Assembly (NCBI GenBank): GCA_902587615.1
Contig: CACILY010000007.1
Coordinates: 1-42,246 of the forward strand
DNA from: an uncultured Prochlorococcus sp.
GTDB taxonomy: Bacteria; Cyanobacteriota; Cyanobacteriia; PCC-6307; Cyanobiaceae
Reading direction: 5' to 3'
DNA: 42,246 bases
The position numbers and the translations under genes were made by a program. A model generated the notes under the pieces. It was not told the origin of the DNA, ran no database searches, and saw only the letters and a program-made list of their open reading frames with translations. Each line of letters starts with the position of its first letter. The stretch's first letter is position 1. This document shows, piece by piece, positions 1 through 42,246 of this stretch.

Positions 1-126
1 TGGGTGAAATAGAAGATCAGGGAAAAATCTATTGAATTCAACGATAATACTAGCAGTTATAAATATCCAGATAGTTGCCACAACAGGAGCAGATCTGAAC
101 CATTTTGTAGAGAAAAGCTTTAACAT
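1..126 (-). CDS. psaJ: Photosystem I subunit IX (PsaJ), 3' end cut by window edge
   Basis: Reading the minus strand from the ATG at 126 gives 42 codons with no stop before the window ends. The peptide begins [20 protein letters not shown] and ends near FFPDLLFHP. PsaJ is a single-helix thylakoid protein of about 40-44 residues that sits beside PsaF and helps hold it in photosystem I, so only a residue or two plus the stop can be missing. One hydrophobic segment spans about residues 13-30. It lies 62 nt downstream of psaF on the same strand, the usual cyanobacterial psaF-psaJ order, so the two are probably co-transcribed. The sequence match to the family is clear. Confidence 0.93.
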
Positions 127-188
127 GATTTAAAAGAATTGGTTTTAGATTAGAACTAAGTTAGTTTTACTTGGAATTTTAATTGATT

Positions 189-764
189 TTAACGAGGACC
201 ATTTAGAGAGACATTATTATCTGATTCTCTAAGTTCACCATTTTTACCTTCTCTATTTGCGTGAAGTGGCCAAGCTGCACCCCTTTTAAGGCATTTCCAA
301 GCTAAATCTGTATCTATGATTATTTCGTATTCTGCAGCGTTCTTCTGAGATCTTGCAAACCTTACATATTCTCTACCAGACCAACCAATTATTCCTGCAA
401 TATATATAAACATAACTCCAGGGATTAGCAGATCTCCTTCGTGACCTCTATTTAGAAGTGCGCCGAAAGGTTCTATAGGTGGGCCGATTAATAAATGTGG
501 AAGTCCATCTTGTCCACAAGAAGCTTTGCTATAACGCTTGAATCTTGCTATGTCTTTTGGTGTTGTTGCTGCATTAGCTCTTTCTTGAAATCTTGGATTC
601 TCTGCACAAGAAGTTAGACCTGTAGATGAGAACTCAGTTGAGGGCCTATCGTTGTTAAGGGCAGGTCCTTTGGCTGCATTTGCAATTGGTGTAAATCCCA
701 CAAAAAGAAATGCAGATAGCAGGATTGCAAACAGTTGCCCAAACAGAGGTGATACTTTTTTCAT
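189..764 (-). CDS. psaF: Photosystem I subunit III (PsaF)
   Basis: The 191-residue product is PsaF, the photosystem I subunit on the lumenal/electron-donor side, with one membrane helix. Residues 1-30 form a signal peptide (basic start, hydrophobic stretch, ANA-A cleavage-like site), consistent with lumenal targeting. The mature start carries the family signature LTSCAENPRFQERA (about 50-63) with a second Cys at 83. A transmembrane helix lies at about 113-129, followed by the conserved REYVRFAR segment. The ATG at 764 has an AAGG motif about 8 nt upstream, supporting this start. It is divergent from tsaD with only 39 nt between start codons and leads into psaJ. Confidence 0.96.
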   Translation of the reverse strand: MKKVSPLFGQLFAILLSAFLFVGFTPIANAAKGPALNNDRPSTEFSSTGLTSCAENPRFQERANAATTPKDIARFKRYSKASCGQDGLPHLLIGPPIEPFGALLNRGHEGDLLIPGVMFIYIAGIIGWSGREYVRFARSQKNAAEYEIIIDTDLAWKCLKRGAAWPLHANREGKNGELRESDNNVSLNGPR

Positions 765-803
765 TAATTGCCTTTTTCAGGAACCTTTGTTAATTAAATC
801 TAG

Positions 804-1892
804 ATGACTATTCCCTCTAATCTACATACAGTACTTGCGCTCGAAACAAGTTGTGACGAGTCAGCAGTCGCTGTAATGGGAATAGATTCAGAAAAAGTCC
901 ATGTTCATTCTAATTATATTTCCTCTCAAATAGACGAGCATGCTCAATGGGGAGGGGTTGTGCCAGAGATTGCTTCTCGAATGCATCTCGAAGTTTTGCC
1001 TTTCTTAGTTAATAAAGCCCTAGAAAAAAGCGGCAAAAGTTTCAATGAAATTGATGCTATTGCTGCAACTGTTGCTCCTGGTTTGACAGGCTCATTATTA
1101 ATAGGGTCAGTTACTGGAAGAACTCTTTCAAGTCTCCATGGCTTGCCTTTCTTAGGGATTCACCATTTAGAAGGTCACCTCGCTTCAGTCTTGCTGGCAG
1201 AACATCCACCTGACCTTCCATATTTAGTTTTATTAGTGAGTGGTGGTCATACTGAATTGATTAAGGTTGATATAAATAGGAAATATTCTCGTCTTGGAAG
1301 AAGTCACGATGATGCTGCAGGAGAGGCTTTTGACAAAGTTGCAAGGTTATTGGGATTAACTTATCCGGGGGGACCGGCTATAGAAAAAATAGCAAAATCA
1401 GGAAATCCCAAAGCTTTCTCTTTACCTAAAGGCAGGATTTCTAATCCTCAAGGAGGTTTTTATCCTTATGATTTTTCTTTTAGTGGGCTTAAGACAGCAA
1501 TGAGGCGTCAAATTGAAACTCTTAAATTAAAAGCAGATATTCTTCCAGTTGAGGATTTGGCAGCAAGTTTTGAAAATGTTGTTGCAGAAGTTCTGGTAGA
1601 AAGAAGTCTCCGTTGTGCTTTGGATCAGGGTCTCAATCGATTGATATTAGTTGGAGGGGTCGCCGCAAACTCTTGTTTAAGAACAATGATGAGCACAGAA
1701 GCGTCCAACAAATCTATAGATGTATATATAGCCCCCAAGGCTTTTTGTACAGATAATGCAGCAATGATAGGCGCAGCTGCTTTATTGCGATTATCATCTG
1801 GAACAAATGCAAGTTCTTTGCAGTTAGGAGTATCTGCTCGCTGGCCATTGTCACAGGCAGATTCTTTCTATAATGAAGTGCCTCCCTTTTAA
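804..1892 (+). CDS. tsaD: tRNA N6-adenosine threonylcarbamoyltransferase (TsaD/Gcp)
   Basis: TsaD transfers the threonylcarbamoyl group to A37 of ANN-decoding tRNAs, working with TsaB, TsaE and TsaC. The 362-residue protein has the Kae1/ASKHA fold signals: [11 protein letters not shown] near the N-terminus (about 11-21), the metal-binding H-x-E-G-H motif at 121-125, SGGHTEL around 146-152, the GEAFDK segment, and a C-terminal [10 protein letters not shown] motif that supplies a further metal ligand. Length is slightly above the usual 335-345. The ATG at 804 lies just downstream of psaF's divergent start. An hli gene follows 33 nt after the stop and may share the transcript. Confidence 0.96.
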
Positions 1893-1925
1893 AGAAAACT
1901 AGTTTTTTATTTGGTTGAGAAAATA

Positions 1926-2108
1926 ATGGAGCATCAATCAGAAAAATTTTCTTCTCAGCTTTCTCAAAAAGTAAGCAAAAGAGAATTGAATTCATGGAGA
2001 AGGGGATTTACTCCTCAAGCCGAGATTTGGAATGGAAGGATGGCTATTATTGGGCTCATTATTTCTATTACTATTGTATTTGGTTCAAATTATTTCATAG
2101 GCAATTAG
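1926..2108 (+). CDS. hli: High-light-inducible protein (HLIP/SCP), one-helix Chl-binding
   Basis: The 60-residue protein carries the chlorophyll a/b-binding motif E-x-x-N-G-R-x-A (E33, N36, R38) at the start of its only transmembrane helix (about 37-56). HLIPs bind chlorophyll and carotenoid and protect photosystems during light or nutrient stress and assembly. The frame opens at a TTG at 1911, but the ATG at 1926 has a GAG about 9 nt upstream and is the better start. It sits 33 nt after tsaD. Which of the many hli genes of the organism it is cannot be told from this sequence, so no number is given. Confidence 0.9.
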   Translation: MEHQSEKFSSQLSQKVSKRELNSWRRGFTPQAEIWNGRMAIIGLIISITIVFGSNYFIGN

Positions 2109-2266
2109 AGTCTATATAAAAGCATTATTTATGGTTAATTGTATTTTAAATGACCTATAATGAAAATGATAGTAAAAATGTTTCTCATAAAAAATTTTTA
2201 CTACTAAGTACTACCTTTTGTAGATATCTTAGTAAGTCAACTTGAAACCTCGATGCGGAATTTTGT

Positions 2267-3469
2267 ATGACGCCTGAGCGTCTTGGCCTTCTTTGGGGAG
2301 TAACCGTTTTCGCAGGAGCGGGCGCAAGATTTTTGTCTATTTTGACAGGATTGCCTGGAGTAGTTTTATTACTTCTTTCAGGATTATTGATAGGACGTTC
2401 GGGGCTCGGGTTAGTAGAACCTCTTGATCTTGGACAAGGCTTGGAAATTATTGTTGGATTATTGGTTAGCTTGGTTTTGTTTGATGGTGGCTTAAATCTT
2501 CGCCTGCCTGGAGAGACTATAAAAGCAATTGTTATAAGAATTTCCGTCATAAGACTTTCGATTTCACTCGCCGCAGGATTATTGGCAGCTCATTGGATGG
2601 CTGGATTGGGCTGGAATGTAGCTGCTGTATATAGCGCAATAGTTTTAGCTACTGGACCAACAGTTATTACACCTTTAGTTAAACAAATTCGCCTTGCTTC
2701 TCCTCTAAGTGATGTTCTCGAAGCGGAAGGACTTGTTTTGGAACCAGTAGGAGCTGTTTTGGCATTGTTGTTATTGGAGCTTTTAGTTGGAGATTTACAT
2801 GGATGGAAGGAGCTAGCCCTTGGATTATTTGCAAGATTGGGAGGAGGAGTCCTTATGGGCTTGATTGTTGGATGGTTGCTGTCTGAATGTTTACGACGTG
2901 TGCCGCCGGACCCAACATTAGGAATTAGGTTGCAATTGACATTGGGGTTTCTTTTTTTAATTTATGGCATTTCTGAGTGGCTACTCCCTGAATCTGGCTT
3001 GCCTGCCTCAGTAGCGGCTGGTTTTGTTGTTGGTAGAAGGCCGTCTATTGATGCAAATGAGTTAGATGAATTAATTAGACAATTGGCTCAATTAGCAGTA
3101 ACAATGCTTTTCCCTTTGCTTGCAGCAGACGTGTCTTGGGGCGAGCTCAGTCCCCTGGGTTGGGGTGGTGTGACATGTGTTCTGTTTTTGATGGTAGTTG
3201 TCCGACCTATAGCCGTTAGTCTCGCAACTATTGGTCTGCCGCTGGATTTCAAGCAGAGAATCTTTCTTAGTTGGCTGGCTCCTAGAGGAATCGTTACAGC
3301 TGCAGTGGCTTCTTTATTCTCCATTCGGCTCGAGCAAGCAGGAGTTCTAGGTGCTGGCCCACTCCAAGGTTTAGTTTTTCTTACGATTTTGATGACTGTT
3401 GGGATTCAAGGCCTCACTGCCCAGCCAATTGCTAAGTTTTTAGGGTTGATAAAAAAAGAGGAAGAATGA
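2267..3469 (+). CDS. Na+/H+ (cation/proton) antiporter, CPA-type membrane protein
   Basis: The 400-residue protein is almost wholly hydrophobic with about 11-13 predicted membrane helices and matches the Na+/H+ exchanger fold: LLLLSGLLIGRSGLG near 35-47, LVLFDGGLNLRL at 69-80, and the paired core segments ATGPTVITP (128-136) and EAEGLVLEP (152-160). It would exchange Na+ or K+ for H+ at the cytoplasmic or thylakoid membrane. In typical NhaP proteins these core segments read like TDPVAV and EGESLLND; here the Asp and Asn-Asp are replaced, as in some cyanobacterial subgroups, so ion choice and stoichiometry cannot be assumed. It ends 11 nt from the convergent gltX stop. Confidence 0.85.
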   Translation: MTPERLGLLWGVTVFAGAGARFLSILTGLPGVVLLLLSGLLIGRSGLGLVEPLDLGQGLEIIVGLLVSLVLFDGGLNLRLPGETIKAIVIRISVIRLSISLAAGLLAAHWMAGLGWNVAAVYSAIVLATGPTVITPLVKQIRLASPLSDVLEAEGLVLEPVGAVLALLLLELLVGDLHGWKELALGLFARLGGGVLMGLIVGWLLSECLRRVPPDPTLGIRLQLTLGFLFLIYGISEWLLPESGLPASVAAGFVVGRRPSIDANELDELIRQLAQLAVTMLFPLLAADVSWGELSPLGWGGVTCVLFLMVVVRPIAVSLATIGLPLDFKQRIFLSWLAPRGIVTAAVASLFSIRLEQAGVLGAGPLQGLVFLTILMTVGIQGLTAQPIAKFLGLIKKEEE

Positions 3470-3480
3470 AAAATAAATAT

Positions 3481-4914
3481 TTATTTTATTGAATTTCTGA
3501 TTCTGCTTTGATCTTTATTTATTTGGGCTAAGAGACTCCAAGTGGTAATAAGATCAGGTCCTTGTAATTCTCCTAATAAGGAGGCTCTAAGACTTTTCAT
3601 TATTAATCCTTTCTTTACTTTTAAGGATTCCATTGTTAATTTAATAATTTCATTCGCTCTCTCTCTATTCTTCCCATCCCAAGGGTTGTTTTCAAGTTCG
3701 TTTAATATCATTTTTAATGAATTTTTTGCATCTTCCATTTCTAATTGCTTGATTGCATCACTATTGAGGATTGGATCTTCAAAGAAAGGTTTTCCTTGAT
3801 CGAGTGCATCTTTAAGTAAAACTAATGATGGTGCAATTAGTTTAGTTAATTCAAGACCCCATTCTTTATTTTGAATCTTCCAACCTTGTGTATCCCAAAG
3901 CTCTAAAAGAGAAGTTAAAAGCTTAGTTTTATCCCACTGATTGATAACTTGAGAATTTATCCAGTTAAGTTTTTCCCAATCAAATTTAGCTCCTGACTTG
4001 CTAACTCTGTTAAAACTAAATTTTTTGATTGCATCTTTTATGTTGAACCTTTCATCCATTCCATCAGGAGGTGACCAACCAAGTAAAGCCATATAATTAT
4101 TCATAGCTTCTGATGTGTAACCCATCTTTTTAAAGTCAGTGATAGAAGTTACTCCATCTCTTTTTGATAACTTTTTACCTTCATGATTAAGTATTAATGG
4201 TGAATGAGCAAAAATTGGTATCTTTATTCCGAGTGCGTCATATAAAAGAATTTGTTTTGCAGTATTAGCTATATGATCTTCACCACGAATTACATGTGAT
4301 ATTTGCATTTGTGAGTCATCTACAACAACAACCAAATTGTAAAGAGGATCTCCTATCTCGGAAGATTCAGCTCTTCGAGCAATGACCATATCTCCTCCTA
4401 AATCTTTTCCAGACCATTCCATCGGACCTCTAATCAGGTCATTCCACTTGATTATTTCTTCATCATTAATCCGAAATCTTATTACGGAGCTTCTTCCTTC
4501 TTTAAGGTATTGTTCCAATTCAGTTTTACTTAAGGATCGACCCCTGTTGTCATATCTAGGAGGTTTAGCATTTCTCTTTTGAGACGCTCTCATCTCTTCA
4601 AGCTCTTCTTCGGTTGCATAACATCTATAGGCAAGACCAGCCTCTAGAAGGTAGCTAATTGCATCTTTGTGCTCCTTAATCCTTTCGCTCTGTATAAATG
4701 GACTTCCGTCCCATTTAAGTCCTAACCATTCGAGCCCAAGAAAAATATTCTCTAGGTACTCTTTCTTTGACCTTTCTTTGTCAGTATCTTCTACCCGAAG
4801 CAGAAATTCCCCTTCTAAACTTTTAGCAAATAACCAATTAAAAAGCGCTGTCCTAGCAGTCCCTATATGCAGATTACCTGTAGGACTTGGAGCCAGCCTT
4901 ACTCTTACTTTCAC
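3481..4914 (-). CDS. gltX: Glutamyl-tRNA synthetase
   Basis: The 477-residue class I aminoacyl-tRNA synthetase charges tRNA-Glu, which in cyanobacteria also feeds tetrapyrrole synthesis through glutamyl-tRNA reductase. The HIGH-type motif H-I-G-T is at 16-19 after the conserved APSPTG, and the KMSKS-type motif reads K-L-S-K-R at 248-252. The catalytic domain runs to about 310, followed by the helical anticodon-binding domain. The length is normal for a bacterial GltX. It lies just downstream of tRNA-Asp on the same strand (20 nt), so readthrough from the tRNA promoter is possible. hemL and hemC, later steps of the same C5 pathway, are also in this window. Confidence 0.97.
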
Positions 4915-4934
4915 CGATTCCTTGTCATTAACTA

Positions 4935-5008
4935 CGGGACCGACGGGGTTCGAACCCGCAACTTCCGCCGTGACAGGGCGGTGCTCTAACCAATTGAACT
5001 ACGGTCCC
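4935..5008 (-). tRNA. tRNA-Asp (GTC)
   Basis: The minus strand folds as a 74-nt tRNA with acceptor stem GGGACCG/CGGTCCC and discriminator G. The anticodon loop CTGTCAC gives anticodon GTC. The T arm contains GGTTCGAACCC. No 3' CCA is encoded, so it must be added by the CCA-adding enzyme, as is common in cyanobacteria. It is 20 nt upstream of the gltX start. Confidence 0.97.
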
Positions 5009-5056
5009 AGCTTTGTGTTTCTCTAAGCAGTCCAGTCTCCTGAAGTACTTGAGTTT

Positions 5057-5098
5057 GACTTCAACGAAGGAAGTATCAATCAATACCTTCGTTTAGTC
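5057..5098. terminator. Stem-loop between the 62-residue gene and tRNA-Asp
   Basis: An inverted repeat AACGAAGG (5063-5070) pairs with CCTTCGTT (5086-5093). Outer GACT/AGTC pairs and inner TAT/ATA pairs extend it. It lies downstream of the minus-strand 62-residue gene and upstream of tRNA-Asp. There is no clear T-run on the minus side, so it may be a terminator or a processing hairpin. The structure is seen; the role is inferred. Confidence 0.45.
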
Positions 5099-5216
5099 AA
5101 TTTATTTAATCATATGATTTTCTCATGATTTAAAGAAGAGATAAATAAGAGCATTTGCCAAGTAGCTACTTTTTAATGAAATTAAAAGGCGCTTTATTTG
5201 GATAAGACGAAGAAAT

Positions 5217-5405
5217 TTACGGGCGGAAACCTGCAGGTTCTATAAGACGCACTTGATTCCCTCTTGCTGTGAACTCTCGGCCTTGGTCGCTTTGTACAAC
5301 AACTCGACCTCCGGATTTCACACGAATAACCCTTGCTCGAACCCAGCCTAATGCAGCGGATTCAAGAACCTTTACGACATCACCAGGTTGCAGATCTAAC
5401 TCCAT
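5217..5405 (-). CDS. Conserved hypothetical small protein, SH3/KOW-like
   Basis: A 62-residue soluble protein. I do not recognise a named family. It starts MELDLQPGDVVKVLESA, contains GWVRARVIRV and a Gly/Val/Arg-rich centre (KSGGRVVVQSD), and ends in RLIEPAGFRP. The alternating hydrophobic and charged residues and the PGDVVKV turn look like a small beta-barrel (SH3 or KOW-like) of the kind used to bind nucleic acid or protein; that is inference. It sits alone on the minus strand between tRNA-Trp and tRNA-Asp, and the frame is clean from ATG to TAA. The composition is unlike the surrounding AT-rich spacers, which supports real coding. Confidence 0.75.
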   Translation of the reverse strand: MELDLQPGDVVKVLESAALGWVRARVIRVKSGGRVVVQSDQGREFTARGNQVRLIEPAGFRP

Positions 5406-5441
5406 TCTTTAAACAAAGTAAATTTACGAAGGGTGATCGAA

Positions 5442-5514
5442 CGCGCCGTGGAGGACTCGAACCCCCGACATCAGGTTTTGGAGACCTGCGTTCTACCAGC
5501 TGAACTAACGGCGC
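5442..5514 (-). tRNA. tRNA-Trp (CCA)
   Basis: The minus strand folds as a 73-nt tRNA: acceptor GCGCCGT/ACGGCGC with discriminator G, anticodon stem CAGGT/ACCTG around loop CTCCAAA giving anticodon CCA, and T arm GGGGGTTCGAGTCCTCC. No 3' CCA is encoded. It lies 62 nt downstream of rplS on the same strand. Confidence 0.97.
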
Positions 5515-5531
5515 ATTGTAAATACCCTAGG

Positions 5532-5551
5532 GCCATTATCAGGATAATGGC
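5532..5551. terminator. Perfect 9-bp hairpin between rplS and tRNA-Trp
   Basis: GCCATTATC (5532-5540) and GATAATGGC (5543-5551) are perfect inverted repeats around an AG. The hairpin lies 25 nt after the rplS stop on the minus strand and 17 nt before tRNA-Trp. No run of T follows on the minus strand, so it could terminate rplS weakly, mark an RNA-processing site, or be an operator for the tRNA promoter. Confidence 0.4.
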
Positions 5552-5576
5552 ATTTGGAATGAACGAGGCCGAAACC

Positions 5577-6059
5577 TCAGCGGTCGAAGCGCTGCTTTAC
5601 ACGAGTGGCCTTGCCTACACGTTCACGCAGATAGAAAAGCTTCGATCTTCTAACTTTACCGCGGCGTTCGACTTTTATAGAAGCGACTTGTGGGCTATGA
5701 ACCATAAATACTCTTTCAACACCAATTCCTTGGAAGATTCTTCTAACAGTAATAGTTTGATTTATTCCTCCATGACGTTTTGCTATTACTACGCCCTCAT
5801 AAGGCTGAACTCTTTCTTTATTACCTTCACTTATCCTTACTCCAACTCGAACGGTATCTCCTACATAAATATCTGGAACCTTACTCTTCTCTTGAGATGA
5901 TTCGAAATCACTAATGATTTCTTGAGGAGACATTTTTATTTTTGGGATAGAGTCGTTTGATTTTTTTGAATTGGTGTCGATTTTCAGGGAACTCTCATCA
6001 TTCCCTTCTTTAACCTCTTTTGCCTCGTTGGTTGAGGGATCTTTTGACTTGGCAGCCAT
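5577..6059 (-). CDS. rplS: 50S ribosomal protein L19 with charged N-terminal extension
   Basis: L19 sits at the 30S-50S interface. The core occupies about residues 43-160: [64 protein letters not shown] and the C-terminal [18 protein letters not shown]. Usual bacterial L19 is about 115 residues; here the product is 160 because of a hydrophilic Lys/Glu/Ser-rich extension of about 42 residues. An internal Met at 43 (MSPQEI) would give a standard-length protein, but the in-frame ATG at 6059 follows a GATTCC spacer and similar extensions are known to me in marine picocyanobacteria, so I keep the long form. The true start is not proven. Confidence 0.94.
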
Positions 6060-6314
6060 CTCTGATTCCTTTTTTAACTCAAGAAGAATATTGTAACCGC
6101 TGATTAATCATTATTAGCCAAGTTTTCTCTGTTTTGGTTTGTTCATATTTTTTCATCAGTAGACTTTGAGTATTCGCAATGATCAAAAACACCTTCTATA
6201 GAGTGATTTGGAGAAAATAAGAGTAATTTTTAATAGTCCAATTGATCTTTCTTGTCTGAGGTTTTATTGGGTTAGTTAAATAGGCCCTAAAGCAGAAGAA
6301 CAGAGTCGGCTTAA

Positions 6315-6473
6315 TTAGATAGCCACGAAAATTTGAGACGAATCTAAAACAGGTGCATCTATCCATACATCAAATTCTTGGGCTTTAAGTCTTTTTGTCT
6401 CGTTATTGATTGCCTGATGAAGATAACCTCAGGCAAACTCTTTATTATAAATATCCAGTTGATCTTTTGAAAG
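6315..6473 (-). pseudogene. Probable gene remnant upstream of map (no start codon, internal TGA)
   Basis: On the minus strand one frame reads as protein-like sequence interrupted by a TGA at 6429-6431: a 14-codon part (LSKDQLDIYNKEFA) and then a 37-codon part that includes LKAQEFDVWIDAPVLDSSQ and ends IFVAI at a TAA (6315-6317). There is no ATG, GTG or TTG at a sensible place, and a TAG precedes the first part. This looks like the decayed end of a small gene or chance. The 436-nt gap 6060-6495 otherwise holds a stem-loop (6410-6436) and no other feature I can support. Confidence 0.3.
6410..6436 (+). terminator. 8-bp stem-loop in the rplS-map spacer
   Basis: TTGCCTGA (6410-6417) pairs perfectly with TCAGGCAA (6429-6436) around an 11-nt loop. 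The plus strand continues ACTCTTTATTATAAA, a weakly T-rich tail. It is 59 nt upstream of map. It could end a short plus-strand RNA or be a leader structure of map. No known RNA family was recognised. Confidence 0.3.
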
Positions 6474-6495
6474 CTAAAAGCTTAGGTTTTTTGAT

Positions 6496-7344
6496 ATGAA
6501 CCTTTTTACTGATCTTTTATCCTCTAATTCTTCTCAATGGGATCATGGTGCTAATGGACCAAGAATTAAGCAACGAAGAGGTGTGGAAATCAAGTCTGCA
6601 AGAGAAGTTGAGATTATGAGAAAAGCAAGTCAGATAGTCGCAACTGTTCTTAAGGAGATTGATTCGCTTGTTAAGCCAGGCATGACTACTGGGGATCTTG
6701 ATGATTTTGCGGAAAGACGAATAAAAGAAATGAATGCTCAACCAAGTTTCAAGGGATATCAGGGTTTTCCCTCAAGTATTTGTGCAAGTATTAATAATGA
6801 AGTAGTCCATGGAATTCCTTCGAAAAAGAGAGTAATTAATTCTGGAGATCTTTTAAAAGTCGATACAGGAGCATTCTTTCAGGGCTATCACGGAGATAGT
6901 TGTATAACTATCTGTGTGGGGGATGAGGTATCTCCTCAAGCAAAGAAATTAAGTCGAGTCGCGCAAGAAGCTTTAATGGCTGGATTGGCCCAAGTTAAGC
7001 CGCAAAATACTTTGTTAGATATTGCAGGTGCAATCGAAGATAAGGTTAATCAAAGTGGTTTTAGTGTTGTGGAGGATTACACAGGACATGGGGTTGGTCG
7101 TAATCTTCATGAAGAACCTTCAGTATTTAATTTTCGAACTAATGACTTACCCAATGTCACATTAAGAGCAGGAATGACGCTTGCGATTGAGCCAATAGTA
7201 AATTTAGGAAAAAAAGATTGTTTAACTCTTAATGACGGTTGGACTGTGGTTACAAAAGATGGAAAACTCTCTGCACAGTGGGAGCATACAATCTTAGTAA
7301 CAGATGATGGATGTGAAATACTTACCGATAGAGAATCCTTTTAG
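6496..7344 (+). CDS. map: Methionine aminopeptidase, type I
   Basis: The enzyme removes the initiator Met from nascent proteins. The 282-residue product shows all five metal ligands of the family: D123, D134 (in YHGDSC), H198 (in [13 protein letters not shown]), E232 (in AIEPIVN) and E263 (in WEHTILV); their spacing matches the E. coli enzyme. There is an N-terminal extension of about 30 residues before the pita-bread core, as seen in several cyanobacterial and plastid MAPs. The ATG at 6496 follows the long spacer. It is convergent with the SDR gene, with 6 nt between the two stops. Confidence 0.96.
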
Positions 7345-7350
7345 ACTTCA

Positions 7351-8103
7351 TTAAGTAGTTTTTTTGTTTAAATTACTTGTTAGCTTATAATATCCAATTC
7401 TAAATAATTCTACTAAAGGCATTATTAAGTAAGTTAGTGGATTGGGTGTGACTATGATTAAATTTAATTTTAAATCTGCCTGATAAAGAATTTGCCTTGC
7501 AACTAAATCAGCACTCATTATTCCAATAGGATTTAATTTTGAACGGAAGGGCCCTAAAATTAATTTTTTAATTTTAAAATTAGGATCCTTGTCTTTATTT
7601 TTTCTGCTCCACTTAATAGAAACTAATTGACCTATTAACCTTTTACTTATTTCATAAACAGGGCTTAAAGCAGGCTGCATCTCTGCCTCAGAGGTATTTA
7701 CCCAAACCTCTCTGGGGTTTAATTTCTTCTGCATTCTTGATGAGATCTCTTCAAAACGATTCATTAGTCTCCAGTGGCTAAGAGAATTTACTTCCAAAGC
7801 CTTTGTGATAATTTCTTCTTTCAATGTTCCTTGATTATTTATGCCATGATTTAAAATTAGAATATCTAAAGTTAGTAATAATGAGTCTAGAGAATCTTCT
7901 TTGCCACATTTCCAGTTAATAAATTCATTAGGACTTTCTGGAGATTTGATTGGTTGATTTTGTTTGTTGCTTGTTATCCCAATGACATAAGAGCCTCTAT
8001 TACGTAGTTCTTTCGTGAGTGCTATCCCAAGGCTTCCGTTTGCCCCTGTTATACCTATTCGCAGTTGATTCCATTGATAAGCAGCTTTTTCTAGTTTTTC
8101 CAT
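7351..8103 (-). CDS. Short-chain dehydrogenase/reductase family protein
   Basis: A 250-residue Rossmann-fold oxidoreductase. The nucleotide-binding motif TGANGSLG is at 19-26, an NHG motif (the NAG position) at 85-87, a candidate catalytic Ser at 138, and the active-site Y-x-x-x-K at Y150/K154. These are the classical SDR elements, so it should be a working NAD(P)-dependent enzyme. The C-terminal part (about 190-245) is hydrophobic and may associate with membrane. The substrate cannot be read from sequence; similar cyanobacterial proteins are often annotated only as short-chain dehydrogenase. It is divergent from the BioD/DRTGG gene. Confidence 0.85.
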   Translation of the reverse strand: MEKLEKAAYQWNQLRIGITGANGSLGIALTKELRNRGSYVIGITSNKQNQPIKSPESPNEFINWKCGKEDSLDSLLLTLDILILNHGINNQGTLKEEIITKALEVNSLSHWRLMNRFEEISSRMQKKLNPREVWVNTSEAEMQPALSPVYEISKRLIGQLVSIKWSRKNKDKDPNFKIKKLILGPFRSKLNPIGIMSADLVARQILYQADLKLNLIIVTPNPLTYLIMPLVELFRIGYYKLTSNLNKKTT

Positions 8104-8265
8104 GAAATCTTCAATTCAGGATAAATTTGGAGTTGGTCAATTCGCTTCCTTATGCAACTCGTTTTTTTATTTGGAACGAGATTAGTTGTTGATCTCCAAT
8201 TATTTTATTTTTATTTTATTGAGAAATCTTTTTGGCAATTATAAGATTTATTTAGTTTAGCTAAC

Positions 8266-8271
8266 AAGGAG
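8266..8271 (+). promoter_or_regulatory. Strong Shine-Dalgarno AAGGAG
   Basis: AAGGAG lies 7 nt before the ATG at 8279 and fixes that start. The start codon itself lies in the left arm of the inverted repeat 8272-8302. Confidence 0.75.
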
Positions 8272-8302
8272 TCCGATCATGGGCAAGACCTTGATGATCG
8301 GA
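8272..8302 (+). promoter_or_regulatory. Inverted repeat enclosing the start codon of the BioD/DRTGG gene
   Basis: TCCGATCAT (8272-8280) and ATGATCGGA (8294-8302) are perfect 9-bp inverted repeats around a 13-nt loop. In the mRNA the first two bases of the AUG (8279-8280) pair in the stem, and the Shine-Dalgarno abuts its base. This could limit translation or be a protein-binding operator. Confidence 0.5.
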
Positions 8303-9373
8303 TCTTGTGAACCTTTTAGCGGGAAATCCGCATTGGTTCTTGGAATTACTAGAAAGATTATTGATCGGAATGAAAAAGTAAGACTTGGAAAGCCTTTGGC
8401 TACTAGTGTCGAATTCAATTCATCACCTAATTCTTCTAAATCTAAGGTTATTGATGATGATGTGAGTTTTGTTGGAGAAACTCTTGGATTAGCAAAAGAT
8501 AGTCTAATTCCATCGATAGATATTTTGTCAGCCTTCACTTCTCATCAGAGGCTGTTGCATTCAAAGATTGAGCCAGATAATGCATTGGAAAGCTTTAAAA
8601 AAAATATTTTTAATGACTTTGATGGCATAAATATTCTTGAAGCTGCTGGAAGTCTTCATGAAGGAATACTTTATGGATTGGGTCTAGTTCAATTGGCAAA
8701 AAAATTAGATATACCTGTTTTGCTTGCTCATTTATGGGAGGACAGCAGAAGTGTTGATGCTTTGTTATCGGCTAAAAATCAGTTAGGGCATCATTTGCTT
8801 GGTGTTGTTCTAAATGGGGTTATTCCTGAAGATATTGCTGGCATTCAAAAGAATGTTGTTCCTGCACTGAGTTCGCTTGGGATAGAAGTTTTTGGGGTTA
8901 TGCCACGCTCTCCTCTCCTGAGGAGTGTCACTGTTGGAGAGTTGGCAAGAAGACTGGATGCCAGAGTTATTTGTTGTTCCGATGGCTTGGAGTTGATGGT
9001 GGAAACTTTAAGTATTGGAGCAATGAGTGTAAATTCTGCTATGGAATTCTTTAGACGCAGAAGGAATATGGCCGTAGTGACTGGAGCAGATAGAACTGAC
9101 ATTCAATTAGCTGCATTAGAGGCGTCAACTCAATGTTTGATTCTGACTGGAGTGGGTGAACCTTTGCCTCAATTAATAAATAGGGCAGAGGAACTTGATG
9201 TTCCTTTATTAAGAGTAGATCGCGATACTCTCTCAACTGTGGAAGTTATAGAGAATGCTTTTGGCCATGTTCGACTTCATGAGGAGGTTAAGGCAACCTA
9301 TGCTTTTCGACTTGTTGAAGAACATTGTGACTTGAATCGACTTTTTGAGAGACTCGAATCTAATCACAAATAG
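8279..9373 (+). CDS. BioD-like P-loop protein with DRTGG domain (phosphotransacetylase N-terminal-like)
   Basis: The 364-residue protein resembles the N-terminal half of long phosphate acetyltransferases: a BioD/CobQ-like P-loop domain (GSCEPFSGKSALVLGI at about 8-23) and a C-terminal DRTGG domain (VVTGADRTDIQLAAL around 262-276). The catalytic acetyltransferase domain is absent. Such stand-alone proteins are widespread in cyanobacteria and may act as nucleotide- or metabolite-sensing regulators; the exact role is not known to me. The start is fixed by the AAGGAG 7 nt upstream. It leads a plus-strand run with the DprA/LOG-like, YajQ and 68-residue genes, 42 nt before the next. Confidence 0.83.
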   Translation: MGKTLMIGSCEPFSGKSALVLGITRKIIDRNEKVRLGKPLATSVEFNSSPNSSKSKVIDDDVSFVGETLGLAKDSLIPSIDILSAFTSHQRLLHSKIEPDNALESFKKNIFNDFDGINILEAAGSLHEGILYGLGLVQLAKKLDIPVLLAHLWEDSRSVDALLSAKNQLGHHLLGVVLNGVIPEDIAGIQKNVVPALSSLGIEVFGVMPRSPLLRSVTVGELARRLDARVICCSDGLELMVETLSIGAMSVNSAMEFFRRRRNMAVVTGADRTDIQLAALEASTQCLILTGVGEPLPQLINRAEELDVPLLRVDRDTLSTVEVIENAFGHVRLHEEVKATYAFRLVEEHCDLNRLFERLESNHK

Positions 9374-9403
9374 CATGCTCACTGCTAGTTTCAACTTATC
9401 TTT

Positions 9404-9410
9404 AGGGGGA
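9404..9410 (+). promoter_or_regulatory. Shine-Dalgarno AGGGGGA supporting a TTG start
   Basis: AGGGGGA lies 5 nt before the TTG at 9416. No ATG or GTG is available near the expected N-terminus, so this site supports TTG initiation. Confidence 0.65.
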
Positions 9411-9415
9411 AACCC

Positions 9416-9928
9416 TTGAGACGTTCCCTGGATCTACCTTCTCTCGGCAGAATTGATACGCTCGCCCAGGAATTAGCCTTGTTACAAGACAAGGGCAAGA
9501 GAAGAATTGCTTTTTTAGGCAGTCGTCATGTACCAGTTGTGGCAATTCACTTAGTTGAATTGATTGCGCGATCTCTTGCTCAAGAAGGCCATTCTTTAAT
9601 TACATCTGGGTCTCAAGGTGTTAATGCAGCTGTTATAAGAGCTGTTTTGGAAGTAGATCCATCCCTTTTAACAGTCCTTTTACCTCAAAGTCTTGATCGG
9701 CAAACTCCCGAAATCCGAGATTTATTAAGTCATGTTCTTCACTTGATAGAAAAGCCTGATAATGATGACCTGTCCTTACCGATGGCGAGCAGTCTTTGCA
9801 ATCAAGAGATAATTAATCGTTGTGATCAATTAATTTGTTTTGCATTCCATGATAGTGAAACCCTCCTTAGCAGTTGTCATAATGCCGAGGATATGGGCAA
9901 GATAGTAAGCCTATTATTTTTTGATTGA
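9416..9928 (+). CDS. DprA/LOG-like Rossmann-fold protein
   Basis: A 170-residue protein with a nucleotide-binding Rossmann fold: RRIAFLGSRHVP (about 28-39), then LITSGSQGVNAAVIRAVL with the SGSQG turn typical of DprA and lysine-decarboxylase-like (LOG/YpsA/SLOG) proteins. Cyanobacterial homologues are sometimes named DNA recombination-mediator protein A, but at 170 residues it is much shorter than true DprA and lacks its SAM and winged-helix parts. Binding of a nucleotide-like ligand is plausible; a role in DNA uptake is not shown. The TTG start is backed by AGGGGGA 5 nt upstream. It follows the DRTGG gene by 42 nt. Confidence 0.75.
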   Translation: MRRSLDLPSLGRIDTLAQELALLQDKGKRRIAFLGSRHVPVVAIHLVELIARSLAQEGHSLITSGSQGVNAAVIRAVLEVDPSLLTVLLPQSLDRQTPEIRDLLSHVLHLIEKPDNDDLSLPMASSLCNQEIINRCDQLICFAFHDSETLLSSCHNAEDMGKIVSLLFFD

Positions 9929-9983
9929 TTACTCTTTATCAATTAACTAGATAAGATTTTGTTAACTAGGAGCAATTAAACTA

Positions 9984-10481
9984 ATGGCATCTTCCTACTC
10001 TTTTGATGTTGTCTCGGATTTTGACCGTCAAGAACTAGTTAATGCGGTTGATCAATTGAGGAGAGAAGTTGATCAACGTTATGATCTTAAAGATTCAAAT
10101 ACAGAAATAGAGTTACAAGATAATGAATTAATAGTCACAACTGCTAATGATATGACCTTGAAAGCTGTTGAAATAATACTTAGACAAAAAGCTACTAAGA
10201 GAAATCTTTCTTTAAAGATCTTTGATTTTAAAGACTCTGAAGTCTCGGCTGGTAGCCGTGTAAGGCAATCTATTAAATTAAAGCGAGGACTTTCTCAAGA
10301 TATAGCAAAGAATTTAAGTAAAATCATTAGGGATGAGTTGAAAAAAGTAACTGTTTCCATTCAAGGAGAATCTTTAAGAGTTACAGGTAAAAATAAAGAT
10401 GACTTACAACAAGCAATATCTATTTTGAGGAAAGAAGAGGATCAATTTGATGTTCCTCTTCAATTTGAGAATTATAGATAA
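9984..10481 (+). CDS. yajQ: YajQ family nucleotide-binding protein
   Basis: The 165-residue protein matches YajQ (UPF0234) along its length: SSYSFDVVSDFDRQELVNAV at the start, the QRYDLKDSN segment, ANDMTLKAVEIILRQKATKR, and the basic loop SGSRVRQSIKLKRGLSQDIA-like region after residue 85, ending FQFEN-type residues (LQFENYR). YajQ proteins form two ferredoxin-like domains and bind nucleotides or RNA; in Xanthomonas a member binds cyclic di-GMP and affects gene expression. That ligand should not be assumed here. It lies 55 nt after the DprA/LOG-like gene and 54 nt before a 68-residue gene, probably as one transcript. Confidence 0.93.
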   Translation: MASSYSFDVVSDFDRQELVNAVDQLRREVDQRYDLKDSNTEIELQDNELIVTTANDMTLKAVEIILRQKATKRNLSLKIFDFKDSEVSAGSRVRQSIKLKRGLSQDIAKNLSKIIRDELKKVTVSIQGESLRVTGKNKDDLQQAISILRKEEDQFDVPLQFENYR

Positions 10482-10535
10482 ACTTTTGTTGGTAATAAAT
10501 TTTCATTAATTGCACTTTTTTATGAATTAAATCCA

Positions 10536-10742
10536 ATGGATCAATCTAGATTAAAACTTGTTGAAGAACTTGCAAGAAAGTCAATTGAGATTTCAAAAGG
10601 ATCGGTAAAAGAAATAGATAGGTATTCTTGGATGGTTCTCCATGAATATATTCATGGAGTCATGCCTTCAGAATATGATATTCGCGAAGTTGATGAAGAG
10701 CTCTATATTGCAATATTAAATAGAGCTAAACAACTGCAATAG
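10536..10742 (+). CDS. Conserved hypothetical 68-residue protein
   Basis: A small, soluble, acidic helical protein (MDQSRLKLVEELARKSIEI... EVDEELYIAILNRAKQLQ). I do not recognise a named family. The centre holds WMVLHEYIHGVMPSEYDI, and the whole looks like three short helices. It follows yajQ by 54 nt on the same strand, so it may be co-transcribed. An HEYIH string resembles an HExxH zinc motif, but the protein is far too small for a metalloprotease and no third ligand is apparent, so I do not call it a peptidase. Confidence 0.7.
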   Translation: MDQSRLKLVEELARKSIEISKGSVKEIDRYSWMVLHEYIHGVMPSEYDIREVDEELYIAILNRAKQLQ

Positions 10743-10868
10743 ATCTATTCAATACAAGCATTTATATAACTTCTATACTGAGCACTAAAACTTCAATTAA
10801 TTAGGTAAACTAACAATTCTCACTAGATCCGCTACTTATTTATAAAATTTAAACATATAAGTTTTTTT

Positions 10869-11672
10869 ATGACTACACCATTTCGGAATGTCACTCCCAA
10901 TGGACCTGGGAATGCTGCAACACTGATTCTAGTGCTTTCTTTTACTGGGTTTCTCCTTCTTACTCAGTCTTTATTTATTGTCCCCGCCGGTCAAGTGGCA
11001 GTGGTAACTACTCTGGGAAAGGTTAGTGGCGGATCTAGAAGACCTGGCTTGAACTTTAAAATACCTTTTGTACAAGCAGTTTTCCCTTTTGACGTACGTA
11101 CACAAGTTCGACCTGAAAAGTTTGCATCATTAACAAAGGATTTGCAGGTTATAGAGGCTACAGCAACAGTTAAATATGCTGTTAGAGCTTCAGAAGCTGG
11201 TCGCGTTTATAGCACTATTGCTTATAGCGATAGAGAGGTTTATCCAAGAATTATTCAGCCTTCTCTACTTAAGGCTCTTAAATCAGTGTTTTCTCAATAT
11301 GAATTGGTTGAGATAGCTAGTAATTGGAGTAAAATTTCTGGAATAGTTGAAGAAACTATTACAAAAGAGCTTAATCAATTTGAATATGTTGACGTTCAGG
11401 CTTTTGATTTAACTGGTTTGGAAATAGCAGAGGAATATAGATCTGCTATTGAGGAGAAACAAATTGCCGAGCAAAAACTTCTTAGAGCGCAAACCGAAGT
11501 TAAGATTGCAGAACAAGAGGCTTTGAGATATGAAACTCTTACAAAAAGTCTAGATGATCAGGTCTTGTTCAAATTGTTCTTAGACAAGTGGAATGGTGAA
11601 ACTCAGGTTGTTCCTTCTTTGCCTGGTAATAAGTCAGGTGGAACACCTGTAATAGTGGGTGGAAGAAAATAA
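10869..11672 (+). CDS. SPFH/Band 7 (prohibitin-type) membrane protein
   Basis: A 267-residue prohibitin-like protein. One N-terminal membrane helix lies at about 17-37, then the band 7 domain: VPAGQVAVVTTLGKVSG, RRPGLNFKIPFVQAV, FDVRTQVRPEKF, and a long predicted helix/coiled coil at about 190-235 (EYRSAIEEKQIAEQKLLRAQ region). Such proteins oligomerise into rings that organise membranes and often restrain FtsH protease. Cyanobacteria carry several. The gene has its own 126-nt AT-rich upstream spacer and ends at a strong hairpin shared with hemL. Confidence 0.9.
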   Translation: MTTPFRNVTPNGPGNAATLILVLSFTGFLLLTQSLFIVPAGQVAVVTTLGKVSGGSRRPGLNFKIPFVQAVFPFDVRTQVRPEKFASLTKDLQVIEATATVKYAVRASEAGRVYSTIAYSDREVYPRIIQPSLLKALKSVFSQYELVEIASNWSKISGIVEETITKELNQFEYVDVQAFDLTGLEIAEEYRSAIEEKQIAEQKLLRAQTEVKIAEQEALRYETLTKSLDDQVLFKLFLDKWNGETQVVPSLPGNKSGGTPVIVGGRK

Positions 11673-11690
11673 AATAAAATTTTTCAATAT

Positions 11691-11747
11691 AGATTAATAA
11701 ATAGGACCTTTTAATTTTTATAATTAGAAGGTCCTATTTATTGATTC
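11691..11747. terminator. Long bidirectional terminator between SPFH gene and hemL
   Basis: A perfect 15-bp inverted repeat, AATAAATAGGACCTT (11696-11710) with AAGGTCCTATTTATT (11728-11742), continues inward through one G-T wobble and TAATT/AATTA to a 5-nt loop, about 21 pairs in all, with further pairing outside. It sits between the convergent stops at 11672 and 11762, so it can terminate both transcripts. Confidence 0.85.
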
Positions 11748-11761
11748 TATATTTATTTTCT

Positions 11762-13099
11762 TTAAGTTATTTCAGCAAAACTTTCTTGAAAAGCTACCAA
11801 TGTTGCATTGATATCATCCTCTGAATGGGCTAAAGATGTAAAACCAGCCTCAAAAGCACTTGGAGCAAGATATACGCCTCTTTTTAGCATCGCTCTATGA
11901 AGCCTCCCAAATCGATCGGAGTCTGTAGATTTAGCTTCTTCGAAGTTCCTCACTGGACCTTCGCATAAATAGAAGCCAAACATTGCACTAATACTGCTTC
12001 CTGTTATTTGAAGACCAGAATCCTTAGCAGCATTAATAATTCCTTTAAGGAGTTTTTCAGTAATAGATTCCAACCTTTCATAGGTACCCTCCTGTTTAAG
12101 TAATTCCAGGGTTTTAATACCTGCAGTCATCGCGAGAGGATTTCCACTAAGAGTACCTGCTTGATACATAGGCCCAGCAGGGGCAACCATTGACATGATT
12201 TCTTTTTTCCCTCCATAGGCACCTACTGGTAATCCCCCTCCTATAACTTTGCCCATGGTTGTTAGGTCTGGTGTTACACCAAAGCGTGCTTGAGCTCCTC
12301 CATAGCTAATCCTGAATCCAGTCATTACTTCATCAAATACAAGTAAAGATCCATTCTCTTTAGTAAGTTCTCTAAGCCCTTCTAGGAATCCTGGCTCAGG
12401 AGTTATAAAGCCTGCGTTTCCTACAACTGGTTCGAGAATTACACCGGATATTGCATCTGGGTTCTCTGCAAAAAGCTCTTTAACGGCTTCTAGATCGTTA
12501 TAAGGCGCCGTGAGAGTGTTTGCGGTAGTACTTCGAGGAACTCCTGGGGAATCTGGTAGGCCAAGTGTCGCAACCCCAGAACCTGCTTTAACAAGGAACA
12601 TGTCTGCATGTCCGTGATAGCAGCCTTCAAACTTGATAACTTTGTCTCTACCGGTATAAGCCCTCATTAATCGAAGTACAGCCATGCAGGCTTCTGTACC
12701 ACTATTAACGAACCGAACCATCTCTACACTTGGGACTGCGTCTATAACCATCTCTGCGAGTTGATTCTCTAGCTCGCAAGGGGCTCCAAAGCTAGTTCCT
12801 TTTTCTAATGTCTCCTGAAGGGCTGCAATTACTTCTGGATGAGTGTGACCACAAATAGCGGGCCCCCAGCTCCCGACGTAATCGATATAACGGTTCCCAT
12901 CTACATCCCATGCGTATGGACCTTTGACTCGATCAAAGACTATTGGATCCCCGTTCACGGACTTGAAAGCTCTGACTGGAGAGCTGACACCACCAGGCAT
13001 CAATTCCTTGGCAGCATTAAATATTGCCTCGGATCGACTTGTGTTCAATGCGTCTGTCACGGCACCTCTGCTAATGGGCTCATAAACACAGTTGGCCAT
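11762..13099 (-). CDS. hemL: Glutamate-1-semialdehyde 2,1-aminomutase
   Basis: HemL is the last step of the C5 route, turning glutamate-1-semialdehyde into 5-aminolevulinate for heme and chlorophyll. The 445-residue, fold-type I PLP enzyme shows [20 protein letters not shown] at about 21-40, [20 protein letters not shown], the YHGHAD segment, the [10 protein letters not shown] cofactor-binding Asp, and the PLP Lys in [18 protein letters not shown]. It is about 12 residues longer than many homologues at the N-terminus, so a later start is possible, but the ATG at 13099 gives a clean frame. The gene ends at the shared bidirectional terminator. Confidence 0.96.
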
Positions 13100-13312
13100 A
13101 ATGGCCTATAACAGTCTGATTCGTCTTTAAAGAATTTGTTTTTTCAATAACTTTTATAGGGACCCGCGCAAGAATTTGCTTGATGTTTGGATAGCCTGAT
13201 TTCTTGATTTCGTAGTTCAGGACTGAATTTTTAATCAACTTCAAAGAGAAAATATAAGTTTTGAAAGTCGAAATAAAACAAATTAGAACTGTGATGATTT
13301 GAGAATAGACCT

Positions 13313-14158
13313 TCACAATTCTGAAAGAAAGTCTTGTGAGTAAAAATCGTCTTCTTCCATTTCAGGCCAATTTAAATCCACAGCAACAGGAGCATGGTCG
13401 CTGGGTTGAATATTTCCTCTGACTTTTTTGTGAATAATGCAGCTTCTTGCATTTCTTAGAAGCTCTTGTGACAGGTATATATGATCGATTCTCCACCCTT
13501 TATCTCTTTCCCAAGCTGAAGTTCGATAATCCCACCAACTCCAATGATTTGAATCTGTTTCAAAAACCCTGAAGACATCTTCCAGCCTCTCTCCTAATAA
13601 GTTTTCGAGTTCTTTTCTCTCAGCTTTACTAGCCATAATCCCACCTGTTAAGCGATCAGGATCATGTAAGTCTTTTGAAGTTGGTGCAATATTAAAATCA
13701 CCTAATATGCAAAGAGGTTCATTGCGTTTTTCTTGTTCAATAAGATATTTTTTTAAACAGTTTAACCATTTAATTTTATATAAGTATTTTTCTGAATTTA
13801 AAGAAGACCCATTCGGGACATACACATTCACTACTCTTATTCCTTCTATTAAGGCACTAATAATTCTTTTTTGCTCACTAAGGTTTCTTATTTCTTCGTC
13901 TTCCTTTAATTCTCCTTGAAATCCAACTCTTACGTCCTCAAGATGATGCGGGCTAATTAATGCAACACCGTTATAAGCCTTTTGACCATAGAAATGTACT
14001 TGATAACCGTCTTTCTCAAATGCTTCTTTAGGAAAAAAAAGGTCATCGACTTTTGTTTCTTGCAAGCAAAGTAAGTCAGGCTTTATTTCCTCAAGCCATT
14101 CTTTTACTTGGTTTAAGCGGGTTCTGATTGAATTGACGTTCCAGGTTGCAATTAACAC
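13313..14158 (-). CDS. xthA: Exodeoxyribonuclease III (AP endonuclease)
   Basis: The 281-residue protein belongs to the ExoIII/APE1 family of base-excision repair enzymes that cut DNA 5' of abasic sites. The catalytic motifs are all present: IATWNVNSIRTRL (metal/Asn) at 3-15, LCLQETKVDD (catalytic Glu) at about 30-39, ILGDFNIAP (Asp/Asn), RIDHIYLS and the C-terminal SDHAPVAVDL (Asp-His pair). The length is near the family norm. It is divergent from the 107-residue gene at 14212. The 213 nt between its stop and hemL hold no gene I can support. Confidence 0.95.
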   Translation of the reverse strand: MLIATWNVNSIRTRLNQVKEWLEEIKPDLLCLQETKVDDLFFPKEAFEKDGYQVHFYGQKAYNGVALISPHHLEDVRVGFQGELKEDEEIRNLSEQKRIISALIEGIRVVNVYVPNGSSLNSEKYLYKIKWLNCLKKYLIEQEKRNEPLCILGDFNIAPTSKDLHDPDRLTGGIMASKAERKELENLLGERLEDVFRVFETDSNHWSWWDYRTSAWERDKGWRIDHIYLSQELLRNARSCIIHKKVRGNIQPSDHAPVAVDLNWPEMEEDDFYSQDFLSEL

Positions 14159-14211
14159 GTTGAATGTTTTTTTATTCAGTTATGATGAGTTCAATTTTAT
14201 ATTCGGAATAA

Positions 14212-14535
14212 ATGCAAGCAAAGCCTTTTAGGCAAATTCAATATTTTTCCAAGGCGGTTTCTATTACGTTGCCCCTTTTATTCCTGTATTTGTTTATGCT
14301 CCCCTCTAATGAGCTAGGTAAATTATCTGAAGCGTTGCCAATATCAGAAGAAAGAAATATTCACAAGTCTTTGGCGGATGATAAGGAAAAAGATTTAATG
14401 CTTCCTACAAATCCAATGGAATTGATGAATATAATACGAAGGGCTTCGGCTATGGAGGATGCAACTAGTCCTTCTGATGCAATTGATCAGGCTTTAAAAG
14501 CTTTTGATGAGCAAAATCCTGCGAAAATTAATTAA
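14212..14535 (+). CDS. Hypothetical protein with N-terminal membrane anchor
   Basis: A 107-residue protein with one hydrophobic segment at about 14-31 (SKAVSITLPLLFLYLFML), likely a signal anchor, then a hydrophilic part rich in Glu, Asp and Lys. The C-terminal half contains NPMELMNIIRRASAMEDATS followed by DAIDQALKAFDEQ, predicted helical. I recognise no named family. A GGAATAA precedes the ATG by a few bases. It is divergent from xthA and 69 nt before the next plus-strand gene. Confidence 0.7.
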   Translation: MQAKPFRQIQYFSKAVSITLPLLFLYLFMLPSNELGKLSEALPISEERNIHKSLADDKEKDLMLPTNPMELMNIIRRASAMEDATSPSDAIDQALKAFDEQNPAKIN

Positions 14536-14604
14536 TCACTTCTTTGAATTTCTCAAAAGCTCGTTAAAGTTTAGATATGGGCCAATTAATGCCCCTTATT
14601 TATA

Positions 14605-15252
14605 ATGATTGATCATCCTATTCCGCCCGTAACGGAACCATTGCAATATCGGGCAATAGGTGTAGTTAGAGGCACTTATCATACAAATGATAAGGAAAAG
14701 TTTACTCGTGGATACTTAGTTGATGAACAAGGTGAACAGGTTGAAGCTGTTGTGCTTGGTCGCGTAATCACTTTAATTCGTCGTCATTTAAATATAGATG
14801 AACCTCATCTTTGGGTTGTTTATCCTCGATGTAGAGAAAGTGACCATCTTCATTTGCAAATTAGTGGTATTTGGGAACCAAGTACGCTTGCCAAGAGAAA
14901 ACAAGATGGAAATTTAAAGAGTGCAGATACTATAAATTTAGATTATTTACCAGAAGGAGATGATTATTTTTCTATACGTGGTGAATTAATTTATACAAGA
15001 CCTGAAACTAATGATCTAGTTGTAAGAATTAGGCAGAAACCAAGATCAAAGTTAATTAAGCCCCAGCCTTTTAAAATTTTAATTAAGGGTGAAATTTCCC
15101 TTGAATATCTTCGGAAGTTTGTAAGTTTGGATGTTAGAAGAAAAGGGCAGAATCTGGTTCTCGAAAAATATGAGATTCTTGGAGCGGTCCCCTCAAAATC
15201 CTCAAAGAAGGGAGGGAAATCAAATTCTCGAGTAATTAAAAAATCAGATTAA
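14605..15252 (+). CDS. Conserved hypothetical protein with basic C-terminus
   Basis: A 215-residue soluble protein. The N-terminal part (PLQYRAIGVVRGTYH, about 12-26, then GYLVDEQGEQVEAVVLGRV) looks like a beta-rich OB-type domain; a second related-looking stretch (DYFSIRGELIYTRPETNDLVVRIR) suggests an internal repeat or second barrel. The last 50 residues are Lys/Ser/Arg-rich, which points to RNA or ribosome binding. I recognise it as a conserved cyanobacterial type of protein but know no function for it. It follows the 107-residue gene by 69 nt. Confidence 0.78.
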   Translation: MIDHPIPPVTEPLQYRAIGVVRGTYHTNDKEKFTRGYLVDEQGEQVEAVVLGRVITLIRRHLNIDEPHLWVVYPRCRESDHLHLQISGIWEPSTLAKRKQDGNLKSADTINLDYLPEGDDYFSIRGELIYTRPETNDLVVRIRQKPRSKLIKPQPFKILIKGEISLEYLRKFVSLDVRRKGQNLVLEKYEILGAVPSKSSKKGGKSNSRVIKKSD

Positions 15253-15398
15253 TGGCTACATGACTGAGCTTTTATTTTTATTGGCAGACCTTTTGAAAAT
15301 ATTTATTTATGAAGCTTATGGAACATATTTTCTAGGATGAAATACTTTTCACCTTTAATTTAATAAAGAAAAATTCTCATCAGTTTGCCCTCTAGAAA

Positions 15399-16634
15399 AT
15401 GAAAGATCTTTTTGTTGACTGTCAGATTGGTCTTTCCAGTGACATGCTTCTAGCTGCTTTTCTCGATTTAGGAGTTCCAAAGTATGTTATTGAGACTTCT
15501 TTGAAACAATTAGGTTTGAATGATGATTATAAATTGCATATTAATGATGATATAAGTTATGGCATCAAAGGAGTAAAACTTGTTATTAAAGGTCGTTGTG
15601 CTGCTTCAAATAGCAGAAGTTGGAAGGAGATTGAAAGTTATTTAAAAAATTCTTCTTTAGATAATTTAATTAAAGAAAAAGTTTTACAAGTTTTTCAAGA
15701 GCTTGCTATCGCAGAGTCTTTGGTTCATGGGTGCGAAGTTGGTAATGTCCATTTTCATGAAATTGGTTCTAATGAAACTTTGATCAAGTTAGTTGGAGTT
15801 TGTTCAGCTGTTAATTACTTAAGACCAAAACACATTTTTTGCATGTATCCTCCTGCAGGACATGGGAATGTGAGAACTTCACATGGGATTTTGCCTGTGC
15901 CATCGCCAACAGTTTTCGAGATGGCAAGGAAAAACCATATAAAACTCCAAGGTGGAAAAAAATATCCTTTCGGAGAACTAACGACTCCGACAGGACTTGC
16001 ACTGATGATTGTATTGACAGATTATTTTGATCAACCTTCCATTTTAGATGTTTTATCTATTGGTATTGGATTGGGCTCTAAAGATACAAATCAAGCAAAC
16101 TTTCTAAGGATTTGTGAGATTGAAGGCACCTCAGCGAATAAAGGTGAATATAATTCTTCTACTGAAATTTCATGGCAACCTTTGATTTGTCAGGAAGCTT
16201 GGATTGATGATGCCTCTCCCGAGGATATTGCGGAATTGATTAATCAATTAAGAATTAATGGTGCTATTGATGTTGCAAGTCATCAAATAGAAATGAAAAA
16301 AGGTCGTCTAGGAATAAATATTAAAGCCATTGTTAGTTCAGAGCTTTCTCAGAAACTTCGATCAACATGGTTTTTGAAAGGAACCTCTATTGGATTACGA
16401 GAAAGCAGTCTTGGTCGATGGTTGCTACCCAGAAGAAAAGGTTTTTGTAATACATCTTTAGGAGCTATAGCTGTCAAACAAGTAAAAAGACCTGACGGAA
16501 CAATTTCTTTTAAACCCGAGAATAGTGATTTAATTAGATTAAGTAATGAAACGGGGAAGTCATTAGATGAAATTCGTAAGGAGGTATTTCTTAATTTAGA
16601 TCAATTTTCACCAAGTCAAGATTGGACATTTTGA
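15399..16634 (+). CDS. larC: LarC-like (DUF111) nickel-insertion family protein, single frame
   Basis: The 411-residue protein matches the LarC/DUF111 family. LarC inserts nickel into the pincer cofactor of lactate racemase. The N-terminus (LFVDCQIGLSSDMLLAAFLDLG) and the VHFHEIGSNET segment (about 127-137) are diagnostic, as is GELTTPTGLALM later. Compared with the usual SG-x-SGDM and HE-x-GA-x-D-x-x-x-D patterns, several residues differ (SS for SG, Glu and Lys at the Asp positions). No larA, larB or larE is in this window. In Lactobacillus LarC is made by frameshifting between two frames; here it is one frame. It overlaps the next gene. Confidence 0.8.
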   Translation: MKDLFVDCQIGLSSDMLLAAFLDLGVPKYVIETSLKQLGLNDDYKLHINDDISYGIKGVKLVIKGRCAASNSRSWKEIESYLKNSSLDNLIKEKVLQVFQELAIAESLVHGCEVGNVHFHEIGSNETLIKLVGVCSAVNYLRPKHIFCMYPPAGHGNVRTSHGILPVPSPTVFEMARKNHIKLQGGKKYPFGELTTPTGLALMIVLTDYFDQPSILDVLSIGIGLGSKDTNQANFLRICEIEGTSANKGEYNSSTEISWQPLICQEAWIDDASPEDIAELINQLRINGAIDVASHQIEMKKGRLGINIKAIVSSELSQKLRSTWFLKGTSIGLRESSLGRWLLPRRKGFCNTSLGAIAVKQVKRPDGTISFKPENSDLIRLSNETGKSLDEIRKEVFLNLDQFSPSQDWTF

Positions 16635-17614
16635 AAAAAGTTTTTGTGCAGTTAACTAAAATTATTTATCTCTTTTTAAGACGTTTATTATCTAAAGATC
16701 TAATTAGATTAATAATTACATTAAGCACCTTAACATTTTTGGTTATTTCTATTATTTTCAATGCCGAGAATATATTTAACCAGATCTTGAGTACTAGTTT
16801 ATTTGGTTTTATTTTAGTTGCGATATTAATTACTTTTTTAAGCATCTTCGTAAATGCACTTGCATGGAGATCTCTTTTGGATTGGCTAGGCTATGGATGC
16901 CATAATATCAATATACTAAATTTATTCTTAAGCTCAAACTTATATAAATATATACCTGGAGGATTTATACATTTTGTTGAGAGAATTAGAGTTTTAAATT
17001 CTCAGCTAGAAATAAATAAGTCTTTAGTCGCTGTCTCTTTAGAGCCAGTCTTAATGTTGGTATCTGCAATGCTATGGGTCCCTTTGGGAAATTCCAATAT
17101 TCTTTTTAAAATATTTTGTATTCTTCCTTCAATGTTGTTCTTTAGGCGTTTCCTAAACTTATTTCTTCCTTACTTGAATAATATAACTTCCTCTAAGTTG
17201 AAGAAAACAGTACTTTCAAAATCTTTGGATTATTCAATAAATAGGTTATCTATATTTAATACATCATATCCCATTAAAACTTTATGCATAGAGATGTTTT
17301 TTTTATTATTGAGATTTTTGGGATTCTGGTTTTGTTTAAAAGCTTTCTCTATCCAGAGCAGTTTATTTTTTCAAGACTGGCTCTCATCTTTTTGTTTGGC
17401 ATGGGCAATTGGCTTAATTGTTCCAGGAGCTCCTGGAGGTATAGGTATATTTGAATCTTTTATGTTGTTTTTAGTAGGAGACTCAGTTTCTAGACCAGCT
17501 TTGTTATCAGTTTTAATTTGTTATAGAGCTATATCTATGATTTCAGACTTATTGGCATACTTATTTTCTAAATTGAATAATCTTATAAACACGCCTTTTA
17601 AAATTAAAATATGA
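16622..17614 (+). CDS. UPF0104/LPG-synthase-TM-like membrane protein
   Basis: A 330-residue protein with about seven or eight membrane helices, very rich in Leu, Ile and Phe. The C-terminal segment GLIVPGAPGGIGIFESFMLFL matches the lysylphosphatidylglycerol-synthase transmembrane (UPF0104) family, as does the NALAWRSLLDWLG stretch at about 80-92. The substrate is unknown; related proteins move or modify lipids and glycans. The frame opens at TTG 16622, overlapping LarC by 13 nt; a TTG at 16631 would give a 4-nt TTGA overlap and is equally likely. The overlap argues for translational coupling with LarC. Confidence 0.8.
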   Translation: MDILKKVFVQLTKIIYLFLRRLLSKDLIRLIITLSTLTFLVISIIFNAENIFNQILSTSLFGFILVAILITFLSIFVNALAWRSLLDWLGYGCHNINILNLFLSSNLYKYIPGGFIHFVERIRVLNSQLEINKSLVAVSLEPVLMLVSAMLWVPLGNSNILFKIFCILPSMLFFRRFLNLFLPYLNNITSSKLKKTVLSKSLDYSINRLSIFNTSYPIKTLCIEMFFLLLRFLGFWFCLKAFSIQSSLFFQDWLSSFCLAWAIGLIVPGAPGGIGIFESFMLFLVGDSVSRPALLSVLICYRAISMISDLLAYLFSKLNNLINTPFKIKI

Positions 17615-17615
17615 T

Positions 17616-19154
17616 TTATCTGGTATTATTTTTCTTTGCACTATTCTCAAGAGTTGGTATTAGAGATGAAGAAGCAATTAACCCTAATATTAGAATAATT
17701 AATGCAGGTAATATTGATTCAGCCATTCTTTCATCTCCTGCATATTGAAATATTCTTACGGAGAGTGTATCAAAGTCAAATGGTCTTAGAACAAATGTCA
17801 AAGGCAATTCCTTTAATGTATCTACAAAAACCAGAAGCCAACCTACAGCTAAAGGTCCTTGAAGAAGTGGTAAATAAATTCTTTTAAGTACACTTGGCCA
17901 TCTAGAGCCCAGAACAGTTGCGGATTCGTCAATACTTGGAGAAATTCTTTCGAAAGCAGCATCTAATCCACCTTTCGATACAGCAAGAAACCGGTCACAA
18001 TAACCCCATAAAAGTAATAATAGTGGCGATAAATTCCATGGACTTCCGCTGAAGGATAGAAGTGCTATAGCAAGAACTGCTCCAGGTATTGCGTACCCTA
18101 TCCCTGATAAAAAAGTCATTTTCTTTATAACTGAATTTTGAGTCCATCTTTTAGCAATAGCAAGAAAAAGTGATAGGAAAACTGTTAAAGAAGCCGCAAT
18201 TATTCCAATCCAAAGACTTCTTGCTGTTAGAGAAAGTAAATCAAGATCAAATCCTTTTTGCAGTTGATCAATATTTAAGAATATCCATGTTATAGGTGTT
18301 CCAAGAGTAATAATTGGTGGAAGAATCCCTAGTATTTGAGCTGTTAATGCTCTTATTCCTTTAAGCTCCCATTCGGGTGCTTCCCCTCCTGCTAAGCCCT
18401 CTGTCCATCGGCGACTTCTTCTTCTTAGAACTCTTTCAAAAGCAATTAAGCTAACAACAATAATTAGTGCAATTAAAGCTAATCCAATAGCTCCAGAAGG
18501 ATTGTTTTCAGTAATCCAGTTTTCTACTATGCCTGCTGAAATTGTTGGGATATTTAGCAGTTGAACTGCTCCAAGTTCATTGATTATCTCCATTGCCATT
18601 AGAGCAATTCCTGCACCAATTGCTGGGACCGTTAAAGGTAGTGCAACTTTGAAAAAACTCTTCCAAGGGCCAACTCCTAGGCTTCTAGATGCTTCAAGTT
18701 GTTTTTTTCCGCAAATCGCAAAACTTTCTGTGCTGAGAAGAAAAACATAAGGATATGTTGTTAATGCCATTATTAATACTCCCCAAAACATTCCATGTAC
18801 TCGAAGGCCATACATGCTTCCTAGGTCGATAGTGATTGCTGATAGCAAATATGCCGGTGTTGCAAGGGGTAGTAGTTGGGCTATTTTTAACAACTTTCTT
18901 CCATGAAATCTGCAATTGGCTAGCAGCCATCCATTTACAGTTCCTATAAATCCGCCTAGTAATGAAGTGAAAGTTAGGAGGAGAAAAGTCCCTTTGATTT
19001 GTCTAGGACCATCTAGACCTAGATTTACAGACCCAGTCTGTAATCCATGAATTCCTTCTAGGATTAAATTGAATAAAGGCAAAAGAGCCAATATCACAAT
19101 GATGAAGGTAATTGCAGTTAGAAAAGATCTTCTTTCGGAGAGTTTGGTAATCAA
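17616..19154 (-). CDS. futB: Iron(III) ABC transporter permease, FutB-like
   Basis: A 512-residue fused permease with about 12 membrane helices and two binding-protein-dependent transport loops, LEASRSLGVGPWKSFFKVALP in the first half and DESATVLGSRWPSVLKRIYLP in the second. Both carry the E-A/S-x-x-x-x-G core that contacts the ATPase. The two-permease fusion is typical of the SfuB/FbpB/FutB ferric-iron type that works with FutA (binding protein) and FutC (ATPase). Neither partner is next to it here. Thiamine-type ThiP permeases share the fold, so iron is likely but not certain. An inverted repeat sits 39-77 nt upstream of the ATG. Its stop is 1 nt from the convergent membrane-protein gene's. 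Confidence 0.85.
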   Translation of the reverse strand: MITKLSERRSFLTAITFIIVILALLPLFNLILEGIHGLQTGSVNLGLDGPRQIKGTFLLLTFTSLLGGFIGTVNGWLLANCRFHGRKLLKIAQLLPLATPAYLLSAITIDLGSMYGLRVHGMFWGVLIMALTTYPYVFLLSTESFAICGKKQLEASRSLGVGPWKSFFKVALPLTVPAIGAGIALMAMEIINELGAVQLLNIPTISAGIVENWITENNPSGAIGLALIALIIVVSLIAFERVLRRRSRRWTEGLAGGEAPEWELKGIRALTAQILGILPPIITLGTPITWIFLNIDQLQKGFDLDLLSLTARSLWIGIIAASLTVFLSLFLAIAKRWTQNSVIKKMTFLSGIGYAIPGAVLAIALLSFSGSPWNLSPLLLLLWGYCDRFLAVSKGGLDAAFERISPSIDESATVLGSRWPSVLKRIYLPLLQGPLAVGWLLVFVDTLKELPLTFVLRPFDFDTLSVRIFQYAGDERMAESILPALIILILGLIASSSLIPTLENSAKKNNTR

Positions 19155-19192
19155 AAGTTAAATAATTCTCTTGGCTGATGATTTAATGTCTT

Positions 19193-19231
19193 CCTAGTAT
19201 ATTGATATTTAATTATTGTAAATAAACTAGG
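19193..19231. promoter_or_regulatory. Inverted repeat upstream of the permease gene
   Basis: CCTAGT (19193-19198) and ACTAGG (19226-19231) flank a 27-nt AT-rich core about 39 nt before the start codon of the permease. This could be an operator or part of a promoter. I do not see a good match to a Fur box. Confidence 0.3.
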
Positions 19232-19264
19232 AGAGTCAATTATTCATTTTAATAGGTTATAGGT

Positions 19265-19555
19265 TTATTTATCGATTAAATTGTCGATTGATATGGCCAA
19301 TTGTATATCTAGATTACTTAAGCCGTTTAAACTATGAGTCCATAATTCAATTTTCACAGAATTGTACACGTTTTCCCAATTTGGATGATGGTTTAGACCT
19401 TCTGCAATGATTGCAACCTTAGTCATAAATCCAAAAGCCTCAATGAAATTAGAGAATTTAAATTCTTTTATCAGTTTATTTCCTTTTTTTTCCCAATCTG
19501 GAAGACGTTGGCTTATTAAATTGATTTCATTTTCATCAAGCAGAGTGATTTTCAT
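19265..19555 (-). CDS. Pterin-4a-carbinolamine dehydratase
   Basis: A 96-residue protein of the PCD/DCoH family, which dehydrates 4a-hydroxytetrahydropterin. The active-site signature is complete: H56-H57-P58 with W60, then T73-H74 and D83. In animals it serves aromatic amino acid hydroxylases; in bacteria without such hydroxylases its role is debated, including pterin recycling or assembly functions. It sits on the minus strand upstream of the permease gene (110 nt) and downstream of the YjbQ gene (65 nt). Confidence 0.93.
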   Translation of the reverse strand: MKITLLDENEINLISQRLPDWEKKGNKLIKEFKFSNFIEAFGFMTKVAIIAEGLNHHPNWENVYNSVKIELWTHSLNGLSNLDIQLAISIDNLIDK

Positions 19556-19620
19556 TGGTAATTCTTTTGCAAGTGCTTAATTTCTCATAATATATTGTGA
19601 GGGGATTTCTTTTAAAGCAT

Positions 19621-20079
19621 TTATTGTTTGAATTCGCCAATTGCATGAAAATTTAATTTTCTTGAATTGCCTAAATAACGATGTTCCCAGAGATAAACAG
19701 CTTGCCAGGTTCCTAGAACTAATTTTCTTTCATTAATACTTAAACTTAATGTACTACAAGTAAGCATTGTCTTTATATGTGCCGGCATGTCATCCTTTCC
19801 TTCATCTGAATGGAGATAAAAACTTTTTTTTGGTGAGCCATTAAGGGAGGTGAAACCTTCTTCTGGAACTAGTGATTTCATATAATTAGATAAGTCCTTC
19901 AATACTTTTGGATCGGCATTTTCATTGATTGTTAAACTACAACTTGTATGTTTAGTTGATATAATTAAAATACCCTTTTGTATATTTTTCGAGGTAATCC
20001 AATTGTTAATCGTAGAGGTGATATCTATAAAGCCTTCTCCAGTTGTTTTGAAATTTATTTCAGATATAGTTTGCTCCAC
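19621..20079 (-). CDS. yjbQ: YjbQ/UPF0047 family protein
   Basis: A 152-residue protein with the UPF0047 signature: ISTKHTSCSLTINENADP at about 40-57, the HSDEGKDDMPAHIK segment, and LVLGTWQAVYLWEHRY near the C-terminus. The three conserved His residues cluster in the known trimer structures as a metal site. Some members have thiamine-phosphate-synthase-like activity, but a general function is not settled. The gene neighbours the pterin dehydratase on the same strand, and a 61-residue gene lies 39 nt upstream. Confidence 0.92.
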   Translation of the reverse strand: MEQTISEINFKTTGEGFIDITSTINNWITSKNIQKGILIISTKHTSCSLTINENADPKVLKDLSNYMKSLVPEEGFTSLNGSPKKSFYLHSDEGKDDMPAHIKTMLTCSTLSLSINERKLVLGTWQAVYLWEHRYLGNSRKLNFHAIGEFKQ

Positions 20080-20118
20080 TTCTTATTAATAAATAATTTT
20101 GATAAGGTTCTATTTTTA

Positions 20119-20304
20119 TTATTTGTGGTGCATATTATGGATTTCAGAATGTGTTCCAGTAGTTAAATTGTGACTTTCGGCTAATTTCTTTAGTGATTTT
20201 GTTCCACAGATGGCACTAAGTGCAATTACTACTAATGAAGCAGTACTCAGAAATTGAAGGATTATAGGAAGATGTGAATTCAGTCTTTCGCGAATATTTG
20301 TCAT
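20119..20304 (-). CDS. Small hypothetical membrane protein
   Basis: A 61-residue product with one hydrophobic segment at about 11-33 (HLPIILQFLSTASLVVIALSA) after a short basic N-terminus (MTNIRERLN), then a His-rich tail ending HNMHHK. No family recognised. It lies 39 nt upstream of yjbQ on the same strand. There is no strong Shine-Dalgarno before the ATG at 20304, and the short length makes chance possible, but the organisation of a basic start, a single helix and a polar tail is protein-like. Confidence 0.55.
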   Translation of the reverse strand: MTNIRERLNSHLPIILQFLSTASLVVIALSAICGTKSLKKLAESHNLTTGTHSEIHNMHHK

Positions 20305-20423
20305 TAGCTTGTTTTGGAAATTATGAGTACATATATTAACAGCCTATCTATACACTTATATTTGTGATGAGAGCCTGGTTTTAAATCAAGCTTAACTTAC
20401 TGTTCATTATTAGGAAATTTCTT

Positions 20424-21968
20424 TTGAATGCTTGGAAGAAATTGGGTGATTATTTAAGAGAAACCCAGTTGCTTGGAACTATTCAAAGCACCCTTTATTG
20501 GGATCAGAACACTAGTATGCCTAAGGCAGCTGCTCCATGGCGGGGAGAGCAATTAAGCCTTCTAGCAAAAGTATTACATGCTAGGCAAAGCAGTGAGCAA
20601 TTTGAATTGCTCTTACAAGAAGCCAAGCTTGAATTTAAAAAAGAATGTCAGACCAATGATTTAAATCACAAGCACGTCCTAGAAAAAAGTCGAAATATTG
20701 AACTTCTAGAGAAAGATTTAAATAGACAAAAAAATCTTGACCCTGAATTGATTGCACAACTTGCCATTGCTAAGGCTCAGGGCTACCAATCTTGGCAAGA
20801 GGCTAAAAATAAAGGTGATTTTCTTTCTTTTGCACCTGCTTTAAGGACTTTGATTGCTTTAAGACAAGAAGAGGCTTGTCAACTTTCTGAACCTAGAACA
20901 TGTTGGGAAACTCTTGCTCAACCATATGAGCCTGATTTGAGCATCAAGAGAATAAGGGAATTATTTGAACCTCTTCGCAAGTGTTTACCTGAGTTAGTTC
21001 AGAACATCAAAAGTTTAAAAAGAAATAATTTACCTAACTGGGATCTGGATGATAACTCTCAGAATGAATTATGTAATTTACTATTAAAGCAATGGTCGAG
21101 AGATTCAAATAACACCCATATTGCTAAATCTCCTCATCCCTTTTCAATAACTCTGGGCCCTAACGATTTTCGTATTACTACAAGAATAGTTAGAGGTCAG
21201 CCTCTCTCATGCTTCTTGGCGACCGCACATGAATGGGGACATTCGCTCTATGAACAGGGCCTACCTTCGCAAAGCCATCAATGGTTTGCATGGCCTTTGG
21301 GTCAGGCCACTTCTATGGGACTGCATGAAAGCCAATCTTTATTTTGGGAAAATAGAATTGCTAGAAGTTTTGCCTTCTCAGAGAAATTTTGGAAAGAATT
21401 TGTAAAGGTTGGTGCTCCTCTTAATTCTCCTATTGAATTGTGGAGGGCCATGAATCCTTTAATGCCTGGATTGAATCGAGTGGAATCTGATGAGTTGACA
21501 TATGGGTTGCATATTCTTATTCGAACAGATCTTGAAATAGCTCTTCTTGAAGAGGGGTTAGAGGTCAATGACTTACCAAAGGAATGGAATCAAAGGTATA
21601 AGGACTTGCTAGGAATTTCTCCTGAGAATGATCGCCAAGGTTGTTTGCAGGATGTGCATTGGAGTGAAGGCGCTTTTGGATATTTCCCTTCTTATTTACT
21701 AGGACATCTTATTAGCGCTCAGCTTACTGAAACAATGTCGAATGATATTTCTATAGATAATCTCAAAAGTGTTAATCCAATTGATGAATGTATTCGACAG
21801 GGCAAAGAATCAGTCTTAATTTCTTGGTTAAGGAGTAATGTGCATACTCATGGGAGACAGTTGAATGCTGAGCAATTGGTTGAACTTGTTACAGGCAGAA
21901 AGTTGTCTAGTAATAGTTTCCTGAACTATTTGACAAAGAAGTTGGATCATCTGACTAGTAGCTCGTAA
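20424..21968 (+). CDS. Thermostable carboxypeptidase Taq-type metallopeptidase (M32)
   Basis: A 514-residue M32 carboxypeptidase, a zinc or cobalt enzyme that removes C-terminal residues. The metal site is H269-E270-W-G-H273 with the third ligand E302 in LHESQS; other family marks are WDQNTSMPK near the N-terminus, SPHPFSITLGPNDFRITTR before the site, and RVESDELTYGLHI after it. The length is normal. The frame opens at TTG 20424, with AGGAAA about 7 nt upstream; the ATG at 20428 is out of frame. It is followed after 26 nt by the pyrophosphatase gene, probably one transcript. Confidence 0.94.
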   Translation: MNAWKKLGDYLRETQLLGTIQSTLYWDQNTSMPKAAAPWRGEQLSLLAKVLHARQSSEQFELLLQEAKLEFKKECQTNDLNHKHVLEKSRNIELLEKDLNRQKNLDPELIAQLAIAKAQGYQSWQEAKNKGDFLSFAPALRTLIALRQEEACQLSEPRTCWETLAQPYEPDLSIKRIRELFEPLRKCLPELVQNIKSLKRNNLPNWDLDDNSQNELCNLLLKQWSRDSNNTHIAKSPHPFSITLGPNDFRITTRIVRGQPLSCFLATAHEWGHSLYEQGLPSQSHQWFAWPLGQATSMGLHESQSLFWENRIARSFAFSEKFWKEFVKVGAPLNSPIELWRAMNPLMPGLNRVESDELTYGLHILIRTDLEIALLEEGLEVNDLPKEWNQRYKDLLGISPENDRQGCLQDVHWSEGAFGYFPSYLLGHLISAQLTETMSNDISIDNLKSVNPIDECIRQGKESVLISWLRSNVHTHGRQLNAEQLVELVTGRKLSSNSFLNYLTKKLDHLTSSS

Positions 21969-21994
21969 GATAGAGCTTTGGAATTTCTTTTAAT

Positions 21995-22582
21995 ATGGCC
22001 AACCTCGATCAATCGCCTAGTCGCAGAATGCCTAACCTTTTACATGTGCTTCCTGCATTTTCTGATGAATCGGAGTTAAGGCTAAACACAATAGTTGAAC
22101 TAAATTCCAATACAATTAATAAATATGAGCTAATTACTGAAACGGGACATCTCAAACTTGATCGAGTAGGTTATTCATCCTTGGCCTATCCATTTGCTTA
22201 TGGATGTATTCCTAGGACTTGGGATGAAGATGGTGACCCTTTGGATATTGAGATTGTTAGTGTGACTGAGCCTTTAATACCGGGTTCTATAGTTGAGGCG
22301 AGAATAATTGGAATAATGACGTTCGATGATGGAGGAGAAGTTGATGATAAAGTTATTGCTGTTATTGCCGACGATAAACGTTTAGATCATATTCAAAGTT
22401 TTGAAGATTTAGGTGATCATTGGAAAAAAGAAACTACATATTATTGGGAGCATTATAAAGATCTTAAGAAACCAGGATCCTGCACTGTTAACGGATTCTT
22501 TGGGGTTGAAAAAGCTATTGAAATTATTAAATCATGCGAGAAAAGATATCTTTCGGAAATCGAACCTAAGTTAATTGATTAA
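21995..22582 (+). CDS. ppa: Inorganic pyrophosphatase, family I, full active site
   Basis: A 195-residue family I PPase that splits pyrophosphate to drive biosynthesis. Compared with E. coli Ppa, every catalytic position is kept: E35, K43, E45, R57, Y69, D79-G-D81-P-L-D84, D112, D117, K119 and Y154-K155. The N-terminus is about 15-20 residues longer than usual and the sequence is divergent overall (YPFAYGCIPRTWDEDGD), more than the second PPase in this window at 37132. It follows carboxypeptidase Taq by 26 nt and is convergent with hemC, with 13 nt between stops. Confidence 0.93.
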   Translation: MANLDQSPSRRMPNLLHVLPAFSDESELRLNTIVELNSNTINKYELITETGHLKLDRVGYSSLAYPFAYGCIPRTWDEDGDPLDIEIVSVTEPLIPGSIVEARIIGIMTFDDGGEVDDKVIAVIADDKRLDHIQSFEDLGDHWKKETTYYWEHYKDLKKPGSCTVNGFFGVEKAIEIIKSCEKRYLSEIEPKLID

Positions 22583-22595
22583 TGCAGAAGAACAA

Positions 22596-23543
22596 TTAAG
22601 TTCTCTCAGCTTCAAAAATCTCTTGGAGTATTTCGCCAGCCCCTAAGGATTTTACGGTATTTGCTAATTCGATACCAATTAATTCAGGGTTGTTTATTGA
22701 ACCTAATTGTTTCTCTCTAATGAGTCTTTTCCCATCAAGGCTTGCAACCATACCTTCTAGGATTAAATCTTCTTTGATTATTTCAGTTTTTACACCAATA
22801 GGTACCTGACAGCCTCCTTCCAATTCTCTAAGAAATGCCCTTTCTGCAAGACATCTTTGAGAAGTAGGTTTGTGTTCAAGACTTTTTAGTATCTCTAGTA
22901 CATCATTGTTATTGTCGACACATTCAATTCCTAGTGCACCTTGACCTACTGCATGTAGTGATATTTCACTTGGAATGATTTGGTGGATACGACTGCTAAA
23001 CCCGAGCCTTTTTAATCCAGCTGCGGCAAGTATTAAACAGTCGTACTCGCCATCGTCTAGTTTTTGAAGCCTAGTAATTACATTTCCTCTTACATCTTTG
23101 AAAATCAAATGAGGATAATGATGACGTAACTGTGCCAGCCTTCTTAAGGAACTTGTTCCAACTACTGAACCAGATGGAAGACTCTGTAATTTATATTGTT
23201 CATTTTTTTTATTTACGACTAATGCGTCAGAAGGATCTTCCCTTTCAGTAATACAACCAAGGATTAGACCTTTAGGTAGATTTGTTGGCAAATCCTTTAG
23301 TGAATGGACAGCTATTTCAGCTCTCCCTATAAGCATTTGAGCCTCTAGTTCTTTTGTAAAGAGACCTTTATCCCCAATCTTTGCAAGAGCAACGTCGAGA
23401 ATCTTGTCTCCTTGCGTTGCCATTGCTTCGATGGTGATGGTCATGTTTGGATGAGCTTCTTCTAATTCCTGCTTAACCCAATTAGTTTGAACCATGGCCA
23501 GCTGGCTCCTGCGAGAAGCAATGCGCAGTTGGTCTAGTGCCAT
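22596..23543 (-). CDS. hemC: Porphobilinogen deaminase (hydroxymethylbilane synthase)
   Basis: The 315-residue enzyme joins four porphobilinogens to hydroxymethylbilane for heme, chlorophyll and cobalamin. It begins [18 protein letters not shown], has the [11 protein letters not shown] motif with the catalytic Asp region around 79-88, [11 protein letters not shown], the [10 protein letters not shown] segment, and the dipyrromethane-cofactor Cys in [12 protein letters not shown] (near residue 245). The length is normal. It lies downstream of sigA on the same strand with a 156-nt spacer that contains a small hairpin. Confidence 0.97.
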
Positions 23544-23581
23544 ATGTAATTTTTACTATTCGTTTAGATTAAACTTGCAAC

Positions 23582-23603
23582 CAGACAATTTTGACTTTGT
23601 CTG
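23582..23603. terminator. 7-bp hairpin between sigA and hemC
   Basis: CAGACAA (23582-23588) pairs perfectly with TTGTCTG (23597-23603) around an 8-nt loop, 97 nt after the sigA stop. No T-run follows on the minus strand, so it is a weak terminator or leader candidate. Confidence 0.33.
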
Positions 23604-23699
23604 ACAATCCTTTATTAGATTTGGCATTTTGGGGGGATGAAAATGGAATTTGAACAAATTCAAAGAATGATTTACCTAATGAATTAAGGAAAATTTAGA

Positions 23700-25025
23700 T
23701 TAATTAAATTTTATATATTCTTTGAGAACACCGTTTCTGTTTGGATGCCGAAGTTTTCTAAGGGCTTTTGCCTCTATTTGCCTAATACGTTCTCTTGTTA
23801 CATCAAAAATTTGGCCAATTTCTTCAAGGGTTTTCATCCTCCCATCATCTAATCCATAACGAAGTCTTAGAACATCTCTCTCTCTTGGGCTCAGAGTTGC
23901 TAAGACCCCTTCTAAGTCTTCTCTTAAAAGTGTTTTTGCAACGTCTTGTTCAGGATTCTCTATATCAGCTTCAATAAAATCACCTAGGCGAGAGTCCTCT
24001 TCTTTCCCAATAGGAGTTTCTAAAGAAATAGGTAATTGAGCACTTTTGGCAATAAATCGAAGCTTCTCAATTGTCATCTCCATGCTTTCAGCAATTTCTT
24101 CTTCCGTAGGCTTCCTTCCAAATTCTTGGCTGAGGACTTTTGTTGTTTTCTTTATTCGAGAAATTGTTTCATATAAGTGAACAGGTAATCGAATCGTCCG
24201 ACTTTGATCTGCGATAGCTCTAGTAATTGCCTGTCTAATCCACCAGGTGGCATAAGTGGAGAATTTATAACCTTTTTCATGGTCGAACTTCTCAGCGGCT
24301 CGGATTAATCCCAGACTTCCTTCTTGAATAAGATCTTGGAAGGATAATCCTCTATTCATATATTTCTTTGCAATAGAAACTACTAGTCTTAGGTTTGATT
24401 GGACCATTTTTTCTTTTGCGCGTCTACCTAGCATTAACCTTCTTCTAAATCTCATTAAAGGCATTTCTACTAATGCTGCCCATTCTTTAGTGGTGGGGTA
24501 ATGCCCATTCTCACTATCAAATTGAGCAGCAAGCTCTTCTAACTGAAGAAGATCTGCAATTTTTCTGGCTAGTTCAATTTCTTCATCAGGTCTTAGAAGC
24601 CTTATTCGTCCTATTTCTTGAAGATAAACTCTGATCGAATCCTCTGTATAAACTCCTTTGGGACCAACTTTTATACTTGCTAATGCTTTCGCTCTTGCTT
24701 CTTGTTCAGGTGATGAGGTCACTTGAATGTCATCTTTAAAATTGAAATTGTCGTCAACATTGGAAGGTATTTCATCTTTTGCCGCCGCCGCAAGTAATTG
24801 ATCGGCTGCTTTGTCTAAATCCTTATTATTGGTAGGTAAAGTTTTTTCCTTCATTGCCATTTTTTTTGGTGATGATGTTGTTGTGGTTCTTTTTCTTGTA
24901 GTAGTTTTTTTAGCTTTTTTACCTTTATTTTTTAATACCTTATTAGTATTGGGCAAATCACTAGTTTCCTTTGTGACGTTTGACTTTTTTTCTTGAGTTG
25001 TTGGTTGGGCTGCTGCTGTACTCAT
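23700..25025 (-). CDS. sigA: Principal RNA polymerase sigma factor (SigA/RpoD)
   Basis: A group 1 sigma-70 factor. From the ATG at 25025 it is 441 residues: a Lys/Thr-rich, low-complexity N-terminal part (about 1-100), region 1.2 ([16 protein letters not shown]), region 2 with the -10 and melting segment ([20 protein letters not shown]), region 3 ([13 protein letters not shown]), and region 4 with the -35 helix ([20 protein letters not shown]). The frame extends 23 codons further to 25094, but that extension is hydrophobic and unlike the family, while [11 protein letters not shown] is a credible N-terminus. It is divergent from priA. Confidence 0.96.
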
Positions 25026-25210
25026 GTGAATTGGCAATAAAGGAGTAATTCTGTTTAGAAGAAATATCTGCGTAAAATGTATTTTGATTTTCAATTACAC
25101 CATGTAAAAATAAGTTCTTAATTTCATTGCATAATCAAAACAAGAATCCACCTTCCAATGGTTTGATTTGTTTATGTAATTTGAAAGAACTCTTGTTTAT
25201 GTGGTGAAAA

Positions 25211-25378
25211 ATGAAAAAGGTATGGAGTGATAGTGAACTATTTGTCAGGGGCTTTCTCAGACCGTCTCATGAAGTTGAGAGTTTTCTCCTCTCTAATGAG
25301 TTTCGTGTCTTCCCTCTGGGCAAATTTTGCCACTTTGTTATCGACAGCTTATTAGCTGCTCACATTAAAAGTTTATGA
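25211..25378 (+). CDS. Possible 55-residue protein (or structured RNA) upstream of priA
   Basis: A clean frame from ATG 25211 to TGA 25376-25378 encodes MKKVWSDSELFVRGFLRPSH... and ends LGKFCHFVIDSLLAAHIKSL. The composition is balanced, with well-spaced Phe, Leu, Val and charged residues, and looks like protein. It has no recognised family. No strong Shine-Dalgarno precedes it. The same DNA contains a paired structure (CTCAT/ATGAG around GAGAG/CTCTC, 25266-25300), so a non-coding RNA is an alternative. It fills most of the 387-nt sigA-priA gap; the remainder holds only the divergent promoters. Confidence 0.45.
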   Translation: MKKVWSDSELFVRGFLRPSHEVESFLLSNEFRVFPLGKFCHFVIDSLLAAHIKSL

Positions 25379-25412
25379 AAAACTTTTGAAGTAGGCAAGT
25401 ATTAATTTTTTT

Positions 25413-27641
25413 ATGACATTTGTCCTTCTTGATATATGGCTTGATGTTGGACGTGAAGGACGCTCCTTTACGTATAAAGATGGTTTGCAATTAGGTGTCG
25501 ATCTTGGCGATTTAGTACGAGTACCTTTGAAAGGTAGGACTATTAATGGAGTTGTCGTAGGAAAAAGGATTTCTTCGGAAAAACAATTTACTGTTTTAGA
25601 TATAGAGGCGTTAATACAGCATGCTGCAGTTGACTCTAGTTGGTATAAGTGGTTAGAGGAAATGGCAGAACTATGTTATACCAGTCCTTTTCGTATGCTG
25701 AAAGCTGCTTTACCTCCAGGATGGTTAGGCCAGCGTAAGCAAAATATCTCAGAAGAAAAAAAACTTTGGTGGATACAACTTCAACAGAATGATCATAGTG
25801 ATGAACGCCTCTCTACCAGGCAAAGGGAATTAGAGGTTGCCTTAGTTAATTCTGGGGGAGGAGCTTGGTTGAAAGATCTTGGGGTGAAAGGATTTTCTTT
25901 CTCGTTGGTGAAAAGTTTGATTGCGCGTGGATATGCCAAGCGTGAAAAACGTCAACTGCATTACCGGGAAGTTGCTAATTCATCAATTATTGATATGCCT
26001 ATAATTCAATTAGAAAAACCTCAGTCGCTTACTTCCGAACAAAGTTCGGCAATCGATACTTTTAGGTTAATGCTTCCTGGCTCTTCAATGTTGCTATGGG
26101 GGGTTACTGGCTCAGGTAAAACAGAGGTTTACCTTCAAATTGCAGCTGATGAGTTAGAAGAAGGTCGACATTGCTTGATTTTAACTCCTGAAATTGGATT
26201 AATTCCTCAACTTGTAGATCGTTTTGTTAGACGATTTGGTCCACGTGTATTGGAATACCACAGTCATTGTTCTGAGAAGAATCGAGTAAATACTTGGAGA
26301 AAAGCTCTCGAATCAGAGGAGCCTCTTGTGTTAATTGGAACAAGATCGGCGATATTTCTCCCATTATCTCCCTTGGGTATAATTGTTCTTGATGAAGAGC
26401 ATGATACCTCATATAAACAAGAGTCTCCAATGCCTTGCTATCACGCACGAGATTTAGCTTTAGCTCGTGCACGAATGACTGGTGCTAGAGTTATTTTGGG
26501 TAGTGCGACACCATCCTTGTCTACCTGGAGGAGACTTACCCCTAATGGACCTATAACGCTAACTAAACTTACTCGTCGAATATCTGAACAGTTATTGCCA
26601 AAAGTTTATATTGTTGATATGCGAGATGAATTAGCTCAGGGACATCGTTGCTTAATTAGCCGACCTTTAAAAAAACGTCTTTCTGAATTACCTGCATCAA
26701 AAGAGCAAGCGGTTGTTTTGGTACCTAGAAGGGGGTATAGCAGTTTCCTTAGCTGTCGATCGTGTGGAGAGGTTGTGCAGTGCCCTAACTGTGATGTGGC
26801 TTTAACTGTTCATAAAGGTAAGCAAGATTTACATTGGTTGCGTTGTCATTGGTGTGATTATCGAGCCAGTGTAGAGAGATCTTGTCGTGAATGTGGTTCA
26901 TTTGCTTTTAAACCATTTGGAGCTGGTACTCAGAAAGTGATGGAACATTTAACTAAGGAGTTAGAGGGATTAAGGCTATTGCGATTTGATCGTGACACTA
27001 CTGCAGGACCAAATGGTCATCGAAAATTACTTGAAATGTTTGCGGCCGGTGAAGCAGATGTCCTTATAGGGACTCAAATGCTTGCGAAAGGAATGGATTT
27101 ACCTCGTGTAACTCTTGCAGTTGTTCTTGCCGCAGATGGATTGCTCCATCGACCTGACTTGTCGGCTGAGGAGCAAACACTTCAACTGTTTATGCAATTA
27201 GCTGGTAGAGCAGGTAGAGGAGAAAAACCGGGAGAGGTTTTGGTTCAAACCTATTCTCCCAACCATCCTGTGATACTTCATCTTTTAGATGGTCGATATG
27301 ATCAATTTCTTAAGAAAGAGGCTGAAATCAGACAAGAGGCAGGATTAGTCCCTTATAAAAGGGCTTGTTTGTTAAGACTCTCAGGGTACTCTGCTTCCTT
27401 AACTGAGACTACAGCTAAATCATTGGCGAACTATCTAAAATCAATTTGTCAAATAAAAGGGTGGAGCCTAATTGGTCCTGCACCTGCATTGATCTCTCGA
27501 GTGGCAGGACGTAGTCGTTGGCAAATTTTATTACATGGACCAGAATCTAGCCCGTTACCATTGCCTACTAATTCAGAGCTTTGGGATGGTTTGCCAAAAG
27601 GGGTAACTCTTGCAGTTGATCCAGATCCTTTACAGCTGTAG
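25413..27641 (+). CDS. priA: Primosomal replication restart helicase PriA
   Basis: A 742-residue superfamily 2 DNA helicase that reloads the replisome at stalled forks. An N-terminal DNA-binding domain (1-180) is followed by Walker A WGVTGSGKTEVYL (about 229-241), Walker B VLDEEHD (about 325-331), GSATPSLSTW, and a zinc-binding insertion with paired Cys (CRSCGEVVQCPNCD, then CHWCDY and CRECG, about 446-500). The helicase C-terminal motifs GTQMLAKGMDLPRV and QLAGRAGRGEKPG complete it. The length is normal. It is divergent from sigA, with a possible small gene just upstream. Confidence 0.96.
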   Translation: MTFVLLDIWLDVGREGRSFTYKDGLQLGVDLGDLVRVPLKGRTINGVVVGKRISSEKQFTVLDIEALIQHAAVDSSWYKWLEEMAELCYTSPFRMLKAALPPGWLGQRKQNISEEKKLWWIQLQQNDHSDERLSTRQRELEVALVNSGGGAWLKDLGVKGFSFSLVKSLIARGYAKREKRQLHYREVANSSIIDMPIIQLEKPQSLTSEQSSAIDTFRLMLPGSSMLLWGVTGSGKTEVYLQIAADELEEGRHCLILTPEIGLIPQLVDRFVRRFGPRVLEYHSHCSEKNRVNTWRKALESEEPLVLIGTRSAIFLPLSPLGIIVLDEEHDTSYKQESPMPCYHARDLALARARMTGARVILGSATPSLSTWRRLTPNGPITLTKLTRRISEQLLPKVYIVDMRDELAQGHRCLISRPLKKRLSELPASKEQAVVLVPRRGYSSFLSCRSCGEVVQCPNCDVALTVHKGKQDLHWLRCHWCDYRASVERSCRECGSFAFKPFGAGTQKVMEHLTKELEGLRLLRFDRDTTAGPNGHRKLLEMFAAGEADVLIGTQMLAKGMDLPRVTLAVVLAADGLLHRPDLSAEEQTLQLFMQLAGRAGRGEKPGEVLVQTYSPNHPVILHLLDGRYDQFLKKEAEIRQEAGLVPYKRACLLRLSGYSASLTETTAKSLANYLKSICQIKGWSLIGPAPALISRVAGRSRWQILLHGPESSPLPLPTNSELWDGLPKGVTLAVDPDPLQL

Positions 27642-27673
27642 AAGCTATTTTTATTGTCCTTTGGAATTACTGT

Positions 27674-28162
27674 TTAGAGGCCTGAAAAAAAAGTTAGACT
27701 TAAAAGCATGGCTATTAGGAATGCAAAGAAGCCGATATCAAATGCCTTTGTTGGACCAGTTGGTGGGTGCTGTATAGATTCATCCCTAGGATCTTTTTTG
27801 TTTACTTTCCTATAACTGTTTCCATTAAGTGTTGTTGCGAGACTAACTCTTGGGATTTGAATGGACCAATCTGATGGTCTAGGTAGATTAGGAGCTTCTA
27901 ATATTGTAAGTAATTGCTTGGCTTGTTGACGTACAGAAGGGTCTTTTGTCTTTGAAAGCAATCGACAAATAGCGATTGCTTCTTGATCGTTTCCTTTTCC
28001 CATCCATGCTGTAATCATAAGTATTCTAATCCGTGCACCTTCTTGAGTTGGTAAGGGATATTCTTGAGATAGCGGTTCAAGAAATTTAAGACATTGATTA
28101 TAGTCTCCTCTCTCTAGAGCTAATTCCGCAGAATTTAGTAATTTATTTATTACCCTCTGCAT
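27674..28162 (-). CDS. TPR-like protein with C-terminal membrane anchor
   Basis: A 162-residue protein. The N-terminal two thirds is helical with repeat character ([20 protein letters not shown] at about 8-27, then [20 protein letters not shown]), like one or two tetratricopeptide-type repeats. A Pro-rich linker is followed by a C-terminal transmembrane helix at about 144-161 ([15 protein letters not shown]), so it is likely tail-anchored with the repeats in the cytoplasm. Its start overlaps the end of argB by 13 nt, so it is probably translated with argB. Function unknown. Confidence 0.8.
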
Positions 28163-29076
28163 GTCACCATTGTTCCTATCCCTGTGTCTGTAAAAATCTC
28201 AAGTAACAAAGCATGAGATATTCGTCCATCAATTATGTGTGCAGCGGATATTCCTTGGGCTAATGCTCTTATACAGCATTCGATCTTTGGAGTCATACCA
28301 TCTTTAATTATTCCATCTTTGATCAATTGACGTGCTTCAGTTAAACCAAGTTGCCTTATAAGGGTAGACGTATCATCTTTGTCTTTTAAAATTCCTGCTG
28401 TATCAGTTAATAAAATTAATTTCTCAGCGTGTAGTGCCGCTGCAAGCTCTCCTGCAACTGTATCTGCATTTATGTTATATGATTCACCTTCTTTTGAGGC
28501 GGCAACGCTTGATATGACTGGTACGTATCCTTTAGAGAGAATTGGATCAAGAAGATCGATATTGACTCTTGCAACTTCTCCTACAAGGCCATGACTTCCA
28601 TTGTCAAATGGACGAGCTTCGATAAGCCCTCCATCAATTCCACAAAGTCCAACAGATAGTGCACCTAATTTATTCATCCCATTGACAATTTGCTTGTTAA
28701 CCCTTCCCGTTAGAACCATTTCAACAACATTCATTGTTTCTTTATCGGTAACTCTTAATCCATCACGAAAGTTCGTAGTTATATTTAGTTTGCTTAGCCA
28801 TTGATTGATCTCAGGTCCTCCACCATGAACAACTACCGGTTGGACACCTACGCTAGCTAGGAGTGCTATATCTCTAAATACGGCATTTTGCAGTTTCTCA
28901 TGCACCATTGCGGCTCCGCCATATTTAATGACAATTCTTCTGCCTGCAAATTGTTGAATATAAGGAAGAGCTTCACTGAGAATTGAAACTCTCATTGAAT
29001 CATCAACCTCAAGATTCTTGTCCAGATATCCTTGATATGAATTAGTTGAAGCTTTTGAATAATCAGCTGTTTCCAT
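28150..29076 (-). CDS. argB: Acetylglutamate kinase
   Basis: ArgB phosphorylates N-acetylglutamate, the committed step of arginine synthesis, and in cyanobacteria is activated by PII (GlnB) under nitrogen sufficiency. The 308-residue protein shows VIKYGGAAM (about 47-55), [36 protein letters not shown] and GICDG-like GLCGIDGGL, plus the [22 protein letters not shown] segment. The N-terminal helix before YGG is of the hexameric, arginine-inhibited type. It lies in a minus-strand operon, 9 nt after DUF2854 and overlapping the TPR gene. Confidence 0.96.
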
Positions 29077-29085
29077 GATTCTTTT

Positions 29086-29634
29086 TTATTCTTTTTTGTT
29101 TGATTGTGGAAGGAGCATTAGATCCACTATCTCTGCAGATTCAGAATGAAGCTCGGCCTTTAGATCTTTTGCAAAAAACCTACCTAATCGATCTTGCTTT
29201 TCTTTCCATCTTTCTAAAGCAACAGCAGCCAATTGAAATCTAAGCCGCAACCCGTACTTGCCTTCTATGTCTAATTCTTCAACTTCTTGAAGTCTGGGAG
29301 GATTATCTATATCCCAAAGCTTTAGTACTTTTAGAGAAGATTCCAAGTGGACTGTTGGACCATATTTCCAGCCTGTTACATCTTTAAGTACTTTTGCTAA
29401 CTCTGGAGGTCCCTGCTCTCTCAGGTTGGAAAGTTTATTTTCAGGTATGACTCTTTTCGCTGGTGGAAGTTCAACGGTTTTTAGAGATAAGCCAATTAGC
29501 AATATTGGGACTCCATAGAAAAACGTAGGTACGCTTAAATTGGTAGCATTTGTGAAGTAAGCAATCAAACCTATTACTGATAATGCCGCACCAGTAATTG
29601 TAATTATGCTGCCAGGTGAAAATAGTTTGTTCAT
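29086..29634 (-). CDS. DUF2854 family membrane protein
   Basis: A 182-residue protein with two membrane helices near the N-terminus (about 8-27 and 34-52, IITITGAALSVIGLIAYF and FFYGVPILLIGLSL) followed by a soluble domain (KDVTGWKYGPTVHLESSL, then GLRLRFQLAAVALERWKEKQDRL). This matches DUF2854, a family shared by cyanobacteria and plastid-bearing plants and thought to sit in the thylakoid. The function is unknown. It leads the argB operon with a 9-nt gap; a 61-residue gene diverges from it. Confidence 0.88.
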   Translation of the reverse strand: MNKLFSPGSIITITGAALSVIGLIAYFTNATNLSVPTFFYGVPILLIGLSLKTVELPPAKRVIPENKLSNLREQGPPELAKVLKDVTGWKYGPTVHLESSLKVLKLWDIDNPPRLQEVEELDIEGKYGLRLRFQLAAVALERWKEKQDRLGRFFAKDLKAELHSESAEIVDLMLLPQSNKKE

Positions 29635-29671
29635 GACCTTTACTTTGATTTTAAAGGATACAAGATTAGAT

Positions 29672-29677
29672 AAGGAG
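29672..29677 (+). promoter_or_regulatory. Shine-Dalgarno AAGGAG for the 61-residue gene
   Basis: AAGGAG lies 8 nt before the ATG at 29686 and supports this small gene being translated. Confidence 0.7.
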
Positions 29678-29685
29678 AAAGCTTT

Positions 29686-29871
29686 ATGAGTTCACCTCAA
29701 GAAAATTCGAATGATTTGGCTGAATTAATTAATCAGTTAGATCAAGATAGGAGTTTGATACTACAGGCAATTGATGAGGGTAGATGGCCTGAACTTCGTC
29801 TTGACTTGGCAGCCCTGGAAAGAGAATTAGGACAGCTTTTAGCAAAAGCTTCTGAAAAACTAGATAAGTGA
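29686..29871 (+). CDS. Conserved hypothetical 61-residue helical protein
   Basis: A small acidic, wholly helical protein (SSPQENSNDLAELINQLDQD... LDLAALERELGQLLAKASEKL). Leu/Ala heptads suggest a coiled coil or helical hairpin. No named family recognised. A canonical AAGGAG 8 nt upstream of the ATG argues that it is real. It is divergent from the DUF2854 gene and convergent with ssb, with 26 nt between stops. Confidence 0.75.
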   Translation: MSSPQENSNDLAELINQLDQDRSLILQAIDEGRWPELRLDLAALERELGQLLAKASEKLDK

Positions 29872-29897
29872 ATCATAAATTTAAATTGCTTATCTGA

Positions 29898-30374
29898 TCA
29901 AAAAGGTATTTCATCTGTATCTGGAATCAGAGGAGAACTGTCCCAACTTGTTTGCTTTTGGTTAGTCCCAAGTTGATCTGTTCCTTGAGAGGTGTTTGTA
30001 TTCTCAGAAGTTGATTTTTGGTCTTTATGTGATTCGAATGAATTACTACTGGTATTCGATTGGAAGTTTGGTTCTGTAAGAGGATGCAATCTTGAAAGAG
30101 TAAATTCAGCTTTTTTTTCTTTTGTCCCATCCTGTCTTGGAAGTGTGCTCATTCTTAAACGTCCTTCAATCAGAAGCTTTTGATTGATTTGAATGCGATT
30201 TTGGAGTTCTTGTGCGAGGTTCCCCCAACCAACTACTTTTAGAGTGCCAGGTGGGTCATCTGCTCGTAATCCTTCGATTAAAACTTCCATTTCAGCAATT
30301 GGAATTTTATTGTCTTGGGTGTAACGAAGTGTTGGTTCTTTTTTGACCTTGACTTCAAGTAAACAATGATTCAT
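29898..30374 (-). CDS. ssb: Single-stranded DNA-binding protein
   Basis: An OB-fold SSB of 158 residues from the ATG at 30374. The core reads MNHCLLEVKVKKEPTLRYTQ, KIPIAEMEVLIEGL, LKVVGWGNLAQELQNRI, LLIEGRLRMSTLPRQDGTKE and AEFTLSRLHPL. A Gln/Ser/Asn-rich linker follows, ending in the acidic tip IPDTDEIPF that recruits PriA and other partners. The frame extends 20 codons to 30434 (MSVAFSSSVHQ), but that would overlap cobK and the family starts at MNHC. priA is in the same window. The gene is divergent from cobK. Confidence 0.88.
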   Translation of the reverse strand: MNHCLLEVKVKKEPTLRYTQDNKIPIAEMEVLIEGLRADDPPGTLKVVGWGNLAQELQNRIQINQKLLIEGRLRMSTLPRQDGTKEKKAEFTLSRLHPLTEPNFQSNTSSNSFESHKDQKSTSENTNTSQGTDQLGTNQKQTSWDSSPLIPDTDEIPF

Positions 30375-30404
30375 TTCTATATTTAAGTCTTGAGGATTAT
30401 ATTG

Positions 30405-31211
30405 ATGCACAGACGAAGAAAATGCCACAGACATATTTGGCTTTTGTCAGGAACAGGAGAAGGACCTTTATTGGGTAGAACTTTGATTAACCAAGGATGG
30501 AACTTGACAGTAAGTGTTGTCTCTGCCCAAGCTTCATTGGCTTATTCTGAATTGCCTTTAGAAAATCTAAAGATTGGAGCTTTAAATGGCATCGATGGAA
30601 TTAACAAGGTTTTTCAGGAAGCCAATACTTTGCATGGTGGTTTTGATTGGGTTATTGATGCGACCCACCCTTTCGCAGTTTTAATTACTGCTGATTTAAA
30701 ACAAGTTTGTCATGATATTGCTCAACCTCTTTTGAGATATGAGCGTCCGTTTGAAAAATCGTCAGGAGGATCTTTCCTTAAGTCTCCCAATGATCTTTCT
30801 ACTATTAATTTGAAAGGAAAAAGAATTTTAATAGCATTAGGTTCTCGACTTTTAAACGATGCTGTGAATTCAGCTAGAGAGGCAGGAGCAATTGTTTTTG
30901 CTCGTGTACTCCCAACGCCTGAAGGTTTCCAGGCAGCCCTGCAGTGTGGCCTAAGAGAAGGTCATTTAGCTTTGCTTAGACCATTTAACCAGTCATCTTG
31001 CGGAGAGATTGAATTAGCTCTTTGCAAAAGATGGGAGATAGATGGAGTCGTTTGTAGACAATCTGGAGGAAAAACAGAGAAGCTTTGGAGAGAGCTTTCG
31101 AAAGCCTTGAAACTAAACCTTTGGCTTCTCTCTCGACCAACTATTTCTAGTGATTTGGAGATTGTTAATACTTTTGAGGAGATTGTTGAACGTATAGCTA
31201 TTAATGGATAG
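30405..31211 (+). CDS. cobK: Precorrin-6x (cobalt-precorrin-6A) reductase
   Basis: A 268-residue CobK/CbiJ-type NADPH reductase of cobalamin synthesis. The N-terminus HIWLLSGTGEGPLLGRTLI carries the dinucleotide-binding Gly loop. Later marks are GFDWVIDATHPFAVLIT, PLLRYERPF and, near the end, GVVCRQSGGKTEKLWRE, all family-typical. The frame opens at TTG 30390, but the ATG at 30405 has AGGA (30393-30396) about 8 nt upstream and gives a standard start. It is divergent from ssb and 22 nt before cutA. Confidence 0.87.
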   Translation: MHRRRKCHRHIWLLSGTGEGPLLGRTLINQGWNLTVSVVSAQASLAYSELPLENLKIGALNGIDGINKVFQEANTLHGGFDWVIDATHPFAVLITADLKQVCHDIAQPLLRYERPFEKSSGGSFLKSPNDLSTINLKGKRILIALGSRLLNDAVNSAREAGAIVFARVLPTPEGFQAALQCGLREGHLALLRPFNQSSCGEIELALCKRWEIDGVVCRQSGGKTEKLWRELSKALKLNLWLLSRPTISSDLEIVNTFEEIVERIAING

Positions 31212-31233
31212 CTAAAAAAATTTATTTCATCTT

Positions 31234-31569
31234 ATGACTCTCAACAAGGAATTAATGATTGTTTTAACCACAGAGGCTAATTCTGAAAATGCTGAAGTTT
31301 TAGCCGAAAGAATCTTGCGAAAAAAATTGGCAGCATGTATTAGCTTTCATCAAATTGAATCTATGTATTGGTGGAATAGTCAATTGAAAAGAGATGGAGA
31401 AGTTCAGATAATGATTAAAACCACAAAATTTCAATTAGAAAAATTATTAGATACTGTTAAAGATCTTCATAGCTATGAAAACCCTGAATTGCTCTCATGG
31501 GAAGCCTCTTCCTCAAATTCTTACTTGAATTGGGCTAATAAGGTAACAGGCTCTATAGATTCTCTCTGA
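31234..31569 (+). CDS. cutA: CutA1 divalent-cation tolerance protein
   Basis: A 111-residue CutA1, a very stable trimer of PII-like fold. Marks: LTTEANSENAEVLAERILRKKLAACIS (the Cys-containing helix), MYWWNSQLKRDGEVQIMIKTT, and LHSYENPELLSWEASS. Implicated in copper tolerance in E. coli, but the role in cyanobacteria is unclear. It follows cobK by 22 nt, and its 3' end overlaps the convergent PfkB kinase gene by 17 nt. Confidence 0.94.
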   Translation: MTLNKELMIVLTTEANSENAEVLAERILRKKLAACISFHQIESMYWWNSQLKRDGEVQIMIKTTKFQLEKLLDTVKDLHSYENPELLSWEASSSNSYLNWANKVTGSIDSL

Positions 31570-32560
31570 CCATTTTTAAAAGAGGTACATTTGATCTTGG
31601 TCCTAGTTGTGTAACTATTTGTCCAGCACATATTGAACCAATCTTGCCACATTTTGAGAGGGTTTCTCCATTTGAATAACCCATAAGGAAGCCACTTGCA
31701 TATAGATCACCTGCACCAGTAGTGTCTATAACCTTTCCAAAATTGAATGAATTAATTAGAATTTTCTCTTCTTTTGTAATTATTATTGAACCTTTCTCTC
31801 CACATGTAATTACAGCAATTTTACATTTGCCTTTGATTTCCTCTAATGCACAGTCAAGAGAAGATGAATTATATAGAGAGATTATTTCGCTTTCATTTGC
31901 AAAAAGAATATCGATATTATTTTCAATAAGCCTCAAAAAACTATCTCTATGTCTCGTTACACAAAACGAATCGGATAAAGATAGCGCGACTTCTCCACCC
32001 GAATTCTTATTGGCTTGAGCTGCATAAATAAAGGCATTTTTAGCAGCAGGAGAGTCAAATAAATAACCTTCTAAATATAAAACTTTAGCTTTTTTGATTA
32101 ATGAAAGATCTATGTCGTTTGGTTCGAGAAATGATGATGCTCCTAAGTAAGTGCACATTGTCCTTTGAGCATCTGGGGTGACGAAGATTAGACAACGAGC
32201 TGTGGACGGACCTTCTGTTATTGGGCAAGTATCAAAAATTGCTCCTGTTGAATTAAATTCTTTTATAAAACTTTTCCCTAGGTTGTCATTCTTAACTCTT
32301 CCTATGAAACCTGCTTTTCCGCCAAGTTGAGCTATTCCTGCAATTGTATTTGCGGCTGATCCTCCTGAAGTCTCTAAGTTTTGCCCAATCTCAGAATATA
32401 AATGTTCTGCTTGCGTCTCATTTATAAGCTCCATATTACCTTTGCTTAAAGAGTGTGATTCAAGGAAAGAATCTTTTGTGTATACAAGAACATCAACAAT
32501 TGCATTGCCTATGCCAACCACATCAAAAGATTTTTCCTGGGAACTCGATAGATTATCCAT
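31553..32560 (-). CDS. PfkB-family carbohydrate/nucleoside kinase
   Basis: A 335-residue ribokinase-fold kinase from the ATG at 32560. Signature 1 reads SGGSAANTIAGIAQLGG (about 65-81), and the C-terminal signature DTTGAGDLYASGFLMG (about 282-297) contains the catalytic Asp and the anion hole. The VGIGNAIVDVLV start resembles adenosine kinase and related sugar kinases, but the substrate cannot be fixed. The frame opens at a TTG (32575); the ATG has GAGG about 9 nt upstream. It follows purA by 33 nt on the same strand. Confidence 0.88.
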   Translation of the reverse strand: MDNLSSSQEKSFDVVGIGNAIVDVLVYTKDSFLESHSLSKGNMELINETQAEHLYSEIGQNLETSGGSAANTIAGIAQLGGKAGFIGRVKNDNLGKSFIKEFNSTGAIFDTCPITEGPSTARCLIFVTPDAQRTMCTYLGASSFLEPNDIDLSLIKKAKVLYLEGYLFDSPAAKNAFIYAAQANKNSGGEVALSLSDSFCVTRHRDSFLRLIENNIDILFANESEIISLYNSSSLDCALEEIKGKCKIAVITCGEKGSIIITKEEKILINSFNFGKVIDTTGAGDLYASGFLMGYSNGETLSKCGKIGSICAGQIVTQLGPRSNVPLLKMVRENL

Positions 32561-32593
32561 ATTCTTTGACCTCAAAGGTTGAAATTAATTAAT

Positions 32594-33910
<1,317 letters not shown>

Positions 33911-34002
33911 CTACTATGCGGCACGAAGCCGGTTAGATTGAGGTTTATAAGACTCTCAGATACACCCTCCTTGAGTCAAAGAAATGAATTAAAGAGTATT
34001 GT

Positions 34003-34437
34003 TTACCGATTTTTTTCTAGAAGTACCTCTGCCTTTGAAAGCTCATCATTAAGCCGATCTTTTAATTTTTCAGGAACTGGACGGTTTGGGAAGGTTTTGT
34101 AATGCCCAGCCAAGGCATTAAGAGCTGTTTGCATTGTTGTAAATGATAACGAACCATTTATTTGTGGCCTATTTCGATATCTAGAAATGTAGTCAGTGAT
34201 TAAGAAAACAGCTTCTTTGTCAGAAATAGTTTTTTCTTCTTCATTCTCAGTAATAGCTATAACGTCTTTAAGGTCTCTAATTACTGAAACAGTATCTTTT
34301 GAATAGTCCCCTGTCATGGAGGTTTTCGCCGCTAGAGCAGTATCACTAAAAGGAATTAGCAAAAGATAACCTGCAAGGGAGATGATTAATACCCTTTGGA
34401 CTAAGAGCTTTAATAATCCATAAAATTTAGAAATCAT
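34003..34437 (-). CDS. psb27: Photosystem II assembly protein Psb27
   Basis: A 144-residue protein that helps assemble and repair photosystem II at CP43. Residues 1-36 form a signal sequence (RVLIISLAGYLLLIPFSDTALAA). The mature four-helix domain begins TSMTGDYSKDTVSVIRDLKD and includes LITDYISRYRNRPQINGS and TMQTALNALAGHYKTF. In many cyanobacteria Psb27 is a lipoprotein with a lipobox Cys; here there is no Cys in the entire protein, so it should be a soluble lumenal form. It is 27 nt downstream of proS on the same strand. Confidence 0.93.
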   Translation of the reverse strand: MISKFYGLLKLLVQRVLIISLAGYLLLIPFSDTALAAKTSMTGDYSKDTVSVIRDLKDVIAITENEEEKTISDKEAVFLITDYISRYRNRPQINGSLSFTTMQTALNALAGHYKTFPNRPVPEKLKDRLNDELSKAEVLLEKNR

Positions 34438-34464
34438 TTAATTAAAGATGGAGTCCTTTTAACT

Positions 34465-36276
34465 TTAAAGGTTTAAAGGGGTAGAAAACTTTTTCTTTTC
34501 AGATATCTCTTTTAATAGTTTTTCTAAAGCTGTATCAACTTCAAGGATATTTTTGCTTTTGGATGACCTTTCAATTAATTCAACTTGGGCAGCTGCTGCG
34601 TCACGACCAACAACAACTCTCCATGGGATGCCAATAAGATCAGCATCTTTAAATTTTATCCCTGCTCTTTCATCCCTATCGTCTAATAGAACATCAATCC
34701 CTTCAATTAGAAGCTTTTTATAAAGTTCTTCTCCAAGAGATTTCTGATCAGGATCTTTAATATTTGCTATAACAATTATTACTTCGTATGGGGCAATTGT
34801 AATTGGCCAGATTATTCCGAACTCGTCATTATTTTGTTCTACTGCAGCTTGTGCAAGTCTAGAGATCCCAATTCCATAACAACCCATCCAGAAAGACTTT
34901 TGTGCACCTTCTTCATTTGTAAATGATGCTCCTAATGCATCAGAGTATTTACATCCGAGTTGGAAAATATGTCCAACTTCAATGCCTCTCTTGTCATGGA
35001 GAATTTGATTTACATCATGTACACAATGATCACCAGCTTTAGCTTTTCTTATATCTACTGCTTTGGGCAAGCCTCCTATTGACTCCCAGTCGAAAGCTAT
35101 TCTATGAGTATCTTTTTTATTTGCTCCACAAATGAAGTTAGATAACTCAGCGGCAGTATGATCAGCAAGTCTTAGGAATTTTTTTTTCCAACTTTTTGCA
35201 GTTTTAATTACAGAATCACTTAAGTCAGGACCTATATATCCAAACGGTAAAGTTTCAATATTCTCTGACTTTAATTTATCTACTGATATTTGAGAAATGT
35301 CAATAATATCTTGACCGATGATTTGCGTTAAAGTATTAATTAACTTGATTTCATTTAGTTCTTGATCTCCTCGTAAACTTATTAAAATTGGTTGCTTATC
35401 TCCATTTTGAGTGATAGCTAGAAATAATAAAACTTTTACTATTTGTGAAGGCTCCACATTTTGCGAATTACAAAGTTCTTTTATTGAAGAATCCCCTGGG
35501 GTTTTTATTTCTTTTCTGTCTTTTGATTTAAGTGGAATGGCTTTAGATGCTATTGAAATAGCTTTCTCTTGGTTGGCAGAATAAACACCATCAGAACTTA
35601 AAAGTATTAAATCTTCTCCTGAATTGGCAGTAACCATAAACTCTTGAGATGCTGCCCCACCTATGGCTCCACTATCTGCTTCAACTGCAACAGTTTCTAG
35701 ACCACATCTTGAAAATATTCTTTTATAAGCATCATTCATTTCATTATAAGTTGATTTTAGATCTCCTTCATTGGAGTGAAAAGAGTAGGCGTCTTTCATT
35801 ATAAATTCTCTGCTTCGCATAAGACCAAATCTTGGACGAATTTCATCTCTAAATTTAGTTTGTATTTGATAAATATTGACTGGTAGCTGCTTGTATGAAA
35901 GCAATACTTCATTTGCAATTGTTGTTATAACTTCTTCATGAGTAGGGGCTAGTCCAAATTCTCTATTTTGCCTATCTTTTAAATTAAACATTATTCCTTC
36001 ACCTTCTGTATATCCTTTCCATCTCCCACTTTTTTTCCATAGTTCTGCTGGATGCAATTGAGGTAAAAGTGTTTGCAATGAACCTTTTGCATCCATTTCT
36101 TGCTGAACTATGGATGTGATTTTTTGAAGGACTCTCCACATCAATGGCATATATGCATAAATACCTGATGTGACCCTTTTAATAAAGCCTGCTCTCAAAA
36201 GAAGCTGGTGAGAGATGATTTCAGCATCTGCTGGAACGTCTCTTAATGTCGCCAGTATTAGGCGGGAGACGCGCAT
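34465..36276 (-). CDS. proS: Prolyl-tRNA synthetase
   Basis: A 603-residue class II aminoacyl-tRNA synthetase of the bacterial type, with the editing (INS) domain between motifs 2 and 3. Motif 1-2 area: GIYAYMPLMWRVLQKI, RFGLMRSREFIMKDAYSFH; motif 3: KSFWMGCYGIGISRLAQAAVEQ. The anticodon-binding domain occupies the last 120 residues. The frame opens at a TTG 15 nt earlier; the ATG at 36276 (MRVSRLILATLRDVPADAE) is the family start. It precedes psb27. Confidence 0.96.
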   Translation of the reverse strand: MRVSRLILATLRDVPADAEIISHQLLLRAGFIKRVTSGIYAYMPLMWRVLQKITSIVQQEMDAKGSLQTLLPQLHPAELWKKSGRWKGYTEGEGIMFNLKDRQNREFGLAPTHEEVITTIANEVLLSYKQLPVNIYQIQTKFRDEIRPRFGLMRSREFIMKDAYSFHSNEGDLKSTYNEMNDAYKRIFSRCGLETVAVEADSGAIGGAASQEFMVTANSGEDLILLSSDGVYSANQEKAISIASKAIPLKSKDRKEIKTPGDSSIKELCNSQNVEPSQIVKVLLFLAITQNGDKQPILISLRGDQELNEIKLINTLTQIIGQDIIDISQISVDKLKSENIETLPFGYIGPDLSDSVIKTAKSWKKKFLRLADHTAAELSNFICGANKKDTHRIAFDWESIGGLPKAVDIRKAKAGDHCVHDVNQILHDKRGIEVGHIFQLGCKYSDALGASFTNEEGAQKSFWMGCYGIGISRLAQAAVEQNNDEFGIIWPITIAPYEVIIVIANIKDPDQKSLGEELYKKLLIEGIDVLLDDRDERAGIKFKDADLIGIPWRVVVGRDAAAAQVELIERSSKSKNILEVDTALEKLLKEISEKKKFSTPLNL

Positions 36277-36348
36277 AGTCTTAATTCTCAATTAAACATT
36301 GAATATATATCTTCCCCTGAGACTTCGGACCTTATAAATTGTTTCGAA

Positions 36349-36394
36349 AGATTTTAGACTTGTCTTTAGTAAGATTTGAGACTTGTTCTTAGGA
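36349..36394. repeat. Two tandem imperfect 23-nt repeats upstream of the HTH gene
   Basis: Unit 1 (36349-36371) and unit 2 (36372-36394) match at 19 of 23 positions, sharing AGATTT-x-AGACTTGT and TTAG. They abut without a gap and end 52 nt before the ATG at 36447. A repeat of two turns next to an HTH gene suggests an operator; this is inference. Confidence 0.55.
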
Positions 36395-36446
36395 GATTCG
36401 TCTGCTAAATTCTGAAAAAATTTTTTTAGAAATAGAGTCAAGGACT

Positions 36447-36908
36447 ATGTTTAATGGATTGGAGGAATCTTCCTTGAATTATGCCTCATCCAAAGGTATT
36501 GCCAAGGAACTTCAATCCGTGTCACCACTGGCTGATGGTCTGATCGGTGTAGAAGAAGTACAGAAATCTCTTAATCGCTCTCGAGCTTCTGTTTATAGAT
36601 ATACAAATACTGATACAAGAAATATTAATCCGCCGTTTAATCCAAGAAAACTTAATCCAGAGTTTCGCAGTGATCAAAAAGACCCTCTTTTGTTTCATCC
36701 AAATGAAGTTGCTCGATTTGCTAAAGACATTCTTAGAATAAAAGAAGTTAATGTTGAAGTTTTAAATTCTCCATCTACTGTTACTCAAAATGTGCTTTCA
36801 GCTATCCTTGAAGAACTGCGACTTATTAGAACTCATCTGGAATTAAATCAAAACGCTAATAATTCGATGAAAAGCCAAACTCAGAGAGATGATCGTTCTG
36901 CAGCTTAG
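36447..36908 (+). CDS. Putative HTH DNA-binding protein (unnamed family)
   Basis: A 153-residue protein with a likely helix-turn-helix at about 33-57 (GVEEVQKSLNRSRASVYRYT), followed by a polar stretch with NPPFNPRKLNPEF and a second segment (LFHPNEVARFAKDILRI) like a MerR-type wing or resolvase-like arm. A C-terminal helix (LSAILEELRLIRTHLELN, about 113-130) looks suited to dimerise. I know of similar proteins in marine picocyanobacteria but no function. An AAGGA lies just upstream of the ATG, and tandem 23-nt repeats lie 52 nt before it. It is divergent from proS. Confidence 0.72.
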   Translation: MFNGLEESSLNYASSKGIAKELQSVSPLADGLIGVEEVQKSLNRSRASVYRYTNTDTRNINPPFNPRKLNPEFRSDQKDPLLFHPNEVARFAKDILRIKEVNVEVLNSPSTVTQNVLSAILEELRLIRTHLELNQNANNSMKSQTQRDDRSAA

Positions 36909-37067
36909 TTGCTTTACTCTAAAGAATTAATTTATATTGAATAAACCAAGGTTCATAAATTAAATATTTACTTATTTGGATTTCCTTTGGATTGAGTTTA
37001 ATTTATTCTTGATAGGTAAATGAATAGAGATTAAATACTCAATGCATTAGTTTATTTGAGGTGTCAT

Positions 37068-37091
37068 AGTCTTACAATGGCAAGACTTTTT
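37068..37091 (+). terminator. Short hairpin with T-run upstream of second ppa
   Basis: AGTCTT (37068-37073) pairs with AAGACT (37082-37087) around an 8-nt loop, followed by T to 37091. It is 40 nt before the ATG at 37132. It could end the HTH-gene transcript or act as a leader element; the stem is short. The rest of the spacer 36909-37131 holds nothing else clear. Confidence 0.4.
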
Positions 37092-37131
37092 GCCTGACAA
37101 ACTATACCCCTTTCTTTCTTATAGGCTTCTG

Positions 37132-37647
37132 ATGGATCTTAGCTCTCTTTTACCATCTCCTTCGAAAGGTTTAGTCAACTTAGTGGTTGAGATTCCTGCT
37201 GGAAGCAGAAATAAATATGAATATTTTGCAGGTGCTGGTGTAATGGCTCTGGATAGAGTTTTACATTCTTCTGTTAGATACCCATTTGATTATGGCTTCA
37301 TCCCCAACACGCTTGCAGAGGATGGGGCTCCTTTAGATGCAATGGTAATAATGGAGGAACCTACTTTCGCTGGATGTTTGATTAAAGCCAGACCTATTGG
37401 AATCCTTGACATGCATGACTCAGGTGCATATGACGGTAAATTATTGTGCGTTCCTGTTGCAGACCCGCGTCAAAAAGAAATAACAAGCATTAATCAAATA
37501 GCTCAAAGTCAATTAGAAGATGTAGCAGAATTTTTTAGAACATATAAAAGTTTAGAAGGCCGAGTAATTGTTATAGACGGTTGGAGGGATAGCATTTTTG
37601 TTGAAGGTTTGCTTAAAAAGTGTATTGCAGCAAATAAAGATAAGTAA
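37132..37647 (+). CDS. Second family I inorganic pyrophosphatase, catalytic Asp replaced by Ala
   Basis: A 171-residue protein from the ATG at 37132 (MDLSSLLPSPSKGLVNLVVE). Almost all E. coli Ppa active-site positions are present: E20, K28, E30, R42, Y54, D64, D69, D96, D101, K103 and Y138-K139. The D-G-D-P motif, however, reads D64-G-A66-P: the residue matching E. coli Asp67, a metal ligand involved in activating water, is Ala. The GCT codon (37327-37329) is clear. Activity may be reduced, altered or lost. An upstream TTG at 37090 is in frame but the Met start fits cyanobacterial homologues better. A complete PPase is encoded at 21995. Confidence 0.9.
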   Translation: MDLSSLLPSPSKGLVNLVVEIPAGSRNKYEYFAGAGVMALDRVLHSSVRYPFDYGFIPNTLAEDGAPLDAMVIMEEPTFAGCLIKARPIGILDMHDSGAYDGKLLCVPVADPRQKEITSINQIAQSQLEDVAEFFRTYKSLEGRVIVIDGWRDSIFVEGLLKKCIAANKDK

Positions 37648-37758
37648 TCAATCTATATACTTCAAATAAGATTTCTATTCGATTCTTTCTTAAATTTTAA
37701 ATAATTAAAATTGTTTATTCTTTATACTAATTTATAAGTAGTTTCAAGCGTAAATCAG

Positions 37759-38475
37759 GTGAATCAGAAAAATAAAAGAAATAATAAAAATTTTTTGGAC
37801 CAAGGTGAAAGATCCAGTTGTAACTTAGATATCCTTTGGGACTTTTGGGCACCATTCTTCCTCACAATTTTGTTATATGTGGGGATAAGGAATTATGTCG
37901 CGGAGGCTAGATATATTCCATCAGGTTCAATGCTTCCTGGGTTGCAAGTTAATGATCGACTTTTGATTGAGAAATTTACTTTTAGAAGAAGAACTCCAAA
38001 GAGAGGAGAGATAGTGGTATTTAATTCTCCTAGTTCATTTGATAAAGAGTTATTGTCTCGACGACAACAAGAAGTTCCTTCATCATTTAAATGTGCACTA
38101 CTGACCTTCCCTTTGATTAGTTTCCTTCCAGATATCGTTGATCCAGCATGTGAGGCCTATATTAAACGTGTAGTAGCGATACAGGGTGACAAAATAATTG
38201 TAGATGTAAAAGGTAGAGTTTTTGTTAATGGCGAGTTGGTAAAAGAACCTTATGTTGAAAATTATTGTCAGCCTGATTTGAATGGGTTTAGTAATTGCAG
38301 GGGTTTACGTAATATCGTTCCTCCTGACCATGTATTGGTTTTAGGTGATAACAGAGCCAATAGTTGGGACAGCAGGTTTTGGCCAGGGGGACCTTTTTTA
38401 CCACATAAGTCAATTTTAGGTAGAGCTGTTTGGAGGTTTTGGCCAATTAATCGTATTGGTGGACTTAATCTTTAA
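37759..38475 (+). CDS. lepB: Signal peptidase I
   Basis: A 238-residue membrane protease that cleaves secretory and thylakoid-lumen signal peptides. One N-terminal membrane helix (about 29-46) is followed by the catalytic Ser57 in IPSGSMLP and the general base Lys136 in YIKRVVAI; VLGDNRANSWDSRFWPGG near the C-terminus is the box E signature. Between residues about 92 and 128 there is an insertion with a hydrophobic stretch (ALLTFPLISFLPDIV) not found in the shortest homologues. The start codon is GTG. Its 3' end overlaps the convergent dihydroorotase-like gene by 11 nt. Confidence 0.93.
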   Translation: MNQKNKRNNKNFLDQGERSSCNLDILWDFWAPFFLTILLYVGIRNYVAEARYIPSGSMLPGLQVNDRLLIEKFTFRRRTPKRGEIVVFNSPSSFDKELLSRRQQEVPSSFKCALLTFPLISFLPDIVDPACEAYIKRVVAIQGDKIIVDVKGRVFVNGELVKEPYVENYCQPDLNGFSNCRGLRNIVPPDHVLVLGDNRANSWDSRFWPGGPFLPHKSILGRAVWRFWPINRIGGLNL

Positions 38476-39721
38476 GACCACAATCCACTATTTGCCCTAT
38501 GATTTCACTTCCTTCGAATGGTTGATTAGCGGAATAGGGGAAACTTTTTTTTGTGATTGTGTGAATCCAGCGCTTATTAGGATCAAAAAGTAGCCATCTA
38601 TTGCTATTTATATTCAAACTTTCTTCTGGTAGGTTTAGAAACCTTGAAGGTCCAAAACTCAAGGCTTCCCAAAGCTCCTTTACACTCCAGTTAGATTTAA
38701 TCACAAGCTCTTGCCAGAGTAAGGGTAGTACAAGTTTATATCCATTTAGTCCAGGCAATCTATGAGCAGAAGGTTGCTTGATTTCTGCCTCATCGAGTGC
38801 AATTGAATTGACGGCAATGGCAGTTAAGGTTCCTTTCTTTAGACCCTTAATTAATTCCTTCCTATCACTTGGACTTCCAATAGAAGGCGTAACGCGCCAC
38901 CCAATTTCATAAGGTGCAAGATTAGAGCTGTCAGCAATCAGATGCCACCAACCAACACTTGCCATGGTTGCTGTTGTACTTTTAGAAAGAATTGACACAC
39001 CTGCCGCTGTAGACATATTCATTATTCTTACTGATACATCGGGATGACACCTATGTAACTCAAGTAGTTGGTATAGAGGTAGTGTTTCACTTTCGACGGG
39101 ATCAGGTAACCATCCAGCTCGTAGTGTTTCGACACTTTCTCTAACAAGACCTCCTCCTTGAATTTCTAAATCTCTTGGAGCTAATAGAAGAGGAGCATTT
39201 CCAATCTCCCCTATTAGTAATGCTTTCTTAAGAAGATTAGTAGGTATTAATGAATTATCCGCTGATAACCCAATCGCTCCATTTTTTAGAATATCTGCAT
39301 GGGCTGATAAGTCTTTGTTTTGCCCCCCTACGGTCAAGCTACCCCAGAAATGAATTAACAATTCATTTGTAGAAGAGATGTTCTGATGGAATTGCTCAGG
39401 ACTATCTCGCCATAATCTACTTTTTGGTAGTAAAGCTACTTGACCGTAACCAGCATTTGTAGCATTTGTCTTTAGACTTTGAAGAGTTTCATTCTTTCCA
39501 ATTATTGGATCCTCCAGGGTGGAGTGTGGATCAACTAAACAAGGTGCTAAAAGCTTTTCTTCTGCTGAAGTTTTTTGAACATTTAGCTTTTGTGCTAATT
39601 GACGTGCCTCTTCTCCAAACGCTTTTATATTTCCATCAATTATTAATACAGCATCTTTATCTAGGGACTGATTTGATCCATAAAGAATCTGGACTGGGTC
39701 TAATAGATATGTCTGAAACAT
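38465..39721 (-). CDS. Dihydroorotase-like protein, predicted catalytically inactive
   Basis: A 418-residue amidohydrolase-fold protein that aligns with class I dihydroorotase, the third step of pyrimidine synthesis. The key residues are lost: the D-x-H-x-H-x-R motif reads D64-P-H66-S-T68-L-E70, the HVST motif reads N235-M-S-T, and T-D-H-A-P-H reads V304-N-S-I-A-L. H260 in WWHL and the AAGV segment keep the alignment certain. This resembles pseudo-dihydroorotases (PyrC', PyrX) that scaffold aspartate transcarbamoylase. It starts at 39721, directly after the phosphatase gene, whose stop codon ends at 39722, and is probably co-transcribed with it. Confidence 0.82.
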   Translation of the reverse strand: MFQTYLLDPVQILYGSNQSLDKDAVLIIDGNIKAFGEEARQLAQKLNVQKTSAEEKLLAPCLVDPHSTLEDPIIGKNETLQSLKTNATNAGYGQVALLPKSRLWRDSPEQFHQNISSTNELLIHFWGSLTVGGQNKDLSAHADILKNGAIGLSADNSLIPTNLLKKALLIGEIGNAPLLLAPRDLEIQGGGLVRESVETLRAGWLPDPVESETLPLYQLLELHRCHPDVSVRIMNMSTAAGVSILSKSTTATMASVGWWHLIADSSNLAPYEIGWRVTPSIGSPSDRKELIKGLKKGTLTAIAVNSIALDEAEIKQPSAHRLPGLNGYKLVLPLLWQELVIKSNWSVKELWEALSFGPSRFLNLPEESLNINSNRWLLFDPNKRWIHTITKKSFPYSANQPFEGSEIIGQIVDCGLKD

Positions 39722-41053
39722 CTAGAGCGCTCCTGAAGCTGTATCGTCAAAGACACCTCCTAAATGAGAGGTGATGTTTAGGCAGCTGATTATATTTGGT
39801 TGATTTGGATCTTCAGTGATATCAACAATACTAATACCACCATTGCCTTGTTTTACCATCCAAATATCAGCTGGCGTTAATCCAAGGAGATTACAAAGAA
39901 TTGTTTTGTTTACAGCATCATGAGCTACAACAAGAGCTGTCTCATCGGGCTTAAGGCTTTTTATGATTTTCCTCCAACAATTTAGGGCTCTTGACGACAC
40001 GTCTTGAATGCTTTCACCTTGTGGCATTCGAATAGTTTCTGGTGAAGATTTCCAGCTTGCTAAAAGAGTTGGCCAGTGTTCGTTGATTTCTGAATCTAGT
40101 TTCCCTTCCCACTCCCCATGACCAATCTCGATGAGATCTTCTTGTAATTCCATCTTTATGCCAGGATGGTTCTTTAATATAATTTCTCCTGTTTCCTTGG
40201 GACGTGACATTGAACTGCTAAAAGCTTTCTGAATAGGTACATCTTTTAGAAATTCACTTGCAGCTCTGGCTTGCTTCTTGCCAGTTTCATTTAAGGGGAT
40301 ATCTATTTGTCCTTGGAAACGTCCTTCTAAGTTCCAATCAGTTTCTCCATGACGAACAAGTAATAACCTACTGCTTCTTTTCTTTTTTGGAATGATTGGC
40401 GTTAGATGAGTTGTGCTATTTAGGCATTCAATTTGTATCTCATGTGAATTTTCTTTTGTTGAATTTAAATTAATAATTGATATTGATGCATTGTCGAGTT
40501 GCAGTCTCCTGAAACCAAGTGGAGGGTTTCTTAAAAGCCGGAGAATGACGCACCGCAGTATTGCGTTGTGACCCACAATTAATATGGTTGGTTCTACTTC
40601 TGTCGAATGTCGTTCTATTAGATTTTTCAAGAAATAATCAGATTGCTTGATCAGTTCTTTTATGGGGTTATATGAACTTCCACCTTCTCTTGTCATTATC
40701 AGTGATTTTGGTTCTTGCTTCCAAGTCTTATATTCTTTAGGGTATTTGGATTCAACTTCTTCTTGAGTGAGCCCACTCCAGTGCCCTAGATCAACTTCTA
40801 ATAATTCATTTGTAAAAATAGGTGTGATTTCTTTGTTTTGCTGCTTAAGAATATTCTTTGTGGTCTCTTTAGCTCTTTGCAGTGGTGAGCTATAAGCATG
40901 ATTAATAGACACTTCATTTAATCTTTTCCCAGTTGAAATCGCTTGAGAGACCCCCTCCTCACTAAGAATAGAAAGATCACTCCGCCCTTGAATTCGAAGT
41001 TCTTTATTGAAGCTACTTAAACCATGACGAACTAGAAGAAGACGCATTGTCAT
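39722..41053 (-). CDS. Tandem histidine-phosphatase (phosphoglycerate-mutase-like) protein
   Basis: A 443-residue protein made of two histidine-phosphatase domains. Domain 1 (about 1-205) has LLLVRHGLSSFN at 5-16, SSPLQRAKET, the acidic ELLEVDLGHW and LIVGHNAILR. Domain 2 (about 225-430) has LLLVRHGETDWN, SSSMSRPKET, DLIEIGHGEW and LVVAHDAVNK. Both copies keep the RHG nucleophile and the distal His, so both could be active. Cyanobacterial relatives act as metal-independent phosphoserine phosphatases; sugar phosphatase is an alternative. The start may be ATG 41053 or the next ATG at 41047. It precedes the dihydroorotase-like gene with no spacer. Confidence 0.9.
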   Translation of the reverse strand: MTMRLLLVRHGLSSFNKELRIQGRSDLSILSEEGVSQAISTGKRLNEVSINHAYSSPLQRAKETTKNILKQQNKEITPIFTNELLEVDLGHWSGLTQEEVESKYPKEYKTWKQEPKSLIMTREGGSSYNPIKELIKQSDYFLKNLIERHSTEVEPTILIVGHNAILRCVILRLLRNPPLGFRRLQLDNASISIINLNSTKENSHEIQIECLNSTTHLTPIIPKKKRSSRLLLVRHGETDWNLEGRFQGQIDIPLNETGKKQARAASEFLKDVPIQKAFSSSMSRPKETGEIILKNHPGIKMELQEDLIEIGHGEWEGKLDSEINEHWPTLLASWKSSPETIRMPQGESIQDVSSRALNCWRKIIKSLKPDETALVVAHDAVNKTILCNLLGLTPADIWMVKQGNGGISIVDITEDPNQPNIISCLNITSHLGGVFDDTASGAL

Positions 41054-41161
41054 AAGCTCTGAGGATTTGAAAGAATCATCGTATTAATAATGTGTCAAAT
41101 TAATCTTGATTTAGTAAAAAGATATGTTCTTTGAGCATTCTTTTTCTTTAAATGAATATCT

Positions 41162-42246
41162 ATGAGACAAGTTACTCCAGCATGGAAGTTGTTGATGGCT
41201 TTACTGTCGCTTTTGCTGACAGTATTTGTCTGGCAACAAGGACTGAAAGAAAGTTTTAGCAGACCTTCAGTCGCCCCAAAACTTTCAATTACACAACATG
41301 AAATGACTGTAGTGGCGGCTCCCTCGCTACCAGAGTTTATAAAACCAATTTTTGGCGCAAATGATCCAGAGTCGGTACTAAAAGAAAGCCTTCTTGATTT
41401 ACCTGTTGATAAGCGCTCTGAGCGACAAAGACTCACTTTGGCACTATTAGAGCAATCCAGAGATAAACGTCGTTCTTTGCTGGAACCAAGCTTTAATAAT
41501 CAACCACTTGTAGATCTTCGCAAAGCTCTCTTGGAAAATGTAACTTCAACGAAGTTTTCCTTGAGCACTCTTGATGAGATTATAGATCAGAAGTACGATC
41601 CCCTCCTTCATCAACTAAGTTGTTTCGCCCTTGGGGGGGATAATCATTTATGTATCAATTCAAGTTCGTCTAAAAGAATTGCTCTGAGATTACTTGTTAT
41701 TCAGATATTACCTATTTTATCAACTCTTATTGGTATTGGACTCTTGCTTCGTCAAGGATGGATGTCTTTTAGAAAAAAAAATGTCTTATGGCCATCATTG
41801 TCTCAGATTCCATTGTCATTAATAGATATGATTATTTTGGTAGCAGGAGGTTTTGTTGTTTTAGGAGAAGTTGTTTTCCCGTCCTTTGTTATTCCTATAA
41901 GTGGATATCTAATTAAAGAAGTTGGTAGTCCGATTAATGAGTCTCTAAAAGTATTTTTTGGATATATTGCAATGACCATTCCACCCTTAATTATTTTATG
42001 GCAACAATTAGGGGGCTTGAAAGGAGGCTTTGAGATCCCTTCTGAAGGGTGGCTTCAATGGGGAGTGAAACCATTGAATACAGCTTTTTTCAAGGCTTTC
42101 CAGGGATGGTTAATGGTAATGCCTTTTGTTTTACTTTCCGGTTGGTTGACGAATGTTTTAGTTGGTGATCAAGGAGGTAGTAATCCTTTAATTGAACTTG
42201 TTTTAGGAAGTAACAACTCTATAGCTTTAGCTTTGCTTTTACTTAC
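41162..42246 (+). CDS. Probable CPBP-family membrane protease, 3' end cut by window edge
   Basis: From the ATG at 41162 an open frame continues to the window edge, giving 361 codons without a stop. It begins MRQVTPAWKLLMALLSLLLT with a membrane helix, then a long hydrophilic region (about 30-175) that includes LPVDKRSERQRLTLALLEQS, and then several membrane helices (about 180-200, 220-245, 272-290, 320-345). This layout matches the cyanobacterial CPBP (Abi/CAAX-type) proteases with an N-terminal soluble part. The diagnostic EE-x-x-x-R and His motifs are not reached in the visible part, so the call rests on layout and resemblance. It is divergent from the tandem phosphatase. Confidence 0.65.
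   Translation, partial: MRQVTPAWKLLMALLSLLLTVFVWQQGLKESFSRPSVAPKLSITQHEMTVVAAPSLPEFIKPIFGANDPESVLKESLLDLPVDKRSERQRLTLALLEQSRDKRRSLLEPSFNNQPLVDLRKALLENVTSTKFSLSTLDEIIDQKYDPLLHQLSCFALGGDNHLCINSSSSKRIALRLLVIQILPILSTLIGIGLLLRQGWMSFRKKNVLWPSLSQIPLSLIDMIILVAGGFVVLGEVVFPSFVIPISGYLIKEVGSPINESLKVFFGYIAMTIPPLIILWQQLGGLKGGFEIPSEGWLQWGVKPLNTAFFKAFQGWLMVMPFVLLSGWLTNVLVGDQGGSNPLIELVLGSNNSIALALLLL

Follow-up and report, generated by a model that had tools for sequence, protein, structure and literature searches.

Introduction

The closest described counterparts of the protein studied here are PyrC' and PyrX, the DHOase-like subunits of class A2 aspartate transcarbamoylases (ATCases) in Pseudomonas and Sinorhizobium. 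Class A2 enzymes are 6+6 dodecamers in which PyrB depends on this subunit for its assembly and activity. In Pseudomonas the inactive dihydroorotase (DHOase)-like subunit PyrC' is needed by the ATCase PyrB, according to the accessible text of PMC7053772. In Sinorhizobium the gene smc01361 lies beside pyrB and was proposed to encode PyrX, and its disruption led to pyrimidine auxotrophy (PMC5929573, accessible part). A DHOase-like domain without zinc ligands has also been retained in fungal Ura2, where it is part of a fused CPSase-ATCase chain (PMC7053772, accessible text), whereas the cyanobacterial protein is free-standing. The type I DHOase of Aquifex aeolicus in its complex with ATCase (3d6n) has the same fold and keeps the zinc site that the cyanobacterial protein described here has lost.

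This protein, a pseudo-dihydroorotase (pseudo-DHOase), shares with PyrC' and PyrX a type I DHOase fold that lacks the zinc site, the presence of a second DHOase in the genome (here a type II PyrC, predicted to be active from its motifs), a PyrI that was not found and, when the active-site columns are left out, the side of the tree. It differs from them in that its gene lies with a histidine phosphatase gene and lepB and not with pyrB (a linkage that is typical of PyrC' and PyrX but does not strictly define them), in the subset of residues that was lost, and in the ancestry of the candidate partner PyrB. The pseudo-DHOase is of a kind already known; new is a class-wide cyanobacterial form that is annotated as dihydroorotase. 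A search by title and abstract, with most subscription journals outside its range, did not bring up any publication that deals with a pseudo-DHOase of cyanobacteria.

The gene and its protein

The window, i.e. the whole stretch of 42,246 nucleotides that was analysed, is contig C7 of a cyanobacterial genome (1.10 Mb in 59 contigs, 59.5% complete) with Cyanobium, Aphanothece and Synechococcus among its named relatives. The pseudo-DHOase gene extends from position 38465 to 39721 on the minus strand. It starts with ATG and has 418 codons with no internal stop, so the unbroken frame of the original prediction was confirmed. Its assignment combines the open reading frame, the matches to NF005614 and TIGR00857, a structure model, fold matches and a count of the zinc ligands. 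Directly upstream on the same strand lies a gene for a two-domain histidine phosphatase of the phosphoglycerate-mutase-like type (PGM; 39722 to 41053, minus strand), both domains of which were matched by PF00300 in two stretches, and its stop codon ends 0 bp before the pseudo-DHOase ATG. At the other end, the signal peptidase I gene lepB (37759 to 38475, plus strand) is convergent with the pseudo-DHOase gene and overlaps its 3' end by 11 bp. The inorganic pyrophosphatase gene ppa (37090 to 37647, plus strand) belongs to the same syntenic block, which marks the empty site in the genomes where the gene is missing.

The best model for the protein was NF005614 (NCBIfam, PRK07369), named dihydroorotase, with 269 bits and an E value of 5e-80. 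This score lies below the curated equivalog cut-off of 456 bits, which was passed by the copies of 89 of the 90 other sampled Cyanobacteriia; the copies of the family to which the window genome belongs score below it. TIGR00857 was matched with 145 bits (E 3.3e-42) and the structure 3gri by sequence with an E value of 6.5e-17; no Pfam model matched the protein at E 0.001. An AlphaFold2 model computed from 78 sequences had a mean pLDDT of 93.6 and a pTM of 0.93. The predicted structure aligned with the Thermus DHOase 2z00 over the whole chain (Z 47.0) and with the A. aeolicus DHOase 3d6n over 408 residues (Z 45.2), and its best Foldseek match had an E value of 2.5e-32. The full-length homology of the protein to type I DHOase, in sequence and fold, is certain.

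Loss of the active site

The zinc ligands of the A. aeolicus enzyme are His61, His63, Asp153, His180, His232 and Asp305 (PMC3880350, accessible text). The corresponding residues were read on an alignment of 124 loci. For the substrate-binding and catalytic positions we took Arg65, Asn95 and His309 in the A. aeolicus numbering. The window protein keeps D64 and H66, and the latter (codon 39524 to 39526; this and all following codons on the minus strand) corresponds to His61 and is the sole unambiguous zinc ligand left. The original prediction had noticed that the His and Arg beyond D64/H66 in the first motif, the His of HVST and the Asp-His of TDHAPH were replaced. The alignment bears this out: Thr68 (39518 to 39520) is found in place of His63, Glu70 (39512 to 39514) in place of the substrate Arg, Asn235 (39017 to 39019) at the position of the HVST ligand His232, and Asn305 (38807 to 38809) with Ser306 for the pair that begins with Asp305. 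Two further losses had escaped it, the ligand His180, now Ala181 (39179 to 39181), and the Asn of the PNT motif, now Lys100 (39422 to 39424). The second His of DHAPH is replaced by Leu309 (38795 to 38797). The equivalent of Asp153 is ambiguous, being A154 or D155 depending on the placement of a gap, and was left out of the count of five ligands. The window protein keeps one of these five and none of the three substrate residues and, to judge by its sequence, its catalytic apparatus is gone.

The loss is not an oddity of one genome, as the original prediction had implied, but is fixed throughout the class. All 98 aligned rows of Cyanobacteriia keep at most two of the five unambiguous ligands, and the original residue was found in none of them at the positions of His181, His235 and Arg70. 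Among the 48 family rows (47 distinct sequences) one ligand is kept in 45, two in 2 and none in 1; HxH is present in the rows L043 and L044. In the 50 rows of other Cyanobacteriia, counted without the split copy L113, two ligands are kept in 39, one in 10 and none in 1. Asp305 is present in 49 and His68 in 38 of these 50, and the family has lost Asp305 too. In contrast, each of the 11 rows from the sister lineages f43 and f50 outside the class has the full set of five ligands and three substrate residues. A lineage-specific decay of a working enzyme was rejected, since every aligned copy of the Cyanobacteriia is degenerate. At position 235 the family rows have Asn (98%), the other Cyanobacteriia Arg (98%) and the active rows used His (8 of 8). 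The former ligand positions have been fixed anew and are near-invariant rather than random.

The missing zinc residues are no proof of inactivity, because a Zur-regulated PyrC paralogue without them was reported to be active (PMC2770081, accessible text). The protein might have retained some DHOase activity with fewer or other metals, or might catalyse a new, metal-independent reaction on the same fold, and the Asp305 and His68 residues kept outside the family would agree with this. We consider such an activity improbable, as His181, His235 and Arg70 are gone in every row and Asp305 is gone in the family as well; the other dihydroorotases of these genomes also bear on it.

A second dihydroorotase

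The window genome has a type II PyrC of 357 aa on contig C4 (L002, positions 1450 to 2523, plus strand). It matched TIGR00856 with 435.6 bits against a cut-off of 293, and its motifs DWHLHLRD, TITPHH and GTDSAPH are intact. The absence of any other pyrC would have refuted the original prediction, but such a gene is present, and the possibility that the pseudo-DHOase is of necessity the working PyrC of the window genome was rejected. Type II PyrC was found in all 24 sampled family genomes, which argues further against a remaining activity. In the other 90 Cyanobacteriia, the PRK07575 type of DHOase occurs without type II in 71 genomes and type II without PRK07575 in 17; one genome has both (G240, where the PRK07575 match is partial) and one has neither (G181). 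Type II PyrC, present in 24 of 24 family genomes and in 18 of the 90 others, and the PRK07575 type are nearly exclusive of each other. We take this pattern to mean that one DHOase has repeatedly been exchanged for another, the PRK07575 proteins being assumed to be active dihydroorotases.

The genome with neither type, G181, encodes a pseudo-DHOase (L349, contig C87) and has no match above the cut-offs of the PRK07575 and type II models. This would favour an activity of the pseudo-DHOase, but the assembly is a draft of 170 contigs and the copy in question is itself degenerate.

Partial or interrupted PRK07575 remnants adjoin the pseudo-DHOase gene at L052, L058 and L350 (genomes G115, G240 and G229), and a PRK07575 frame adjoins it at L043, L069, L084 and L112. 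These frames and remnants point to an old cluster in the order PGM - pseudo-DHOase - lepB - DHOase. The PRK07575-type proteins of L115 to L120 have QxH for HxH in 6 of 6 rows, with the other ligands kept.

An ancient pseudoenzyme under constraint

The distribution of the gene was followed in a phylum sample of 244 genomes. NF005614 was matched in 151 of them, namely in 17 of 24 genomes of the family, in 90 of 90 other Cyanobacteriia and in 44 genomes outside the class. The pseudo-DHOase has thus been retained in 107 of the 114 sampled Cyanobacteriia. In a set of 60 relatives 56 matched the model, one of them by a piece of 28 residues only. In the phylum sample, seven family genomes had no match, and all of them are members of the genus g17. 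At their loci (L342 to L348) every gene of the block orf36447-ppa-lepB-PGM is in place, only the pseudo-DHOase gene between lepB and PGM is absent, and tblastn detected no trace of it at E 0.1. In all seven genomes the loss is a clean deletion from a conserved synteny. The g17 genome G259 still has a copy, which lies on a very long branch.

The original prediction had suggested dN/dS as a measure of constraint. In pairwise comparisons (NG86) it was about 0.09 to 0.38 in all the pseudo-DHOase pairs listed, one identical pair apart, showing that the gene evolves by purifying selection. A functionless relic in slow decay could account for the fast evolution, in which the family stem measures 1.68 changes per site and makes up 13.5% of the tree (7.2 to 10.1% in the trees of ArgF, PyrG, TrpB, PyrB and PGM), and likewise for the long G259 branch, the loss in seven genomes and a frame-split copy in G119. 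The open frame, dN/dS values clearly below 1 for all diverged pairs listed, the retention throughout most of the class and residues that hardly vary where the active site used to be all speak against such a relic, which we regard as very improbable. Taken together, the pseudoenzyme is ancient and class-wide.

The copy of G119 (L113) is split into two overlapping frames and is one frame in the sister genome G057 (L093); it is either a broken gene or a sequencing error.

Descent of the pseudo-DHOase

In a first tree of 79 rows, a branch with a support of 100/99 split the copies of the family and of the other Cyanobacteriia from every enzyme that is active or looks active. It is well supported that the pseudoenzyme arose once, either within the Cyanobacteriia or before them. 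When the active-site columns were removed (second tree, 42 rows), the cyanobacterial copies were found on the side of seven proteobacterial PyrX-type proteins with 86/94. This split was present in 861 of 1000 bootstrap trees, and in 936 when a long Acinetobacter row was ignored. Two rival topologies were not rejected, one that placed the cyanobacterial copies with the f50/f43 enzymes (p-AU 0.109) and another with a p-AU of 0.18.

The PyrX proteins and the cyanobacterial copies have lost different subsets, and the changes Asn to Asp in PNT and Arg to Gly (GEPG) are frequent, not universal, in both. At the Asp153 motif, the deletion of one residue was rejected as a common trait, since PyrX has the same length there as the active enzymes. 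A common descent of the pseudo-DHOase and PyrX is only suggested.

In the PyrB tree the cyanobacterial PyrB is sister to that of f50 (100/99). A union of the cyanobacterial with the PyrX-linked PyrB had a p-AU of 0.002, and the inheritance of PyrB and PyrX as a pair from proteobacteria was rejected.

Candidate partners

In 47 of 48 family rows the pseudo-DHOase is preceded by the PGM-like gene in the same orientation, and the one row that lacks it, L018, begins at a contig end. Within the available flanks, 33 of the 50 rows from other Cyanobacteriia show this arrangement too. The gene lepB adjoins the pseudo-DHOase gene in 47 of the 48 rows of the family. The pyrB gene of the window genome is located on a different contig (C3), and among the cyanobacterial loci that were read no pseudo-DHOase gene was seen beside pyrB. 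The intact f43 homologues often adjoin pyrB (for example in genomes G241, G270, G210, G280 and G218). In f50 the intact DHOase gene and pyrB lie on separate contigs. Because its neighbours are PGM and lepB, while several f43 homologues adjoin pyrB, the cyanobacterial gene has either left a pyrB context or was never in one.

This neighbourhood would suggest that the pseudo-DHOase is a non-catalytic partner or a metabolite-sensing regulator of the upstream histidine phosphatase, with a remodelled pocket that binds a small ligand and with no involvement of PyrB. The distance between the two genes, 0 to 10 bp in most family rows, and the newly fixed pocket residues are in line with this, whereas in many other families the two genes are separated by tens or even hundreds of bases. 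In addition, the PGM gene stays in place in the seven genomes after the clean loss of its neighbour. We think a phosphatase partner unlikely, also in view of the conserved sites counted below.

The covariation of evolutionary rates was analysed for six proteins in 25 genomes. The pseudo-DHOase gave 0.52 with PyrB, the first of the 15 pairs, and 0.50 with PGM. When HisD was added, the values were 0.45 for PyrB, 0.41 for the unrelated HisD and 0.35 for PGM, i.e. several partners were similar. Over 105 bootstraps the top partner was PGM in 45, PyrB in 28 and HisD in 22. The range of 0.35 to 0.50 for PGM is compatible with a phosphatase partner, and PyrB is not singled out.

We then counted the sites that are conserved elsewhere and in G259 and are changed only where the gene was lost. 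The loss genomes were seven for PyrB, PGM and lepB and three each for ArgF, PyrG, TrpB and HisD. In PyrB 5 of 121 otherwise conserved sites were changed, compared to 0 of 78 in PGM, which counts against the phosphatase as partner, 0 of 59 in lepB (family only), 0 of 108 in ArgF, 0 of 297 in PyrG, 2 of 238 in TrpB and 1 of 154 in HisD. For 5/121 versus 3/797 (ArgF, PyrG, TrpB and HisD, without PGM and lepB) the Fisher p was 0.0015 in a post hoc comparison of one loss event. When the comparison was confined to the family, the contrast was weaker (PyrB 4/143, PGM 1/135, ArgF 0/126, PyrG 0/369, TrpB 4/281, HisD 1/175). The changes were mostly conservative.

The retired enzyme has probably been kept as a partner with a structural or regulatory task. 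Our best single guess, held tentatively and at somewhat less than even chances, is that the pseudo-DHOase is a non-catalytic partner of PyrB. This would be consistent with its PyrC'-like anatomy, with the extra changes of PyrB where the gene was lost and with PyrI, which was found in 0 of the 244 genomes of the phylum sample. On the other side stand the PGM neighbour in place of pyrB, a PyrB ancestry unlike that of the PyrX systems, the separate DHOase and pyrB genes of f50 and the seven genomes that have PyrB without the gene; PyrB was found in 24 of 24 family genomes. The role with ATCase that the original prediction had proposed is thus plausible by analogy to PyrC' and PyrX, with a weak hint from the 5 changed sites in PyrB, but it is not borne out by the gene neighbours, the PyrB tree or the rate covariation.

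As a partner of PyrB, the protein may have had the following history. The type I DHOase of the ancestor was probably linked to PyrB. Its chemistry would have passed to another DHOase, of type II or PRK07575-like, and only a binding role would have remained for the older protein. The presumably catalytically dead form arose before the sampled Cyanobacteriia radiated and has been kept since; bound to PyrB as a subunit without catalysis, it would stabilise or tune this enzyme like PyrC' or PyrX. In the lineage of the loss PyrB would have become self-sufficient. A bolder version is that the dead pocket was rebuilt, with Arg for His232 (Asn in the family), so as to sense metabolites or serve for docking, and that it couples PGM or the carbon state to pyrimidine synthesis via PyrB, making the protein a general regulatory subunit with a single origin at the base of the Cyanobacteriia. 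This we consider distinctly unlikely.

If the pseudo-DHOase is a PyrB partner, a control of pyrimidine synthesis of the PyrC' type would extend to the oxygenic photosynthetic bacteria, and the genus g17 would offer a natural deletion, with a PyrB that has come to work independently. NF005614 is the best model of the window protein and is named dihydroorotase, yet most catalytic residues are absent in 98 of 98 copies, and for this reason the NCBIfam name can misassign the third step of pyrimidine synthesis in pathway annotations and metabolic models of cyanobacteria.

A difference was also seen in PyrB itself, which reads STRTK in the seven g17 genomes without the gene and STRTR in the family members that keep it.
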